Positions 1 to 64,000 of a stretch of 64,000 bases of DNA are shown one piece after another (position 1 is the first letter of the stretch; every line of letters starts with the position of its first letter). This DNA comes from Alistipes ihumii AP11. Lineage in GTDB: Bacteria; Bacteroidota; Bacteroidia; Bacteroidales; Rikenellaceae. Location of the stretch: NCBI RefSeq assembly GCF_025144665.1, contig NZ_CP102294.1, positions 2,356,001-2,420,000 of the forward strand, given 5' to 3'. The translations under genes and the position numbers were made by a program. The notes beneath the pieces were generated by a model that had not been told where the DNA came from, did not search any database, and saw nothing but the letters and a program-made list of their open reading frames with translations.

Positions 1-1155
1 ATCCCCGAGGATCATCCGCAGTTGCGCTTCTTTCGCGACGGCGGTTTCGAGGTCGTCAAGCGCTCGCGGTTGCTCGGCGCGATTTCGGAGGGAAAGTACG
101 TGATGGCCGTTGCCGGCACGCACGGCAAGACGACCACTACGACGATGGCCGCTTGGTTCAACCGTGTCGCCGGAGGAGGGGGCAGCGCTTTTCTGGGCGG
201 CATATCGAAAAATTTCGGGAGTAATCTGGTGCTGGGACCCGGACCGCGCTTGGTCGTCGAGGCCGACGAGTTCGACCGCTCGTTTTTGCAGCTGCATCCC
301 GATGCGGCCGTCGTGACGGCGGCCGATGCCGACCATTTGGACATTTACGGCACGCACGAGGCCGTGAAGGAGGCTTTCGCGCAGTTTGTCGCGCAGATCA
401 AGCCCGGCGGAGCGCTGATCGTCAAGCGGGGAGTCGAGCTCGATCTGCGCAATCCGGAGATTTCGGTTTACCGGTACGGCTACGACGGGCCCTGCGATTT
501 CTATGCCGACCGGATCCGCGTGCTCGACGACGGGCGGTATCGCTTCGATCTGGTTTTCCCCGACCGCAGGCTGGAGGAGTGTACGCTCGGCATTCCGGGG
601 CGCGTCAACGTGGAGAATTGCGTGGCCGCCGCCGCGTTGCTCTGGGTTGCCGGGTTCGACGAGCGGAAGCTCCGCGAGGCGATCGCCTCGTTCTCGGGAG
701 TCCGGAGGCGGTTCGATTTCTACGTCAACGAGCCCGGTCGGGTCTATATGGACGATTATGCGCATCATCCCAACGAGTTGCGGGCGGCGATCGGTTCCCT
801 GCGCGAGATGTTTCCCGGCCGGAGGCTGACCGTCGTATTTCAGCCGCACCTTTACACCCGCACGCGGGATTTCTGCGAGGAATTCGCCTCGGCGCTTTCG
901 CTGGCGGACCGGGTGCTGCTGCTGCCGATCTATCCGGCGCGCGAAGAGCCGATCGAGGGCGTCCGTTCCGAGATGCTGCTGCCGCTGCTGACCGTTCCCG
1001 CGCGCGTCGTGTCCAAGGACGGACTGCTCGATGCGATCCGGGACGAGAATCCGGAACTGCTCGTGACTTTCGGCGCAGGGGACATCGACCGCTTTTGCGG
1101 CCGGATCGCGGAGACGCTGTCCGTCCCGGGTCGGCCCGCCGCGAAAGCCGATTGA
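1..1155 (+). CDS. murC: UDP-N-acetylmuramate--L-alanine ligase, 5'-truncated
   Basis: MurC joins L-alanine to UDP-N-acetylmuramic acid with ATP, the first peptide step of cytoplasmic peptidoglycan precursor synthesis. Frame 1 is open from the first base, so the gene starts upstream; 384 residues are present and roughly the first 70-80 of a normal MurC (about 460) are missing. The ATP-binding loop GTHGKTTTT lies near base 115. EADEFDRSFLQLHP follows in the central domain, and DDYAHHP and FQPHLYTRTRDF in the rest. A TTG at 22 is in frame but is internal. It is the first gene of the visible mur-fts string, 141 bp before ftsQ. Mpl is the nearest alternative, but its position before ftsQ favours MurC. 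Confidence 0.95.
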   Translation: MPEDHPQLRFFRDGGFEVVKRSRLLGAISEGKYVMAVAGTHGKTTTTTMAAWFNRVAGGGGSAFLGGISKNFGSNLVLGPGPRLVVEADEFDRSFLQLHPDAAVVTAADADHLDIYGTHEAVKEAFAQFVAQIKPGGALIVKRGVELDLRNPEISVYRYGYDGPCDFYADRIRVLDDGRYRFDLVFPDRRLEECTLGIPGRVNVENCVAAAALLWVAGFDERKLREAIASFSGVRRRFDFYVNEPGRVYMDDYAHHPNELRAAIGSLREMFPGRRLTVVFQPHLYTRTRDFCEEFASALSLADRVLLLPIYPAREEPIEGVRSEMLLPLLTVPARVVSKDGLLDAIRDENPELLVTFGAGDIDRFCGRIAETLSVPGRPAAKAD

Positions 1156-1296
1156 GAGATTTCCTGCGGTTCCCGGCCGGCAGACCGGAGATTTTCCGGC
1201 CCGAATTTCGCGGATACCGCGATTGTGCTTAATTTTGAACGGAACGAATCGGGTCTTCTTGCCGGAGAAGACCGGAACGAAAAATAGCGTCGTGTT

Positions 1297-2130
1297 TTGA
1301 AAAGGCCGCTCGTCATAACCCTGAACGTGCTTTCGTGGACAGCCATCCTCGTCTATCTGCTGCTGTCGTCGCGCTACACGCGCGAGCGGAAGCAGCAGAG
1401 ACCGTGCCGCGAGGTGCGTGTCGTGGTGCTCGACAGCGCCGAGCGCGGGTTCATCACGCCGGCCATGGTACGGGGGTGGTTCGCCTCGGAAAAGATTCCG
1501 CTGGTCGGACGCGAGCTCTCGTCGATCAATACGCTCGAGCTGGAGCGTTTCGTCCGGCGGAGGGGATATGTCCGCTCGGCCCGCGTCTATGCGTCGATCG
1601 ACGGCGTCCTGACGATCGAGATCGCCCAGCGGAAGCCCGTTATGCGATTCAATACCGACGACGGGTATAACTTCTATGTGACCGACGACGGTTATGTCCT
1701 GCCGCAGCAGAGACAGTTCTCCTGTTATGTCCCGATCGTGACGGGCCGTTTCGAGCTGCCGTTCCCCCGCGACTATGTCGGACCGCTCGACTCGCTGGCC
1801 GGAGGCGGCGAAAAAAAAGTAGAGAAAAATTATTTGTTTTTGGCTAAACTGATTAATTTTGTAAAATTCGTCGGTTATGATGACTTCTGGAACGCGTTCA
1901 TCGTGCAAATACGCGTGAACGGCGCTGATCCTCAGACCGAAGGCGAGCCTCAGGTGGAGATCGTGCCCCGGGCGGGCGATCAGGTGATCGCGCTCGGAGG
2001 GATCGACGCGTATGAGCAGAAGCTCGACAAGCTGATGAGCTTTTACCGCAAGGCGGTGCTTTACGAGGGATGGGACCGTTACCGGTACGTGAATTTGAAA
2101 TACAAGGATCAGATTGTCTGCGTCAAATAA
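1297..2130 (+). CDS. ftsQ: Cell division protein FtsQ
   Basis: Single-pass inner-membrane division protein of the FtsQ/DivIB type, linking early and late divisome parts. The sequence shows a membrane segment at about residues 5-24, then a POTRA-like region (about 40-110) and a beta-rich C-terminal domain. Sequence similarity to FtsQ is weak, as usual; the place between murC and ftsA carries much of the call. The only usable start is TTG at 1297: an in-frame TAG lies at 1285 and no ATG or GTG falls between. The stop codon sits 1 base before the ftsA ATG, so the two are probably translationally coupled. Confidence 0.87.
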   Translation: MKRPLVITLNVLSWTAILVYLLLSSRYTRERKQQRPCREVRVVVLDSAERGFITPAMVRGWFASEKIPLVGRELSSINTLELERFVRRRGYVRSARVYASIDGVLTIEIAQRKPVMRFNTDDGYNFYVTDDGYVLPQQRQFSCYVPIVTGRFELPFPRDYVGPLDSLAGGGEKKVEKNYLFLAKLINFVKFVGYDDFWNAFIVQIRVNGADPQTEGEPQVEIVPRAGDQVIALGGIDAYEQKLDKLMSFYRKAVLYEGWDRYRYVNLKYKDQIVCVK

Positions 2131-2131
2131 T

Positions 2132-3595
2132 ATGGAAAACAGAGTGGAAAACGGAGATTACGTCGTTGCGATCGATTTGGGAACCAACACGGTGGTCACG
2201 GTCGTCGGTACGAAAGATGAGGACGGCCGGATCCGGATCGTGGACCGGGAGGTTTCCCCCGTGCAGGGGATGGGCATGGTCCGCGGCGAGATCAAGAACA
2301 TCGAGCTTGTCTCGCAGAGCATCAAGGCAACCGTAGCGGCCATCGAGCAACGGCAGCAGATCCGGATCACGGAGGCTTACGCCGGCGTTTCGGGCCAGCA
2401 TATCCGTTGCGTGAAACATCCGTACCATGTGTTCAGCCGGGGCGGCGAGATCCGTCAGGAGGACGTGCAGCATCTGCACGACAGCATGCGCAACGTGCCG
2501 GCTCCCGAGGGGGAAAAGATACTGCAGATCATTCCGCAGAGCTATGTCGTTGACGACGAGGAGGAAACCTCGAGCCCGGTGGGCACGTTCGGCACCAAAC
2601 TCGCCTCGACGTTCAACATTCTGCTGGGCGACTCGACGGCGATCAGCCGGGTCGAGATGGCGCTCAAGCGCGGCGGAGTCGCTCCGCTGGGCCTGTTCCT
2701 GAATGCCGTGGCTTCGGCCGAGGCGGTGCTTTCCGAGGACGAAAAGCAGGAGGGCGTCGCCGTGATCGACATCGGGGGCGGCACGACCGACGTGACCGTC
2801 TACGAGAAGAATATCATCCGCCATGTCGGGATCGTTCCGATGGGCGGTAACGTGGTCAATAAGGATATCCGCTCCTACGGAATACTCGAGAAGCACGTCG
2901 AGAGCCTCAAGACCCGTTACGGCGGGGCGATGCGCGAGAAGGCCCAGCCCGACAAGTTCATCACCACGCCCGGCCTGAGCGCGAAGGCGCCCAAGGAGAT
3001 TTCGTGCCAGAATCTGGCCGCGATCATCGAAGCCCGCATGCAGGATATCATCGATTTCGCGGTCGAGGAGATCAAAAAGTCGGGATACCAGAACAAACTC
3101 TCCGCAGGCGTCGTACTGACGGGCGGGGGCGCGCAGTTGCGCGATCTGGACGCGCTGTTCAAAAGCTATACGGGCATGGACGTCCGCGTGGCGGGCCCCG
3201 AGGCGGTGCTCGCGGCCGATAGCCCCGACGAGGTGACGGGCCCCGATATGTCTACGGCCGTCGGAATTCTGGCCAAGGCTTTCGCCGAAGACCGTCCGGC
3301 GCGTTCGGCCCGCCCGAAAGCTTCTTCGCCCCGTCCCGTTTCCGGTTCTTACGATGCGACCGAGCCCAAGGCCGGCGTCAGCCGGCAGAAGATCAACGAT
3401 CTGTATCGGAACGACGCGGGAGCGTCCCGCTACGGACAGTCCGTTCCCGGCGAGTCCGTCGCAGAGGAGGAAGAGGAGTTCGAGCCGAAGAAGGCCAAGA
3501 AGCAGAAAGGAAGCCGGGGACCCGGATTTTTCTCCAAGATCAAGGAGAAAATGATCAACATGTTCGACGAGGAGATCGACGATAACGAGATTTAG
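2132..3595 (+). CDS. ftsA: Cell division protein FtsA
   Basis: Actin-like ATPase that anchors FtsZ filaments to the membrane. Visible are the phosphate-binding strand VVAIDLGTNTV near the N-terminus, the second one VIDIGGGTTDVTVY in the middle, and VVLTGGGAQL near the end of the actin fold. After a charged, probably disordered linker the protein ends with FFSKIKEKMINMF, an amphipathic helix typical of FtsA membrane targeting. ATG at 2132 is taken as start; an in-frame TTG at 2114 would lie inside ftsQ. About 487 residues, longer than E. coli FtsA (420) because of the linker. Confidence 0.97.
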   Translation: MENRVENGDYVVAIDLGTNTVVTVVGTKDEDGRIRIVDREVSPVQGMGMVRGEIKNIELVSQSIKATVAAIEQRQQIRITEAYAGVSGQHIRCVKHPYHVFSRGGEIRQEDVQHLHDSMRNVPAPEGEKILQIIPQSYVVDDEEETSSPVGTFGTKLASTFNILLGDSTAISRVEMALKRGGVAPLGLFLNAVASAEAVLSEDEKQEGVAVIDIGGGTTDVTVYEKNIIRHVGIVPMGGNVVNKDIRSYGILEKHVESLKTRYGGAMREKAQPDKFITTPGLSAKAPKEISCQNLAAIIEARMQDIIDFAVEEIKKSGYQNKLSAGVVLTGGGAQLRDLDALFKSYTGMDVRVAGPEAVLAADSPDEVTGPDMSTAVGILAKAFAEDRPARSARPKASSPRPVSGSYDATEPKAGVSRQKINDLYRNDAGASRYGQSVPGESVAEEEEEFEPKKAKKQKGSRGPGFFSKIKEKMINMFDEEIDDNEI

Positions 3596-3675
3596 TACGC
3601 ACGTTGCGGAGGCCTGCTCCGAAGCGTGCGGCACAATATATTGACGGAAACAGAACAAAACGAAGCGGAAACGAT

Positions 3676-5121
3676 ATGCCCGAGGTAGATAAGATCATCG
3701 ATTTTGAGATTCCGAAACTTTCCCCGTCCATTATTATGGTGACGGGCGTCGGCGGCGGCGGAAGCAATGCCGTCAATCACATGTTCGAAATGGAGATTGC
3801 CGACGTGTCGTTCATGGTGTGCAATACGGACCCTCAGGCGTTGCGCAACAGTCCGGTGCCGGTCAAAGTGCGCTTGGGCCAGAACGGGCTCGGAGCGGGC
3901 AACAATCCCGAGAAAGGACGGCAGGCGGCGCTGGAGAGTCTGGACGAGATCGTCGAGATTTACAAGCGCGAGGGGACGAAAATGGTCTTCATCACGGCCG
4001 GAATGGGCGGCGGCACGGGTACGGGAGCTGCTCCGGTCATTGCGAAAGCGGCCCGCGAACTGGGGATTCTGACTGTCGCGATCGTGACGATTCCGTTCAA
4101 GACCGAGGGGCCGAAGCGGATGAAGCAGGCTTATCAGGGTATCGACGAGCTGCGGGAGTGCGTCGACTCGTTGCTGCTGATCAACAATGAGAACATACAG
4201 GAGATTTTCGGCAAACTGACGCTGACCGAGGCGTTCCACAAGGCCGACGACATTCTGGCCACGGCGGCCAAGGGCATCGCCGAAGTCATCACGCGCGAAA
4301 ACACCGTCAACGTGGACTTCGCCGACGTGCAGACCGTGATGACCAACAGCGGCGTCGCGCTGATGGGTTCGGGACGCGCGTCGGGCGAGGACCGGGCGAT
4401 GGCGGTGGCCAACATGGCGCTCGAGTCGCCTCTGCTGAACCATAACGACATTGCCGGAGCGAAGAACATACTGATCAACATTACTTCGGGCGAGGAGGAG
4501 ATCACGCTCGAGGAGACGTACATGATTACCGAGTACATTCAGGAGCGCGCCGGAAACAACGCCGACATCATCTGGGGCGCCGGCAAGGACGACTCGCTGG
4601 GCTCCGACATCGAGGTGACTATCATTGCGACCGGTTTCGACTACAACCAAATGAATATGGTGTCGTATTCGCCCCTGCAGGGCTATAAGGACTCGCTGCG
4701 CAAAAGCGTGCCGACCGAGGAGCCCGGGATGCAGGCGGAGCAAGAGGAACCGTCCGTCGAACCGGAGGCCCGCGAGCCGGAAGGTCCGTTCAAGACTCGG
4801 ATCCGCAAGCCGGTCGCTCCGGCGGCGCAGCCGTCGGCTCCGGAAGCGCCCCGCCCGTTCGAACGGCCCGCTCCGAGACCGGCCGCGCCTCAGGCGCAAA
4901 ATCCTTTCGCCGCTCCGGTCGCTCAGCAGACGATCGCTTCGAAGCGCGACAAGGAGTCCGATATCGATATCGACGAGCTGGAGAACCGTCCGGCTTTCGT
5001 GCGTCGTAACGTGAAGTTCGTCAAAGACAATTCGGCGGAGGGAGGACGCAGCTCGCGCGTGGCTCTCAAGGACGATAGCGCGCCGAGCGACAAGACCCAG
5101 AACAGCTCGCTGTTCGATTAG
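3676..5121 (+). CDS. ftsZ: Cell division protein FtsZ
   Basis: Tubulin-like GTPase that forms the Z ring. The nucleotide loop [12 protein letters not shown] is at residues 22-33, the tubulin signature [10 protein letters not shown] at 111-120 and a T7 loop NVDFADVQ further on. The start is ATG 3676 (MPEVDKI); the open frame back to a TTG at 3604 has no FtsZ-like residues. After the globular part (about 330 residues) comes a Pro/Ala-rich linker. RPAFVRRNV near residue 440 resembles the usual C-terminal FtsA-binding peptide, yet about 35 more residues follow it. 481 residues in all. Confidence 0.98.
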
Positions 5122-5175
5122 CGCGGCGTTTCGTCGTCCGAGCCGCGAACCGCGACCGAACGGATGAGTCGGGGG

Positions 5176-5204
5176 CGGGTACGGCCGGAGACCGGGCGTA
5201 CCCG
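5176..5204. other. Perfect two-part hairpin between ftsZ and the CorC-like gene
   Basis: Arms CGGGTACG (5176-5183) and CGTACCCG (5197-5204) enclose a second stem CCGG/CCGG with a 3-base loop AGA; the two single G bases between stems face each other. No T-run follows on either strand, so it is not a standard intrinsic terminator. It could be an mRNA end-stabilising or processing structure at the end of the fts transcript (inference). Confidence 0.5.
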
Positions 5205-5239
5205 GCGGCGTTCCGATCATATTTCATACCGAAGCCTTG

Positions 5240-6544
5240 ATGGAGTGTATCATACAAACCGTGATGTTTCGCCCGTTTACGGGCCACGACGTTGCCGTGT
5301 CGATCGTCATCGCGGTGCTGCTCGGCTGCTCCGCGCTGGTATCGGGTTCCGAGACGGCCTTTTTCTCGCTGACTCCGCGTAACATCGCTCAGCTCAAGAC
5401 GGGTCGCAGCCGCAGCGGCCGGGCGATCCTGAAGTTGCTGTCGGTGCAGGAATATTTGCTGGCCACTATTCTGATCGTTAATAATCTGGTCAATATCTGC
5501 ATCGTGATCCTGTCCAACGGACTGATCGATTCGCTGACGGATTTCGGCGGAGCGGCCGGGCTAGAGTTCGTCGTCAAGACGGTCGTCGTGACGTTTCTGC
5601 TGCTGCTTTTCGGCGAGATCATGCCCAAAATATTCGCGTCGTACAACCCCTTGCGCGTTGCCCGGATGACTTCGATTCCGCTTCTTTTGCTCAAGTCGGT
5701 CTTCCGTCCGCTGGCTTATGTGCTGATCCGTTCGGGAAGCTACATCAACGAGAGCGTGGCCAAGAAGCGGGTCAATATTTCGATCGACGAGCTGTCGAAC
5801 GCCATCGAGATGACCACCGACCAGACCGTCGAGGAAAGACGGATGCTGTCCGGCATCGTCGGTTTCGTGCATACCGAAGTCGTCGAGATCATGAAGCCTC
5901 GCGTCGATATCGTCGCGCTCGATCTGAAGGACGATTTCGCCGAAGTCCGCCGCGTGATCATAGAGTCGGGCTTCTCGCGGATTCCGGTTTGCGAGGAAGG
6001 GATCGACGACGTGAAAGGCGTGCTTTACGTAAAGGACATGCTGCCCTATATTTCGCACGGCGACGACTTCGAGTGGCAGCACCTGATCCGCCGCGCCTAT
6101 TTCGTGCCTGAGCATAAGAAGATCAACGATCTGCTCGAAGAGTTCCAGAACAACAAGATTCATATGGCGATCGTCGTCGACGAGTACGGGTCGACGCTCG
6201 GTCTGGTCTCGCTGGAGGATATTCTGGAAGAAATCGTCGGCGAGATTTCGGACGAGTCCGACATCGAGCAGTCGTTTTACACGAAGTTGTCCGAGAATAC
6301 CTATCTGTTCGACGGCAAGACGCATCTGAACGATTTCCTGAAGGTGCTTTCGTTCGATGAAGACTATTTGGACGAGGCGAAAGGCGAAGCCGAGACGCTG
6401 GCCGGACTGATGCTCGAGATCAGGAAGGATTTTCTGCGCCGGGGCGAGACGCTCGCGTATCGCCGGCTGACTCTCCGTGTCGACGCGATGGACGGTCGCC
6501 GGATCGATAAGATACGGGTTACGGTCGCCGACTCGGAGGATTGA
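5240..6544 (+). CDS. CNNM/CorC-type membrane protein with CBS pair (GldE-like)
   Basis: Inner-membrane protein of the hemolysin C/CorC superfamily, the group that includes GldE of Bacteroidetes. The N-terminal part is a DUF21 domain with about four membrane segments (residues 15-190) containing SGSETAFFSLTPRN and FGEIMPKIFA. A CBS pair follows (about 200-330: MKPRVDIVALD, GFSRIPVCEE, VVDEYGSTLGLVSLEDILEEIVGEI), then a CorC_HlyC domain at the end. Known relatives act in magnesium or cobalt handling, and GldE is needed for gliding in motile relatives. Here a housekeeping transport or envelope role is more likely than gliding. ATG 5240 is chosen over an adjacent TTG. Confidence 0.9.
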   Translation: MECIIQTVMFRPFTGHDVAVSIVIAVLLGCSALVSGSETAFFSLTPRNIAQLKTGRSRSGRAILKLLSVQEYLLATILIVNNLVNICIVILSNGLIDSLTDFGGAAGLEFVVKTVVVTFLLLLFGEIMPKIFASYNPLRVARMTSIPLLLLKSVFRPLAYVLIRSGSYINESVAKKRVNISIDELSNAIEMTTDQTVEERRMLSGIVGFVHTEVVEIMKPRVDIVALDLKDDFAEVRRVIIESGFSRIPVCEEGIDDVKGVLYVKDMLPYISHGDDFEWQHLIRRAYFVPEHKKINDLLEEFQNNKIHMAIVVDEYGSTLGLVSLEDILEEIVGEISDESDIEQSFYTKLSENTYLFDGKTHLNDFLKVLSFDEDYLDEAKGEAETLAGLMLEIRKDFLRRGETLAYRRLTLRVDAMDGRRIDKIRVTVADSED

Positions 6545-6942
6545 GCCCGAGGATCGCGGAATATTCTGGCGGACCGTATGCCGGCCGAGTGCCGTAAAAC
6601 GATGCGCATGCCGGAGCAGGTTGCCTTTCGAGCCTGAGAAACCGATTTTCCCCTGTCTCTTAATTCCATGTTCCGTAATAGCCGCTGAGGCTTATTTGTC
6701 GGGCGGTTTGTTCGACAGCCGTTTCCCCTGTGGCCGGTTCGGCAGGAGTCGTGCGGCGCATGCCGGCGCAGGAACAGGCCGAAATAAGAGCGGACAGGCC
6801 CGACGACCTGTCCGCTTCCGAATGTGCCCGCTCGGAGACGCGTTCTCTCGCCTGCTTCGAGGATGCGCCCGTCCGCTTCCGTACACGGCGTGCGCCCGAA
6901 GGACTCGCGGAACCGCTCCGGCGACAAGCCCCGAGTGGCTAT
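6545..6942. other. Intergenic region between convergent genes
   Basis: The 398 bases between the CorC-like gene (+) and fabI (-) hold no convincing gene. The one structure seen is a 10-bp hairpin, arms 6789-6798 and 6807-6816 with an 8-base loop. Read on the minus strand it is followed by a T-rich stretch, so it may end the fabI transcript. The rest is GC-rich sequence without a recognisable signal. Confidence 0.6.
6789..6816 (-). terminator. Possible fabI terminator
   Basis: A perfect 10-bp stem (AGCGGACAGG/CCTGTCCGCT) with an 8-base loop. On the minus strand it is followed by CTTATTTC, a weak T tract. It lies about 125 bases past the fabI stop codon, far for a dedicated terminator. Confidence 0.4.
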
Positions 6943-7794
6943 CTATATCTTGTTTTTGATATCCTGATATTCCACTTCGAGCCCTTTCTCGTAGAGCTTC
7001 ATTGCCCGCCGGCTCATGCCCATGCTCGAGAAGCCCCCGTCGTGATAGAGATTCTGCATCGTAACCTTGCGCGTCAGGTCGGAGAACAGCGTGAGCACAT
7101 AGCCTGCGCAGTCGTCGGCCGTGGCGTTGCCCAGCGGCGAGGTCCGGTCGGCGAAATCCATCAGGTCGCCCATTCCCATGACGCCGCTGCCGGCCGTCGT
7201 CGGGGTGGGCGACTGCGAGACCGTATTGATGCGGACGTGCTTCTCGCGGCCGTAGATATAGCCGAAGCTGCGGGCGATCGACTCGAGCAGCGCCTTGGCG
7301 TCGGCCATGTCGTTGTATCCGTAGAGCGTGCGCTGGGCGGCGATATACGTCAGCGCGACGATCGACCCCCAGTCGTTCAGCGCGTCTTTCTTGCGGGCCA
7401 CCTGAATGACCTTGTGGAACGAAATGGCGGATATGTCGAGCGTCTTGGCCAGATAATCGTAGTCCAGATCGTCGTATTTGCGTCCTTTTCGTACGTTGAG
7501 GGACATGCCGATCGAATGGAGGATGAAATCGAACTTGCCGCCGAAGTGCTCCATGGTCCGGTCGATGAGGCGTTCCAGATCGGGCACGCTCGTGGCGTCG
7601 GCCGGTACGACGATCGTGCCGCACTGCTCGGCCAGTTGGTTGATCGTGCCCATGCGGATCGATACGGCCGTGTTCGTCAGCACGATCTCGGCTCCCTCCT
7701 CAACGGCGCGCCGGGCCACTTTCCATGCGATGGAATTCTCGTTCAGGGCGCCGAAAATCAGCCCCTTCTTCCCTTTCAGCAAATTGTAAGACAT
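6943..7794 (-). CDS. fabI: Enoyl-[acyl-carrier-protein] reductase (NADH), FabI type
   Basis: Short-chain-dehydrogenase-like enzyme that reduces enoyl-ACP in the last step of each fatty acid elongation cycle; the target of triclosan in other bacteria. The N-terminal GKKGLIFGALNENSIAW gives the divergent FabI nucleotide fold. The catalytic pattern Y-x(8)-YGYN-x-M-x-x-AK is present. 283 residues, normal for the family. ATG at 7794 follows a good promoter (7820-7850) by about 20 bases, which excludes the long open frame continuing upstream through the neighbouring gene. Stop is TAG. Confidence 0.96.
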   Translation of the reverse strand: MSYNLLKGKKGLIFGALNENSIAWKVARRAVEEGAEIVLTNTAVSIRMGTINQLAEQCGTIVVPADATSVPDLERLIDRTMEHFGGKFDFILHSIGMSLNVRKGRKYDDLDYDYLAKTLDISAISFHKVIQVARKKDALNDWGSIVALTYIAAQRTLYGYNDMADAKALLESIARSFGYIYGREKHVRINTVSQSPTPTTAGSGVMGMGDLMDFADRTSPLGNATADDCAGYVLTLFSDLTRKVTMQNLYHDGGFSSMGMSRRAMKLYEKGLEVEYQDIKNKI

Positions 7795-7819
7795 ATTTCC
7801 TAATCCTTTTAGTCGCGGG

Positions 7820-7850
7820 CAAAGGTAGCGAAATATGCCAAACTGCCAAA
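7820..7850 (-). promoter_or_regulatory. Promoter of fabI
   Basis: On the minus strand TTTG (7847-7850) is followed after 19 bases by TACCTTTG (7820-7827), a full match to the Bacteroidetes housekeeping promoter. It starts right after the stop codon of the TonB-like gene, so fabI has its own transcript. Confidence 0.8.
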
Positions 7851-7853
7851 AGC

Positions 7854-8696
7854 CTATTGCGGTACGAAGATATAGGTGATGGTCCCGCTCTGACGGTCGG
7901 CGGCCGAGCCGTCGACATTGAACCGGGAATTGCGCGCGGCCGTGACGGCCGTCTCGTTGATGCAATTGCTCGACGTCGTGGTCTCCTTCAGCGAGGCTGC
8001 CGTTACCTTGCCGTTGCGGTTGACGGTGATCGCTACGGTGACCTCGCCTCCTCCCTCGCACTGGTAGGCCGGCGTGTGCAGGTAGACGTCCGTCCGTCCG
8101 GGCAGCGAGTAGGAGACCAGCACGCGTCCCTTCTGCTTCACGCCGCTCGGCTTTTCTCCGTCCTTGGCTTCCCGCTGGGCCTTGTGCCGGGCGATCATTT
8201 CGCGCTCCTCGCGGCGGCCCCGCTCGAACGCCTCGCGCGAGGCCTGCATTCTGCCCCGGACGGCGGCGGCTTCCTCGTCGAGGCTCTCCATGAACTCTTC
8301 GGTCGCTTCGGAAAGGTTTCCCGACGACGCGCTCCGCTCTCCGACCGACTCGTTGCGGCCGTTCTCGTCCGAGACCAGATTCCTTACGTCGCGATAGTCG
8401 CTGCGCTCGTCCCGCTGCTCGGGCTCCTGCTCTTCGGGAAGAGCCGCCTGCAGATCGGTCAGGTCCATGTAGATCGTATTGTAGGTGACGCGCTGCTGGA
8501 GAACGATTTTGGCCGAAACGAACACGATACCGAACGCCAGGTAGGCAATGACCATGCAGCACAGCCCGACCCGGTGCTCGTAAGCCCATGAGCCCGCGTC
8601 GAACGGGCGTTTCTCGAAAGGCAGCGGAATGCGTGCCCGGGGCTGTCGGGGAGGCTGCGGACGAGGCGTTTGTGACGGTTTTGTCTCTCGGTCCAT
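7854..8696 (-). CDS. TonB-like energy transducer protein
   Basis: 280-residue protein with a basic, Pro-rich cytoplasmic start, one membrane segment at about residues 44-64 (GLCCMVIAYLAFGIVFVSAK), a long charged periplasmic spacer rich in Glu and Arg, and a C-terminal TonB-like domain (GGEVTVAITVNRNGKVTAAS, then ITYIFVPQ). Such proteins pass proton-motive energy to outer-membrane receptors, but no exbBD lies next to this copy. It shares its C-terminal style (NSRFNVD, GTITY) with the TonB at 23771-24589, so the two are probably paralogues. Divergent from lpxC-fabZ with a separate -7 box. Confidence 0.82.
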   Translation of the reverse strand: MDRETKPSQTPRPQPPRQPRARIPLPFEKRPFDAGSWAYEHRVGLCCMVIAYLAFGIVFVSAKIVLQQRVTYNTIYMDLTDLQAALPEEQEPEQRDERSDYRDVRNLVSDENGRNESVGERSASSGNLSEATEEFMESLDEEAAAVRGRMQASREAFERGRREEREMIARHKAQREAKDGEKPSGVKQKGRVLVSYSLPGRTDVYLHTPAYQCEGGGEVTVAITVNRNGKVTAASLKETTTSSNCINETAVTAARNSRFNVDGSAADRQSGTITYIFVPQ

Positions 8697-8716
8697 CGTT
8701 TGCTATAAAAGTCGAA

Positions 8717-8724
8717 CAAAAGTA
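8717..8724 (-). promoter_or_regulatory. -7 box of the TonB-like gene
   Basis: Minus strand reads TACTTTTG, matching TAnnTTTG, about 20 bases upstream of the ATG at 8696. No TTTG lies at the right distance for a -33 box. Confidence 0.5.
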
Positions 8725-8745
8725 CGATTTCTTTCAAAAAATTCA

Positions 8746-8753
8746 TACCTTTG
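8746..8753 (+). promoter_or_regulatory. -7 box of lpxC-fabZ
   Basis: TACCTTTG, 26 bases before the ATG at 8780, with no clear -33 element. It lies 21 bases from the opposite-strand box at 8717-8724, so the two divergent promoters are close enough to influence each other. Confidence 0.6.
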
Positions 8754-8779
8754 CATTTAAAATAATTTTTCGATATAGC

Positions 8780-10174
8780 ATGTCGCACAAACAGAGAACA
8801 TTAAAGGCTCCGGTTGTTTTCCGAGGAAAGGGACTGCATACGGGGCTCGATGTTACGATGACTATTAACCCGGCCGACTCCGGCTGCGGAATACGTTTCC
8901 GTCGAATCGATCTGGAAGGGCAGCCCTTCGTCGACGCGCTGGCGGAGAACGTAGTCGATACCTCGCGCGGAACCACGATAGAAAAGAAAGGCGTCCGGAT
9001 AGGGACGATCGAGCATGTGATGGCGGCCCTGTGGGGTTCCGGCGTCGATAACGCGCAGATCGACATCGATGCGCCCGAAACCCCGATTCTCGACGGCTCG
9101 GCTCTTCCTTTCGTCGAGGCTATCGCTTCGGCGGGAACCGTCGAGCAGCCGGCCGACCGCGTCTATTTCCATATCACCGAGAAGACCGTTTATTCCATTC
9201 CCGAGCGCGGCGTGGAGATCGTCGCCTATCCCGACGACGAGTTTTCGGTCAACGTGAACGTCGATTTCAATTCCAAGATCATCGGGAATCAGTACGCGCG
9301 GCTCGACCGCATGGAGGATTTCGCCGAGCAGATCGCACCGTGCCGCACGTTCGTTTTTCTGCACGAACTGGAGCCTCTGATCAACAACAATCTGATCAAG
9401 GGCGGCGATTTGGACAACGCGATCGTTATCGTCGAGAACCGTATTTCGGACGAGGAGCTCGACCGTCTGTCGAAAATATTCGACAAGCGCGACGTGCAGG
9501 TCAACGAGGGTTATCTGAACAATCTGCGGCTGCGTTTTCCGAACGAACCTTCGCGGCATAAGCTGCTCGATATGATCGGCGATCTGGCGTTGATCGGGCA
9601 GCGCATCCGGGGACGCATCGTGGCCTACAAGCCGGGCCATGCGGCCAATACCGAGTTCGCGAAGATGATCCGCAAGGAGATCAAACGAGGCGGAACGCGC
9701 CCGATGTTCCGGATCGATCCGGCAGCCAAGCCTCTGTACGACATCAACCAAATCAAGCGCCTGTTGCCTCACCGTCCCCCGTTCCTGCTGGTGGACAAGG
9801 TGATGCATCTGGACAGCGAGCATGTGGTGGGGTTCAAGAACGTAACGATGAACGAACCGTTTTTCGTCGGCCATTTCCCCGACGAGCCGGTGATGCCGGG
9901 CGTGCTGATCGTCGAGGCGATGGCTCAGTGCGGCGGCATTCTGGCGCTCAGTTCCGTGCCCGACCCGGAGAACTATTCGACCTATTTCCTGAAGATCGAC
10001 GGCGTGAAGTTCCGCGACAAGGTGGTGCCGGGCGATACGCTCCAGTTCGAGCTGACGCTCGCCGAGCCGATTCGGCGCGGCATCGTGCTGATGGAGGCCA
10101 AGGCATTCGTCGGCAACCGCTTCGTTACCGAGGCCCTGCTGATGGCGCAGATCGCCAAGAACAGGGTCGGTTAG
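8780..10174 (+). CDS. lpxC/fabZ: Bifunctional UDP-3-O-acyl-N-acetylglucosamine deacetylase / 3-hydroxyacyl-ACP dehydratase
   Basis: Fusion of LpxC (lipid A step 2, zinc deacetylase) and FabZ (fatty acid dehydratase), as known in Bacteroidetes. LpxC occupies about residues 1-305: zinc ligand in EHVMAAL (His79), [14 protein letters not shown] with the second His and the Asp, and GHAANTEF with the catalytic His. FabZ follows after a short linker: [12 protein letters not shown] and [20 protein letters not shown] carry its His and Glu. 464 residues. ATG 8780 (MSHKQRT) is chosen because it lies just after the -7 box; the upstream open frame crosses the divergent promoter. lpxA follows after 48 bp. 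Confidence 0.97.
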
Positions 10175-10222
10175 TCGGAAACGGCATATTTCAGACAGAG
10201 TAATCATTTAATCCAAACCGGT

Positions 10223-11026
10223 ATGATAAGCAAATCAGCTCATATTTGTGAAGGTGCAAAGTTGGGAAAAGACGTGACCGTCGAACCTTTTGCATACATC
10301 GCTGCCGACGTCGAGATAGGCGACGGCTGCTGGATCGGCCCGGGTGCCGTGATTCTGGACGGCGCGCGTCTGGGAAAGAACTGCAAGGTGCATACGGCGG
10401 CTGTCGTGGCCGGTCTGCCTCAGGACCTGAAGTTCAAGGGCGAGTATTCGACGGCCGTGGTCGGCGACAATACGACGATTCGCGAGTGTGCAACGATCAG
10501 TCGGGGCACGGCGGCCAAGGGTGTGACCAAGGTCGGAAGCAATACGCTGATTATGGCTTATGTGCATGTAGGACATGACTGTACGGTCGGGGACAACTGC
10601 GTACTGGTCAACCGCGTTTCGCTGGCCGGCGAGGTGGAAGTGGGCGACTGGGCGATTCTGGGAGGCCACTGCGCCGTGCATCAGTTCTGCCGTATCGGCG
10701 AGCATGTGATGCTGAGCGGCGGGTCGCTCGTGAGCAAGGACGTGCCGCCGTTCGTGAAGGCGGCCCACAATCCGTTGTCGTTCGTCGGAGCGAACTTCAT
10801 CGGTCTCCGCCGCCGGGGATTCACGGCCGACAAGATCAACGAGATTCAGGAGATGTTCCGTATCCTGTTCCAGTCGGGCTACGCTTACTCGCGCGCCTGC
10901 GAGGTGGTCGAGACGCAGATGCCCCGCACGCCCGAGCGCGATCTGGTGCTCGACTTCATCCGCTCTTCGAAGCGCGGCATCCTGAAGCCGTTCAATCCGA
11001 AAAAGCAGAACGACGAAGTCGAGTAG
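10223..11026 (+). CDS. lpxA: Acyl-ACP--UDP-N-acetylglucosamine O-acyltransferase
   Basis: First enzyme of lipid A synthesis; moves a 3-hydroxyacyl chain from ACP to UDP-GlcNAc in the cytoplasm. 267 residues with left-handed beta-helix hexapeptide repeats (VTVEPFAYIAADVEIGDG onward) and a conserved VHVGHDCTVGDNC with the catalytic His. GLRRRGF and a helical C-terminal domain follow, as in LpxA. Same strand as lpxC-fabZ with no promoter between, so one lipid A operon is likely. Confidence 0.97.
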   Translation: MISKSAHICEGAKLGKDVTVEPFAYIAADVEIGDGCWIGPGAVILDGARLGKNCKVHTAAVVAGLPQDLKFKGEYSTAVVGDNTTIRECATISRGTAAKGVTKVGSNTLIMAYVHVGHDCTVGDNCVLVNRVSLAGEVEVGDWAILGGHCAVHQFCRIGEHVMLSGGSLVSKDVPPFVKAAHNPLSFVGANFIGLRRRGFTADKINEIQEMFRILFQSGYAYSRACEVVETQMPRTPERDLVLDFIRSSKRGILKPFNPKKQNDEVE

Positions 11027-11132
11027 GCGTTTTTCGGCGAAGCGTCGTTTCCGTTGAGCCGTATTTCGGATACGTATGACGGGGCCGGGAAAACGAAATG
11101 CTGGCTGTTTCAGCGAAAAATGACGCGAAAAT

Positions 11133-11164
11133 ATTGCAGAGGCCGAAAAAATAACGTATATTTG
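11133..11164 (+). promoter_or_regulatory. Promoter of the rimP-nusA-infB operon
   Basis: TATATTTG (11157-11164) matches the -7 consensus; ATTG at 11133-11136 stands 20 bases upstream as an imperfect -33 box. Transcription should begin near 11168, giving a 5' leader of about 100 bases before rimP. Confidence 0.65.
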
Positions 11165-11182
11165 CATCGAGGCATCAATATC

Positions 11183-11213
11183 AAGGGAGGGGGACGGGCA
11201 GTCCCCCCCTTTT
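11183..11213 (+). terminator. Terminator-like hairpin in the rimP leader
   Basis: Left arm 11183-11195 (G-rich, ending GGGGGAC), loop GGGCA, right arm 11201-11213 starting GTCCCCCCC and ending in TTTT. The stem has 13 positions with one A-C mismatch and two G-U pairs. It lies some 15 bases after the predicted start of transcription and about 55 bases before the rimP ATG. It has the form of an intrinsic terminator inside a leader, so it may attenuate the operon; an anti-terminator partner was not found. Confidence 0.55.
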
Positions 11214-11268
11214 GTTGAATGAGCGGGCCTGCGGAAAAGTCGTCGGGCCCCGAACGGACGAAAACGGT

Positions 11269-11733
11269 ATGGATACGGAACGCATACGCGAGATCGCAGA
11301 GCAGGCGCTGTCGGGAACCGACCGGTTCGTCGTCGGAATCCGGCAATTGCCTTCCGACGAGATCGAGGTGACGATCGACAGCGATACGACCGTCGGAATC
11401 GACGACTGCATCGCCCTGAGCCGCGCCGTGACCGGGGCGTTCGACCGCGACGCGGAGGATTTCGCCCTGACGGTCGTTTCGGCGGGAATCGGGCAGCCGC
11501 TCGTTTGCGAGCGCCAGTACCGCAAGATGGTGGGGCGCGAAGTCGATGTCGTTTTGCGTGACGGTCGCAAGTTGACGGCCGAGGCGAAGGCGTTCGACGG
11601 CGGGGCTTTGACGCTGGCTTATGCCGAAAAGGTAGCCGTCGAGGGAAAGAAGCGCCGCCAGAGCGTGATCCGCGAGGAGACGATTCCGCTCGATGCGATC
11701 AAGAGGACGGCGGAGCACCTGAATTTCAGGTAG
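11269..11733 (+). CDS. rimP: Ribosome maturation factor RimP
   Basis: 154-residue protein needed for 30S subunit maturation. An N-terminal alpha/beta domain (ALSGTDRFVVGIRQLPSDEIEVTIDSD is split over residues 12-40) contains the family pattern CIALSRAV, FALTVVSAGIGQPL is central, and a small SH3-like domain follows. ATG 11269 is used; a TTG at 11212 in the same frame is inside the leader hairpin region. It stands first in the classical order rimP-nusA-infB, which supports the call since the family is weakly conserved. Confidence 0.92.
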   Translation: MDTERIREIAEQALSGTDRFVVGIRQLPSDEIEVTIDSDTTVGIDDCIALSRAVTGAFDRDAEDFALTVVSAGIGQPLVCERQYRKMVGREVDVVLRDGRKLTAEAKAFDGGALTLAYAEKVAVEGKKRRQSVIREETIPLDAIKRTAEHLNFR

Positions 11734-11837
11734 CGCGCCTGTAGGACGAAGAGATATTGAACTTAAAATATTACGGATAGCGGTCGCGTCGGTTCGGCAG
11801 CGGGCCGGACGCGAGCCGGAAAATCTCACATTGACAC

Positions 11838-13067
11838 ATGGATAATCTCAATCTCGTAAGCACTTTCGCGGAATTCAAAGAGCTTAAAAACATCGACAAG
11901 AGCACGATGATCGGCGTTCTCGAGGACGTTTTTCGTCATTTGCTGATCAAGACCTACGAAACAGACGAGAACTTCGACGTGATCATCAATCCCGAGAAAG
12001 GGGATCTCGAAATATGGCGCAACCGCACGATCGTCGAGGACGGGACGGTCGAGAACCCGAACCAGCAGATCTCGCTTACGGATGCCCGCAAGATCGACTC
12101 CACGTACGAAGTGGGCGAGGAGGTGGCCGAGGAGATCAAGCTCGCGGACTTCGGCCGTCGCGCCGTGCTGTCGCTCCGACAGAACCTGGCCTCCCGGATC
12201 ATGGACCTCGAGAAGGCCAACCTGTTCAACAAGTATACCGAGAAGGTCGGCGAAATCATCACCGGCGAGGTCTATCAGGTGTGGAAGAAGGAGATACTGG
12301 TATTGGACGACGACGACAACGAGTTGGTGCTGCCCAAGTCCGAGCAGATTCCGAGCGACTTTTTCCGCAAGGGCGAAAGCGTGAAGGCGATCGTCGCCCG
12401 CGTCGAGATGAAGAACAATTCGCCCTACATCGTGCTGTCGCGTACGGCTCCCGAGTTCCTCGAACGGCTGTTCGAGATGGAGGTTCCCGAAATCTACGAC
12501 GGCCTGATTACGATCAAGAAGATCGTCCGCATACCCGGCGAACGGGCCAAGGTGGCCGTCGAGTCGTACGACGACCGGGTCGATCCGGTCGGCGCCTGCG
12601 TGGGCATGAAAGGTTCGCGCATCTACTCGATCGTCAAGGAGCTGCGCAACGAGAATATCGACGTCGTGAACTGGACGTCCAACAGCCAGCTGCTGATCCA
12701 GCGGGCGCTGAATCCGGCGAAGATCTCCTCGATCAATCTCAACGAGGAGACCAAGACGGCAGCCGTCTATCTGAAGCCGAACGAGGTGTCGCTGGCGATC
12801 GGGAAGGGCGGCCTGAATATCCGTCTGGCCAGCATGCTGACCGGCTACGACATCGACGTGTACCGCGAGCTGGAGGAAGAGGACGTGGCGCTGGACGAGT
12901 TCAAGGACGAGATCGACGAGTGGATCATCGATCAGCTCAAGGGAATCGGCTGCGATACGGCCAAGAGCGTGCTGGAGCTTTCGGTAGAGGATTTGGCTAA
13001 GCGGACCGATCTGGAGGTCGAGACGGTGCAGGAGGTCGTGAATATCCTCAAGTCGGAGTTCGAATAA
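11838..13067 (+). CDS. nusA: Transcription termination/antitermination protein NusA
   Basis: RNA polymerase-binding factor for pausing, termination and antitermination. 409 residues: N-terminal polymerase-binding domain (1-125), S1 domain (about 130-200, GEIITGEVYQVWKKEILV), then KH1 and KH2 (RIPGERAKVAVESYD, VGMKGSRIYSIVKEL, AIGKGGLNIRLASMLTGYDIDV). It lacks most of the extra acidic repeats of the 495-residue E. coli protein, which is normal outside Proteobacteria. A 104-bp gap separates it from rimP and 126 bp from infB. Confidence 0.97.
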   Translation: MDNLNLVSTFAEFKELKNIDKSTMIGVLEDVFRHLLIKTYETDENFDVIINPEKGDLEIWRNRTIVEDGTVENPNQQISLTDARKIDSTYEVGEEVAEEIKLADFGRRAVLSLRQNLASRIMDLEKANLFNKYTEKVGEIITGEVYQVWKKEILVLDDDDNELVLPKSEQIPSDFFRKGESVKAIVARVEMKNNSPYIVLSRTAPEFLERLFEMEVPEIYDGLITIKKIVRIPGERAKVAVESYDDRVDPVGACVGMKGSRIYSIVKELRNENIDVVNWTSNSQLLIQRALNPAKISSINLNEETKTAAVYLKPNEVSLAIGKGGLNIRLASMLTGYDIDVYRELEEEDVALDEFKDEIDEWIIDQLKGIGCDTAKSVLELSVEDLAKRTDLEVETVQEVVNILKSEFE

Positions 13068-13076
13068 CGAACACGT

Positions 13077-13130
13077 CGCCGGACGGAGCGCATGCCGTGC
13101 CGCTCTGTCCCGCGAGCGATCCGTCCGGCG
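13077..13130. other. Hairpin in the nusA-infB gap
   Basis: An 11-bp perfect inverted repeat: CGCCGGACGGA at 13077-13087 and its complement at 13120-13130, with a 32-base loop that could fold further. No T-run. It starts 9 bases after the nusA stop codon; a processing or stability element within the operon is possible. Confidence 0.45.
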
Positions 13131-13193
13131 CACGGCCGAGGCCGAGAGGCGCGCGATGAATACAAAGGTAATACCGAAGAAAAACAAGGAAAT

Positions 13194-16040
13194 ATGCCAA
13201 ATGCAAGAAGACTGAGACTCCATCAGGTTGCAAGAGAGTTGAAAGTAGGACAGACGACGATCATCGAGTTTCTGGAGAAGAAGGGTGTCAAAGTGGAAAA
13301 CTCGCCCAGCTCGATCATCGAGCCGGCGGTCTATGCCATTCTGGACAAGGAGTTCGGAGGAAACAAGAACATCGAGAAAGTGAATATCCGCGAGAAGATC
13401 GCCCTGAAGCACGAGGCGGTTTCGCTGGGTACTCGTAAGGGATCGGACGGGGCGTCCGAAGAGGAGTCGGGCTTCAAGAGCGAGGTATTTGTCAAAAGCG
13501 GTGTTATCAGCGTCAAGGACGAAGTGGCGGCGATGAGCACGCCGAAGATTTTGGGCAAGATCGATCTGTCGGGCGGCCGCTCGGGGCGTTCGTCGTCGTC
13601 GGAGAAAAAACCTGAGTCTCCGAAAAAGCCTGCTGCCGCTCCTGAAATATCAGCGTCTTCCGCCCCGGCGGCCGATGTCAAGCCGGTCGAGCCGTCGCAG
13701 CCGGTCCGGCAGCCGGTCGTCGTTGCCGAGCAGCCGGCTCCGTCGCCTCGGCCCGAGAAGATGGTGACGGCTCCGGTCGTGGTGCAGAGCCAGACTTATG
13801 ACGAGCGGGTCGCAGCCGATCAGAGCAACTTGTTCCGGCCGGAAGAGGGAGCCCGCCTGTCGGGTCCCAAGGTGCTCGGCAAGATCGACGTGCAGTCTTT
13901 CGAGAAAAAGAAAGGGGAGGACGGCCATCGCCGGCGCGAGAAGCGCAAGCGCATTACTAAGGATAAGGTCGATATAACTCAGAAGCAGAATCAGACGGCT
14001 ACGGCCCGGCCCGACGGTCGTCCGAAGTCTCAGGGAGGCGGCCCGTATTCGTCGCAGGGCGGCTCCCAGCACGGTCCGAAATCCGGGCTGCGCGACAGGA
14101 AAAAGGGCAAGTCCGTGAAACCGGTCGTCAAGACGGAGATCAGCGACGAAGAGGTACAGAAGCAGATCAAGGACACGTTGGCCCGGCTGACGTCGAAAGG
14201 CTCGAAGTTCAAGACGGCCAAGCATCGCCGCGACAAGCGCGAGGCCGTGTCGGCCCGCCTGAGCGAGGAGATGGAGCGTCAGGAACAGGAGAAGAACGTG
14301 TTGAAAGTGACCGAATTCGTTACGGTCAGCGAGCTGGCGACGATGATGGACGTGTCGGTGACCGACGTCATAACGGCCTGCATGAATCTCGGACTGATGG
14401 TGTCGATCAACCAGCGGCTCGACGCCGAGGCTTTGGTCGTCGTGGCCGAGGAGTTCGGGTTCAAGGTCGAGTTCGTGGCCGTCGAGATACAGGAGGCGAT
14501 CGACACCGAGGAGGACAGCGAGGAGGACCTCGTGCCGCGTCCTCCGGTGGTGGCCGTGATGGGACACGTCGACCACGGCAAGACCTCGCTGCTCGACAAT
14601 ATACGCAACGCCAACGTGATCGCCGGGGAGGCCGGCGGAATCACGCAGCATATCGGCGCTTACAGCGTGAAGCTCGACGACGGGCGGCGTATCACGTTCC
14701 TCGATACGCCGGGCCACGAGGCTTTCACGGCCATGCGTGCTCGCGGAGCGAAAGTGACCGACGTGGCGATCATCATCGTTGCGGCCGATGACAATGTGAT
14801 GCCGCAGACCGTCGAGGCGATCAACCATGCCACCGCCGCCGGCGTGCCGATGGTATTCGCGATCAACAAGATCGACAAGCCGGGGGCCAATCCCGAAAAA
14901 ATCAAGGAGGAGCTTTCCGCAATGAACTATCTGGTCGAGGACTGGGGCGGCAAGTACCAGTCGCAGGAGATTTCGGCCAAGAAGGGTATCAATCTCGACA
15001 AGCTGCTCGACAAGGTGCTGCTCGAGGCCGAATTCCTCGACCTGAAGGCCAACCCGAACCGCAAGGCGCAGGGCGTCGTCATCGAGTCGACGCTCGACAA
15101 GGGGCGCGGCTACGTGGCTACGGTGCTCGTGCAGAACGGAACGCTGCGCGTCGGCGACGTGATGCTTTCGGGCGTCTACACGGGCAAGGTCAAAGCGATG
15201 TTCAACGAGCGGGGTACGCGCGTGACGGAGGCTCCGCCTTCGACGCCCGTGCTGGTGCTGGGGCTGAACGGCGCGCCGCAGGCCGGCGATACGTTCAATG
15301 TCATGGACGACGAGCGTTCGGCCCGCGACATTGCGAGCAAGCGCGAGCAGCTGCAGCGCATGCAAGGATTGCGTACGCAGAAGCATATTACGCTTGATGA
15401 AATCGGCCGGCGTATCGCGATCGGCAACTTCAAGGAGCTGAATATCATTATCAAGGGCGACGTAGACGGCTCGATCGAGGCGATGGCCGACTCGTTGATC
15501 AAACTGTCGAAGGACGAGGTTCAGGTCAACGTGATTCACAAAGCGGTCGGCCCGATCTCCGAATCGGACGTGTTGCTGGCCGCTGCCAGCAATGCGGTGA
15601 TCGTCGGATTCCAGGTCCGTCCGTCGGCAGCCGCCCGCAAGCTGGCCGAGAAGGAGGAGATCGAGATTCGCCTCTATTCGATCATTTACGATGCGATCAA
15701 CGACATCAAGGACGCTATCGAGGGCATGCTCGCGCCGGTGATGAAAGAGGAGATCGTCTGCTCGGTCGAGGTCATGGAGACGTTCAAGATCACGAAGGTC
15801 GGCACGGTGGCCGGCTGTCTGGTCCGCGAAGGCAAGATCACGCGCAATACGAATATCCGCGTGATCCGCGACGGCATCGTCGTCTATACGGGCAAGCTCG
15901 GGTCGCTCAAGCGTTTCAAGGACGACGTGAAGGAGGTGACGACCGGTCTGGAATGCGGTCTGAACATCGAGAACTACAACGATGTCCGCGTGGGCGACAT
16001 TATCGAGGGCTACGAGCAGGTCGAGGTGAAACGCAAGTAG
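13194..16040 (+). CDS. infB: Translation initiation factor IF-2
   Basis: GTPase that places initiator tRNA on the 30S subunit. About 948 residues. The N-terminal segment ([19 protein letters not shown]) is an IF2_N helix set, followed by a long Pro/Ser/Lys-rich linker up to about residue 370 and a second IF2_N-like segment ([19 protein letters not shown]). The G domain begins near 450 with [18 protein letters not shown] and NKIDKPGA. Two beta-barrel domains and the long helix complete it. ATG 13194 is chosen; the open frame upstream is low-complexity Arg/Gly sequence. A strong terminator follows. Confidence 0.97.
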
Positions 16041-16075
16041 ACGCACGCTCGGAGAGATATCTTTCCGTTACGGTT

Positions 16076-16115
16076 ATTCCGCCGGCTTTTGTCAGAAAGC
16101 CGGCGGAATTTTTTC
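16076..16115 (+). terminator. Intrinsic terminator of the rimP-nusA-infB operon
   Basis: A perfect 14-bp stem, ATTCCGCCGGCTTT (16076-16089) and its complement (16096-16109), loop TGTCAG, followed by six T. It lies 36 bases after the infB stop codon. Confidence 0.92.
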
Positions 16116-16270
16116 CTGTTTCGCCGGAAAGACTGTCCCGCCTTCATTCGCAAGGGGCCGGCAAGAGATCGGCGGATTTCCTGCGCGAGGCCGACCGCGG
16201 CTTGTGTTGCGGATACCGTACCCTTTTCAGAAGCTTGAATCGGGAGCCGAAAACCGGTCTCGTTCCGTTG

Positions 16271-16639
16271 CCAAGATTCGGGAGAATTTCCTGTGCGGAA
16301 TCGCTGCGGCTTATGTCCGATGCCGTATTCTGTCGAAGGGCTTGGACTGAGCGGGGAGGCTTCATTGCCAAGATTCGGGAGAATTTCCTGCGCGGAATCG
16401 CTGCGGCTTATGTCCGATGCCGTATTCTGTCGAAGGGCTTGGACTGAGCGGGGAGGCTTCATTGCCAAGATTCGGAAGAATTTCCTGCGCGGAATCGCTG
16501 CGGCTTATGTCCGATGCCGTATTCTGTCGAAGGGCTTGGACTGAGCGGGGAGGCTTCATTGCCAAGATTCGGGAGAATTTCCTGTGCGGAATCGCTGCGG
16601 CTTATGCCCGATGCCGTATTCTGTCGCAGGAATTGGACC
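16271..16639. repeat. 97-bp tandem repeat, about 3.8 units
   Basis: CCAAGATTCG marks each unit start at 16271, 16368, 16465 and 16562, spaced exactly 97 bases. Units 1-3 are complete and differ at only a few positions (for example CTGTGCGG or CTGCGCGG, and GGGAG or GGAAG). Unit 4 stops resembling the others after about 78 bases. Within each unit GATTC and GAATC form a short inverted pair. The near identity points to recent duplication by slippage or unequal exchange. No spacer-like unique sequence, so not a CRISPR array. Confidence 0.9.
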
Positions 16640-16806
16640 GTATGGTCGAGGGTCCGTCCTGATTTTGCGGGAAGGTTTTCTGCGTTCACGCTATACGCGG
16701 CGCACGATATCGATAAACGAAAACACCGCCCGCGTCCGGCTCTCGTTCGGCGGAAGGATGAATTCCGGTTTCGGTTCGGGACCGGTCATGGGGAAAGCGA
16801 AGGACG

Positions 16807-17829
16807 TTACATCCGGCTGATGCGGGCGACGGGCGAGATGTCCATCGGAGCGAATTCGCCTCGCTGATACTTGAAATAGCCGGTTACGGCGATCATTGCC
16901 GCATTGTCGGTCGTGAACCGGAACTCGGGCAGGAACGTCCGCCAGCCCCGCTTGCGGCCCTCTTCCGCGATCGCTTCGCGCAGTCCCGAGTTGGCCGAAA
17001 CGCCTCCGGCGATCGCTATGTCGCGGATATCGTACTGCTTGGCCGCCTTCGTGAGCTTGGCGAGCAGAATGTCGATGATCGTCGCTTGCAGCGAAGCGCA
17101 CAGGTTTGCTTTGTTGTCGTCGATGAAACGCGGGTCTTCGTGCATCCGGTCGCGCAGGAAGTAGAGGAACGACGTTTTCAGCCCGCTGAAGCTGTAGTTG
17201 AATCCGTCGACCGACGGTTTGGCGAACTTGAACCGCTTCGGGTCGCCTTCCTTGGCCAGTCGGTCGATCACCGGGCCGCCGGGGTAGGGAAGGCCCATGA
17301 GCTTGGCGCACTTGTCGAACGCTTCGCCGGCCGCGTCGTCGATCGTCGTGCCGACGATCTCCATGTCGAGGTAGTCCTTGACGAGCACGATCTGGGAGTG
17401 GCCGCCCGACACGAGCAGGCACAGGAACGGGAACCGGGGATGCGGCAGGTCGCGGTCGGGCAGGTCGATGAAGTGCGAGCAGATATGTCCTTGCAGGTGG
17501 TTGATCTCCATCATCGGCACGTCGAGCGACAGGGCCAGCCCTTTGGCGAACGAGACGCCTACGAGCAGCGAGCCGAGCAGACCGGGACCGCGCGTGAAGG
17601 CGATGCCGTCCAGGTCGGACATGCCGATGCCCGCTTCGCGGATCGCCCGATCGACGACCGGAATGATATTCTGTTGGTGCGCGCGCGAGGCCAACTCGGG
17701 GATTACGCCTCCGTACTGCCGGTGAACTTCCTGACTGGCAATGACGTTCGACAGCAGCCGTCCGCCCCGGATCACGGCGGCCGACGTATCGTCGCAAGAG
17801 GATTCGATTCCCAAGATCGTTATGTCCAT
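16807..17829 (-). CDS. tsaD: tRNA N6-adenosine threonylcarbamoyltransferase
   Basis: Moves the threonylcarbamoyl group to A37 of tRNAs that read ANN codons, with TsaB and TsaE. 340 residues. ITILGIESSCDDTS is the N-terminal ASKHA motif; NHLQGHICSH supplies the two metal-binding His; LVSGGHSQIV, GTTIDDAAGEAFDK and YPGGPVID follow; GGVSANSGLR and FTTDNAAMIA are at the end. ATG 17829 matches the family start; the frame upstream continues over the divergent promoter. The gene is alone on its transcript, facing away from the TamB-like gene. Confidence 0.97.
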   Translation of the reverse strand: MDITILGIESSCDDTSAAVIRGGRLLSNVIASQEVHRQYGGVIPELASRAHQQNIIPVVDRAIREAGIGMSDLDGIAFTRGPGLLGSLLVGVSFAKGLALSLDVPMMEINHLQGHICSHFIDLPDRDLPHPRFPFLCLLVSGGHSQIVLVKDYLDMEIVGTTIDDAAGEAFDKCAKLMGLPYPGGPVIDRLAKEGDPKRFKFAKPSVDGFNYSFSGLKTSFLYFLRDRMHEDPRFIDDNKANLCASLQATIIDILLAKLTKAAKQYDIRDIAIAGGVSANSGLREAIAEEGRKRGWRTFLPEFRFTTDNAAMIAVTGYFKYQRGEFAPMDISPVARISRM

Positions 17830-17842
17830 TTCGGCTTTATTA

Positions 17843-17874
17843 TTTGTCCGATTTTTACTAAACTTGTACCTTCG
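17843..17874 (+). promoter_or_regulatory. Promoter of the TamB-like gene
   Basis: TTTG (17843-17846), a 20-base spacer, then TACCTTCG (17867-17874), one mismatch from TAnnTTTG. It lies between the divergent starts of tsaD and the TamB-like gene. Confidence 0.65.
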
Positions 17875-17945
17875 CGGCGGCACGGCCGTTTCCGGAACTC
17901 CGTCCCGGAAGCGTTGCGGGTCTTATGCCTCGGAAGGTGCGATCG

Positions 17946-20900
17946 ATGGGCAAAGTTATAAAAATAATACGATCTTTCATCTCGGCGGCGATTCTTGCGC
18001 TGATCGTTCTGCCTGTGGCGTTGTCGCTGCTGCTCTATTTGCCTTGGATACAGGATTTCGCGCGCCGCGCTGCCGCCGGTTTTCTGAGCGACAAGTTGCA
18101 GACGGTCGTCTCGGTCGACAAGCTGCATCTGAAGCTGTTCAGCCGGGTGACGCTCGACGGCTTCTATGTGCAGGATTACCATGGCGACACGCTGTTGTAC
18201 GCGGGGCGGATCGTTGTGCCCCTGCAAAGCCTGAATGTCTTTACCGGGGCCGTGACGCTCGGCCATGTGGGCCTCGAGGACGTCCGTTTCGATCTGATGC
18301 AGGACAGCACCCGGACGAGCAATCTGAGACAGATATTGCAGAGAATCAAGCGCAAGGAGAAACGGGAAAAGAAAAGAAAATTCCGGCTTCATGCCGCCGG
18401 CGTAACGATCCGGGACATGGATTTCCGGCATCGCAAGTTCGATGTGAAGCCTCGCGAGTACGGCGTCAATTTCACGGATCTGGACGTGCGCCGCTTCAGT
18501 CTGAAGGTCCGCGACGTTTCGGTCGAGGGAGACAGCGTCGCTTTGGCGATCGACTCGCTGACGCTGCGCGAACGCTGCGGTCTGCATATCCGCAACCTTT
18601 CGACGCCGGCGTTCGGCATTTCGGGAACGGGCATGCGCTTCGACGATCTGCGGCTGACCACCGACGAGTCGGACGTGCGGATGGCCTATCTCTATTTCGA
18701 CTACGACACGTGGAAAGGGTATAAGGATTTCCTGAACGACGTCCGCATACGCTCCGAATTCAGCCGCTCGACGGTCAGTTTCCGTACCATCGCCTATTTC
18801 GCTCAGGGACTGCGGCGCTGGCAGACGGTGCTGCGCGATGCCTCGGGCTCCGTCGACGGGCCGGTATCCGCAATGAAAGGCCGTATCGGCCGAGCGACCG
18901 CACGCAGCACGACGCTGAGCCTTCGTTTCGGAATCGACGGATTGCCCGAGGTGGCCGAGACGCGCTTTTCGTTCGACGTTTCGTCGCTACATACCGATGC
19001 GGCCGATATCGAGTACTTCGTGCAGGACATAGCGGGACGCTCGCTGGGGAAAAGCCTGCCGCTCGTCGAGCGGATGGGGCGGATCGCCTTTTCGGGCCAT
19101 TTCGACGGGCTGTTCAGCGATTTCCGAGCCGACGGCCGCTTGCGGACCGATGCGGGCGAGGCTTCGGTCGATTTCGACATCCGCCCGGTCGAGGGCGGCG
19201 CGACCGGTTTCCAAGGTCGGCTGGGTACCGCCGATTTCGGCGTCGGGCGATTGCTCGAGGCTTCCAAGCTGGGCCGGGTGTCGCTCTCGGCCGACGTGAG
19301 CGGACAATTCGGACAGAGTTTCCGGATGAATGCCCGCGCCCGGGTTCCGAAACTCGAGTTCAACGATTACGCCTATCGGGACATTGCGCTGGACGGCTGT
19401 TTCGAAAACCGGCGGTTTACCGGGAAAATCGCGTCGGACGATCCGAACATGACGTTCGATTTCGACGGCGATCTCGATTTCAACGGCGAGCAGCCCGTCT
19501 ATCATTTCGACCTGAATCTGGTCAACGCCGATCTGCACGAGCTGCATTTCAACCGGCGCGACACGGTGTCGCGGGTGCGCTGCGGACTGCATGCGCAGGC
19601 ATCGGGCACTTCGCTCGACAACATCAACGGGGAAGCCGAGATTTTCGACATGACCTACGTCAACCAGCTCGATACGGTCCGGACGGGTCGTATCCGTTTG
19701 CTTGCCGAGAACGGAAGCGACCGCAAGCTGATCGGGCTGTACTCGCCTTTCGCCGACGCCGAGCTGCGGGGCAAGCTCAGCTACGAGAACATGTTCTCGT
19801 ATTTCAGCAACACGCTGCGTTCCTATCTGCCTTCGCTCTCGGAGCGGCCCCGGACGGCCGAGGATTCGGTTCCTTCCGTAGCCGGGGCCTCGCGTATCGA
19901 CAGTTACTACCTGCTCGACGTGAACGTGAAGCGCGCGAACAACGTGGCGGGTATTTTCTCTCCGGGGCTCAGGCTCGCTCAGGGGACCAAGCTGGTCTTC
20001 CTGTTCAATCCCGAGAGCGATGTCTTCTCGCTGACGCTCGACTCGGAGCTGATCGAGAACGAGCGGTTTTTCGTATCCGACCTCAAGGCCTCCTGCCGCA
20101 ATCAGGGCGATTCGATTTCGCTTTTCGTGACGGCCGCCGACCTGTTCGCCAAGGGAATGTACATGCCCGATTTTTCGGTGATCGGCGGAGCTAAGGAGAA
20201 CCGGATCAACCTGGCCGCGCGGTTCAACAACTCCGACAACGGGACCTATGCCCTGCTCGGTACGACCTCCACGCTCGGCCGGGACCCGCAAAGCGGCGTT
20301 CCTCAGGTGCGCGTCCGTTTCAATCCCTCGTCTTTCACGACCAACGGGCGGACCTGGAGAATCTGGGCCCGGCAGATCGTTTTCGACTCCACGCGGATCG
20401 ACGTCGACCGGTTCAGCATCTCCAGCGGACAGCAGCGGCTGTCCGTCGACGGCGTGGCCTCGCGTAGCGATCGGGATACGCTGCGCTTGCAGTTGCACCG
20501 GTTCGACCTGAAACCGTTCTCCCGCTTCGCCGAGCGTCAGGGCTACGCTTTCGAGGGCGTGACCAACGGCTCGGCCGAGCTGATATCGGCCTATGGAGGC
20601 GGAGTGCTCCGCGCCGGCATTGATTTCGACAGCGTGCGCGTCAACGGAGTTCCGTTAGTCGACAGCCGCTTCGAGAGCCGGTGGGACTTGCAGTCTCGCC
20701 GGGCGCTTTTCAGGCTGATCGACCGTGCGGCCGACAGCTCGATCGTCGAAGGATTCTATGCGCCCGCCGACAAGCGTCTGGAGGCCGACGTGCATCTGCG
20801 CAGGATCGATCTTTCGCTGCTCGATCCGGTGCTCAAAGGCGTATTGCGCGAAACGCAGGGCATGGCCGATGCTTCGCTGCGGCTTACCAATCCCGGCGGG

Positions 20901-22508
20901 AAGCTGACCCTCGACGGGACGATCGGCGTCGGGACGTTCCGCTCGACGGTCGATTACACGAACGTTCCCTATACGATGTCGGACGCCGTGATCGATGTCC
21001 GCCGGAACACGATGACGCTGCGACCTACCGAGCTGTACGGGCCGTCGGGCGGCCGGGCCGGATTCGACATGAGCTTCAGTTTTGCCAATCCGCGCAACCT
21101 GAGCTACGAGGTGCATGTGCGGCCCGACCGCACGCTCGTACTGAACACGACCCCTCGGCAGAACGAGTTGTTTTACGGGAGCGTCTACGCTACCGGTAGC
21201 GCGACGATCCGCGGGAACAAGAACGGCGTGAGCATGGACATCGTTGCGGCCTCGGCCGAGAATACCCGCTTTTTCCTGCCGCTGGGCAACGGCGGGTCCG
21301 ATATCTCGGCAGCCGACTTCATCGTTTTTGAGGATCCGGCCAAGCGGGCTGCCGACGACAGCCTTCGGAGCGTTTCGCGCCGGAGACAGTTCCTTTCGCG
21401 CCGGATGGGCCGCGAGAGTTTTCGGTCGGATATGGACATCAAGATGGCGCTCGACATCCGGCCGAACGCCGAGATGCAGCTGACGCTCGATCAGGCCGGC
21501 GACAACGTGCTGCGCGGGCGCGGCAACGGAACGCTGAACCTGCATGTCAATCCGGTGGACAAGGAGTTTACGATCTATGGCGACTACGATATTACGGAGG
21601 GAAGCTATCGTTTCTCGCTTCAGAATTTCGCCACGCGCAACTTTCTGATTCAGGAGGGAAGCAACATTCAGTGGACGGGCGATCCGGCCGACGCGTTGGT
21701 GAACATCACCGCCGTGTACAAACTGAAGGCATCGCTGGCTCCGCTGCTCAGCGGGAGCGGAGGAGGGCAGAACCTGCGGCGCAACGTGCCCGTGGAGTGT
21801 ATTATCCGGCTGTCGGACCGGCTCACGCAGCCTACGCTGACGTTCGACGTCAGCGTGCCGAACACCGATCCCGAAACCCAGTCGCTCGTGCGGAACGCGA
21901 TGAACACGCAGGAGATGATGTCGACCCAGTTCCTTTGGCTGCTCGCCACGCAGAGCTTCTATGCCGACAATTCGGGTACGAGCCAGAACCTCAATATCGG
22001 CGCGATGGGCGCGACCGTGACGGGCATCGAGTTCCTGTCGACCCAACTGAGCAATCTGCTCTCGACGGATCGTTTCCGGCTGGCGCCGAAGTTCCGGCCC
22101 AAGAGCGAGGAGACGTCCGACGAGTTCGGCACGGAGTTCTACGGCGAGCTGATCAAGGACCGGCTGATCGTCGAGGGCGACGTCAGCTACGATACGGGCA
22201 ACGGCATGCCGATGAACAACCGGACGGCCAACAGCCTGACCGGCGACGTGACGCTCAGTCTGTTGCTCGACGAAGCCGGCAATCTGAAAGTCAAGGCTTT
22301 CACGAGGACGATCGACCGGTTCGACGAAAATCAGGGCCTGCAGGAGAGCGGTTTGGGAATTTCTTACCGGCAAAGCTTCGACAACTTCGGCGATCTGATC
22401 CGGAACATCAAGGACCGCCGGCAGCGCCGGCGTCTGTCGCGCGAGCTGCGGCAGGCCGAGCGTAAGGCTGCGGCCGATAGTCTGAAGGTAGCGGCGGACG
22501 GGAAATAA
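17946..22508 (+). CDS. Translocation/assembly module TamB-domain protein
   Basis: Very large AsmA/TamB-like protein (1520 residues) that would span the periplasm from an N-terminal signal anchor (about residues 5-33, ILALIVLPVALSLLLYLPW). The body is a long run of beta-strand repeats with recurring D-F/V-D patterns, as in the lipid-bridge proteins of this superfamily. The C-terminal third holds the DUF490/TamB domain (INGE... then ISTTEGSYRF-like DITEGSYRFSLQNF, and FLSTQLSNLLS). Role inferred: lipid transport or barrel assembly toward the outer membrane. Another ATG at 17925 is possible. No TamA partner is in the window. Confidence 0.88.
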   Translation: MGKVIKIIRSFISAAILALIVLPVALSLLLYLPWIQDFARRAAAGFLSDKLQTVVSVDKLHLKLFSRVTLDGFYVQDYHGDTLLYAGRIVVPLQSLNVFTGAVTLGHVGLEDVRFDLMQDSTRTSNLRQILQRIKRKEKREKKRKFRLHAAGVTIRDMDFRHRKFDVKPREYGVNFTDLDVRRFSLKVRDVSVEGDSVALAIDSLTLRERCGLHIRNLSTPAFGISGTGMRFDDLRLTTDESDVRMAYLYFDYDTWKGYKDFLNDVRIRSEFSRSTVSFRTIAYFAQGLRRWQTVLRDASGSVDGPVSAMKGRIGRATARSTTLSLRFGIDGLPEVAETRFSFDVSSLHTDAADIEYFVQDIAGRSLGKSLPLVERMGRIAFSGHFDGLFSDFRADGRLRTDAGEASVDFDIRPVEGGATGFQGRLGTADFGVGRLLEASKLGRVSLSADVSGQFGQSFRMNARARVPKLEFNDYAYRDIALDGCFENRRFTGKIASDDPNMTFDFDGDLDFNGEQPVYHFDLNLVNADLHELHFNRRDTVSRVRCGLHAQASGTSLDNINGEAEIFDMTYVNQLDTVRTGRIRLLAENGSDRKLIGLYSPFADAELRGKLSYENMFSYFSNTLRSYLPSLSERPRTAEDSVPSVAGASRIDSYYLLDVNVKRANNVAGIFSPGLRLAQGTKLVFLFNPESDVFSLTLDSELIENERFFVSDLKASCRNQGDSISLFVTAADLFAKGMYMPDFSVIGGAKENRINLAARFNNSDNGTYALLGTTSTLGRDPQSGVPQVRVRFNPSSFTTNGRTWRIWARQIVFDSTRIDVDRFSISSGQQRLSVDGVASRSDRDTLRLQLHRFDLKPFSRFAERQGYAFEGVTNGSAELISAYGGGVLRAGIDFDSVRVNGVPLVDSRFESRWDLQSRRALFRLIDRAADSSIVEGFYAPADKRLEADVHLRRIDLSLLDPVLKGVLRETQGMADASLRLTNPGGKLTLDGTIGVGTFRSTVDYTNVPYTMSDAVIDVRRNTMTLRPTELYGPSGGRAGFDMSFSFANPRNLSYEVHVRPDRTLVLNTTPRQNELFYGSVYATGSATIRGNKNGVSMDIVAASAENTRFFLPLGNGGSDISAADFIVFEDPAKRAADDSLRSVSRRRQFLSRRMGRESFRSDMDIKMALDIRPNAEMQLTLDQAGDNVLRGRGNGTLNLHVNPVDKEFTIYGDYDITEGSYRFSLQNFATRNFLIQEGSNIQWTGDPADALVNITAVYKLKASLAPLLSGSGGGQNLRRNVPVECIIRLSDRLTQPTLTFDVSVPNTDPETQSLVRNAMNTQEMMSTQFLWLLATQSFYADNSGTSQNLNIGAMGATVTGIEFLSTQLSNLLSTDRFRLAPKFRPKSEETSDEFGTEFYGELIKDRLIVEGDVSYDTGNGMPMNNRTANSLTGDVTLSLLLDEAGNLKVKAFTRTIDRFDENQGLQESGLGISYRQSFDNFGDLIRNIKDRRQRRRLSRELRQAERKAAADSLKVAADGK

Positions 22509-22556
22509 AAATGTCCACAAATCGCCGGTCCGCGATGCGATTTCGATGAAAAAGCG

Positions 22557-22564
22557 TATTTTTG
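22557..22564 (+). promoter_or_regulatory. -7 box of the exbB-exbD-tonB operon
   Basis: TATTTTTG, 88 bases before the exbB ATG at 22653. A matching -33 TTTG is not visible at 19-21 bases. The gap after the TamB-like stop codon (144 bp) fits an independent promoter. Confidence 0.5.
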
Positions 22565-22652
22565 TGATTCGGCAGCGGCGGTATGTGTATGTGGGCGTTG
22601 CCGGGCCCGCGAAGGGAATGACCGGAAAACTAAAAAACTCTTTATTGAAGAT

Positions 22653-23336
22653 ATGATGATCCTGTTGCAAGCAACCGAAGCGGTGGCGGTGGCCGCCGAG
22701 CAGGCTCCGAAGACGATGGGGCTGGGCGAACTCTTTCTGGCCGGCGGATTTCTGATGTGGCCTCTGCTGATTCTGGGCGGCGTGGCCGTTTTCATCTTTT
22801 TCGAGCGCTTTTGGGCGATCCGCAAGGCTTCGGCCGTCGATATGAATTTCATGAACCGGATTCGGGAGCATATCTGCGAGGGACGGATCGGAGCCGCCGT
22901 ACAGCTCTGCCGCCAGACCAATACGCCGATCGCCCACATGATCGAGAAAGGAATCGGCCGCATCGGTCGCCCGCTCAGCGACGTGCAGAGCTCGATCGAA
23001 AACGTCGCCAACCTCGAGGTGTCGAAGCTCGAGACGGGACTTCCGATTTTGGCGACGATCGCCGGCGGCGCGCCGATGATCGGATTTCTGGGTACGGTGG
23101 TCGGTATGGTGCAAGCGTTCATGAATATGTCGCAGGCGGGCGGAACGGTCGACATGACGGTGCTGGCGAGCGGCATGTACGTCGCGATGGTGACGACCGT
23201 CGGCGGTCTGGTCGTCGGCGTGCCGGCCTATTTCGGCTACAACTACCTGGTGGCGCGCATCGAGAAGCTCGTGTTCCAGATGGAGGCCAACTCGATCGCT
23301 TTCATGGATATTCTGAACCAGCCCATCGAGCAGTAG
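22653..23336 (+). CDS. exbB: MotA/TolQ/ExbB proton channel family protein
   Basis: Inner-membrane part of a proton-driven energiser. 227 residues with three membrane segments (about 28-50, 125-150 and 165-190). The family core GLPILATIAGGAPMIGFLGT, then MVQAF and MYVAMVTTVGGLVVGVPAYF, lines the channel. It is followed at 34 bp by exbD and then tonB, so it powers TonB rather than a flagellum; TolQ is the other possible family name. A second ATG lies one codon downstream. Confidence 0.93.
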   Translation: MMILLQATEAVAVAAEQAPKTMGLGELFLAGGFLMWPLLILGGVAVFIFFERFWAIRKASAVDMNFMNRIREHICEGRIGAAVQLCRQTNTPIAHMIEKGIGRIGRPLSDVQSSIENVANLEVSKLETGLPILATIAGGAPMIGFLGTVVGMVQAFMNMSQAGGTVDMTVLASGMYVAMVTTVGGLVVGVPAYFGYNYLVARIEKLVFQMEANSIAFMDILNQPIEQ

Positions 23337-23370
23337 TCGCCTGATTGATAACGGATAAAAACGCAAGACT

Positions 23371-23763
23371 ATGGCTATCAAAAGGGGGTCGAAAGTAGAG
23401 GTCGGATTCAGCGCCTCGTCGATGACGGACCTGATCTTCCTGCTGCTGCTCTTCATGATGCTCTCGACCACGCTGATCAACCCCAATGCGGTGAAGCTGA
23501 CCTTGCCCAAGAGCTCGAACCAGATCAAGGACAAGGCTGCGACCTCCGTCTCCATTACGGCCGATCTGACCTATTATCTGGAGACCGAGCCGATCGCTTT
23601 CGACAAGCTGGAGGCGGCTCTGCAGACGCGTCTGCAAGGGCAGGAAGACCCGGTCATCTCGCTGCATACCGACGAGACGGTCCCGTTCGGAGAGGTCATC
23701 AAGGTGATGAACATCGCCATGCGGAACAAGTACAAGATATTTGCGGCCACGAGGCCCGAATAG
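23371..23763 (+). CDS. exbD: Biopolymer transport protein ExbD/TolR family
   Basis: 130-residue partner of ExbB. One N-terminal membrane helix (about 20-38) carries the functional Asp in SSMTDLIFLLLLFMM, the residue taken to bind protons during force generation. The periplasmic domain (VSITADLTYYLETEPI onward) has the usual two-strand, two-helix pattern and ends KYKIFAATRPE. It is 7 bp from the tonB ATG, so the three genes form a tight operon. Confidence 0.94.
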   Translation: MAIKRGSKVEVGFSASSMTDLIFLLLLFMMLSTTLINPNAVKLTLPKSSNQIKDKAATSVSITADLTYYLETEPIAFDKLEAALQTRLQGQEDPVISLHTDETVPFGEVIKVMNIAMRNKYKIFAATRPE

Positions 23764-23770
23764 AAGGCAT

Positions 23771-24589
23771 ATGATCGACTTTCAGCAAGAGGACCGCACG
23801 CAGCAGCGTGTCATCGGCGCGGCGGCGACGTTCGCCTACGCGGCGCTGGTGCTGCTCCTGCTGTTGCTCGTTCGCTTCACGCTGGCCGAGCCGCCCGATA
23901 CGGGCGAGGGGCTGATGATCAATTTCGGCAACGTGACCGAAGCTGCGCCCGGCGAGGATCTGGCGATGAACGACGAGGCGGCCGACGCTCCGCAGCAGAC
24001 GCAGGCACCTTCGGAGGCTCAGCCCGACGAGCAGGAGCAGATGACGCAGCAGACCGACGAGGACGTGCCCGTGGTGAAAGAGGAAAAGAAGCCGGAGAAG
24101 AAACCGAAAAAGGAACAGGTGCAGGCCAAGCCCCAGCCGAAGCCTCAGCAGCCGGCCGAGAAGCCGCGCGAGGTGAATCGCAAGGCGCTTTTCCCCGGTC
24201 GGACCGAGGGCAGCTCTTCGCGCAGCGAAGGCACCGGAACCGGGACGGGCAATCAGGGCGATCTGGCCGGAACGCCGGAAGGCAGTCACGAGGGGACCGG
24301 AACGGGAACGGACGGCAATTCGGCCAGTCTTTCGGGCCGTTCGCTGGTCGGCGGTCTGCCGAGTCCCGACTACCGTGCGAAGGATCAGGGACGCGTCGTG
24401 ATCGAGATCGTCGTCGATCAGCAGGGACGGGTTACCTCGGCCGCCTACCGGGCCAAGGGATCCACGACGCAAAACAACGTACTCGTCAACGCGGCGCTGA
24501 GAGCCGCGAGGGGCGCGCGGTTCAATGTGGACGAAAGCGCGCCGTTGTCGCAGACCGGTACGATCACCTATAATTTCCGGATGCAATAA
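23771..24589 (+). CDS. tonB: Energy transducer protein TonB
   Basis: 272 residues. The N-terminal membrane helix (about 16-38, AYAALVLLLLLLVRF) is followed by a Gln/Glu/Pro/Lys spacer with many PK, PQ and KP pairs (residues 70-135) and a Gly/Thr/Ser-rich stretch. The C-terminal TonB domain has GRVVIEIVVDQQGRVTSA and ARGARFNVDE, ending TITYNFRMQ. It links ExbBD to outer-membrane TonB-dependent receptors for glycan, metal or vitamin uptake. ATG 23771 follows exbD by 7 bp; the open frame starting at 23741 overlaps exbD and is discarded. Confidence 0.92.
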   Translation: MIDFQQEDRTQQRVIGAAATFAYAALVLLLLLLVRFTLAEPPDTGEGLMINFGNVTEAAPGEDLAMNDEAADAPQQTQAPSEAQPDEQEQMTQQTDEDVPVVKEEKKPEKKPKKEQVQAKPQPKPQQPAEKPREVNRKALFPGRTEGSSSRSEGTGTGTGNQGDLAGTPEGSHEGTGTGTDGNSASLSGRSLVGGLPSPDYRAKDQGRVVIEIVVDQQGRVTSAAYRAKGSTTQNNVLVNAALRAARGARFNVDESAPLSQTGTITYNFRMQ

Positions 24590-24606
24590 ATCCTTGCCGG
24601 CGTAAG

Positions 24607-24636
24607 GGCCCCCCCGATTGCGGAGGGACCGTTTTT
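24607..24636 (+). terminator. Probable terminator after tonB
   Basis: A 10-bp stem (24607-24616 with 24621-24630) with two C-A mismatches and a loop ATTG, followed by GTTTTT. It begins 17 bases after the tonB stop codon. Confidence 0.6.
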
Positions 24637-24721
24637 GCGGAATCCGCCCGGAGAGCGGCAGGGGGGACGTCCGGTTCTGTCGTCTGTCGGTTCGTTCGCC
24701 GAATTTTCGATACCAAATCCT

Positions 24722-25099
24722 ATGAGACGTTTTCTGCTTCTTATTTCGCTCGCGCTCGCTGCCGGAACGCTCGGCGGACAGCCGTCCCTGAAGTTTTTGA
24801 AAAAATCGGTCGATTTGGGACCGGCCGATCCGAAAGGCGCGCCGGTCGCAGAGTCGGTCGCTTTCGTCAATGCGGGCGACGAGCCGTTGGTCGTGTTGAA
24901 AGTGGCCAAGTCTTGCGAATGCGTGCAGGCGAAATTCTCCAAGAGGCCCGTCATGCCCGGCGACACGGCCGTGCTGACCGTTACGTTCAATCCGCGCGGA
25001 CAGCAATCGGGCGACTACCTGAGAGCCTTGAAGGTATACGCCAATACGCCGGAAAAAATGCACATTTTGACGGTGCAAGGCTCGGTCGGGACGAAGTAG
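24722..25099 (+). CDS. DUF1573 family secreted protein
   Basis: 125 residues with a signal peptide (MRRFLLLISLALAAGTLG, cut near residue 19) and one DUF1573 Ig-like domain: VDLGP, VAESVAFVNAGDEPLVVLKV, SCECVQAKFSKRPVMPGDTAVLTV, FNPRGQQSGDY. The family is abundant in Bacteroidetes, is exported, and has no settled biochemical role; the Cys pair SCEC is typical. ATG 24722 is the start that gives the signal peptide. It follows tonB past a likely terminator, so it may be transcribed separately. Confidence 0.88.
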   Translation: MRRFLLLISLALAAGTLGGQPSLKFLKKSVDLGPADPKGAPVAESVAFVNAGDEPLVVLKVAKSCECVQAKFSKRPVMPGDTAVLTVTFNPRGQQSGDYLRALKVYANTPEKMHILTVQGSVGTK

Positions 25100-25186
25100 C
25101 GCGGAGCGGGTTTTGCTCTTGCGCATGACCGGTTCTTCTCCCCTCGTGTCGGCGGGAGGGAGGCCTCTATCTTATATGGGAAAGAT

Positions 25187-26512
25187 ATGGACATACTGAT
25201 AAGGAATGCGTTGATTTTGCCTATGACGGCTTCGGCAAACGATCCCCGGAAATTTTTCAGGGGATCGGTCGCCATTTCCGGAGGCCGCATATCGTCGGTT
25301 CTTCCGGCGACTCCGGACAATGGGTCCGATGATCGGGGAACGGAGTCGGAGAACCGCTCGCGGCGCGTGATCGACGCCGGAGGGAAGTTGCTGATGCCGG
25401 GCCTGATCAATTTGCACAACCATGTGGCGATGTCGCTGATGCGGAACTATGCCGACGACCTGCCGCTGATGGAGTGGCTCGCCGACAGGGTCTGGCCGTT
25501 CGAGGCGAAGCTGACGGGCGACGACGTCTACCTGGGAGCCCGCCTCGGGATCGCCGAGATGCTGTTGGGCGGGACGACGACTTTCGTCGATATGTACTGG
25601 CATGCCGACCGCGTGGCCGAGGCCGTGCTCGAGAGCGGTATGCGGGCTGTCGTGTGCCCGGCCTTTATCGATACGAACTACGAAGCGTTCGAGCGGGAGA
25701 CCGTCCGTCTGGTCGAACGCTATGCCGGGGCGGACGGGGGGCGCCTCGGCGTGCGCATCGCGCCGCACGCTCCCTATACGTGCTCGCCGGAATCCGTTCG
25801 CAAGGCTTTGTCCTTATGTGAAAGATACGGCTTGGGCATTCATGTCCATCTGAGCGAGACGCGTTCCGAGACCGAGACGATTCGGCAGCGCTACGACAAG
25901 ACCCCGACCGAGTACCTGCGCGACCTGGGCGTTTTCGACTATCCGACGCTGGCCGTGCACTGCGTGCACCTGACCGAGGAGGATATGGACATCCTGCTTC
26001 GCTACGGGGTGTCGGTCGCATATAATCCGCAGAGCAACATGAAGCTTGCCAGCGGGATCGCTCCGGTCGCGCGGATGATCGGGCGCGGCCTGACGGTCGG
26101 CATCGGAACCGACGGCCCCTGCTCGAACAACGACCTCGATATGTGGGACGAGATGCGCACGGCCTCGCTGTTGCAGAAAGTCGCTACCGGCGATGCGAGC
26201 GTGTTGCCGGCATACGAGACGCTGCGCATGGCGACCGTCGGCGGAGCGTGCGCGGTCGGCATGGAGGGCGAGTTGGGCGTTGTCGCGCCGGGAGCCCGGG
26301 CCGACCTGATTCTGGTCGACATGGGCGGGCCGCATTGGGCGCCGGGTAACGATCCGATAGCCGGTCTGGTGTACAACGCCAAATCGACCGATGTCGATAC
26401 CGTGCTTGTCGACGGGAGAATTCTGGTCGAGCGCGGAGAGCTGATCGGGACGGATACGGTGGCACTGGTGCGGGAGGCATGCCGCCGCGTCGAACGGATC
26501 GAGAGGCGGTAA
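25187..26512 (+). CDS. Amidohydrolase, 5-methylthioadenosine/S-adenosylhomocysteine deaminase-like
   Basis: Cytoplasmic metal-dependent amidohydrolase of the MtaD/TrzN/SsnA branch, 441 residues. Metal ligands: HNH at residues 77-79 (PGLINLHNHVAM), HVHLSE in the barrel middle, AVHCVHLTEEDM, and the Asp in GIGTDGPCSNNDLDMW. GGTTTFVDMYWHAD and APHAPYTCSP are also typical for MTA/SAH deaminases. It probably deaminates an adenosine-derived thioether, or another aminopurine; substrate cannot be fixed from sequence alone. It stands alone, followed by an 867-bp gap. Confidence 0.88.
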   Translation: MDILIRNALILPMTASANDPRKFFRGSVAISGGRISSVLPATPDNGSDDRGTESENRSRRVIDAGGKLLMPGLINLHNHVAMSLMRNYADDLPLMEWLADRVWPFEAKLTGDDVYLGARLGIAEMLLGGTTTFVDMYWHADRVAEAVLESGMRAVVCPAFIDTNYEAFERETVRLVERYAGADGGRLGVRIAPHAPYTCSPESVRKALSLCERYGLGIHVHLSETRSETETIRQRYDKTPTEYLRDLGVFDYPTLAVHCVHLTEEDMDILLRYGVSVAYNPQSNMKLASGIAPVARMIGRGLTVGIGTDGPCSNNDLDMWDEMRTASLLQKVATGDASVLPAYETLRMATVGGACAVGMEGELGVVAPGARADLILVDMGGPHWAPGNDPIAGLVYNAKSTDVDTVLVDGRILVERGELIGTDTVALVREACRRVERIERR

Positions 26513-26566
26513 AAGCTGTCGAAAAGGCGTGTCGTCGTCGGCGCTTCCGATTCATGTATTTTGCCC

Positions 26567-26744
26567 CGATCGTATGCTTTATCGTACCGGTTTTCGAGTT
26601 TCCGGTTTCTCCGTATGAAATCGCTTCCGTCGGAAGAAACTTCGCGGTAGAGACTGGATCGGATATGCAACCTGTGACCGCAAGCCGCGACTGGCGGAAT
26701 ATAGAAACTCCGGGTGCGGCACCTTGATACATCGAAGCAATCAT
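26567..26744 (-). repeat. Dispersed TIR element, copy A
   Basis: 178 bp, bounded by imperfect terminal inverted repeats: 26567-26588 (CGATCGTATGCTTTATCGTA...) and the complement-like 26726-26744. In the minus orientation it aligns with copy B along its whole length; the stretch 26588-26627 is nearly identical to the complement of 30954-30993. An internal pair GAGTTTC (26596-26602) and GAAACTC (26704-26710) can also base-pair. No coding frame is preserved among copies. Confidence 0.7.
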
Positions 26745-27120
26745 TGTCTGCTTTGCTGTACCGACCGTCGAATTTTCAGCGCTTTCGGTTTCATGGCGTG
26801 AAATTCTTTTCGCCGGAAAGGCGACTCGGTGTCGGGTGTGCGGCCGCGGGCCGCAGGTCAATTCCGGACGCGAACGCCGATGAGCGGCTATCTCGTATCA
26901 GGACGGCACGGCTCGGAGGCAGAGAGGTCGGACGGTTCCGGAAAATGGTCGGAAGCGGTCTGTATGGTTCGTATGGGATTGTTCGCGCGGGCGTGTCCGA
27001 AAAGACGGTCGTACGGATGCGCGATCGGACTCGGATCGCTCTTGCGGATCGCGGGATGTCTGCCGTTTCGCATCCGGAGCGCATACCGTTGCGGCGCTTC
27101 CTGTCCGTGCGATGAAACCC

Positions 27121-27178
27121 GGGAGGAAGTCCGGCATCGGCCGGCCGGGTGCCTCCCGCCGGACTTTTCCGTCCGGAC
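27121..27178. other. Interleaved inverted repeats (pseudoknot-like)
   Basis: GGGAGG (27121-27126) can pair with CCTCCC (27152-27157), and AAGTCCGGC (27127-27135) with GCCGGACTT (27158-27166). The arm order a-b-a'-b' is that of an H-type pseudoknot or of two exclusive hairpins. CCGGAC/GTCCGG (27159-27164, 27171-27176) gives a third, overlapping choice. Downstream of the second hairpin comes TTTT. Confidence 0.45.
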
Positions 27179-27327
27179 TCACCCGCTCGGACCTTTTCTC
27201 CGGACGCACCCCTTCGTACCTTTCCCTCCTACTCGTTAGGCGGTCGTTTTGTATCCGGTTCTCGAGGAGCATTGCGATTCCGAAGACGAATCCTTGCCGC
27301 GGCTTTCCCTTTTGTCCGTTTTTTTCG

Positions 27328-27335
27328 TATATTCG
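27328..27335 (+). promoter_or_regulatory. Weak -7 box of the glycosidase-like gene
   Basis: TATATTCG, one mismatch from TAnnTTTG, 44 bases before the ATG at 27380. The clear TTTG at 27311 is only 13 bases away, too near for the normal spacing. Confidence 0.35.
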
Positions 27336-27379
27336 CCTGAAGGACAATCATTCCTACTGCTGACCTAAATTTCGATACG

Positions 27380-29329
27380 ATGAAACTTTTCCGACATCTG
27401 CTGCCGGTCTGCCTGCTCTTGTTGGGACAGGCGGCTGCGGTAGCCTCCGGCGACGCTTCCGGCAATGCGGACGTTCCGGGCATTCATGCGATCGGCAACG
27501 GCGAACTGTGCGTTTACGGTCGCGGCGCCGACATCCTGCAAATTTTCGGACCGCCCTATTCTTCCCCCTCCCTGCTTACGCTGAGCCTGTGCGACGGACT
27601 GCAGGTAGCCTCGGAGCGCGAGGCCGGCTCTTCCGTATGGAATCACCGGCTTCGGGACGGTCATGGGATTGCGGGCCGGCATACCGATTTCGTCGCGGAC
27701 GGCAGTCCGGTATTCGTGCGGCTTTTCCGGCAGAAGCGGCCGGTCCGCTACCGGCTCGGGGTCGAGCTGGAGGAACGCTACCGTCCTTTCGAGGAGAGCC
27801 TGAGCTGCGCGGAGGACGGACTTCCCGTCTCGTGGACCGACGCGCGGAGCGTCTTTCGCGTCGATCTGAGGGCCGGCGTTCCGTTCTACAGTACGTACCG
27901 AAGTCCTGCGGGCTATTGCTACCGGCTCGTGACTACCGGAACGGTCCGTTTGGAGCGGTCCGGGGAGAACGGACGTGAGCTGACGTTGACCGCCTCGCCG
28001 GGCGAGGGCGCGCTGTACGTGATCGCCGCCCGCTCCCGGGAAGAACTCGACCGAGAGACGGCCCGGGTCGCCTCCGTTTCCGGGCTTGCCTTGTTGAAGA
28101 CGGCATCCCGGTCCGCAAGCCGGCCGAATGTCACGGCATCGGCTCTGTCGGGCGAACGGCGGCGCGAGTTTCTGCAGGCCGTCGACGACGCGGCCGCACT
28201 GATCCGCAGCCAGCAGTCGTCCGAAGGCTCCGTACTGGCCGGCATCATCTATCATATGGGCTACGTCCGCGACCAGTACGGCGTTTCGCGGGCGCTGCTC
28301 GCGCTGGGCGAGTGGGAGCGCGCGCGGATGATACTCGACTTCTACTGGCGGGTGTGGCAGCGCAGCGGCCTGATCCATAACGCTCAGGCGATCGGCTACC
28401 CCGGCATTTTCCACCGGCACGAGAATGACGAGACGGAGATTACGGGCTATCTGGTCGTGCAGGCGTTCGACTACTATCGCAAGACGCGCGATACGGCTTT
28501 CCTGCGCGAAATCATGCCGATGCTCGAGTGGGCGACCGAGGCCCAGCAGCGGAATCTGATCGACGGTATGCTGCCGTTCAACGGCGACGAAACCTATATC
28601 GCCGGGGGCGTGGTTCCCCGTCAGGTGATGTATCACGGCTCGGCCGAGGCGACCCTGCTGTTCGTCGAGGGAAGCCGCCGGCTGATCCGCTTCGTCCGCG
28701 AGCAGGGGCTGTGGAGCGCTGCACGGATCGGAGCCTTGGAGCGCGACGCGGACGAGTGCAGCGAGCGGTTCCGCGATAATTTCTGCCGCGACGGGCATCT
28801 GTACGTTAACAATCCCCGGCGGGAACGGAAAGTCGCCTATCCGCCGACCCGGCCCGGCGTCTGCCTGTATCCCGGGCATTTCGACTATTTTCCCGAGACG
28901 TACCATTTCAAGGGATGCCTCTATTTTTGCAAAGATTGCATGACCAAGGACCATGCGGCCGTCGAGCTTCCCGAACCGGAACTTTTCAGCATCCCGTCGG
29001 CCAATCTGTTTCCCGTTTATATCGGCTCGGAACTTTTCTCGGAGAGCGAGAAGCGGGCGTTTTTGGACGATGTGATCGCGTTGTACGAACGAACCGGGAA
29101 AATTTCCGGACAGGATCGCATACTGGGCTACGACTTCGGCATGTTCCTCTATGCGTTGTGCGAGACGGGACATCCGTTGCGGGATGAGGTATACGACCGG
29201 ATGATGAGCCTGCGCGACGGTGCTGGAGCATGGGTCGAGTATTATGTCGACGGCCGGCCGAGCGGTTGCGGCTGCCGTCCGTGGGAGAGCGGCATCAATA
29301 TCGAGGCGGCGATCCGTTATGCCCGATAA
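27380..29329 (+). CDS. Secreted six-hairpin glycosidase-like protein
   Basis: 649 residues with a signal peptide (MKLFRHLLPVCLLLLGQAAAVASG). The N-terminal half is beta-rich. From about residue 255 the chain looks like an (alpha/alpha)6 barrel of glycoside hydrolases: DDAAALIRSQQ, GIIYHMGYVRDQYGVSRALL, GLIHNAQAIGYPG, then MLPFNGDETYIAGG (near 400), whose Asp-Glu could be catalytic. A Cys-rich patch (CLYFCKDCM) lies near 515-525. This resembles GH15/GH65-like clans, but I cannot place it in a numbered family or name a substrate. No susCD pair, regulator or other carbohydrate gene adjoins it. Confidence 0.75.
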   Translation: MKLFRHLLPVCLLLLGQAAAVASGDASGNADVPGIHAIGNGELCVYGRGADILQIFGPPYSSPSLLTLSLCDGLQVASEREAGSSVWNHRLRDGHGIAGRHTDFVADGSPVFVRLFRQKRPVRYRLGVELEERYRPFEESLSCAEDGLPVSWTDARSVFRVDLRAGVPFYSTYRSPAGYCYRLVTTGTVRLERSGENGRELTLTASPGEGALYVIAARSREELDRETARVASVSGLALLKTASRSASRPNVTASALSGERRREFLQAVDDAAALIRSQQSSEGSVLAGIIYHMGYVRDQYGVSRALLALGEWERARMILDFYWRVWQRSGLIHNAQAIGYPGIFHRHENDETEITGYLVVQAFDYYRKTRDTAFLREIMPMLEWATEAQQRNLIDGMLPFNGDETYIAGGVVPRQVMYHGSAEATLLFVEGSRRLIRFVREQGLWSAARIGALERDADECSERFRDNFCRDGHLYVNNPRRERKVAYPPTRPGVCLYPGHFDYFPETYHFKGCLYFCKDCMTKDHAAVELPEPELFSIPSANLFPVYIGSELFSESEKRAFLDDVIALYERTGKISGQDRILGYDFGMFLYALCETGHPLRDEVYDRMMSLRDGAGAWVEYYVDGRPSGCGCRPWESGINIEAAIRYAR

Positions 29330-29535
29330 CGCGGAGGTGGCTGTCCCCGGTTTCGGGCAATGTACGCTTCGTCGGTTCCGGTTTACGGCAAGCGCCGGAA
29401 ACCGGGCCGGTCTTCGGACCCGCTTTCCCGTCCGGTCTGCGGCTTTTCAACGGAGAACCGCGGACATTCGGAACGGAATCGATGTATCGGAACGTGCGGT
29501 CGTGGCGGCGAGCTGCAGTCCGGCCGGTTTGTCCC

Positions 29536-30636
29536 TTATTTCCGGATGTCTTCGAAATAGCTGTTGAGCAGCTCGCGGGCCGCTACGAACGAGCTTTTTT
29601 TGTCCGACAGCACCAGTTCCTCGTATCGGGCGATCCGCGATTCGACGGCCTCGTTGCGATAGAAACTCTCTCGCAGCGCCTCGTGGATCGTCTCGTACAT
29701 CCAGTATTTGGCTTGCCGGTGGCGGTTGCGCTGGTAGTAGCCGTTGCCGCGCGTGAATTTCAGAAAGTCCTCGATGCCGCTCCAGATTTCCCTCAGTCCC
29801 GTTTTCTCGACGGCGGAGCAGGTGTATACTTTCGGACGCCAGCCCGAATCGGGCATCGGGAACAGGTTCAGCGCGTTCGCAAAGTGGCTTTTGGCCACTT
29901 CGGCCCGTTGCACGTTGTTGCCGTCGGCCTTGTTGATCGCGATCATGTCGGCCATCTCCATGATGCCGCGCTTGATGCCCTGCAGCTCGTCGCCGGCTCC
30001 GGCGATCTGCAGCAGCAGGAACAGGTCGACCATCGAGTGGACGGCTGTCTCGGACTGGCCCACGCCGACCGTTTCGATGAAGATCACGTCGAATCCGGCC
30101 GCTTCGCACAGGATGACGCTCTCGCGCGTTTTGCGCGCCACGCCGCCGAGCGATCCGGCCGAGGGCGAGGGCCGGATGAATACTTTCGGGTTGTGCACGA
30201 GCGTTTCCATGCGGGTCTTGTCGCCGAGGATCGAGCCCTTGCTGCGTTCCGAGCTCGGGTCGATCGCCAGTACCGACAGCTTGTGCCCGAGACCGGTGAC
30301 CATGTCGCCGATCGCCTCGATGAACGTCGACTTGCCCGCGCCCGGCACGCCGGTGATGCCGATGCGCACCGAACCGCCCGAATAGGGCAGGCAACGCTCG
30401 ATGATCTCCTGAGCCTGAGCGTAGTGTTCCGGCAACAGGCTTTCGACCAGCGTGATCGCTTGGGACAGGACCGTGATGTTACCCGAGCGGATGCCCTCCA
30501 TGTACTGGTCGGTCGTCATTCGCTGCCGCCTTACTTTGCGGAAATGGGGATTGACGATCGGCGGTTGTTCGATTCCCTTGTTGACCGCCAGCGCGCTGTC
30601 ATGCTCGCGGCCGTGTATCTCTTCGTAGTGTTCCAT
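29536..30636 (-). CDS. meaB: Methylmalonyl-CoA mutase-associated GTPase MeaB
   Basis: G-protein chaperone that guards the loading of adenosylcobalamin into methylmalonyl-CoA mutase. 366 residues: P-loop GITGVPGAGKSTF (about 93-105), DPSSERSKGSILGDKTRM, IFIETVGVGQSE and the guanine-binding NKADG. The C-terminal helices would give the dimerisation arm. ATG 30636 (MEHYEEI) is used; the open frame further upstream has no MeaB-like residues. The mutase genes are not in the window, which is common for Bacteroidetes. The enzyme supports propionate/succinate metabolism. Confidence 0.95.
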   Translation of the reverse strand: MEHYEEIHGREHDSALAVNKGIEQPPIVNPHFRKVRRQRMTTDQYMEGIRSGNITVLSQAITLVESLLPEHYAQAQEIIERCLPYSGGSVRIGITGVPGAGKSTFIEAIGDMVTGLGHKLSVLAIDPSSERSKGSILGDKTRMETLVHNPKVFIRPSPSAGSLGGVARKTRESVILCEAAGFDVIFIETVGVGQSETAVHSMVDLFLLLQIAGAGDELQGIKRGIMEMADMIAINKADGNNVQRAEVAKSHFANALNLFPMPDSGWRPKVYTCSAVEKTGLREIWSGIEDFLKFTRGNGYYQRNRHRQAKYWMYETIHEALRESFYRNEAVESRIARYEELVLSDKKSSFVAARELLNSYFEDIRK

Positions 30637-30848
30637 GGAAGTGTTGCGCTTGTCGTTACGAAGATACCGCTTTTTCCCGGAATTCGGTGCGCGGCTTCCG
30701 ATTAATTCGTCCGCCGGTTGCGGAACGAGGCGTCCGTCCGGCGGTCCATGACGCATGTCTTTTCGGTGCGCGGCGCGTGTTCCGGACCGGTCGGGTCTGG
30801 GCGCCGCGTGTCCGGCCGTCGTTCGTCGATTACGGTATCTTCGTCGGG

Positions 30849-31014
30849 CGATTATATGCTTCAATGTACCAAAGTTCTCGCATCCGGAGTTTCCATATCC
30901 GTCAGCCGTGGCTTGCGGTCTCGTATTGCGTCCCTACCATGAAGTCCTTTTCGTCAAGCGATTTCATGCGGAGAAACCGGAAACTCGAAAACCGTTACAT
31001 AAAATATATGATCG
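30849..31014 (+). repeat. Dispersed TIR element, copy B
   Basis: 166 bp. The left end (30849-30870, CGATTATATGCTTCAATGTA...) and the right end (30992-31014) are imperfect inverted repeats of about 20 bp. Internally GAGTTTCC (30887-30894) pairs perfectly with GGAAACTC (30979-30986). It aligns with the complement of copy A throughout, with long near-identical blocks. Confidence 0.72.
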
Positions 31015-31257
31015 GGCTTCGTTGTATCGTTCGCTTCTGCCATGTATTCTTGCAAGGGATGCCCGAGCGGAGCGGTCGGTCCCGGCGTGATTCGGACGGG
31101 TTTTCGCAGCCCGGACAATCCAACGAGCCTCGCGGCGGAGCCCGATCGGGATCGCTCGCTTTCTGTCCGGCCGCCCGTTCCGTGCCGGAGCGCGGCAACC
31201 GAAGGCGTGCTTTTCGATCGGGCGTTGCGCTCCGGTGGACGAATGACGAAAATGTGA

Positions 31258-31265
31258 TACCTTTG
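31258..31265 (+). promoter_or_regulatory. -7 box of the MATE gene, next to the start codon
   Basis: TACCTTTG ends 5 bases before the ATG at 31271. With transcription starting 3-6 bases after such a box, the mRNA would have almost no 5' leader. A -33 box is not evident. Confidence 0.6.
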
Positions 31266-31270
31266 CCTCC

Positions 31271-32560
31271 ATGAACCGCAAGATACTCTCTCTGGCCATT
31301 CCGAATATCGTGTCGAACATCACGATTCCGCTGCTGGGCATGGTCGATATGGCCATCGTCGGGCATCTGGGCGACGATGCGCTGATCGGAGGGATCGGCA
31401 TCGGTACGTCGGTCTTCAACTTCATCTACTGGAACTTCGCGTTCCTGCGCATGGGAACGAGCGGTTTGACCGCGCAGTCGTACGGGGCCCGGAATTTCCC
31501 GGAGATTACGGCCGTGCTGGTCCGCGCGCTGAGCGTCTCTCTGCTGGCGGCCGTGCTGCTGATCCTCTTTCGGGAGCCTGTCGGACGGTTGGCCTTCCGG
31601 ATGATGGACGGCACGCCGCATACGATGGACTATGCGGCCGAGTATTTCTATGCGCGGATCTGGGCCGCTCCGGCGACCGTTTCGCTGTTCGCGTTTCAGG
31701 GATGGTTCATCGGCATGCAGAACTCGCGCTTCCCGATGTATATTTCGATCGCGATCAATCTGGTCAATATACTCTGCTGTCTGTGGTTCGCGCTCGGGCT
31801 GGGGTGGGGTATCGCGGGCGTCGCGTGGGGAACCGTCGTCGCGCAGTATACGGGGCTGCTGCTGTCGGTAGCGCTCTGGCTGCGCTACTACCGCCGTTTC
31901 GGCCGCTACGTCGATCTGCGCGACAGCCTGAGGCTCCGGCCGATGACGGCTTTCTTCCGGATCAACGGCGATATTTTCCTGCGAACGGCCTGCATCGTGA
32001 TCGTCTACACGTTCTTCACGGCCGCTTCGTCGGGCATGGGCGACACGCTGCTGGCCGTCAATATGCTGCTGATGCAGCTTTTCACGCTGTTTTCCTATCT
32101 GATGGACGGATTCGCCTATGCCGGCGAGGCATTGGCGGGAAGGTATGTCGGAGCGCGCAACGCGCCGATGCTGCGCCGGTGCGTCCGGGCTTTGCTCGTA
32201 TGGGGAGCGGCGGTTGCCGCGCTTTATGTCGGCCTGTATGCGGCGGGATGGCGGAGCGTGCTCTCGCTCTTTACCGACAGTCGGGAGATTCTGGTCGGAG
32301 CTGGCGATTACGTGGCCTGGCTGATCGTGATTCCTTTGGTGGCTTTTGCGCCTTTTTTGATCGACGGCGTGCTGATCGGTGCCACGCGCACGGCCGTGAT
32401 GCGCAATTCGGTCTTTCTGTCGACCGTCGGTTTTTTCGCCGCTTATTACGGATTGAGGGACGTGGCCGGAAACGATGCGCTGTGGTTCGCTTTCCTGCTG
32501 TTTCTGGTGCTTCGCGGCGTATTTCAGTATTTTATGACGAACCGGTTGCGGATCGTGTGA
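31271..32560 (+). CDS. MATE family efflux transporter
   Basis: 429 residues, about twelve membrane segments in two similar halves, typical of MATE transporters that export drugs or metabolites against sodium or protons. The N-terminus KILSLAIPNIVSNITIPLLG plus MVDMAIVGHLGDDALIGG is the family's first helix and loop and fixes the start. TSGLTAQSYGARN in half one and AGEALAGRYVGARN in half two are the matched motifs. DinF-like members are the nearest group. The substrate cannot be read from sequence. The mRNA may be leaderless. Confidence 0.93.
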   Translation: MNRKILSLAIPNIVSNITIPLLGMVDMAIVGHLGDDALIGGIGIGTSVFNFIYWNFAFLRMGTSGLTAQSYGARNFPEITAVLVRALSVSLLAAVLLILFREPVGRLAFRMMDGTPHTMDYAAEYFYARIWAAPATVSLFAFQGWFIGMQNSRFPMYISIAINLVNILCCLWFALGLGWGIAGVAWGTVVAQYTGLLLSVALWLRYYRRFGRYVDLRDSLRLRPMTAFFRINGDIFLRTACIVIVYTFFTAASSGMGDTLLAVNMLLMQLFTLFSYLMDGFAYAGEALAGRYVGARNAPMLRRCVRALLVWGAAVAALYVGLYAAGWRSVLSLFTDSREILVGAGDYVAWLIVIPLVAFAPFLIDGVLIGATRTAVMRNSVFLSTVGFFAAYYGLRDVAGNDALWFAFLLFLVLRGVFQYFMTNRLRIV

Positions 32561-32845
32561 CGGGTTTTCTCTCCCGGTCCCGATGCCGCGTGGCCGTCAC
32601 GGTATCGGTTGCCGGGACGGTCCGGTCGCCGGGGATGCGGCGGAGGCGGGACGAGTGTCTTTCGGGGCGGGAGTTCGTTCCCGTCGGTTGCGCGCCGAGC
32701 ATCTGCCGGACCGCAGCGGAAAGAGATTGCGGAAAGCGTTTCGGAAAGAATCCTTTGTCGTTTCCCGAACGGACCCGTCGGACCTGCATCCGGACCGGAG
32801 CGGTCCGTTGCCCGACTCCTTTCAACGGGAATGAGCTTTCACGGA

Positions 32846-33811
32846 TTACTGGACCGGGACTTGTACCGGAATCTTGACCTGCACCTTGTTCGGATCGTCC
32901 ATCGTAGCCGGGACCTGCGCCGGAGCCGGCTGGCTGGCTTCGCCGGAGTCTGTCGTTTCGGTCGGAGAAACCGTTTCGCCTTTGTCGGAACGGTTCGTCG
33001 AATCGACGGCCGGAGCAGCGGCCGCCTGCGCGACCGAATCGGCTGCGGCGCGTTCGGCCTCGGCACGGGCTTTCGCCTCGGCTTCGGCCGCCTGCTGCTC
33101 GGCCTGCTTGGCTTTCAGTTTTTCCTGCTCGTCGGCGGTGTTGAGCGCTTCGGCGAAATCGCGGAACGCGTAGACCGACAGCATTTCGATCTTGACCAGT
33201 CCGAACTGGCTTTTCAGTTCGGGATATTTCTGCGAGAAGCTGTACAGCAATTCGGTGGTGAGGCATCGGCACTGCCCGGTTTCGGTGTCGTAGATCACGG
33301 GAATGCGCGTCGAGAGCCTGTCGACGGCGCCTTTGACCGCTCCGCCGATCAGGCCGCCGATCTTCGGGATCGAACCTCCGGTCTTGACGGCCGGAGCCTG
33401 CGAGTAGTCGCCCAGAATGCTCTTGTATTTCGGGTTCAGCGGGATGGCGATGTTCAGGTACAGATAGCGCTTGCCTGTCCCGTATTCGGCCTTGGCGTAC
33501 CAGTCGAGTCCCGAGAACGGCTTGCAGTTCAGATAGACCGTGTCTTTGTAGACGATGCCCCACAGACTGTCGGTCAGGTAGTCCTTGTCCATGGCCTCGT
33601 TGCATTCGATCTTGTAGTCGTTGCCCGGGCTCACTTTCATCAGGGCCGCCGACCGCTTGTCGGCATAGTAGATGCGGCTTCCGTCGGGATTGTTCGTACG
33701 GTAGTCGTACAGCGTCGGGTATCCGTTGGGCGTTTTTTTCTTGATTTGGGCGTGCAGCCTGCCGGAAGTCGCGGCGGCGAGAAAAATCAGCAGCGTGAAG
33801 ACGTATTTCAT
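32846..33811 (-). CDS. Secreted protein of unknown function, Bacteroidales type
   Basis: 321 residues with a signal peptide (MKYVFTLLIFLAAATSGRLHA, cut before Gln). The globular part (about 25-220) contains YLTDSLWGIVYKDTVYLNCK, YLYLNIAIPLNPKYKS and IPVIYDTETGQCRCLTTELL. Residues about 225-260 form a charged Ala/Glu/Gln-rich helix (KAKQAEQQAAEAEAKARAEA), then a Ser/Thr/Pro-rich tail ending in VQVKIPVQVPVQ. I cannot name its function. Similar proteins are known to me only as uncharacterised in Bacteroidales. It has its own -7 box and stands between a MATE gene and rpiB. Confidence 0.8.
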   Translation of the reverse strand: MKYVFTLLIFLAAATSGRLHAQIKKKTPNGYPTLYDYRTNNPDGSRIYYADKRSAALMKVSPGNDYKIECNEAMDKDYLTDSLWGIVYKDTVYLNCKPFSGLDWYAKAEYGTGKRYLYLNIAIPLNPKYKSILGDYSQAPAVKTGGSIPKIGGLIGGAVKGAVDRLSTRIPVIYDTETGQCRCLTTELLYSFSQKYPELKSQFGLVKIEMLSVYAFRDFAEALNTADEQEKLKAKQAEQQAAEAEAKARAEAERAAADSVAQAAAAPAVDSTNRSDKGETVSPTETTDSGEASQPAPAQVPATMDDPNKVQVKIPVQVPVQ

Positions 33812-33831
33812 AACCTGTCCGAATTTTGGGA

Positions 33832-33839
33832 CAAATGTA
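33832..33839 (-). promoter_or_regulatory. -7 box of the secreted unknown gene
   Basis: Minus strand reads TACATTTG, 20 bases upstream of the ATG at 33811. No -33 TTTG at the proper distance. Confidence 0.5.
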
Positions 33840-33864
33840 GCGATAATTTCGCAACGGTGCGCGA

Positions 33865-33894
33865 CGAAAAAAGCGCCCGCCGGAGCGGGCGCTT
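33865..33894 (-). terminator. Intrinsic terminator of rpiB
   Basis: Perfect 10-bp stem AAGCGCCCGC (33871-33880) with its complement (33885-33894), loop CGGA on the plus strand. On the minus strand the stem is followed directly by six T. It lies 28 bases after the rpiB stop codon. Confidence 0.88.
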
Positions 33895-33921
33895 GGAATC
33901 ATACGTTTGGGGTCGGATCGG

Positions 33922-34380
33922 CTACTTCCCGCATCCGCATCCCGAAACCGGGATCTTGTCGATCCGGCGCTGGTGCCGGCCGCCCTCGAACTCGGTCGAG
34001 AGGAAGGTGTCGACGATCCTGATCGCCGTGTCGCGGTCGATGAAGCGGGCGGGCATGGAGCATACGTTCGCGTCGTTGTGCTTGCGCGCGAGCGACGCGA
34101 TTTCGGGCTCCCAGCAGATCGCCGCGCGGATACCCTGATGCTTGTTCAGCGTGATCGTGATGCCGTTGGCGCTGCCACACATCGCGATGCCGCGCGGAAG
34201 CTCTCCCTTTTCGATCGCCTCGGCCAGCGGGTGCGCGTAGTCGGGGTAGTCGCAGCTCTCCTCGCTGTGGCAGCCGAAATCGTGCACGTCGTAGCCTTTC
34301 GAGTCGAGGTAGCCGATGATGAATTCCTTGAGCTGGTAGCCGGCGTGGTCGCTGGCGATACCGATTTTCTTATCGTCCAT
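33922..34380 (-). CDS. rpiB: Ribose-5-phosphate isomerase B
   Basis: Interconverts ribose 5-phosphate and ribulose 5-phosphate in the pentose phosphate pathway. 152 residues: KKIGIASDHAGYQLKE, DFGCHSEESCDYPDYA, then MCGSANGITITLNKHQGIRA with the catalytic Cys and the phosphate loop, and NDANVCSMPARF. A weak -7 box (34418-34425, one mismatch) precedes it. It lies directly downstream of the his operon; ribose 5-phosphate feeds PRPP for histidine, so the neighbourhood makes metabolic sense, though the 69-bp gap suggests separate control. Confidence 0.96.
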   Translation of the reverse strand: MDDKKIGIASDHAGYQLKEFIIGYLDSKGYDVHDFGCHSEESCDYPDYAHPLAEAIEKGELPRGIAMCGSANGITITLNKHQGIRAAICWEPEIASLARKHNDANVCSMPARFIDRDTAIRIVDTFLSTEFEGGRHQRRIDKIPVSGCGCGK

Positions 34381-34449
34381 GTCGTTCGTTGTTAGCTGAA
34401 TGGTTTGAATACGGTCCTAAAGGTAGCAAAATATCCGCATTTTGCGTGC

Positions 34450-35052
34450 CTATTTGTGCCTTTTGGCCAGTTCCTCCTCCAGATCGGCGATCGACAGGCC
34501 CTGATTCTCGAGCAGCACGAGCAGGTGGTAGATCAGGTCCGATGCCTCGTAAACCAGATCGGGATTGTTGTTCGCAACGGCCTCAATGACGGTCTCGACG
34601 GCTTCCTCGCCCACCTTTTGCGCGATTTTGGCCGCTCCTTTCGTAAAGAGCTTCGTCGTGTACGAACCCTCGGGCATGTCGCGGTGACGTTGCCGGATCA
34701 CCGACTGCAGCAGCCCGATGAAGCCCTCGTTCTCGCGGCCGCCGAAGCAGGTCTTGCTTCCCGTGTGGCAGACCGGGCCTGCCGGAACGACGCGGATCAG
34801 TAGCGTATCCGCATCGCAGTCCTTTGCGATGCTTTTGACATGCAGATAGTTGCCGCTCGTTTCGCCTTTGGTCCACAGCCGGCCTTTCGTGCGGCTGAAG
34901 AATGTGACGCGGCCTTCGGCCACCGTTTTGTCGAATGCCTCTTCGTTGAGGTAGCCCAGCATCAGGACCTGACGCGTGTCGTCGTCCTGAATGATGGCGG
35001 GAACCAGTCCCTCGCAGCTCTTGGCTGTGTTCAGTTCGCTGAATTTTATCAT
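34450..35052 (-). CDS. hisIE: Bifunctional phosphoribosyl-AMP cyclohydrolase / phosphoribosyl-ATP pyrophosphatase
   Basis: Catalyses steps 2 and 3 of histidine synthesis. HisI domain, residues 1 to about 105: [33 protein letters not shown], and the zinc/magnesium ligands DCDADTL and [10 protein letters not shown]. HisE domain, about 110-200: a MazG-like helical fold with [11 protein letters not shown] and [10 protein letters not shown]. 200 residues, normal for the fusion. The ATG overlaps the hisF stop by 4 bases. It is the last gene of the operon. Confidence 0.97.
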
Positions 35053-35804
35053 AATCTGACGGTTATATGCTGTTCGTACAATTGTCGCTTAAGTGATGGA
35101 ATGGGTATTTCGCCGTAGTGGAAAATGCTGGCTGCCAGCGCGGCATCGGCTTTGCCGAGTGTCAGCACATCGGCGATGTGCCGCACCGATCCGGCCCCGC
35201 CCGAGGCGATAACGGGAATCGACAACCGCTCCGACAGCCGGGCGTAGGTGTCGCACGGGTAGCCGTTTTTCGTCCCGTCGTGGTCCATCGACGTGAACAG
35301 AATCTCGCCCGCTCCGCGCCGTTGCGCCTCGGCGGCCCAGGAGAAAAGCTCCCGGTCGGTGAGCCGGCGGCCGCCGTGCGTCGTTACGCGCCACCGGCCG
35401 TCAGCCTGCTTGGCGTCGATCGCGACGACGACGAACTGGCTGCCGTATTTCGAGGCGATGTCGCTGATGAGCTCCGGATTGCGCACGGCGGCGCTGTTGA
35501 CCGTCACCTTGTCGGCTCCGGCGGCGAGCAGTCGTCCCGCGTCCTCGACCGATGCGATGCCGCCGCCGACGGTGAACGGAATATTGATCCGCTCAGCGAT
35601 GCGGGTGACCAGCTCGGCGAATGTGCGCCGGCCCTCCTGCGTCGCGCTGATGTCGAGGTAGACCAGCTCGTCGGCTCCCTGTTCGGCGTAGCGTCGCCCC
35701 AGTTCGACCGGGTCGCCCACGTCCTTCAGACCGAGAAAGTTGATCCCCTTGACGGTTTGTCCGTCCTTGATGTCGAGGCAGGGTATGATGCGTTTGGCTA
35801 ACAC
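35049..35804 (-). CDS. hisF: Imidazole glycerol phosphate synthase, cyclase subunit
   Basis: (beta/alpha)8-barrel partner of HisH that closes the imidazole ring and releases AICAR. 251 residues with the catalytic Asp pair in [13 protein letters not shown] and VVAIDAKQ, plus phosphate loops VGGGIAS and ASGGAGS. The start codon is GTG (GTG TTA GCC). A 140-bp gap separates it from hisA, while every other junction of the operon overlaps or is under 10 bases. No promoter box or terminator is visible in that gap. Confidence 0.97.
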
Positions 35805-35944
35805 GTTTCTGTCGTTTTATTCGGGTTATCTCGTTCCGGACCGGATTTTCCGATACCGGAGGGTTTCGTTTCGGGCGCGGCCTCCTGCCGTTACGCTTTC
35901 GGTCGGGTGGCCGACGGCGGAGTTCGGGTATTGCGCCCCTTGCT

Positions 35945-36679
35945 TTACCGCTCGGCCGCGCCGTAATGCGTTTCCAGCCGGTCGAAGCCGATCCGGCCCT
36001 CGTAAATCGCCTTGCCGACGACGACGCACGGCACGCCCGCTCGGTCGAGCTCTTCGATGTCGTCCCACGAACTGATGCCGCCGCTGGCGGTCAGTTCGAT
36101 CCGGGGAAAACGTTCGAGCAGTTTCCGGTACAGGTCGACCGACGGGCCCGACAGCATGCCGTCTTTGGCGATGTCGGTGCAGATTACTTGCCGCAGGCCG
36201 CTGTCTGCGAACCGTCCGATCAGTTCCTCGACTCCGATTGCGGAGGCTTCCTGCCAGCCGTTGACGGCGACGCGGCCGTCGCGGGTGTCCGCCCCGAGCA
36301 CGATCCGCTCCGGGCCGAACTCGGTCAGCCACTGTCGCAGCAGGTCCGGCCGGGCGACGGCGATGCTTCCGCAGATCGCTCGCGAAGCCCCCGAGCCGAA
36401 CACGTCGCGCAGCGCCTCGGTGCTTTTGATGCCGCCGCCGTATTGCACTTCGAGCGAGGTGCGTGCGGCGATCCGCTCCAGCACGCCGAGATTGGCCGGA
36501 CGGGAGGCTTTCGCCCCGTCCAGATCGACCAGGTGCAGACGTCCTGCGCCGCACTCCTCGTACCGCAGGGCGGCGTCGAGCGGATCTTTGTAATAGGTGG
36601 TCTTCCGGTCGTAGTCGCCCTGTGTGAGCCGGACGCACTGGCCTCCGATCAGGTCGATGGCGGGAATGACTTCGATCAT
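35945..36679 (-). CDS. hisA: 1-(5-phosphoribosyl)-5-[(5-phosphoribosylamino)methylideneamino]imidazole-4-carboxamide isomerase
   Basis: Step 4 of histidine synthesis, an Amadori rearrangement of ProFAR to PRFAR. 244-residue (beta/alpha)8 barrel related to HisF: VIPAIDLIGGQCVRLTQGD with the first catalytic Asp, VQYGGGIKS, VLGADTRDGRVAVNGW with the second, and TASGGISSWDDI near the end. The ATG overlaps the hisH stop by 4 bases, so coupling is likely. The frame continues far upstream but without HisA sequence. Confidence 0.97.
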   Translation of the reverse strand: MIEVIPAIDLIGGQCVRLTQGDYDRKTTYYKDPLDAALRYEECGAGRLHLVDLDGAKASRPANLGVLERIAARTSLEVQYGGGIKSTEALRDVFGSGASRAICGSIAVARPDLLRQWLTEFGPERIVLGADTRDGRVAVNGWQEASAIGVEELIGRFADSGLRQVICTDIAKDGMLSGPSVDLYRKLLERFPRIELTASGGISSWDDIEELDRAGVPCVVVGKAIYEGRIGFDRLETHYGAAER

Positions 36680-37257
36680 AGTCTCAAAAAGTTTTGCAGG
36701 ATGCGCTCGCCGACCGAAGCGCTCTTTTCCGGGTGAAACTGCGTTCCGAAGAAGTTGTCGCGCCGGATCGCGGCGCTGAACGTCTCTCCGTAGGTCGTCC
36801 GGGCGATCGTGTCGGCGTTCGTCTGCGGCGCGTAGGAGTGGACGTAGTAGACGTATGCGCCTTCGTCGAGGCCGTCGAACAGCGGCCCGCGCAGGTCTTC
36901 GATACTGTCCCAGCCCATGTGGGGCACTTTCAGCCCTTCGGTCCGGAGTCTGCGGACCTCGTTGTCGAAAATGCCGAGGCATTCGGTGTCGCCCTCTTCG
37001 CTGCGGCGGCACAGCAGCTGCACGCCGATGCAGATGCCCAGCACGGGGCATTTCAACGAGCGGATCACGTCCGGAAGTCCGCGCTCGCGTAGCTTGGCCA
37101 TCGCGCTGGAAGCCTCGCCGACGCCCGGAAGCAGGACCCGTTCGGCCGCTCGAATCGCGGCCGGGTCGGCCGTAATCCGGTATTCGGCTCCCAGCCGTCC
37201 GAGGGCGTTGGCCACCGAACGGAGGTTGCCCGTGTCGTAGTCGATGATCGTAATCAT
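36676..37257 (-). CDS. hisH: Imidazole glycerol phosphate synthase, glutamine amidotransferase subunit
   Basis: Class I glutaminase that supplies ammonia to HisF. 193 residues: [16 protein letters not shown] at the start, [12 protein letters not shown], the nucleophile Cys76 in [12 protein letters not shown], and [10 protein letters not shown] with the His-Glu of the triad. The usual motif is GICLGMQ; here Ile and Val replace Leu and Met near the Cys, a mild change. Start ATG 37257 overlaps the hisB stop. Confidence 0.96.
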
Positions 37258-38378
37258 AGCGTTCCTTTGCTGCTCGGCAGCTCGAAATGAAAGTTGTCGC
37301 GCGCGATGGCGGTGCGCAGCGCGCGCGCGAATGCCTTGAATATCGCTTCGATCTTGTGGTGCTCGTTCTCCCCTTCGGCCTCGACGTACAGGTTGCAGCG
37401 GGCCGATTCGGCGAGGCTCTTGAAGAAGTGGCGGAACATTTCGGTCGGCACGTCGCCGACGTACTCGCGAGAGAAGCGGGCGTTCCAGACCAGCTCGATG
37501 CGTCCGCCGAAGTCGAGCAGCACGGCGGCCCGGCACTCGTCCATCGGCAGGCAGAAGCCGTAGCGGCCGATGCCGAGCTTCGATCCGAGCGCTCGGCGGA
37601 TCGCCTCTCCGAGCGCGATGGCCGTGTCCTCGATCGTATGGTGCTCGTCAACCTGCAGGTCTCCCCGGACCTGCAGGTCGAGCGATATGCCGGCGTGATG
37701 CACGATCTGGTCGAGCATGTGGTCGAAAAACTTCAGTCCGGTGTCGATCCTCGACGTCGAACTGCCGTCCAGATCGAGGCGGACCCGGATGTCGGTCTCC
37801 CGCGTGCGTCGCTCGACGACGGCCGTGCGCTCTCCGGCGCGCAGGAACTGCCATATCCGGTCCCAGTCGTCGGTAATCAGCGCGCAGACGTCCGACAGAC
37901 CGCTCTGCTCGGCCATGCTCCGTCCCTGCTCCGTCTCGCGCAACAGGATCGCCCTCGCGCCGAGGTTGCGCGCCAGCTCGACGTCCGTCAGCCGGTCGCC
38001 GATCACGTAGGAGCCTTTCAGGTCGTACCCGCCCGCGAGGTACCGGCCGAACATTCCCGTGCCGGGTTTGCGCGTCGGGGCGTTCTGCTCGGGCAGCGTG
38101 CGGTCGATCAGGACGTCGTCGAAATGTACGCCTTCGCCCTCGAGTGTCTTGATAATCAGGTTCTGAACGGGCCAGAACGTCTCCTCGGGAAACGATTCGG
38201 TGCCGAGGCCGTCCTGATTCGTGGCCATGACCAGTTCGAAGCCGAGCGTCGCGATGCGGCTCATCGAGCCGATGGCCTTCGGGACGAACTCGAGCTTGCC
38301 GAACGAGTCGAGCTGGTAGTCGACGGGCGGCTCCACGACCAGCGTACCGTCGCGGTCTATGAAAAGGACGCGTTTCAT
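37254..38378 (-). CDS. hisB: Bifunctional histidinol-phosphatase / imidazoleglycerol-phosphate dehydratase
   Basis: Fusion as in E. coli. Residues 1-165 form a HAD phosphatase: [15 protein letters not shown] with the nucleophile Asp, [10 protein letters not shown], and [14 protein letters not shown]. Residues about 180-374 form the manganese-dependent dehydratase: [43 protein letters not shown] and a second EHHKIEA. 374 residues. It performs steps 6 and 8 of the pathway. ATG overlaps the hisC stop by 4 bases. Confidence 0.97.
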
Positions 38379-39415
38379 GCGGTTTCGTTTTTCAGCGTTT
38401 CGATCAGCCGGTCGTTCTGGGCGGGCGTGCCGATCGTGATGCGCAGACAGCCCTCGCAGCCCGCGACGCGCGAGCGGTCGCGTACGATGATTCCCTCGCC
38501 GATCAGCCGCTCGTACACGCCCCTCGGATCGTCGAACCGGGCGAGCAGGAAATTGGCTTGCGACGGGTAAATCTTCCGGACCGCAGGCAGCGTGCGCAAC
38601 GCCTCGGCCACCCGCTCGCGCTCCGAGACGATCTCGGCTACCTGACCGTCGATGCTTGTCTCCAGCCGTTCGAGCACGGCCCGCTGCGTGATGACGTTGA
38701 TGTTGTACGGGTATTTCACGCGGCTCAGCGTTTCGACGATCTCTTCCTGAGCGAATGCGAGCCCGAGCCGCAGCCCGGCCATGCCCCACGCCTTGGAGAG
38801 CGTCTGCAAGATAATCAAATTCGGGAAGCGGTCCAACTCGCCGAGCAGGCCCGGCGTGTCGGCGAAATCGATATAGGCCTCGTCGAGCACGACGATGCCG
38901 GGGAACGTGCGGACGATGCGCTCGATCTGCGCGCGCGGGAAGCAGTTGCCCGTCGGGTTGTTCGGCGAACAGAGCAGCAGCAGCCGCGTATCGCCGTCCG
39001 TCGCCGCGAGCAGCTTCCGCTCGTCGAGCGAGAAGTCGGGCTCGAGCGGAACCTCGCGCATCGGCACGTCGTTGATCGCGGCGGCCACCTTGTACATGCC
39101 GTAAGTCGGCGCGATCGACACGGCGTTGTGCAGTCTCGGTTCGCAGAAAATGCGGAATGCGAGATCGATCGGCTCGTCCGATCCGTTGCCGACGAATATT
39201 TTCTCCGGGGCGACGCCCTTGATTTCCGACAGGCGCCGCTTAAGCTCGCGCTGCCGGGGATCGGGATAGCGGTTGCAGCCGTTGTCGTAGGGGTTCTCGT
39301 TCGCGTCGAGGAAGATGCCGAGTTCGCCTCGGTACTCGTCGCGGGCCGTCGAGTAGGGGGCCAGCGAACGGATGTTCGGGCGATAGAGTTCGCGTATGTC
39401 CATATCGTTCTTCAT
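38375..39415 (-). CDS. hisC: Histidinol-phosphate aminotransferase
   Basis: PLP-dependent fold-type I aminotransferase, step 7. 346 residues: [47 protein letters not shown], and the PLP-binding Lys in [19 protein letters not shown] 39415 (MKND) is taken; a second in-frame ATG four codons on (MDIREL) is equally plausible. The gap to hisD is 9 bases. Confidence 0.97.
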
Positions 39416-39424
39416 AACGTGTCC

Positions 39425-40705
39425 TTACAGGGATTCGAGGCGGATCGTCACGGCGTTGCGGTGCGCGTCGAGGCCCTCGGCCGAGGCCATCGTCTCGATC
39501 GTCGGGCCGAGGCCGCGCAGTCCGTCGGGCGTGATCTGCTGATAGGTGATCTTGCGGAGGAAGCTGTCGAGGTTCACTCCGCTCATCGAGCGGGCCCAGC
39601 CGTAGGTCGGCAGCGTGTGGTTCGTTCCCGAGGCGTAGTCGCCGGCGCTTTCGGGCGTGTAGTTGCCCAGAAAGACGCTTCCTGCGGCCGTGATGCGCTC
39701 GGCGACGGCCCACGGCTCCTCGACCGACAGGATCAGGTGCTCCGGCGCGTAGGCGTTGCTCATCTCGATCATCTCGTCCGGAGAGTCCAGCACGACGATA
39801 CGGCTGTTCTCGATCGCGAGCGCGGCCGTTTGCCGGCGAGGCAGCGCGGCGAGCTGTCGCTCCACTTCCCGGGCGACTTGCTCGGCCAGCCCGCGCGACG
39901 GAGTGAGCAGGACGGTCTGGGAGTCGGGCCCGTGCTCGGCCTGCGACAGCAGGTCGGCGGCCACGAATGCCGGAACGGCCGTCGAATCGGCCATGACGAG
40001 CACTTCGGAAGGCCCGGCCGGCATATCGATCGCAACGGAAGACGAGGCGACCTGCTGCTTGGCAGCCGTGACGTACTGGTTGCCCGGTCCGAAAATCTTG
40101 TCTACGCGCGGGATGCTCTGCGTGCCGTAAGCCATCGCTCCGATCGCCTGCGCGCCGCCTGCCTTGAATATGCGCCGGACGCCTGCGATCGACGCCGCAT
40201 ACAGCACGGCGGGGGCTACGCTTCCGTCTTTCTGCGGAGGGGTGCACAGCACGATCTGTTCGCAGCCGGCTACGCGGGCCGGAACGGCCAGCATCAGCAC
40301 GGTCGAGAACAACGGAGCCGATCCGCCCGGCACGTAGAGCCCGACCCGTCGGATCGGCACGGCCCGCTGGAGACACCGCACGCCGGGAGCCGTTTCCAAA
40401 TCGACCGTCCGAGGCCGCTGGGCGGCATGGAACCGTTCGATATGCTCGGCCGCCGTCGCGATGGCACGTTTGAGTTCGGGCGAGACGGCCGCTTCGGCCC
40501 GTTCGATCTCTTCGGGCGCGACCTCGAGCGAGTCGAGCGCGACCGAGTCGATCTCGGCGGTCAGATCGAGCACGGCCCGGTCGCCTCCGGCGCGGACCCG
40601 TTCGAGTATGGCCGCCACCCGCTCGCCGATGACCGGCGCGTCGATCTGCGGACGGCGGAGCAGATCGGCCCACTCGCTTTTTGGGGGATTCACCGTAATT
40701 CGCAT
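39425..40705 (-). CDS. hisD: Histidinol dehydrogenase
   Basis: Zinc enzyme for the last two oxidation steps to histidine. 426 residues: YVPGGSAPLFSTVLMLAVPA, KIFGPGNQYVTAAKQ, DMPAGPSEVLV, and SQAEHGPDSQ with the Gln and His zinc ligands. SGTNHTLPTYGWAR is near the end. ATG 40705 shares its A with the hisG stop (TGATG). The frame runs on upstream into hisG but without HisD sequence. Confidence 0.97.
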   Translation of the reverse strand: MRITVNPPKSEWADLLRRPQIDAPVIGERVAAILERVRAGGDRAVLDLTAEIDSVALDSLEVAPEEIERAEAAVSPELKRAIATAAEHIERFHAAQRPRTVDLETAPGVRCLQRAVPIRRVGLYVPGGSAPLFSTVLMLAVPARVAGCEQIVLCTPPQKDGSVAPAVLYAASIAGVRRIFKAGGAQAIGAMAYGTQSIPRVDKIFGPGNQYVTAAKQQVASSSVAIDMPAGPSEVLVMADSTAVPAFVAADLLSQAEHGPDSQTVLLTPSRGLAEQVAREVERQLAALPRRQTAALAIENSRIVVLDSPDEMIEMSNAYAPEHLILSVEEPWAVAERITAAGSVFLGNYTPESAGDYASGTNHTLPTYGWARSMSGVNLDSFLRKITYQQITPDGLRGLGPTIETMASAEGLDAHRNAVTIRLESL

Positions 40706-41556
40706 CAGCGTATCATTTTTTCGAGCGACAGCACCAGAATATCCTCGGCCCCGATCGCCTTGAGTTGTTCGATTTTGCTCCACAGCTCGCGTTCGTTGAT
40801 TACGACGTGCATCGAGCTCCAGCCCTCCTGCGCCAGCGGCAGGATCGTCGGACTTTTCATGCCGGGCAGAATGCGCACGGCCTCGGGTATCTTCGCGTGA
40901 GGCAGGTTCATCAGCACGTACTTCAGGCCCCGGCTGCGCTCGACGGCCTCGATTCGGAACAGCAATTGCGAGAGGATCTGCCGCTTGTCGTCGCTCAGCG
41001 CACGGCCGCCTATGAGCACCGCTTCCGAGAAGAGTACCTGCTCGACCTCCTTCAGCCCGTTGGTGACGAGCGTGCCGCCCGAGCTGACGATATCGAAAAT
41101 CGCGTCGGCCATGCCGACCGACGGGGCGATTTCGACCGAACCGGCGATTTCATGGATTTCGGCCGCTATGCCTTTCTCCCGGAAGAAGCGCGACAAGATG
41201 ACCGGATAGGACGTGGCGACGCGTTTGCCTTCGAAGTACGACAGACCGTCGTAGGGCTCCGTTTTCGGGACGGCCAGCGACAGCCGGCACTTGCCGAATC
41301 CGAGCCGGTGGACGATTTCCACGTCGAAACCTTTCTCCTCGACTTCGTTCAGGCCGACGACTCCCAGGTCGGCCACGCCCATCGACACGGCCTGAGGAAT
41401 ATCGTCGTCGCGCAGGTAGAGCACTTCCAGAGGGAAACCGTCGCTGCGCGCGAGCAGCTTGCGCTTGCTGTCCTCGATCGATACGCCCGCCTCGGCGAGC
41501 AGTCCGATACTCTCTTCGTTGAGCCTTCCTTTGGCTTGAATCGCTATTCTCAGCAT
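40705..41556 (-). CDS. hisG: ATP phosphoribosyltransferase, long form
   Basis: First committed enzyme of histidine synthesis (ATP + PRPP). 283 residues, the long form with a C-terminal ACT-like regulatory domain (from about 210, ILPGMKSPTILPLAQEGWSSMHVV) that binds histidine. Catalytic-domain motifs: LRIAIQAKGRLNEES, GVADLGVVGLNEV, RVATSYPVILSRFF, and the PRPP loop DIVSSGGTLVTNGL. Long HisG does not need HisZ. Control is doubled: feedback by histidine on the protein and transcription attenuation in the leader at 41584-41721. Confidence 0.97.
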   Translation of the reverse strand: MLRIAIQAKGRLNEESIGLLAEAGVSIEDSKRKLLARSDGFPLEVLYLRDDDIPQAVSMGVADLGVVGLNEVEEKGFDVEIVHRLGFGKCRLSLAVPKTEPYDGLSYFEGKRVATSYPVILSRFFREKGIAAEIHEIAGSVEIAPSVGMADAIFDIVSSGGTLVTNGLKEVEQVLFSEAVLIGGRALSDDKRQILSQLLFRIEAVERSRGLKYVLMNLPHAKIPEAVRILPGMKSPTILPLAQEGWSSMHVVINERELWSKIEQLKAIGAEDILVLSLEKMIR

Positions 41557-41583
41557 ATCCTTTTCGTTTGATTCGTTCGCGAA

Positions 41584-41620
41584 TAAAAAAAGCGAGGCAC
41601 CGTTTTCGGTAAGCCTCGCC
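41584..41620 (-). terminator. his operon attenuator terminator
   Basis: On the minus strand a stem GCGAGGC (41613-41619) pairs with GCCTCGC (41592-41598), and an inner stem ACCG/CGGT (41607-41610 with 41599-41602) closes a four-A loop. A TT bulge separates the two stems. Seven T follow the stem. It lies between the leader peptide and hisG, 28 bases before the hisG ATG. Its inner left side (41607-41615) can instead pair with 41662-41670. Confidence 0.9.
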
Positions 41621-41661
41621 GTATGAGTTGAATCTCGCTTCGCGTTCAGACAGACGCCATC

Positions 41662-41670
41662 GGCCTACCG
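41662..41670 (-). promoter_or_regulatory. Antiterminator strand of the his attenuator
   Basis: Minus strand CGGTAGGCC, including the leader UAG stop, pairs with GGCUUACCG (41607-41615) with one G-U pair, which would disrupt the terminator. A ribosome stalled on the His run (41686-41700) leaves this strand free; a ribosome at the stop codon covers it. Confidence 0.75.
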
Positions 41671-41721
41671 GTGCTTCCGGGAGCGGTGATGGTGGTGATG
41701 AAAGCGGCTATTGAGAATCAT
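41665..41721 (-). CDS. hisL: his operon leader peptide
   Basis: 18-residue peptide MILNSRFHHHHHRSRKHR with five consecutive His codons (CAT CAC CAC CAT CAC, 41700 to 41686) and a sixth at codon 17; stop TAG. It begins about 18 bases after the predicted transcription start and lies upstream of the attenuator terminator. The arrangement is that of a classical ribosome-stalling leader: low charged tRNA-His stalls the ribosome, frees the antiterminator strand and lets polymerase reach hisG. It is too short for usual gene callers. Translation itself is inferred from the design. Confidence 0.9.
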   Translation of the reverse strand: MILNSRFHHHHHRSRKHR

Positions 41722-41742
41722 GTTTTCGACTTCTGACAGTGA

Positions 41743-41772
41743 CAAAGGTAGGGTAAAAAAGTAAAAAACCAA
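41743..41772 (-). promoter_or_regulatory. Promoter of the his operon
   Basis: Minus strand TACCTTTG (41743-41750) is a perfect -7 box; TTGG at 41769-41772 stands 18 bases upstream as a partial -33 box. That -33 box lies in the foot of the terminator hairpin of the preceding gene. Transcription should begin near 41739. Confidence 0.7.
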
Positions 41773-41830
41773 GCGATTGTCGGATATTTAACAAAAAACG
41801 CTCTTTTTGCATATCCGACAATCGCTCGGT
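41755..41830 (-). terminator. Terminator after the alpha-galactosidase gene (both strands)
   Basis: A 16-bp perfect stem, AGCGATTGTCGGATAT (41772-41787) with its complement (41811-41826), extended by ACC/GGT past one mismatch; 23-base loop. T-rich tracts follow on both strands (minus: GGTTTTTTACTTTTTT). It ends the alpha-galactosidase transcript just before the his promoter. Confidence 0.88.
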
Positions 41831-41933
41831 TTTTCGTTCGGATTCTCCGTATCCCCGCTCGGGAAGGGCGTCGCGTTCCGTCCGCCTTTTATGGAAAGAA
41901 GGCTCTCCTACGATTCCCGGAGCGGATGCGGGT

Positions 41934-44015
41934 TTATTCCCCTGCTTCCGAATAGCGCAGCAGCAACGAGCCCGGCGCCTCGGCGATCTGCAGGTCGATG
42001 CCCTCGGCCAGCTCCGCGCCCGAGCGGGTCGTGACCGTTCCGTCGTTGTCGTTCAGCACTCGGTAGGTCTTCGCCGGATCGACGCCCCGCAACCGGACGC
42101 GGATCGAGCCCTGCTGATTGTCCTTGCGGCGGAAGGCGACGACGATGCCGCTCCGGTCCGACGGGCGGTGCATCTGGTAGGCGAGCCATGCATTGTCGAA
42201 GGTCAGCTCGCGGGCCGTTCCCGTCAGCGGATAGTAATCCTCGTAATAGTAAGGCCGGAGCTCCTTGTATTGGGCGATGATCTGTTGCATGTCGGCGATC
42301 GAGCCTTCGAGCACGTTGAGCTTCCAGTTCAGCACGGCGGCGCTGCCGAGAGCCGAGCGGACGCTGTACGGATCGGTCTTGTAAAGACCTGTGCCGTGAA
42401 TCGGCAGGTAGAAATTCAGTCCGTAGGTATGGCACTGATAGCCGTTCACTTCTCCGTAGCTGTAGTCGGTCCGCCACAGCGGAGCGCTGCGCGACATGGT
42501 CTCCAGATCGAGACGCCGTCCGCCTCCCGCGCAGTTGTCGATCAGCAGGCCCGGGAAACGTTCGCGCAGATAGTCCCAGTAGGCGTACAGGCCCTCGACG
42601 TGCCGAATTTCGTGGATGCCCACCCGGTCGGGCTCGTCGGCTTCGGCCCAGTAGGGGCTGATATGCATGTTGAAGTCCTGACGATAATAGTCGATGCCGT
42701 TTTTCTCGATCAGGTCGCCGATATGCTCGCACATCCAGTTGAGCGCTTCGGGGTTGCCCAGATCGAACAGCAGATTGTTCGGATCGTTCGAACGCTTGAG
42801 CAGCCATTCGGGATGTTCCTCCGCGATCCGGCTGCCTACGGCGACGCGTTCGGGTTCGAACCATACCATGAACTTGGCGCCGGCTTCGTGCGCGGCTTCC
42901 GACAGCGGCTTCAGTCCGTTCGGGAAACGCTTCTCGTCCACCTCCCATGTGCCTACCGTGTTATACCAGTTTTTCCCCGTGAAGTCGGGGCCGCCGCATC
43001 CCTTGTACCATCCGGCGTCGAGCCAGAAGACTTCGGGCACGATGCCGAACTGGGCGTAGCGCTTGGTCAGCGCGAGGGCGAAATCTTCTGTCAGGCAGCA
43101 GTACTCGTTGCAGGGTGCGGGATCGCCCCAGCTGTATCCGCCCGAGAACGGATATTCGGCGAAGCGGCCGTTCAGTTTGGGCGAATGGTGGGCGAGCATG
43201 AAACGGCGGAACGTGTTATGGCCGACCATGCGGTCTTCGTCCTGCCAGAACAGCATGCATACGAGCGGCGTGCGGATCGTCTCGTCCGGCAGCAGGTAGA
43301 GGTTCATGTTCTTCATGCCCGAGGCCAGCGTCGCGGTGCCGGGCGTCTGCTGCGATACGTCGACGTACCAGTTGCCGGTCCAGCCGACGGCGACGATCGC
43401 GCCCCGTCCGTCCGATGCCTCGAGATTCATGAACGGAAATCCGGTATGGTCCGACGAGCGTCCGCCTTCGGGGGTGATATAAACCGATTTGTCCGTTTCC
43501 ACCGGCGTCGACAGCGGCCAGAAGTCGTCGCGGCCGCCGTTGCTTCCCACGGCATGGTGCAGCGTGAAGGAAGCGTCCTTTCCCGCCTCCATGCCGAAAT
43601 CGGTGACCTTGACGTCGGTCAGCATGGCGGAGTTGCGCTGCGATGTATTCGTAAAGTACAGCATCCACTCGACGGCGCCGAACTCCTCGAAGCCCGTGAC
43701 ACGGCAGGCTACTTTCAGACCGGTGACGGGATCGGTGTAGGTGAACAGGTATTTGATCGTTCCCGCTTCGTCGCTCGCTCCCTTGCTTGCCGAGTATTTC
43801 CATTTGCGGATGAACTGGGCCGACGGCTTGCCGTCGTAGACGAACGAGAAGGGAGGAACGTGTCCTTTGGCGAAAACCGTCTTGATCCAGCGCTCCATGT
43901 CCTCGGGAACGGCCATTCGTTGCCGGCTCTGGCTTTTGCCGGCCGAAGGCAGCAGAACGAACAGCGCCACGAGGGCGAGCAGTCCGATGCGTGCCTTTGC
44001 ATACATTCGATTCAT
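41934..44015 (-). CDS. Secreted alpha-galactosidase, GH36 type
   Basis: Removes alpha-galactosyl ends from raffinose-type or galactomannan glycans, probably in the periplasm. 693 residues with a signal peptide (GLLALVALFVLLPSAGKS). An N-terminal beta-sandwich is followed by the barrel from about residue 290: VFWLDAGWYKG, FMVWFEPERV, the nucleophile Asp in GIDYYRQDFNM, and DNCAGGGRRLDLE with LWRTDYSYGE for the acid/base. A C-terminal beta domain ends the chain. Closely related GH27 is less likely given length. Start ATG 44015 or 44006; a good promoter lies at 44050-44081. No transporter or other glycan gene adjoins it. Confidence 0.92.
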   Translation of the reverse strand: MNRMYAKARIGLLALVALFVLLPSAGKSQSRQRMAVPEDMERWIKTVFAKGHVPPFSFVYDGKPSAQFIRKWKYSASKGASDEAGTIKYLFTYTDPVTGLKVACRVTGFEEFGAVEWMLYFTNTSQRNSAMLTDVKVTDFGMEAGKDASFTLHHAVGSNGGRDDFWPLSTPVETDKSVYITPEGGRSSDHTGFPFMNLEASDGRGAIVAVGWTGNWYVDVSQQTPGTATLASGMKNMNLYLLPDETIRTPLVCMLFWQDEDRMVGHNTFRRFMLAHHSPKLNGRFAEYPFSGGYSWGDPAPCNEYCCLTEDFALALTKRYAQFGIVPEVFWLDAGWYKGCGGPDFTGKNWYNTVGTWEVDEKRFPNGLKPLSEAAHEAGAKFMVWFEPERVAVGSRIAEEHPEWLLKRSNDPNNLLFDLGNPEALNWMCEHIGDLIEKNGIDYYRQDFNMHISPYWAEADEPDRVGIHEIRHVEGLYAYWDYLRERFPGLLIDNCAGGGRRLDLETMSRSAPLWRTDYSYGEVNGYQCHTYGLNFYLPIHGTGLYKTDPYSVRSALGSAAVLNWKLNVLEGSIADMQQIIAQYKELRPYYYEDYYPLTGTARELTFDNAWLAYQMHRPSDRSGIVVAFRRKDNQQGSIRVRLRGVDPAKTYRVLNDNDGTVTTRSGAELAEGIDLQIAEAPGSLLLRYSEAGE

Positions 44016-44049
44016 AAATGTTCGGTTAGGGTTAATGATTTCTCCGAGA

Positions 44050-44081
44050 CAAAGTAAGAAGAAAAAACGGACACCTCCAAA
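44050..44081 (-). promoter_or_regulatory. Promoter of the alpha-galactosidase gene
   Basis: Minus strand TTTG (44078-44081), 20-base spacer, TTACTTTG (44050-44057; one mismatch from TAnnTTTG). Leader of about 30 bases to the ATG at 44015. Confidence 0.7.
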
Positions 44082-44116
44082 CGGGCGTGCCGCTTTGCGG
44101 AGGTTCGCCGCGAGGG

Positions 44117-44713
44117 CTATCCGGCGCAGAAGACGATATGCAGCTCGGGGTGCGGGATGACTTTCAGCCCGATGCGCTTTCCTCCGGCCGTTCCTTCGAG
44201 CGTTTCCCGGACCGGATCGATTTTCGTGATGCGGATGTCGCGGAGCCAGTCGAGTCCGCCGAGTCCCGACCATTTGTAGAGCGCTTCCTTGGCGCACCAG
44301 ACGATACCGGCGGACAGACCGCCCGCGGATTCCAGCAACTTCCGCTCGTCCGGAGCGAGAAACCTTTCCTCCGTCTTCGTGAAATCGCGGTCCGCCCGTT
44401 CGATGTCGAGTCCGCACGGGACGTCGCAGAGCATCAGCGCGGCATATCCGCCGGCGTGGCTGACGGCGATGTGCTTTCCGCTTCGCAGGGCCGGCGCTCC
44501 GGACGGCCGATAGAACGTTTCCTCGGCAGGGGCTTCCTCGTGCAGCGCGGCATGCCATGCGAGCCATTCGCGGCGACGGCGCTCCGGAGCCAGCGTCCCG
44601 GCCCATGCGTTTTCCTGCCCGGTACAAAGCGGGGCGAGACGGGCTGTGTCCTCGTCGATCCGCCACAGTGCGAACGAGCAGCCGGGCAGGGTATGTCGTA
44701 GCGTAACGGGCAT
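44117..44713 (-). CDS. 4'-phosphopantetheinyl transferase superfamily protein
   Basis: Attaches phosphopantetheine from CoA to a Ser of carrier proteins. 198 residues, the Sfp-like two-lobed form: HIAVSHAGGYAALML, then CGLDIERADRDF with the magnesium-binding Asp and Glu, and GIVWCAKEALYKWSG with the second Glu and the Lys. The target carrier is not nearby; in Bacteroidales such proteins may serve fatty acid or secondary-metabolite carriers. A -7 box precedes it and the alpha-galactosidase has its own promoter, so it is probably monocistronic. Confidence 0.9.
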   Translation of the reverse strand: MPVTLRHTLPGCSFALWRIDEDTARLAPLCTGQENAWAGTLAPERRRREWLAWHAALHEEAPAEETFYRPSGAPALRSGKHIAVSHAGGYAALMLCDVPCGLDIERADRDFTKTEERFLAPDERKLLESAGGLSAGIVWCAKEALYKWSGLGGLDWLRDIRITKIDPVRETLEGTAGGKRIGLKVIPHPELHIVFCAG

Positions 44714-44732
44714 AAGCTAAGCGATTGTGCGG

Positions 44733-44740
44733 CAAAGATA
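44733..44740 (-). promoter_or_regulatory. -7 box of the PPTase gene
   Basis: Minus strand TATCTTTG, 19 bases before the ATG at 44713. No -33 TTTG. Confidence 0.5.
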
Positions 44741-45045
44741 GCGATTCGCCGTGTTTTTTTTCCGAGCTTGCCATGAAAATGCCGGCGGCCTGCTCGGATA
44801 TCGCGGTGCCGCTAATGGCAATGAATAAGATGGAATGCCGGAATACAGGCGGAACCCCTTGCGTTGCTTTCGGATTGCTGAGGAGGCGTTTCCCGCCTGC
44901 CGGCGGAAACCGTGCTGTAAAGTTACGGATAGATGGCGGGCGACGCTCCGCAATAATTCCCCCTTATTTTCCGAGGCTTTCGACTCGGCCGTCCGGCGGC
45001 ATGGTTCTAACCGCCGTAGTCCGGAGTTTATGATATTATACGCAT

Positions 45046-45079
45046 GAGAATGCGCGACAGTTTTCTGCCGCGCATTCTC
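45046..45079 (-). terminator. Hairpin at the end of carB
   Basis: Perfect 11-bp stem GAGAATGCGCG (45046-45056) with its complement (45069-45079) and a 12-base loop, 21 bases past the carB stop codon. No T-run follows on the minus strand, so it is either a factor-dependent end or a 3'-stabilising structure. Confidence 0.5.
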
Positions 45080-45100
45080 GTTCGTTCCGGTTTCGGGCCG

Positions 45101-48100
45101 TTAGTATTCGTTCCAGCTCTTGATCTTGATGTCCTGCTTGTCGAGCTTGCAGAACGCCGTGATAAAGGCGCTCGCCAGTCGAGCGTTCGTGATGAGCGGA
45201 ATGTTGAAGTCGATCGCGCTGCGGCGAATCGTGTAGTCGTTGCTGAGCTCGGTCTTCGACAGGTTCTTCGGGATATTGACCACCAGATCGATCTTCTTCT
45301 CCTTGATGTAGGTCAGCGTGTTGGGCTGCTCGCTCTGGTCGGGCCAGTGGAGCACCGTCGCGTGCACGCCGTTCGTTTCCAAGAACTGGGCCGTGCCTTT
45401 GGTCGCGAAGATGTTGTAGCCCTTCTCCTGAAGCGCTTTGGCGGCCGACAGCATGTCCATCTTCGAGCGCGAGTCGCCGGTCGACAGCAGGATGTTCTTC
45501 TTCGGGATCGCATAGCCTACGGACATCATCGACTTGAGAATCGCCTCGTGGAAGTTCTCGCCGATGCAGCCCACCTCGCCGGTAGACGCCATTTCGACGC
45601 CCAGCACCGGGTCGGCCTTCTGCAGCCGCGAGAACGAGAACTGCGGCGCCTTGATGCCGACGTAGTCGAGCTCGAAGGCCGACTTGTGCGGCACGTCGGG
45701 CTCGATGCCGAGCATGATCTTCGTCGCTATGTCGATGAAGTTCACCTTCAGTACCTTCGACACGAACGGGAAGCTGCGCGACGCGCGCAGGTTGCACTCG
45801 ATGACCTTGATCTCGTTGTCCTTGGCCATCAGCTGCATGTTGAACGGGCCCGATATGTTGAGCATGCGGGCTACCTCGCGGGCGATCTTCTTGATGCGCC
45901 GCATCGTCTCGACATACATCTTCTGCGGCGGGAATACCATCGTCGCGTCGCCCGAGTGGACGCCTGCGAACTCAACGTGCTCGGAAATGGCGTAGATCAA
46001 CACCTCGCCGCCGCGGGCCACCGCGTCGATCTCGATCTCCTTGGCGTTCTCGATAAACTCCGTGACGACGACCGGATACTGTTTCGACACGTTGGTCGCC
46101 AGCGTCAGGAAGTGCTCCAGCTCGGAGCGGTTCGACACGACGTTCATCGCCGCGCCCGAGAGTACGTAGCTCGGACGGATCAGCACGGGGAATCCCACCT
46201 CGTCGACGAAACGGTAGATATCGTCCATCGTCGTGAGTTCCCGCCAGCGGGGCTGGTCGACGCCGATCTCGTCGAGCATGGCCGAGAACTTGTGCCGGTC
46301 CTCGGCATGGTCGATGTCGGTGGCCGAGGTGCCCAGAATCGGCACGTGCTGCGACTGAAGGCGCATGGCCAGGTTATTGGGTATTTGTCCGCCGGTCGAG
46401 ACGATCACGCCTCGCGGAATCTCCAGATCGGTGATGTCCAGCACCCGCTCGAGCGTCAGCTCGTCGAAGTAGAGCCGGTCGCAGATGTCGTAGTCGGTCG
46501 AGACCGTCTCGGGATTGTAGTTGATCATCACCGAGCGAAGTCCCTGCTGGCGGATCGTGTTCAGCGCGCTGACGCTGCACCAGTCGAACTCGACCGAACT
46601 TCCGATGCGGTAGGCTCCCGACCCGAGCACGATGACCGAGCGGTTGTCGTGCGGAAAGTCGATGTCGTGCGCCGAGGCGCTGTAGGTGACGTACAGGTAG
46701 TTCGTCATGGCCGGGTACTCGGCCGCCAGCGTGTCGATCTGCTTGACGTAGGGCGTGATGCCGCGCATTTTGCGGTAGCTCCGGATCGCGAGCATGTCGG
46801 CGTCGATGCTCTTGGCCGTGCTCTTGGCTACCGTGCGGGCGAGCTGGAAATCCGAGAAGCCGCGCTGTTTGGCCTCGAGCAGCAGCTCGTCGGGCACATG
46901 GGTGATGTTGTTGTGCTGCTCCAGCTCGTTCTCGATCCGGATGATGTTCTGCAACTTCTCGAGGAACCAGCGGTCGATCTTCGTCAGCTCGTGGATGCGC
47001 TCGACGGTGTACCCGTTCTTCAGCGCGTGCGCGATGACGAAGATGCGCTTGTCGGTCGGATGGGTGAGCGCGGCGTCGATGTCGTCGACCTCGAACTCCT
47101 TGTTCGCGACGAAGCCGTGCATGCCCTGTCCGATCATCCGCAGTCCCTTCTGGATCACTTCCTCGAAGTTACGGCCGATGGCCATCACCTCGCCGACGGA
47201 CTTCATGCTCGATCCCAGCTCGCGCGAGACGCCTTTGAACTTGCCCAGGTCCCAGCGCGGTATCTTGCAGACGATATAGTCGAGCGCCGGCTCGAAGCAG
47301 GCCGTCGTGCTCTTGGTCACGTTGTTCTTCAGCTCGTGCAGACCGTAGCCGAGGCCGAGCTTCGCGGCTATGAACGCGAGCGGGTAGCCGGTGGCCTTGG
47401 ACGCCAGCGCCGACGAGCGGCTCAGACGCGCGTTGACTTCGATCACGCGGTAGTCCTCCGAGTTCGGGTCGAGGGCGTACTGCACGTTGCACTCGCCGAT
47501 CACGCCGATGTGGCGGATGATCTTGATCGCCAGCTCGCGCAGCTTGTGGTACTCGGAGTTCGACAGCGTCTGCGACGGGGCGACGACGATGCTCTCGCCG
47601 GTGTGGATGCCCAGCGGGTCGAAGTTCTCCATGTTGCAGACCGTGATGCAGTTGTCGTAGCGGTCGCGCACGACCTCGTACTCGACCTCCTTCCAGCCCT
47701 TGAGCGACTTTTCGACGAGTATCTGCGGCGAGTACGAGAACGCCTTGTTCGCCAGCGCGTCCAGCTCCTCGTCGTTGTCGCAGAAGCCCGACCCGAGTCC
47801 GCCGAGCGTATAGGCCGCGCGGATAATGATCGGGTAGCCCAGTTCGTGCGCGACGCGCTTGGCCTCGGCCACCGACGTGACGGCCTCGCTCTTGATCGTC
47901 TTCACGTCGATCTCGTCGAGTTTCTCGACGAACTTCTCCCGGTCCTCCGTGTCGATGATCGCCTGTACGGGCGTGCCCATTACCTGCACGCCGTATTTTT
48001 CGAGCACGCCGCTGCGGTAGAGCTGTACGCCGCAGTTCAGGGCCGTCTGGCCGCCGAACGCGAGCAGGATGCCCTGCGGGCGCTCCTTCTCGATTACCTT

Positions 48101-48325
48101 CTCGACGTACTCGGGCGTGACGGGCAGGAAATAAACCTTGTCGGCGATGTTCTCCGAAGTTTGGATCGTAGCGATGTTCGGGTTGATGAGCACCGTGTAG
48201 ACGCCTTCCTCCTTGAGCGCCTTGAGCGCTTGAGAGCCCGAGTAGTCGAATTCCCCGGCCTCGCCGATCTTAAGCGCTCCCGACCCGAGCAGGATCACTT
48301 TCTCTACCTTGTTTATTTTCTGCAT
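45101..48325 (-). CDS. carB: Carbamoyl-phosphate synthase large subunit
   Basis: Makes carbamoyl phosphate for pyrimidines and arginine with CarA. 1074 residues in two homologous halves, each with an ATP-grasp fold (ECNVQYALDPNSEDYRVIEVNARLSRSS; MQLMAKDNEIKVIECNLRASRS), then an MGS-like allosteric domain at the C-terminus (NILLSTGDSRSKMDML). The N-terminus GSGALKIGEAGEFDYSGSQA resembles the eukaryotic CAD/CPS1 type more than the proteobacterial GAGPIVIGQACEFDYSG, as is known for Bacteroidetes. It overlaps carA by 13 bases. Confidence 0.97.
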   Translation of the reverse strand: MQKINKVEKVILLGSGALKIGEAGEFDYSGSQALKALKEEGVYTVLINPNIATIQTSENIADKVYFLPVTPEYVEKVIEKERPQGILLAFGGQTALNCGVQLYRSGVLEKYGVQVMGTPVQAIIDTEDREKFVEKLDEIDVKTIKSEAVTSVAEAKRVAHELGYPIIIRAAYTLGGLGSGFCDNDEELDALANKAFSYSPQILVEKSLKGWKEVEYEVVRDRYDNCITVCNMENFDPLGIHTGESIVVAPSQTLSNSEYHKLRELAIKIIRHIGVIGECNVQYALDPNSEDYRVIEVNARLSRSSALASKATGYPLAFIAAKLGLGYGLHELKNNVTKSTTACFEPALDYIVCKIPRWDLGKFKGVSRELGSSMKSVGEVMAIGRNFEEVIQKGLRMIGQGMHGFVANKEFEVDDIDAALTHPTDKRIFVIAHALKNGYTVERIHELTKIDRWFLEKLQNIIRIENELEQHNNITHVPDELLLEAKQRGFSDFQLARTVAKSTAKSIDADMLAIRSYRKMRGITPYVKQIDTLAAEYPAMTNYLYVTYSASAHDIDFPHDNRSVIVLGSGAYRIGSSVEFDWCSVSALNTIRQQGLRSVMINYNPETVSTDYDICDRLYFDELTLERVLDITDLEIPRGVIVSTGGQIPNNLAMRLQSQHVPILGTSATDIDHAEDRHKFSAMLDEIGVDQPRWRELTTMDDIYRFVDEVGFPVLIRPSYVLSGAAMNVVSNRSELEHFLTLATNVSKQYPVVVTEFIENAKEIEIDAVARGGEVLIYAISEHVEFAGVHSGDATMVFPPQKMYVETMRRIKKIAREVARMLNISGPFNMQLMAKDNEIKVIECNLRASRSFPFVSKVLKVNFIDIATKIMLGIEPDVPHKSAFELDYVGIKAPQFSFSRLQKADPVLGVEMASTGEVGCIGENFHEAILKSMMSVGYAIPKKNILLSTGDSRSKMDMLSAAKALQEKGYNIFATKGTAQFLETNGVHATVLHWPDQSEQPNTLTYIKEKKIDLVVNIPKNLSKTELSNDYTIRRSAIDFNIPLITNARLASAFITAFCKLDKQDIKIKSWNEY

Positions 48326-49401
48326 TTCTCGATGTTTTGGATAAAGTCGTCAAACAGGAATTCGGTATCGACCGGACCGCCCGAAGCCTCGGGGTGGAAC
48401 TGTACGGAGAAAAACGGCTTCGTCCGGTGCCGGATGCCTTCGCTCGTCCCGTCGTTGAGGTTCACGAAGTAAGGCTCCCAGCCCTCGTCGAGCGTCGTCG
48501 TATCGACGGCGAAGCCGTGGTTCTGGGACGTGATGACGGCCCGGTCCGTGCCCACCATCAGCGCCGGCTGGTTGTGGCTCCGATGACCGTACTTGAGCTT
48601 GAAGGTCGTCGCTCCGGCCGCGATCGACAACAATTGGTTGCCCAGACAGATGCCGAAGATCGGCTTGCCCAGCGCGATCGCCTTGCGGATGTTGGCGATC
48701 GTCGCCCCGCACTGCTGCGGGTCGCCGGGGCCGTTCGACAGCATCACGCCGTCGTAGTCGATCTGCGTGAAGTCGTAGTCCCAAGGCACGCGGATCACCG
48801 TCGCGTTCCGCTTCGTCAGGCAGCGCACGATGTTGTATTTGCAGCCGCAGTCGACCAGTACGATCCGGTACTTCCCGTTCCCGTACGTTTCGACCTGTTT
48901 CGTGCTGACGAGCGCCGCCAGGTTCTCCTTGTTCGGATCGACGAACTCCGCGGGCTCGGGCGAGCCTTCGATCACGAGCTTGCCGAGCATGACGCCCCGC
49001 TCGCGGATGATCTTCGTGATCCGGCGCGTGTCCACGCCCCAAATGCCCGGCACGCCGTTGTCCTTGAGCCACTGTCCGAGGCTTTCGCTCGCGTTCCAGT
49101 GGCTGTGCTCGAACGAATAGTCGGAGACGACCAGAGCGCGGATGTGGATACGGTCCGATTCGAAAAAGCGCAGCAAACCGTCCTGCTCCGTAAACTGCGG
49201 AACTCCGTAGTTGCCGATCAGCGGATAGGTCGACACGAGGATCTGACCGCTGTACGACGGGTCGGTCAGGCTTTCGGGATAACCGGTCATGGCTGTGTTG
49301 AAGACGACTTCGCCCGAAACGGACGTTTCGGCGCCGAAGGAGTACCCTTCGAATTGAGTGCCGTCCTCGAGGATCAGACGGGCGTTTTTTTTGTCAGACA
49401 T
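48313..49401 (-). CDS. carA: Carbamoyl-phosphate synthase small subunit
   Basis: Glutaminase subunit. 362 residues: N-terminal CPSase_sm domain (ARLILEDGTQFEGYSFGA, GEVVFNTAMTGYPESLTDPSYSGQI) and a C-terminal class I amidotransferase: DCGCKYNIVRCL, LSNGPGDPQQC, the nucleophile in FGICLGNQLLSIAAGA, and FHPEASGG. The motif after the Cys is CLGNQ instead of the common CLGHQ. Like carB it resembles the eukaryotic CAD form. First gene of the two-gene operon, with promoter at 49474-49505. Confidence 0.97.
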   Translation of the reverse strand: MSDKKNARLILEDGTQFEGYSFGAETSVSGEVVFNTAMTGYPESLTDPSYSGQILVSTYPLIGNYGVPQFTEQDGLLRFFESDRIHIRALVVSDYSFEHSHWNASESLGQWLKDNGVPGIWGVDTRRITKIIRERGVMLGKLVIEGSPEPAEFVDPNKENLAALVSTKQVETYGNGKYRIVLVDCGCKYNIVRCLTKRNATVIRVPWDYDFTQIDYDGVMLSNGPGDPQQCGATIANIRKAIALGKPIFGICLGNQLLSIAAGATTFKLKYGHRSHNQPALMVGTDRAVITSQNHGFAVDTTTLDEGWEPYFVNLNDGTSEGIRHRTKPFFSVQFHPEASGGPVDTEFLFDDFIQNIEKCRK

Positions 49402-49437
49402 TATCTATCAGTAAGTTATGGATTGTCTTCCCTTGCT

Positions 49438-49470
49438 GAAACTGTCTTCTGGCTCAGAATAGTTTCTGAG
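49438..49470 (-). promoter_or_regulatory. carA leader with two exclusive hairpins
   Basis: CTCAGAA/TTCTGAG (49453-49459 with 49464-49470) forms a 7-bp stem with a 4-base loop at the very 5' end of the leader. GAAACT/AGTTTC (49438-49443 with 49461-49466) would use part of the same arm, so only one can form. Regulation by this switch is speculative. Confidence 0.35.
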
Positions 49471-49473
49471 TCG

Positions 49474-49505
49474 CAAAGGTACGGATAGATTTTCGATTGT
49501 GCAAG
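49474..49505 (-). promoter_or_regulatory. Promoter of carAB
   Basis: Minus strand TACCTTTG (49474-49481) with CTTG (49502-49505) 20 bases upstream as a near -33 box. Leader of about 65 bases with a small hairpin at 49453-49470. Confidence 0.65.
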
Positions 49506-49706
49506 CCGGCGCGGGAAAGTTTTCGGGGATCGTCGCCGGTATGCCGCGCGGGTCCGTCGTATCCGTCGGGACCTTGCGGTAGGAGTTGGGGGCGAGATTC
49601 GGCATGCCCGAGACTTGTTTCCTGCGGGGAAACGTTTCCGGTGCGATGCCCTATGGTCGGAAAGCGGCATGCGTTTTCGTATCCGGGTATCGGAGCCGAC
49701 CGGCGG

Positions 49707-49738
49707 TTTGGGGATTCGGTCCGTCTTGTCTATCTTTG
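49707..49738 (+). promoter_or_regulatory. Promoter of the SpoU-type methyltransferase gene
   Basis: TTTG (49707-49710), 20 bases, TATCTTTG (49731-49738): a full match to the consensus. Transcription near 49742 excludes upstream in-frame start codons and supports GTG 49780. Confidence 0.85.
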
Positions 49739-49779
49739 TCGGACCGCACCGGCGTTCGGGGCGGGATAATCCGATTGCC

Positions 49780-50532
49780 GTGATCAAGTCCGAAATAGCC
49801 TTCGTGCGCTCGCTCTCCTCGAAAAAGGAGCGTGCCGCTTCCGGCCTGTTCGTGGCCGAGGGGGAGAAGCTCGTAGGCGAGATGCTCGCCTCGGAATTCC
49901 GCGTGCGCAAGATTTTCCGTTGCGGCGAGGAAGACCGGAGCGAGGCGGGGAGCGTCGATACCGAACACGTGTCGCCCAAGGAGATGGAGCGAATCAGCGC
50001 GCTGAAGACGCCGACGCCGGTGCTGGCTCTGGTCGAGCTGCCCCGCTATCGGTTGTCTGCCGGCACGGGGACGGACGATCTGGCGCTCGCGCTCGACGGA
50101 GTGCAGGACCCCGGCAATCTGGGAACGATCGTCCGGCTGGCCGACTGGTTCGGCATTCGCGACATCGTCTGCTCGGAAAACACCGCCGATTGTTTCGGAC
50201 CGAAAGCCGTTCAGGCTACGATGGGGGCCATTGCCCGCGTGCGGGTGCACTATACGGCGCTGGAACCGTTCCTTACCCGTGCGGCGGAGCGGGGAACGCC
50301 TGTGTACGGGACGTTTCTGGAGGGGGAGGATATTTACCGGGCCGGGCTTTCCGCCGGCGGCATCGTCGTGATGGGCAGCGAAGGAAACGGCATCTCCTCC
50401 GGGACGGCCCGCTGCGTGACCCGGCGCCTTTTCATACCGCCCTATCCGGGAGCGGCGCCCACGTCCGAGTCGCTGAACGTGGCGATGGCCACGGCGGTCG
50501 TAGCGGCCGAGTTCCGGCGCCGCATCCGCTGA
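49780..50532 (+). CDS. RNA 2'-O-methyltransferase of the TrmH/SpoU family
   Basis: SPOUT methyltransferase using SAM to methylate a ribose in rRNA or tRNA. 250 residues: an N-terminal substrate-binding domain (FVRSLSSKKERAASGLFVAEGEKLV is split over 7-31) and the knotted SpoU domain with LALDGVQDPGNLGTIVRLADW, GIVVMGSEGNGIS and SLNVAMATAVVAAEF. The exact target site is not readable; RlmB/TrmH-like members differ little. Start GTG 49780 is chosen because the promoter ends at 49738. Convergent with the symporter gene. Confidence 0.92.
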   Translation: MIKSEIAFVRSLSSKKERAASGLFVAEGEKLVGEMLASEFRVRKIFRCGEEDRSEAGSVDTEHVSPKEMERISALKTPTPVLALVELPRYRLSAGTGTDDLALALDGVQDPGNLGTIVRLADWFGIRDIVCSENTADCFGPKAVQATMGAIARVRVHYTALEPFLTRAAERGTPVYGTFLEGEDIYRAGLSAGGIVVMGSEGNGISSGTARCVTRRLFIPPYPGAAPTSESLNVAMATAVVAAEFRRRIR

Positions 50533-50545
50533 CGGGCCGGCTCCT

Positions 50546-51889
50546 TTAGAACAGCAGCCCGATCCGGCTGGCGAACAGGATACCGATCACTACGGGGATG
50601 ACGAACCGGATCAGGAACCGGACGACCGGGAAGACGCGGGTCCCGTATTTCAGTCCGCTGGTCATTTCGTCGCGCAGCTTTCGGGGCGATAGCACCCAGC
50701 CTGCGAACAGCACGATGAACAGACCGCCCAGCGGCATCATCAGGTTCGACGACAGGCTGTCGCACAGATCGAACAGATTTTTTCCTCCGATAGTCAGGAC
50801 CGAACCGGGCATCATCGACAGCGCGCTGAGCGATCCGGTCGCGGCTACGGTACAGGCCGTGCAGACGATGGCTTTCGACCGCGTGATGCGCATTTCTTCC
50901 GACAGGTAGGCGATGATGACTTCGAGCAGCGAGACCGACGAGGTGATTGCGGCCAAGAACAGCAGGACGAAAAATACGACCGAGATCACATAGCCCCCGC
51001 TCATCCGGGCGAAAACGTTCGGCAGCGTCAAAAAAACCAGCTCCGGACCCGAGGTGGGCGAGATGCCGAATGAGAAGACGGCGGGGAAAATGGCCAGTCC
51101 CGAAAGGACGGCCACCGTAATGTCCGACAGCGAGACCATCGCCCCGATGCGGAACATATTCTCGTTCTTGCGCAGATAGGAGCCGTAAGTGATCATGCAG
51201 CCCATGCCGAGGCTCATCGAGAAGAAGGATTGTCCGAGGGCTTCCAGTACGGTCGTTCCGGTGATCTTGCTGAAGTCGGGCTTCAGCAGAAAGTCGATCC
51301 CCTGGCGCGCGCCGTCGAGCGTCAGCGCATTGAGAGCCATGCCGAACAACAGCAGAAACAGCATCGGCATCAGGATTTTATTGTACCGTTCGATTCCCTT
51401 TTCGATTCCCGAGTAGACGATGAAAGCCGAAGCCGCGATGAATACGAGCGTCCATGCGATCGGTCGCCAGCCGCTGGCGACGAAGCCGTCGAACGCCGCC
51501 GCCACCTGCTCGGGCGTGCGATCGTGGAAGCGGTTCAGCACCGATTCCTTGAGAAACTCGAGCGACCAGCCGGCGATCACGCAGTAGAACGACAGAATGA
51601 TGAAAGCGCAGAGAATGCCCATGTAGCCCACCCATTTCCATTTCGTGCCCGGGGCCAGTTTGCTGAACGCGCGCATCGAGTTGCGTTTGGTCGAACGGCC
51701 CAGACTGAATTCCGACAGCATGATCGGAATGGAAATCAGAAAGCTGATCGTCAGATAGATCAAAATGAAGGCCGCCCCGCCGTTCTCGCCGGCCACGTAC
51801 GGGAAGCGCCAGATGTTGCCCAGTCCGATAACCGAGCCTCCGACGGCGGCGATCGTGCCGAAGCGGCTCGCGAATGATCCTCTTTTCAT
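50546..51889 (-). CDS. Sodium-dependent transporter, neurotransmitter:sodium symporter family
   Basis: LeuT-fold membrane protein (about 447 residues, eleven to twelve membrane segments) that takes up amino acids or similar compounds with sodium. GSVIGLGNIWRFPYVAGENG in helix 1 binds sodium and substrate; FGTIAAVGG precedes it. SFFSMSLGMGCMITYGSYL is helix 6, the other unwound binding helix. The substrate is not defined; bacterial homologues carry tryptophan, tyrosine or leucine. ATG 51889 follows a -7 box at 51935; the long upstream frame is not coding. Confidence 0.94.
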   Translation of the reverse strand: MKRGSFASRFGTIAAVGGSVIGLGNIWRFPYVAGENGGAAFILIYLTISFLISIPIMLSEFSLGRSTKRNSMRAFSKLAPGTKWKWVGYMGILCAFIILSFYCVIAGWSLEFLKESVLNRFHDRTPEQVAAAFDGFVASGWRPIAWTLVFIAASAFIVYSGIEKGIERYNKILMPMLFLLLFGMALNALTLDGARQGIDFLLKPDFSKITGTTVLEALGQSFFSMSLGMGCMITYGSYLRKNENMFRIGAMVSLSDITVAVLSGLAIFPAVFSFGISPTSGPELVFLTLPNVFARMSGGYVISVVFFVLLFLAAITSSVSLLEVIIAYLSEEMRITRSKAIVCTACTVAATGSLSALSMMPGSVLTIGGKNLFDLCDSLSSNLMMPLGGLFIVLFAGWVLSPRKLRDEMTSGLKYGTRVFPVVRFLIRFVIPVVIGILFASRIGLLF

Positions 51890-51934
51890 AAGTGCGGTGC
51901 AGATTCGGTTCGGACATGCCGAACGGGAGTTTTG

Positions 51935-51942
51935 CAAAGATA
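51935..51942 (-). promoter_or_regulatory. -7 box of the sodium symporter gene
   Basis: Minus strand TATCTTTG, 45 bases before the ATG at 51889. No -33 TTTG seen. Confidence 0.5.
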
Positions 51943-52135
51943 GAAAAATTGTGCCGTTTCTTTCCGCGATGCGTGCCGTGAAATGACCGGGGCCGGCGCA
52001 TTGCGGATTTCGGCGTGGTCTGCATGCCCGGTCTGTGCCGGTTTTTTCCCGGCGCCGTTTTTCGCGTCGGATGTTTTCCATGAGTCGGGCGGCGTTCCGT
52101 CCGGACGACGGGACGCGGAATTGACGATTGTTTGC

Positions 52136-52143
52136 TAACTTTG
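52136..52143 (+). promoter_or_regulatory. -7 box of the U32 gene, at the start codon
   Basis: TAACTTTG ends 4 bases before the ATG at 52148, so the transcript is probably leaderless. No clear -33. Confidence 0.6.
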
Positions 52144-52147
52144 CGCC

Positions 52148-54037
52148 ATGGGCACGGGAAAAATCGTCGAGCTGCTGGCTCCGGCCAAGGACTACGCTCA
52201 CGGATGCGCCGCGATCGACTGCGGAGCCGATGCGCTGTATGTCGGCGCGCCGGCTTTCGGCGCGCGGGCCGGCGCGGCCGTGCCGGTCGACGAGATCGGC
52301 CGGCTGTGCGATTACGCCCACCGTTTCGGGGCCAAGGTCTTCGTCACGATGAACACGCTCGTCTACGAGAGCGAGCTGTCCGAGGCCGAGCGGATCGCCC
52401 GCGACATGTACAGGGCCGGAGCCGACGCGCTGATCGTGCAGGATGCCGCTTTTCTGCGTATGGATCTGCCTCCGATCGAGTTGCACGCCTCGACGCAGAT
52501 GTTCAATATGGACCCGGTCCGCGCCCGCTTCTGGTACGAGGCGGGCTTTACGAGGCTGATCGTGGAACGGGCGGCCTCGCTCGACGAAATGCGGCGGATC
52601 GCCGGGGCCGCGCCCGGCCTCGAGATCGAAGCGTTCGTGCATGGGGCGATCTGCGTTTGCTACAGCGGCCGCTGCTTCATGAGCCGTTCGATGGGGCCCC
52701 GCAGCGGCAACCGGGGCGATTGCTCGCAGGCGTGCCGGCTGCCGTACGAACTGCTCGACGGCCGGATGCGTTCGCAGGGGCGGGCCCGGCACTGGCTTTC
52801 GGTACGCGATCTGAACCTATCGGACCGGCTCGAGGAGATGATCGACGCCGGAGTCGGCTCCTTCAAGATCGAGGGGCGGCTGAAGGATATGGCCTATGTG
52901 CGCAACGTCGTGGGATGGTACCGTAGCCGGCTGGATGAAATATTCTTCCGGCGGCCGGATTTGAAACGGGCCTCGCAGGGGAGCGTCGCGCTCGATTTCG
53001 AGCCCGATCCCGCCAAGAGCTTCTCGCGCGGCTCGACGCATTATTTCCTGGACGGACCGGCGGCCGGGGTCGCTTCGCTCGATACGCCCAAGTCGCTCGG
53101 CGAGGCGGTCGGGACGGTCGTCTCGGCGGGTCGGGAGTGGTTCGGGATGAGCGGAAAGATCGCGCTTGCCCCCGGCGACGGCATCTGTTTCGCGGACGAG
53201 ACGGGCGAGTTGAGGGGGACCTATGTCAACCGGACGGAGGACGGCCGCGTCTATCCGAACCGCATGGACGGAATCGGGTGCGGGACGGCGATTTTCCGCA
53301 ATTACGACCGTCGTTTTTCGGGGGCGCTGGAGCGCAGCCGTTCCCGTCGGACGCTGCCTGTCGAGGCGGCCGTCGAAGCGACTCGGAACCGGATATCGGT
53401 GACGTTCTCGGACGGTTCGTCGCAGGCGACGGCCTCGCGCGATGGCCGTTTCGACGAAGCGCTCGATCCGTTGCGGGCCGAACGGACGGTCCGGGCGCAG
53501 ACGGCCAAGACCGGCGACACGAGCTATGAAGTATGCCGGATCGAGGTGCGCTGGGACATGCCTCGCTTCGTGCCCGTTTCTTTGCTGAACGAGCTGAGGC
53601 GCGAGGCGCTTTCGCGGCTCGATGCCGGGCGGGCGGCATGTTATGTCCGCCGGTCCCGCCGGGAGGAGAATCTTCGGGCTCTTTTCCCGGATACGGAGCT
53701 TTCCGCCGAGGAAAACGTCGTCAATTCGCTGGCCGCCGGCTTCTACCGCGAGCACGGTGTGCGTCGGATCGAGCCGGGGTTCGACGCGGGCCCGATTCCC
53801 GAGGGTTGCCGCGTCATGCGGACGCGCTATTGCCTGAGACGGGAGACGGGGCAGTGCCTCCGGAAGAACCCGGCCTATCGGGGACGCCTTTTTCTGGCGT
53901 CCGGGCGGCATGTGTACGAGCTGCTGTTCGATTGCGCCCGCTGCGAAATGAGCGTCGTATATCGGGGCGAGCGCGGAGAGCCGGCGCGGGAAGAAGGTGC
54001 CCGAAGGGAGCGGAAGCCCGGACGGTCCCGGCGATGA
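52148..54037 (+). CDS. U32 family peptidase/RNA-hydroxylation-like protein
   Basis: 629 residues. The U32 signature is clear near residue 165: EAFVHGAICVCYSGRCFMS, followed by GDCSQACRLPYEL with further Cys. The N-terminal barrel begins IVELLAPAKDYAHGCAAIDCGADALYVG, as in the RlhA/TrhP group. Those relatives hydroxylate 23S rRNA C2501 or tRNA wobble uridine, and the old peptidase label is doubtful. A large C-terminal region (from about 300) ends in an Arg-rich tail (EEGARRERKPGRSRR). Which RNA it acts on is unknown. ATG 52148 is fixed by the -7 box immediately before it. Confidence 0.88.
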   Translation: MGTGKIVELLAPAKDYAHGCAAIDCGADALYVGAPAFGARAGAAVPVDEIGRLCDYAHRFGAKVFVTMNTLVYESELSEAERIARDMYRAGADALIVQDAAFLRMDLPPIELHASTQMFNMDPVRARFWYEAGFTRLIVERAASLDEMRRIAGAAPGLEIEAFVHGAICVCYSGRCFMSRSMGPRSGNRGDCSQACRLPYELLDGRMRSQGRARHWLSVRDLNLSDRLEEMIDAGVGSFKIEGRLKDMAYVRNVVGWYRSRLDEIFFRRPDLKRASQGSVALDFEPDPAKSFSRGSTHYFLDGPAAGVASLDTPKSLGEAVGTVVSAGREWFGMSGKIALAPGDGICFADETGELRGTYVNRTEDGRVYPNRMDGIGCGTAIFRNYDRRFSGALERSRSRRTLPVEAAVEATRNRISVTFSDGSSQATASRDGRFDEALDPLRAERTVRAQTAKTGDTSYEVCRIEVRWDMPRFVPVSLLNELRREALSRLDAGRAACYVRRSRREENLRALFPDTELSAEENVVNSLAAGFYREHGVRRIEPGFDAGPIPEGCRVMRTRYCLRRETGQCLRKNPAYRGRLFLASGRHVYELLFDCARCEMSVVYRGERGEPAREEGARRERKPGRSRR

Positions 54038-54218
54038 TCGGGGCGCAGGGTCTCGCGCAGGACGACCCGAGGCATGGCGGCAGAGGACGGTTTGATCCGG
54101 ACGGGTCGTTTCGGGGGGAAAGTCTCGGAAAGTCGGCCATAGCTTCGCTTCGGTCCCTCGGAACGGGAAAGGCCCGAAATGTTTTATGAAGTGAAACGAA
54201 GCATAGCAATCAAGGATT

Positions 54219-55133
54219 ATGGAAAGCGATAAGACTCCGTCCGGGGACGGAATGCGGTCCGAGCTGTTGTCCGCTTCCGGCTGGAAGGACTACGAGCTGC
54301 TGGACAGCGGCCGTTTCGAGAAACTCGAGCGTTTCGGACGCTACGTCCTCGCGCGCCCCGAGCCTCAGGCCGTTTGGGACCGCTCGCTCAGCGAGGACGA
54401 GTGGAGGGCACGGGCCGACGCCGTGTTCCGTCGTGACGGCCGCAGCGGCGAGCGAGGCGAGTGGACGCTTCGCGCGGGCATGCCCGACCGTTGGTTTGTG
54501 GAATACGGAGGAGGAATGAGCCTGAAATTCCGCATGGGGCTTACCTCGTTCAAGCATGTGGGGCTTTTCCCCGAGCAGGCCGAGAACTGGGAGTTCATTT
54601 TCCGCGAAGTCCGCCGGCTGGGCGCCGGAGCGCGCGTGCTGAACCTGTTCGCCTATACGGGCGGAGCGTCGCTGGCCGCCCGGGCGGCCGGTGCCGACGT
54701 AACGCACGTCGATTCGGTCAAACCGGTGGTGAGTTGGGCCCGGGAGAATATGGAGGCTTCGGGCATGGACGGAATCCGGTGGATCGTGGAGGATGCGCTG
54801 AAGTTCGTCCGCCGCGAAGCGAGGCGGGGCCGCCGCTACGACGGCATCGTGCTCGATCCGCCGGCTTACGGCCGGGGAGCGGCCGGCGAGAAATGGGTTC
54901 TCGAGGAGCATATCAACGAGATGCTGAGCCTCTGCGGCGAGTTGCTCTCCGCGCGGGGCAGCTTCCTCGTGCTGAACCTTTACTCGATGGGACTCTCCGC
55001 ACTGCTGGCCCGGACGGCGGTCCGGCAGCTCGTCGGCGAGTGCTCTTCGGAGCAGTTCGGCGAGCTCTACTTCTCCGATCCTTTCGGCAAGTCGCTTCCG
55101 CTGGGAGTCTATTACCGGATGTCGAGGCTGTGA
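54219..55133 (+). CDS. Class I SAM-dependent methyltransferase (RlmI-like)
   Basis: 304 residues. Motif I is VLNLFAYTGGASLAARAAGA (about 142-161), the acidic post-I motif follows in HVDSVKPVVSWARENM, and the target-binding loop is LDPPAYGRG. This DPPxY/F pattern is that of RNA cytosine/guanine methyltransferases such as RlmI and RlmK. The N-terminal 100 residues lack a clear PUA domain, unlike RlmI, so the exact target is open. It follows the U32 gene by 181 bp on the same strand; both are probably RNA-modification genes. Confidence 0.88.
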   Translation: MESDKTPSGDGMRSELLSASGWKDYELLDSGRFEKLERFGRYVLARPEPQAVWDRSLSEDEWRARADAVFRRDGRSGERGEWTLRAGMPDRWFVEYGGGMSLKFRMGLTSFKHVGLFPEQAENWEFIFREVRRLGAGARVLNLFAYTGGASLAARAAGADVTHVDSVKPVVSWARENMEASGMDGIRWIVEDALKFVRREARRGRRYDGIVLDPPAYGRGAAGEKWVLEEHINEMLSLCGELLSARGSFLVLNLYSMGLSALLARTAVRQLVGECSSEQFGELYFSDPFGKSLPLGVYYRMSRL

Positions 55134-55450
55134 CGCCCGGTCTTTCGTTTTCCGCGCGGGCTTCGGCTTGCACGCAGGCTTGCGGGTCCGAAACCGGCGG
55201 GAGCGGGACGGCGGAAACCGCGGTGATATGCCGAGAAGGGATGTGCCGGAATGCAGGCGGCCAATCTTGCGACGATTATGTGTTTTATGTACCGACTACG
55301 ACCGGACCTTGTATGTATGCCGTCCGGTTCGGGCGGACCCTGTCCAAACGGAGTCTCGACAGATCGATTCGAAGTCGTGGCAACCGGAACCGACATAGGT
55401 ACTATGGAGTATATAATTAGCGAATCTTGTTTATATTGTCGAAATCGGTT
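55134..55450. other. Intergenic region with dispersed element C
   Basis: 317 bases between the methyltransferase and the GNAT gene. Element copy C occupies 55273-55420 and ends about 30 bases before the GNAT ATG. A TATATTG stretch (55432-55438) resembles a -7 box lacking one T. 55134-55272 shows no gene. Confidence 0.6.
55273..55420 (-). repeat. Dispersed TIR element, copy C
   Basis: 148 bp, the most diverged copy. Ends 55273-55293 (CGATTATGTGTTTTATGTAC...) and 55398-55418 are imperfect inverted repeats; in minus orientation the start ATTATATACTCCATAGTACC matches copy B's start at most positions. The internal pair is CCGGTT with AACCGG here, a different sequence from copies A and B but in a similar place. 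Confidence 0.55.
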
Positions 55451-55918
55451 ATGGGGGGAATGGATCGTCATATAGTGATCCGGGAATACGAGCCGGCCGA
55501 TAAGGAAGCCGTCTTGAGCCTGATCCGGGCCAATACGCCCGAGTATTTCGCGCCGGAGGAGGAGGCCGACCTGAGCCGGTATCTCGACTGCGAGAGGGAG
55601 TGGTTCTACGTCCTGCTTTTCGACGGAAAGATCGTCGGTTGCGGCGGAATCAACCTGGCGGACGAGCGAACGACGGGAAAAATCAGTTGGGATATCCTGC
55701 ATCCCGAGTATCAGGGCCGATCGCTGGGAACCCGGTTGCTCAGGTTCCGGATCGAAAAGCTCGGATCGCTCGGCGGCATCCGGAGGATCACGGTCAGAAC
55801 CTCGCAACTGGCTTTCGGATTCTACCGGAAGCAGGGCTTCGTGCTCAAGGAGGTGAAAAAGGATTATTGGGCCGAGGGATTCGACCTGTATGCCATGGAG
55901 TACGGAGGCTGGAAATGA
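55451..55918 (+). CDS. GNAT family N-acetyltransferase
   Basis: 155 residues. The acetyl-CoA site is HPEYQGRSLGTRLLRFRIE, preceded by YVLLFDGKIVGCGGINL and followed by the TVRTSQLAFGFYRKQGFVL strand-helix motif. These fit a small-molecule or N-terminal acetyltransferase; the substrate is not evident. Start options are ATG 55451 (used), ATG 55460 and a TTG at 55427 in element-proximal sequence. It stands alone, with convergent transporter downstream. Confidence 0.9.
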   Translation: MGGMDRHIVIREYEPADKEAVLSLIRANTPEYFAPEEEADLSRYLDCEREWFYVLLFDGKIVGCGGINLADERTTGKISWDILHPEYQGRSLGTRLLRFRIEKLGSLGGIRRITVRTSQLAFGFYRKQGFVLKEVKKDYWAEGFDLYAMEYGGWK

Positions 55919-56155
55919 CAGTTGCGAATGTCCGTTTTCTTATGTTTCGGCTGGCCGTATCCCTAAAGCTATGTCTCGCCCTTTTTCTTTGCGGGAGGGA
56001 GTTGGCCGTTGCTTTAGGTCCGAGATATGCGGCTGCGGTAGCCGGAACATTCGGAAACACGACTCGCCGGTTTGTGCGGAGATGTCCCTGTGAGTACATT
56101 TATGAGAGAATTTTCCTGTCTGGACCGGGGCCGGAGAACGAGCGTATCGAGGGCT

Positions 56156-57085
56156 TCAGATTTGCTGCTCGGCCTCGCTCCTTCTTTTCTTCCACAGTTG
56201 CCAGCTGTTGATGACGTTCTGCCACACGACGTAGGCGGCCGGGCCGACCGAGGCGATCGGCAGCAGGTAGGTTTGCGCCATCCAGATCGCCAGCACGGTG
56301 TTTTTCTGTCCCAGTCCCTGTGCGCCGGAGATTTTCAGGTCGTATTTGCGTCCGATGCGGCGTCCGATAACGAATTGGCATACGCATGCGACGAGCGAGG
56401 CGCCGGCCAGCAGCAGCTCGTCTCCGTACCGGGAGGAGTCCTGACGGATCAGGAACGAAGTCGTGTTGCCCATGACGATCGTCAGCGATACGGCCCACAG
56501 GTAGAACGAGATCGACTGCCTTTGCCTCAGTGCCCGGTGCGCCCGAGGCCAGAAGCGTTGCAGGGCCAGTGCGGCGACGAACGGCAGGATCAGTAGCGGA
56601 ATCATCTGCCGTCCGATGCGCAGCAGCGAGTCGAAGAGAGGCAGCGAGACCTGCGAGCCGACGAACGAGAAGACGACCGGGGAGATCAGCGCGACGACCA
56701 TGTTGCTCAGCAGGCAGTAGGTCGCCAGCGACGCGACGCTGCCGCCCAGCATGCCCGTTACCACGGCCGCCGACGTGGCGGTCGGGGCCAGCACGCAGAT
56801 GAAAGTGCCCTGAGCCAGCAGCGGGTCGATCGGGGCGAGCGCGAGGTAGAGACCCAGTCCGCCGGCGATCTGGACGAGCAGCAGTCGGACATGGAGCGGA
56901 GCGATGCGCAGCTCGCCGAGCGACAGCTTGCAGTAGGGAACCAGCAGCATCAGGAAAATCAGGTAGGGAGTCAGAAAGGCCAGCGATGCGAAAAACGAGT
57001 GGAAAACGCCGCCGACGATCATGGCGATCGGCAGCATCCAGTTTTTGAACTGTTGCAATACCACATGGTTCAGGTATTCTACCAC
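56156..57085 (-). CDS. Bile acid:sodium symporter (BASS/SBF) family transporter
   Basis: 309 residues with nine to ten membrane helices. Helix pattern FLTPYLIFLMLLVPYCK, then FICVLAPTATSAAVVTGMLGG and YCLLSNMVVALISPVVFSFV match the SBF/BASS core, where the crossing helices bind sodium. Relatives carry bile acids, pantoate, pyruvate or other organic anions. The start is GTG 57085: TTG at 57118 falls inside the -7 box, and AGGAGG (57094-57099) lies 8 bases before the GTG, a Shine-Dalgarno unusual for this phylum. Confidence 0.87.
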   Translation of the reverse strand: MVEYLNHVVLQQFKNWMLPIAMIVGGVFHSFFASLAFLTPYLIFLMLLVPYCKLSLGELRIAPLHVRLLLVQIAGGLGLYLALAPIDPLLAQGTFICVLAPTATSAAVVTGMLGGSVASLATYCLLSNMVVALISPVVFSFVGSQVSLPLFDSLLRIGRQMIPLLILPFVAALALQRFWPRAHRALRQRQSISFYLWAVSLTIVMGNTTSFLIRQDSSRYGDELLLAGASLVACVCQFVIGRRIGRKYDLKISGAQGLGQKNTVLAIWMAQTYLLPIASVGPAAYVVWQNVINSWQLWKKRRSEAEQQI

Positions 57086-57115
57086 TTGTCGGCCCTCCTG
57101 ATGTTTCTGACGGGG

Positions 57116-57146
57116 CAAAGTAACGGAGTTCTCCCGTCAATTCAAA
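57116..57146 (-). promoter_or_regulatory. Promoter of the BASS transporter gene
   Basis: Minus strand TTTG (57143-57146), 19 bases, TTACTTTG (57116-57123). Same -7 variant as at 44050-44057 and 61155-61162. Confidence 0.7.
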
Positions 57147-57221
57147 AGGCTTTCTGAAAATTTCTGCGGACGGCTCCGGACGTATCCGGATCGATTCGCG
57201 GTTGCCGGCACGGTCCGTCTT

Positions 57222-57500
57222 CCGGTTTTTTCGCCGCCGGTCGGCTGTCGCGATTTTAGAAGTTCCTACCGTGGGGACGTGCAAGGACCGGCGTTGTCTC
57301 TCGTTCCCGTGTTCGGCGGGTTGAGGGTCAGAAGGCATCGTTGCGGAAAAGGGAAAGCGGGTTCGTCGGATTTCGGGAGAAATGCGGACCGGTATCGGTT
57401 TTTCTCTGCCGGCCGGCTGTCCCGATTTCGGAAGATGCTGCCGTCGGGGCGTACAAGGACGACGTTATACCTCTTTCCATATCCGACCGTCAGGGGTAGA
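57222..57500. repeat. Diverged direct repeat, two copies 173 bp apart
   Basis: Copy 1 (from 57222) and copy 2 (from 57395) share CGGTTTTT, GCCGGyCGGCTGTCsCGATTT, GAAG, CCGT-GGGG-CGT-CAAGGAC and TCT-T-CC blocks in the same order, with many substitutions. About 70% identity by eye over 90-100 bases; the edge is uncertain. Confidence 0.5.
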
Positions 57501-57583
57501 GGGGTATCATTACAGAGAAAGGGGGGTGGGTTTGCCATGTCTCGGAGGGGAGCGCGGTCCGTCAAATGATGCGGAAAGCCTCG

Positions 57584-57609
57584 GCTACCGGGTCGCGCGA
57601 CCCGGTAGC
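57584..57609. repeat. 26-bp perfect palindrome
   Basis: GCTACCGGGTCGC joined directly to its reverse complement, without loop. No T-run on either side, so not a normal terminator. A dimeric protein site or a cruciform/REP-like element is possible. Confidence 0.75.
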
Positions 57610-57796
57610 TGAGGAAATCCTGTTTCGGGACCTTCGGAATGTTCCTTGCGGGGCGAGAATGGTCTGGCGAATAGGACGACCTGCTGCTTGTCTGTTCCGA
57701 GGAAGATCCCCCGCGACGAAAGGCAGGCCTCGCAGTCGGCGGATCGCCCGATCCGGTCGTTTCGGACGAGCGGAAGGAACGCTTTCCGGAGCGATT

Positions 57797-58567
57797 CTAT
57801 TTCAGGAATCCGTCTATCCCGGCGCCGAACAGCGCGAAGTCGTACCTGACCGGATCGGAAGCGTCGAGCGTCCGGAGCGAGGCGGTGATCTCCTCGACGG
57901 CCTTCCAGTCGTTCTGCTTTCGGGCGAGCAGTCCGAGTGCGCGGCCCATATGGCCCGTATGCACGTCGAGCGGCAGATAGAGCGCTGCCGGGGGAATCGA
58001 CTTCCACAGTCCGAAGTCTACGCCCCGTCCGTCGTCGCGAACCATCCATTTGAGATACATGCACAAACGCTTGCACGAGGCGCCCCGGTCGATCGACGAG
58101 AGGTGCTTCTCGGCTCTCGGGCGGTGATCCGCGCTCCAGAAAGCCGTGCGGAAGCGCGACAGCACGGTCCGCAGGTCGCCCGTTTCGGCGTATTCCCGCT
58201 CGAAATAGCCGCCCAGCGAGCCGTCGCGCAGGCAGATGCCGCGCAAGGCGCCGATAAAATCGATGCAGTCGCCCCCGTTGAATGTTCTGTGGACGAAGTC
58301 GAGCAGCGGCAGCAGCTCGTTCCTCGATGCGTTCATCGTGAAGTCGTAAGGGGAGCGGTCCATCAGCTCCATCAGTTTCCGTCCGTTGCGGACGATCGAG
58401 CGGCGGTTGCCCCAGGCTATCGTCGCGGCGAGGAAGCCGGCGATCTCGATATCCTCCCGGCGCGTGAAGCCGTGCGGGACGGAGATCGGGTCGTCTTCGA
58501 TGAATCCGGGCGTGTCGTAGCGCTCGTACAGCTCGTCGAGCAGCTCGCGGATCGGTTCGGGTATCAT
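57797..58567 (-). CDS. TIGR02757 family protein
   Basis: 256 residues of a family widespread in Bacteroidetes and Spirochaetes, without known biochemical role. Typical parts: ELYERYDTPGFIEDDPISVPHGF at the start, IAGFLAATIAWGNRRSI, and CKRLCMYLKWMVRDDGRGVDFGLW, then PLDVHTGHMGRALGLL and ARYDFALFGAGI-like VRYDFALFGAG near the end. The helical pattern with a conserved Lys-Trp and Asp recalls HhH DNA glycosylases (inference only). Last gene of the coaE-folP-lolD cluster, 19 bp after the ABC gene. Confidence 0.9.
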   Translation of the reverse strand: MIPEPIRELLDELYERYDTPGFIEDDPISVPHGFTRREDIEIAGFLAATIAWGNRRSIVRNGRKLMELMDRSPYDFTMNASRNELLPLLDFVHRTFNGGDCIDFIGALRGICLRDGSLGGYFEREYAETGDLRTVLSRFRTAFWSADHRPRAEKHLSSIDRGASCKRLCMYLKWMVRDDGRGVDFGLWKSIPPAALYLPLDVHTGHMGRALGLLARKQNDWKAVEEITASLRTLDASDPVRYDFALFGAGIDGFLK

Positions 58568-58586
58568 ATCCGGGGAGGGCTTGCCG

Positions 58587-59252
58587 TCAACGGACGATCT
58601 GTCCGTCGACCATTTCGATCTTTCGGTCCGACATGGCGGCCAGCTGTCCGTCGTGCGTCACGATGACGACGGTCTGGCCCAGCGTGTCCCGCAGCGTGAA
58701 GAACAGCCGGTGAATCTCCTCCCTGTTTTTCGTGTCGAGGTTGCCCGACGGCTCGTCGGCCAGCAGCACGGCCGGGGAGTTGATCAGCGCGCGGGCAATG
58801 GCCACCCGCTGCTGCTCGCCTCCCGACAGCTCGGCCGGCTTGTGCGACGAGCGGTGCTCCATACCGAGCATTTCGAGCAGCTCGGCCGCGCGCTTCTCGA
58901 CCTCGCGCCGGTCGCGGCCGCCTATATAACCCGGTATGCAGACGTTTTCCAGCGCCGTGAACTCGGGCAGCAGATGGTGGAACTGGAAAACGAAGCCGAT
59001 TTTCGTATTGCGGAAGCGCGAGAGCTGCCGGTCCGAAAGGGCGTGCACCGCCTCTCCGTCGATCTCGATCTCGCCCGAGTTCGGGCGGCTCAGCGTGCCC
59101 AGAATTTGCAGCAGCGTCGTCTTGCCTGCACCGCTCGGGCCGACGATCGAGACGACCTCGCCCCGTTCGACGAGCAGGTCGATTCCCTTGAGCACTTCGA
59201 GCGTGCCGAAACTCTTGCGTATCTCCTTGGTTCGTATCATGCTATCGGTCAT
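58587..59252 (-). CDS. ABC transporter ATP-binding protein, LolD-like
   Basis: 221-residue ATPase. Walker [13 protein letters not shown] (about 38-49), Q-loop region [18 protein letters not shown], signature [15 protein letters not shown], Walker [14 protein letters not shown] and switch His in [25 protein letters not shown] and EPSGNLDT are typical of LolD/MacB-type exporters, so a lipoprotein-release or permease-linked role is likely. The permease is not in the window. ATG 59252 overlaps folP by 11 bases; ATG 59240 is an alternative without overlap. Confidence 0.9.
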
Positions 59253-60081
59253 TGGATTGTTCGTACCGTTCGTACAGCGCGACGATTTGCGCCGCCTCGC
59301 GCGTGTCGTGCACGCGCAGGATCGATGCGCCCTGACGCAGGCATTCCCAGTGCAGCGCCGTCGTGCCTGCGAGGGCGTCGTCCGGCGTCGTGTCGAGCGT
59401 CTTGTATATCATCGACTTGCGGGATATGCCGGCCAGAACCGGATAGCCCAGTTCGCCCAGCCGGTGCATTTCGCCCAGCAGGCGGAAGTTCTGCTCCACG
59501 GTTTTCGAAAAGCCGAAGCCCGGGTCGAGCACGATCTGCGTCACGCCCTCGCCGCGCAGCCAGCCGATCTTTTCGACGAAGTAGGCGAGCACTTCCCCGG
59601 TCAGATCGTCGTAGCGGGTCATCGTCTGCATCGTCTGCGGCGTGCCGCGCATGTGCATCGCGATCAGCGGGACGCCGTGCCTCGCCGCGACGGCGGCGAT
59701 CGCCGGGTCCGCCGTTCCGGCCGTTATGTCGTTGACTATGCACGGCCCGAAGCGTTCGATCGCGCCTTCGGCTACTTCGGAACGGAACGTATCGATCGAT
59801 ACGGGCGTGTCGGGACATCGGCGGCGGATCGTTTCCAATGCGAGCGTGACGCGGCGCAGTTCCTCGTCGGGCGTCACGTCGTCGGCGCCCGGCCGGGACG
59901 AATAGCCGCCCACGTCGAGAATGGCCGCGCCGTCGGCGACTGCCCGCTCCGCCCTGCGCGCGACATCGTCGGCCCGGGGCGTGCGGCTGCCCTCGTAGAA
60001 TGAGTCGGGCGTCGCGTTGATGATCGTCATTACGACGGGACGGCTCAGGTCGATGCTATGTTTTCCTACGGTCAGTTTCAT
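59242..60081 (-). CDS. folP: Dihydropteroate synthase
   Basis: Condenses p-aminobenzoate with hydroxymethyl-dihydropterin diphosphate in folate synthesis; sulfonamide target. 279-residue TIM barrel: [51 protein letters not shown], and [16 protein letters not shown], then [10 protein letters not shown]. The loop is [10 protein letters not shown] where E. coli has DVGGESTRPG. Near the 3' end it runs into the ABC gene start. 57 bp after coaE. Confidence 0.97.
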
Positions 60082-60138
60082 AAGGTGCTTTCGTTAGTTT
60101 CGGGACCGCTCTCTGCGGGCGGGTGCCGGGGCGTTTAG

Positions 60139-60723
60139 TCAGCGCAGCCGGCAGAATATCCCGTGCAGTTCCAGAATTTTCGGCAGGACGGGTTCCTCGT
60201 CGCCGGAGCGGATCACGTAATCGGCGCGGGCGATCCGTTCGGCCTCGTCGATCTGGGCGGCCATGCGCGCGCGGACCGCTTCCGGGACGACGCCGTCGCG
60301 CAGGCAGGTACGGCGGATCCGCTCGGACTCGGGAGCCGTGACCGTCACGACCTTGTCCATCTGCTGGTAAGCGCCGCTCTCGAACAGAATAGCGGCCTCC
60401 TCGATTACGTAGGGCCCTTGCTGGCGTTCGGCCCAGCGGGCGAAGTCCTCGGCTACGGCAGGGTGTACGACGGCATTGAGGCGCTCGCGCAGCGTCCCGT
60501 CCGAGAAAATGCGTCCGGCCACGTATTTCCGGTTCAGTCCGTCGGCGTCGTACGCTCCGTCGCCGAACAACCCGCTTACAGCGGCTTTCAGGGCGACGTC
60601 CTCGTTCATCAGCCGGCGCGCCCGGGAGTCGGAGTCGTAGACGGGTACGCCCAACTGCGCGAATGCGCGGCACACGGTGCTTTTCCCGCTGCCTATCCCT
60701 CCGGTTATGCCGATCTTAATCAT
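60139..60723 (-). CDS. coaE: Dephospho-CoA kinase
   Basis: Final step of CoA synthesis, ATP-dependent phosphorylation of dephospho-CoA. 194 residues: P-loop ITGGIGSGKSTVCRAF, then VYDSDSRARRLM, the lid region FSDGTLRERLNAVVHP and YVIEEAAILFESG. It overlaps the upstream YbbR-like gene by 8 bases, so the pair is translationally coupled. Size and motifs are normal for the family. Confidence 0.97.
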   Translation of the reverse strand: MIKIGITGGIGSGKSTVCRAFAQLGVPVYDSDSRARRLMNEDVALKAAVSGLFGDGAYDADGLNRKYVAGRIFSDGTLRERLNAVVHPAVAEDFARWAERQQGPYVIEEAAILFESGAYQQMDKVVTVTAPESERIRRTCLRDGVVPEAVRARMAAQIDEAERIARADYVIRSGDEEPVLPKILELHGIFCRLR

Positions 60724-61132
60724 GCTCTTGCTGAGGAAATTCGATCTCGACGGGCGACTCGACCGAAAGGATTTTCAGGTCGGATATGTGGGAGGAGATG
60801 ATGTTCTGAAGCGTGAAGGGCGCGATGTCGTAAACGCCGGCCTGACGCGCCGACGGCGTGACGGCCACATTGTCCGACGAGATATCCACGCCGTTGCGCC
60901 GGGGCGCGATCTTGTGCTTGAGAATCTGATAGCCTACCCCTTCGACGTTGCATCGGACCGAGTAGAGCGTACTGTCGATGCGGACCGGAATTTGGATGTC
61001 CGTCGTGTAGACATAGCTGAGCTTGGTGATATACCACAGGCAAAGCGATAGGGCCAGCAGCATGAAGAAGACCGGGTTGCTGAGTCTCCGGACCGTCACC
61101 TTGACGTACAGCTTGAATTTATGCAGACGCAT
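60716..61132 (-). CDS. YbbR-like domain protein, small
   Basis: 138 residues. One N-terminal membrane helix (about 19-40, NPVFFMLLALSLCLWYITKL) anchors a periplasmic beta domain with TTDIQIPVRIDS, YSVRCNVEGVGYQIL and VESPVEIEFPQQEHD. Placement just before coaE matches YbbR/CdaR-like genes in Bacteroidetes, but this protein has only about one repeat and the family call is moderate. No DAC cyclase is adjacent, so a link to c-di-AMP cannot be claimed. Confidence 0.75.
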   Translation of the reverse strand: MRLHKFKLYVKVTVRRLSNPVFFMLLALSLCLWYITKLSYVYTTDIQIPVRIDSTLYSVRCNVEGVGYQILKHKIAPRRNGVDISSDNVAVTPSARQAGVYDIAPFTLQNIISSHISDLKILSVESPVEIEFPQQEHD

Positions 61133-61154
61133 ATCTTTCCCGAGATAGTTTCAT

Positions 61155-61162
61155 GCAAAGTA
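61155..61162 (-). promoter_or_regulatory. -7 box of the YbbR-like gene and its operon
   Basis: Minus strand TTACTTTG, one mismatch from consensus, 22 bases before the ATG at 61132. The nearest TTTG (61177-61180) is at 14 bases, too near. Confidence 0.45.
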
Positions 61163-61439
61163 AAGGATTTTTTTCATCAAAACGAAAATACGGGCAGGGA
61201 AGTGCCGGAGCCGACCGGAGCGTCCTTCGCGTGCCGGATATTTCCTGTTTGTTCGACCGGGAGAAATATCCGGTTGTGTACGGTACTTGCGGCAGGACGA
61301 CGGATTCTCGGACTTTGCCGTTACGGACATGCCGGTCGGAAACGAGGAGGTCTCCTCGGCGGTCCGGTCGCTCCGGCGGTTTCCCGTTTCCCGGGTGTTC
61401 GGGGAGACGGTTCGGTATGGAGAGAAATATATGGGAATG

Positions 61440-61473
61440 AAAAGCGCGGCAAGTCTCCAAAGACCTGCCGCGC
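61440..61473 (-). terminator. Intrinsic terminator of the OmpH-like gene
   Basis: Stem GCGCGGCA (61444-61451) with TGCCGCGC (61466-61473) and inner stem GTCT/AGAC separated by one mismatch, loop of four. On the minus strand TTTT follows. Confidence 0.8.
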
Positions 61474-61541
61474 GCAGAATGGTTCGGACCGGCAGCGGAC
61501 GGTCCCTTTCGGTTCGGACCCTCCGCAGGGAACCGTAGCCG

Positions 61542-62168
61542 CTACTTGCCCGTTACGCTTTTGGGCGTTTCCTCGGGCTTTTCGGCCGCGTACTTTTTGT
61601 TGAGTCCCTCGAGGATGATCTGAGTCAGATCCAGCGACGGATCGGCGTTCAGCACCGGGCCCGTCGTGCTCGAGCTGAGGATCATCTTGTAGCGGTAGTC
61701 GCTGTTGAACTCTTTGAGGTACTCGGTAATGCTGTAATGGATACGGTTCAGCATCACCTGTTCTTCCTCGGCCAGTTCGGACATCACTTGGTCGCGGTGC
61801 TGCATGAAGCTCTGCTGTTTCTTGTTCAGATTCTCCTCGATCGACTGGGCCTGAGAGCGGGTTACCAGCCCTTTCTGTATCTTGTCCTGATAGTCGCGCA
61901 CGTCGTTCTCGAGACTGCGGCCCTTGGAAGTCAGCTCCGTATCGGCCTTTTTGGCCTTCTGCTCGTAGGCGGCCCTCAGGTCGATGTACATGTCGTATCG
62001 GCTGACGAGCGAGTCGATGTTGAAATAGGCTATGTCTCCGCCCGCTGCGACGGCCGATTGGCTGCTGTCGGCTCCGGTTACGGCCCCGCCTGCCGTCGAG
62101 GCGCTGTTTTTGTTGTTGCAGGCAGCCAGAAGAAGTGCGGCTGATACGGCGATCAAGATTCTTTTCAT
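61542..62168 (-). CDS. OmpH/Skp family lipoprotein
   Basis: Periplasmic chaperone-like protein, 208 residues. A lipoprotein signal ends with lipobox LAAC (Cys17), so it is membrane-attached, unlike E. coli Skp. A Ser/Ala/Gly-rich linker follows, then IAYFNIDSLVSRYDMY and a long coiled coil (about 60-140: AYEQKAKKADTELTSKGRSL, QSIEENLNKKQQSFMQHR) as in the Skp tentacles, and a C-terminal YKMILSSSTTGPVLNADPSL strand region. It probably holds outer-membrane proteins during transit. Terminator at 61440-61473, -7 box at 62261. Confidence 0.92.
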   Translation of the reverse strand: MKRILIAVSAALLLAACNNKNSASTAGGAVTGADSSQSAVAAGGDIAYFNIDSLVSRYDMYIDLRAAYEQKAKKADTELTSKGRSLENDVRDYQDKIQKGLVTRSQAQSIEENLNKKQQSFMQHRDQVMSELAEEEQVMLNRIHYSITEYLKEFNSDYRYKMILSSSTTGPVLNADPSLDLTQIILEGLNKKYAAEKPEETPKSVTGK

Positions 62169-62260
62169 GTTCGGTTGTTGTGGTTTGTTGAAATCTCCGG
62201 GACGCCGCCGTTTCCGCTGCCGAAAGGCCGGCGCACGGCCGTTCCCGGTTTATTGTTGTG

Positions 62261-62268
62261 CAAATATA
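62261..62268 (-). promoter_or_regulatory. -7 box of the OmpH-like gene
   Basis: Minus strand TATATTTG, 92 bases upstream of the ATG at 62168. It stands 22 bases from the divergent ruvA box. Confidence 0.5.
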
Positions 62269-62290
62269 TAAATATTTCCTTTTGTTTGAC

Positions 62291-62298
62291 TAATTTTG
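62291..62298 (+). promoter_or_regulatory. -7 box of ruvA
   Basis: TAATTTTG, 20 bases before the ATG at 62319. No TTTG at 19-21 bases. Confidence 0.55.
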
Positions 62299-62318
62299 CC
62301 TTAAAATAGGAAAGGATT

Positions 62319-62906
62319 ATGTATGAGTACGTAACGGGTCGGGTCGAGACGCTCTCGCCGACGGCGGCCGTTCTGGAGGCCGGAGGTATAGGCTATTGGC
62401 TGAACATATCGCTGCAGACTTTTTCGCAGATAGGCGATCGGGCCGAGGTCCGGCTGTACACGCATTTCGTCGTGCGCGAGGATGCGCAGGTGCTTTACGG
62501 CTTTTTCAGCCGGGAAGAGCGCGACATTTTTCGGGCGCTGCTGGGCGTGTCGGGCGTCGGAGGCAATACGGCCCGCATGATTCTTTCCGCCTTCACGGCC
62601 GACGAGGTACGGACGATTATCGCCGCCGGACAGGCCGACGTGCTCAAGAGCGTCAAAGGACTCGGTATCAAAACGGCCCAAAAGATCATCGTCGAGCTGA
62701 GGGACAAGATCGGAGCCGTCTGCCCGGCGAACGAGGCGCTGCCGCTGCGGCAGGCGGCCGACGGAACGTTCGACGAGGCGCTTTCGGCCCTGACGATGCT
62801 CGGTTTTGCCCGGCAGGCCAGCGAGAAGGTGCTCCGCGCGCTGCGGAAAGAGATGCCTGCGGCTACGGTCGAGGAGCTCGTGAGACAAGCGCTCAAGCGC
62901 CTGTAA
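62319..62906 (+). CDS. ruvA: Holliday junction branch migration complex subunit RuvA
   Basis: Tetrameric DNA-binding subunit that holds Holliday junctions for RuvB. 195 residues: OB fold (1-65, YVTGRVETLSPTAAVLEAGG), two helix-hairpin-helix motifs in LLGVSGVGGNTARMIL and VKSVKGLGIKTAQKI-like SVKGLGIKTAQKIIVEL (about 75-125), and a C-terminal RuvB-contact domain (FDEALSALTMLGFARQ). Divergent from the OmpH-like gene. No ruvB or ruvC is in the window, so the subunits are encoded separately. Confidence 0.96.
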   Translation: MYEYVTGRVETLSPTAAVLEAGGIGYWLNISLQTFSQIGDRAEVRLYTHFVVREDAQVLYGFFSREERDIFRALLGVSGVGGNTARMILSAFTADEVRTIIAAGQADVLKSVKGLGIKTAQKIIVELRDKIGAVCPANEALPLRQAADGTFDEALSALTMLGFARQASEKVLRALRKEMPAATVEELVRQALKRL

Positions 62907-62949
62907 GGAACTTTGTCGGATGCGTCGCGCGGGTAAATTTGACCCGATT

Positions 62950-62982
62950 GTTGCAAGTTTATGCCATTTTGTTCTATTTTTG
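62950..62982 (+). promoter_or_regulatory. Promoter of the phosphate transporter gene
   Basis: GTTG (62950-62953), 21-base spacer, TATTTTTG (62975-62982). Leader of about 117 bases to the ATG at 63104. Confidence 0.55.
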
Positions 62983-63103
62983 TTGCCGAATTTGAAAGGG
63001 ACAGGCCGCTAAGGTACGGGAAATGACCGGTATGACGGCCGGAAGAGAGGGCCGGGACAAGGGTTTTTCGCATGACCCCGAAATGCATTTAAATCGAAAT
63101 CGT

Positions 63104-64000
63104 ATGGATCTGTATCTTGCCATCGTTGTCATCATGCTGGTTCTGGCCGTGGCCGGGCTGGTCGTCGGTGTTTCCAACGACGCGGTGAATTTTCTCAATT
63201 CGGCCTTAGGCTCCAAGGCGGCGCCCCGCTATGTGATCATGACCGTCGCGTCGGTCGGCATCATCGTCGGGGCCATTACCTCCAGCGGTATGATGGAGGT
63301 CGCGCGCAGCGGCGTGTTCCATCCGCAGATGTTCACGTTCGCCGAGGTGATGCTGCTGTTTCTGGCGGTGATGTTCACGAACGTGATTCTGCTCGACCTG
63401 TTCAATACGCTGGGCATGCCGACGTCGACGACCGTTTCGCTCGTGTTCGGTCTGCTGGGCGCGGCGGTAGGCATCTGCGTATTCAAGCTCTCGAGCGGCT
63501 CGGTCGTGACGATGCCCGACGGCGATCCGGCCTCGATGGCCGACATGATCAACACGGGCAATGCGATGGCGATCATCGGTGGAATCCTGATCTCGGTGGC
63601 GATCGCTTTCGTGTGCGGAACGGTCGTCATGTACATTACCCGGCTTATCTTCTCTTTCCGCTACCAGAAGAAGCTGCGCACCGTCGGCGCGCTATGGTGC
63701 GGGATCGCGCTGACGGCTATTTCCTATTTCGCCGTCTTCAAAGGGCTCAAAGGCACTTCGGTCATTCCCGCGCATGCGATGGCGTGGATGGAACACCATA
63801 CGCTGGCTATGCTGGCAGCTATGGTAGCAGGCTGGAGTCTGCTGATGTCGTTGCTGAGTCTTCTGAAAATCAATATACTGCGATTGACCGTGTTGGCCGG
63901 GACCTTTTCGCTCGCGCTTGCCTTCGCGGGTAACGACCTGGTGAACTTCATCGGCGTTTTCGTAGCCGGAGTGGACGCTTACGACGTGGCGAAGACGACC
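63104..64000 (+). CDS. Inorganic phosphate transporter, PiT family, 3'-truncated
   Basis: 299 residues up to the window edge, open frame continuing. The N-terminal GLVVGVSNDAVNFLNSALGS and the later FAGNDLVNFIGVFVAG are the paired PiT signature halves. They lie in an inverted-repeat membrane topology, with TMs at about 5-25, 44-62, 80-100, 108-128, 155-180 and beyond. GMPTSTTVSLVFGL is also family-typical. It imports phosphate, usually with sodium or protons. ATG 63104 is preceded by a -7 box at 62975. PiT proteins in this phylum are near 750 residues, so over half may be missing. Confidence 0.93.
   Translation, partial: MDLYLAIVVIMLVLAVAGLVVGVSNDAVNFLNSALGSKAAPRYVIMTVASVGIIVGAITSSGMMEVARSGVFHPQMFTFAEVMLLFLAVMFTNVILLDLFNTLGMPTSTTVSLVFGLLGAAVGICVFKLSSGSVVTMPDGDPASMADMINTGNAMAIIGGILISVAIAFVCGTVVMYITRLIFSFRYQKKLRTVGALWCGIALTAISYFAVFKGLKGTSVIPAHAMAWMEHHTLAMLAAMVAGWSLLMSLLSLLKINILRLTVLAGTFSLALAFAGNDLVNFIGVFVAGVDAYDVAKTT

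Follow-up and report, generated by a model that had tools for sequence, protein, structure and literature searches.

A probable ribosome-mediated transcription attenuator with a five-histidine leader peptide upstream of the his operon in Bacteroidota

Organization of the his locus and its leader region

The window analyzed here, a stretch of DNA of 64 kb, carries a complete his operon on the minus strand. Its first gene, hisG (40705–41556), is of the long form, as had been predicted from the letters of the DNA, and the ORF contains both the HisG and HisG_C domains of Pfam. The remainder of the operon (33922–40705), delineated by ORFs and Pfam domains, follows in the order hisD, an aminotransferase gene, hisB, an amidotransferase gene, hisA, hisF, hisIE, and rpiB. 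The aminotransferase occupies the hisC place and the glutamine amidotransferase the hisH place, both names being assigned by position, and hisB has a HAD part according to Pfam.

Directly 5′ of this operon lies a His leader whose tandem codons specify the amino acid that the operon produces. On the minus strand, a promoter box, the leader ORF, a spacer, and a terminator precede hisG, which runs from 41556. A base-by-base reading located the −7-like box TACCTTTG (TAnnTTTG) at 41750–41743, the position originally proposed; TAnnTTTG is what we take to be the −7 consensus of Bacteroidota. A putative −33-like TTG of the his promoter (41772–41770) is situated 19 nt 5′ of the box. The leader peptide ORF MILNSRFHHHHHRSRKHR, with its UAG, extends from 41721 to 41665 and has 18 codons before the stop. 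Re-reading recovered the predicted run of five consecutive His codons (CAT CAC CAC CAT CAC, 41700–41686), the candidate regulatory stall site, as well as a sixth His codon (41673–41671). The stop codon UAG (41667–41665) is embedded in the antiterminator 5′ strand CGGUAGGCC (41670–41662). This strand forms nine pairs, one of them G-U, with the shared strand GGCUUACCG (41615–41607), in agreement with the pairing to the left side of the terminator that had been proposed. Alternatively, the outer and inner parts of the shared strand pair with the 3′ arm of the terminator. The intrinsic terminator itself occupies 41620–41585, with a hairpin at 41620–41591 (computed at −18.7 kcal/mol) followed by seven T at 41591–41585. 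The original prediction, which placed the terminator at 41584–41620, was correct in the hairpin but not in the end, since 41584 is an A.

The whole leader folds with a z-score of −2.31 against shuffles, and the segment 3′ of the stop codon, folded alone, with a z-score of −1.28. Simple consensus scans yielded one promoter-like match (0.2 expected) and two terminator-like matches (1.1 expected), both weak by themselves.

Farther upstream, between the his promoter and an upstream ORF that ends at 41934, the window contains a 31-nt inverted repeat. Its arms (41764–41794 and 41804–41834) are 87% complementary, lie 9 nt apart, and are bordered by A and T runs, and the repeat as a whole (41764–41834) looks like a two-way terminator. 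The −33-like TTG sits within one of the arms.

Uniqueness of the His run and of the leader

Across both strands of the window, the His run of the leader is the sole run of at least four CAY codons. Similarly, the leader is the one short ORF among 612 scanned (8–40 codons) that has at least four His within six codons. In the 2.78-Mb genome, five consecutive CAY codons match four times at three places, compared with zero matches for a reversed control pattern; the two places outside the leader fall within open frames of 152 and 363 codons. The His run before the his operon is not a chance occurrence. In the 152-codon open frame (L239, C1:451718 of the window's genome), a run of six His follows a hydrophobic stretch.

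Furthermore, we built a covariance model of the leader from a 60-row alignment of relatives and searched it in 40 genomes, including the window's own, in which it gave one match. All 21 full-length matches (at least 39.7 bits) in these 40 genomes are located 5′ of hisG. Many of these loci are members of the training set, and at least three (L220, L222, and L226) are from other genomes, with HisG 57–60% identical. Most of the weaker matches are incomplete and span the terminator half.

Conservation and covariation among relatives

Relatives were collected in two ways. A HisG search against named contigs gave 234 loci, of which the best 80 were taken, and a family search found HisG in 56 of 101 genomes, the window's own included, from which 30 loci were obtained. 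The two sets overlap and several contigs occur twice; therefore, the resulting 110 loci are partly redundant. Judged by HisG, the nearest named relatives among the best 80 of 234 are MAGs that carry the labels Alistipes and Rikenellaceae, at most 86% identical, in a listing that may omit records of the window's own genome.

According to strict criteria, a His stretch and a terminator occur in the right order at 81 of the 110 partly redundant hisG loci. The original prediction had offered the absence of the His run or of the terminator from close relatives as evidence against itself; both are present at these 81 loci. The other 29 were left out on several grounds. Three have 58 nt or less of upstream sequence. 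Four have leaders located 390–460 nt upstream, and the terminator search covered the last 260 nt; in one of these four genomes (L225), the covariance model later recovered the element. At one locus the wrong hairpin was chosen, and at seven a terminator is present with a weaker or degenerate His stretch. Finally, two loci carry a terminator with no leader seen, and no leader was seen at twelve more.

Once near-duplicates had been removed, 60 rows remained for the alignment, which revealed both the His runs and the compensatory pairs that had been anticipated. For the nine antiterminator pairs, 85.0% of the 540 cells are paired, against 30.9–51.9% in slid controls. Moreover, 43 cells are doubly changed, compared with 16.7 ± 4.6 in shuffles, and none of 500 shuffles reached this value. 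Two weaker measures barely rise above shuffles: six pairs show double changes against 4.3 (equalled by 45 of 500 shuffles), and 19 further pair types occur against 17.5 (equalled by 47 of 500). When the antiterminator is extended to 11 pairs, 79.7% of cells remain paired, with slid controls at or below 50.6%. The 11 terminator pairs are 92.4% paired over the same rows (slid controls at or below 63.3%), with 106 doubly changed cells against 32.1 in shuffles, while shuffles do equally well for further pair types of the terminator (233 of 500). Across the rows, the middle strand thus retains pairing with two partners, which is a hallmark of a switch. When the duplex was tested against shuffled spacers, 42 of the 60 Bacteroidales rows reach p ≤ 0.05 and 18 fall short.

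The predicted location of the UAG inside the antiterminator strand holds in the window, and its position varies among relatives. The stop codon falls within this strand or adjoins it in 34 of the 60 rows, lies upstream in 4, and is found more than 10 nt downstream in 22. For these 22 rows, it is not evident that a ribosome at the stop codon would mask the strand. GGUAGG is retained in rows such as L025, L034, and L037 despite being read as sense codons, indicating that the RNA element is conserved beyond the use of its stop codon. Longer leaders, in which the GGUAGG element is read as sense codons and the stop codon lies approximately 25–35 nt beyond it, were observed in L025, L034, L035, L037, L038, L049, and rows like them. 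The leaders of relatives diverge widely outside the His stretch, and the frame, the stretch, and the RNA helices persist.

The promoter box and the start codon are likewise conserved. The count covered the 57 rows whose leader starts with ATG and is preceded by at least 170 nt. Of these, 55 carry TAnnTTTG in the 90 nt before the leader ATG, compared with 0 of 57 for a stretch further upstream and 4 of 57 for the other strand, and 49 of the 55 box-bearing rows have a TTG 15–26 nt upstream of the box. In the broader phylum set, TAnnTTTG is found upstream of the leader in 40 of 64 cases against 3 and 3 in controls. In 57 of 58 relatives, the ATG closest to the His stretch shares its reading frame; two rows have no ATG within 60 nt. 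Collectively, reading of the window and comparison with its relatives demonstrate the ORF, both helices with their covariation, and the promoter box, and confirm that the promoter box, 18-codon leader, antiterminator, and terminator 5′ of the his operon are real.

Modelled switching and proposed mechanism

Which helix forms in which ribosome state was modelled by constrained folding, on the assumption that the ribosome covers 9 or 12 nt past the A-site codon. As long as the terminator 3′ arm has not been made, a ribosome at any of His1–His5 is predicted to leave 8.9–9.0 of the nine antiterminator pairs formed, while a ribosome at His6 or at the stop codon leaves none. This is the switch that folding with and without the leader arm engaged had been expected to give. 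The original prediction noted a sixth His codon besides the run; in the model, a ribosome there leaves 0.00 antiterminator pairs. This codon is too near the antiterminator strand to help, and a ribosome stalled there would mask the strand instead of freeing it.

In the full-length equilibrium fold with a ribosome at His1–His5, the antiterminator has 0.07–6.24 pairs and the terminator 1.51–6.76. The terminator wins at equilibrium for most stall positions, and the choice must therefore fall during transcription. Among the 60 relatives, at least five antiterminator pairs form before the 3′ arm exists in 53 with the ribosome stalled, in 0 with it at the stop codon, and in 27 with no ribosome. The folding blocks everything 5′ of the ribosome, so the stop-state result is overstated for the 22 rows with a downstream stop codon. 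The window's own leader, without a ribosome and before the 3′ arm, has 4.17 antiterminator pairs, or 7.2 with another assumed 5′ end.

We also considered a protector helix, in which the His codons pair with the stretch after the stop codon. It appears in the window's predicted fold and is not conserved over the 60 rows; since 27 of the 60 relatives form the antiterminator without a ribosome, protection against untranslated leaders is not a conserved property.

Based on these observations, we propose that the element is a ribosome-mediated transcription attenuator of the his operon, with a probability of roughly 0.9. It has a tandem-codon leader ORF, an intrinsic terminator, and a mutually exclusive antiterminator that shares the terminator's 5′ arm, and in the folding model the position of the ribosome chooses the helix. 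RNA polymerase would start a few bases 3′ of the box at 41750–41743, and a ribosome would translate the leader. With charged His-tRNA in short supply, the ribosome would stall on 41700–41686, and its footprint would leave 41670–41662 free. This strand could then pair with the newly made 41615–41607 before the terminator 3′ arm is made, allowing transcription into hisG. With abundant His-tRNA, the ribosome would reach the UAG at 41667–41665 and mask the antiterminator strand, so that the terminator (41620–41585) forms. Inferred components of this scheme are the point where transcription starts, the translation of the leader ORF, and the histidine response. The logic originally proposed, in which stalling on the His codons favors readthrough and a ribosome at the stop codon favors termination, is supported by the constrained folding, the covariation in 60 relatives, the promoter box, and the in-frame start.

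A premature terminator, or a source of short RNA, that does not sense histidine and whose accompanying His run is incidental would agree with the terminator forming in every full-length model without a ribosome (at least five pairs in 59 of 60). However, no second such His run occurs in the window, the stretch is in frame with an ATG in nearly all relatives, and the antiterminator that shares the terminator's 5′ arm covaries, all of which make such an element very unlikely. Polyhistidine binds metals, and the leader peptide itself might act, either as a His-rich metal-binding peptide that senses metal ions or in trans. Some attenuator peptides are reported to be active in trans (PMC7298713). 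Against an acting peptide stand the wide variation of the residues that flank the stretch, which contrasts with the persistence of the frame, the stretch, and the RNA helices, and the fact that the operon makes histidine; we judge it even less probable than a terminator without sensing. The slightest chance falls to a T-box or another known riboswitch class. T-boxes are described as controlling his genes in Firmicutes (PMC9413887), but no Rfam family reaches its gathering score anywhere in the window, and the four matches of the leader at E ≤ 10 belong to unrelated families and lie far below these scores. A ribosome-mediated attenuator remains the reading that we prefer.

Comparison with known attenuators

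The function and the logic of the element are textbook and its mechanism is ordinary. The enteric his attenuator (hisL; RF00514) likewise combines a short His-rich leader ORF, an antiterminator, and an intrinsic terminator with hisG as the first gene. The enteric leader consists of six segments, A–F, which form helices A:B, C:D, and E:F or, alternatively, B:C and D:E. In the window, by comparison, one antiterminator helix and one terminator helix were identified, with the stop codon inside the antiterminator strand and with no protector helix conserved over 60 rows. The proposed equivalence to enteric his control holds for the logic; the layout looks simpler and trp-like. The trp attenuator (trpL) is a switch of three strands, the middle one of which is masked when a ribosome reaches the stop codon of the leader. 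Compared by layout, the window's element shares this arrangement but has His codons and his genes, and the protector (1:2) helix is not conserved.

The standard RNA-family model misses the arrangement found in most of the sampled Bacteroidota relatives. RF00514 (His_leader) did not match the leader of the window even at E ≤ 10, and had no match above the cut-off in 99 phylum genomes, where strict filters were applied and part of the candidates were scored. As controls, Escherichia coli and Corynebacterium glutamicum were both matched, one of the two above the cut-off. Weaker matches were observed in 4 of the 99 phylum genomes; these five matches (36–37 bits) are not at hisG and perhaps represent other attenuators.

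An abstract by Vitreschak et al. (2004, FEMS Microbiol Lett) reportedly mentions attenuators in Bacteroidetes/Chlorobi. A structured hisG 5′ element without an Rfam hit is reported for Flavobacterium psychrophilum and other Flavobacteriaceae, together with strong indications of attenuation by leader peptides upstream of operons for amino-acid biosynthesis (PMC9723704). Since such a hisG element and such attenuation have already been suggested for Flavobacteriaceae, the system is of a known kind. The phylum and the gene are the same as in the window; the paper's text prints no sequence that could be compared, and in several of the sampled genomes from that class the antiterminator is of another type, CUCAGGCGAG-like. 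The reported his attenuators of the Bacillus cereus group, Peptostreptococcaceae, and Erysipelotrichales resemble the window's, by description, in having 3–5 His codons in a row, a terminator, an antiterminator, and no RF00514 match, but belong to a different phylum (PMC9413887). For Bacteroides thetaiotaomicron, a published map describes leader-peptide-like short ORFs in long 5′ UTRs, in a main text that does not contain the word histidine (PMC7366714), and the text of a study on the his genes of this superphylum uses attenuation once, about enterics (PMC8305728). In the literature covered, which includes few subscription papers, we found no description for Rikenellaceae or other Bacteroidales.

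His-rich leaders across Bacteroidota

Less expected are the breadth of the arrangement across the phylum and the terminator-less His leaders of some families. HisG was found in 252 of 296 phylum genomes. We read 89 of these genomes, comprising 29 newly obtained best-scoring loci and 60 hand-picked ones, mostly of different genera, in a sample confined to HisG above about 41% identity. By the rule used, 73 of the 89 have a His-rich leader, and four further leaders appear likely by eye. This proportion suggests that a large phylum is absent from the current picture of his attenuation. A terminator is present in 52 of the 73, and in 40 of these 52 the antiterminator reaches p ≤ 0.05, with approximately 3 expected by chance. 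The antiterminator sequence types differ among groups, including GGUAGGC, CUCAGGCGAG, and GCGCCGGU. The 21 leaders without a terminator belong to eight f24 genomes, one f43 genome, six f3 genomes, four f10 genomes, L155, and L197; in three other f10 genomes, the terminator is present.

One joint reading is that His-leader sensing is ancestral to Bacteroidota and that the output part has been exchanged between lineages. Most lineages would then use an intrinsic terminator with lineage-specific antiterminators, and f24/f43, f3, and the four f10 genomes would use a second output without one. We hold this reading tentatively and regard it as possible but rather doubtful. If it were true, the terminator-less His leaders would imply an undescribed second output, Rho-dependent or translational. 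The covariance model that finds the element in relatives, a concrete hypothesis for the tuning of his genes to histidine supply in these bacteria, and a natural series for the study of attenuator evolution are the yields of this comparison.

In the nine f24/f43 leaders, an intrinsic terminator was looked for and not found. The region of up to 90 nt after their stop codon is C-rich, G-poor (C 0.27, G 0.09), and unstructured. For comparison, 41 upstream stretches from five of these nine genomes, five of which are hisG itself by position, have mean values of C 0.21 and G 0.15, and some at other genes are equally extreme. These leaders may contain a Rho site, but the C-richness is not clearly above that of other 5′ regions and the effect of starvation would have the wrong sign: the His codons are C-rich, so starvation would expose the RNA favored by Rho. 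These f24/f43 leaders often have a GTG start a few bases after the TAnnTTTG box. The six f3 genomes also have a His-rich leader in which a terminator was not found. The final His codons of these leaders can pair with the sequence immediately 3′, and in several a conserved GATAATGTATGTTTCTACGCGAAATAACAACC-like block follows.
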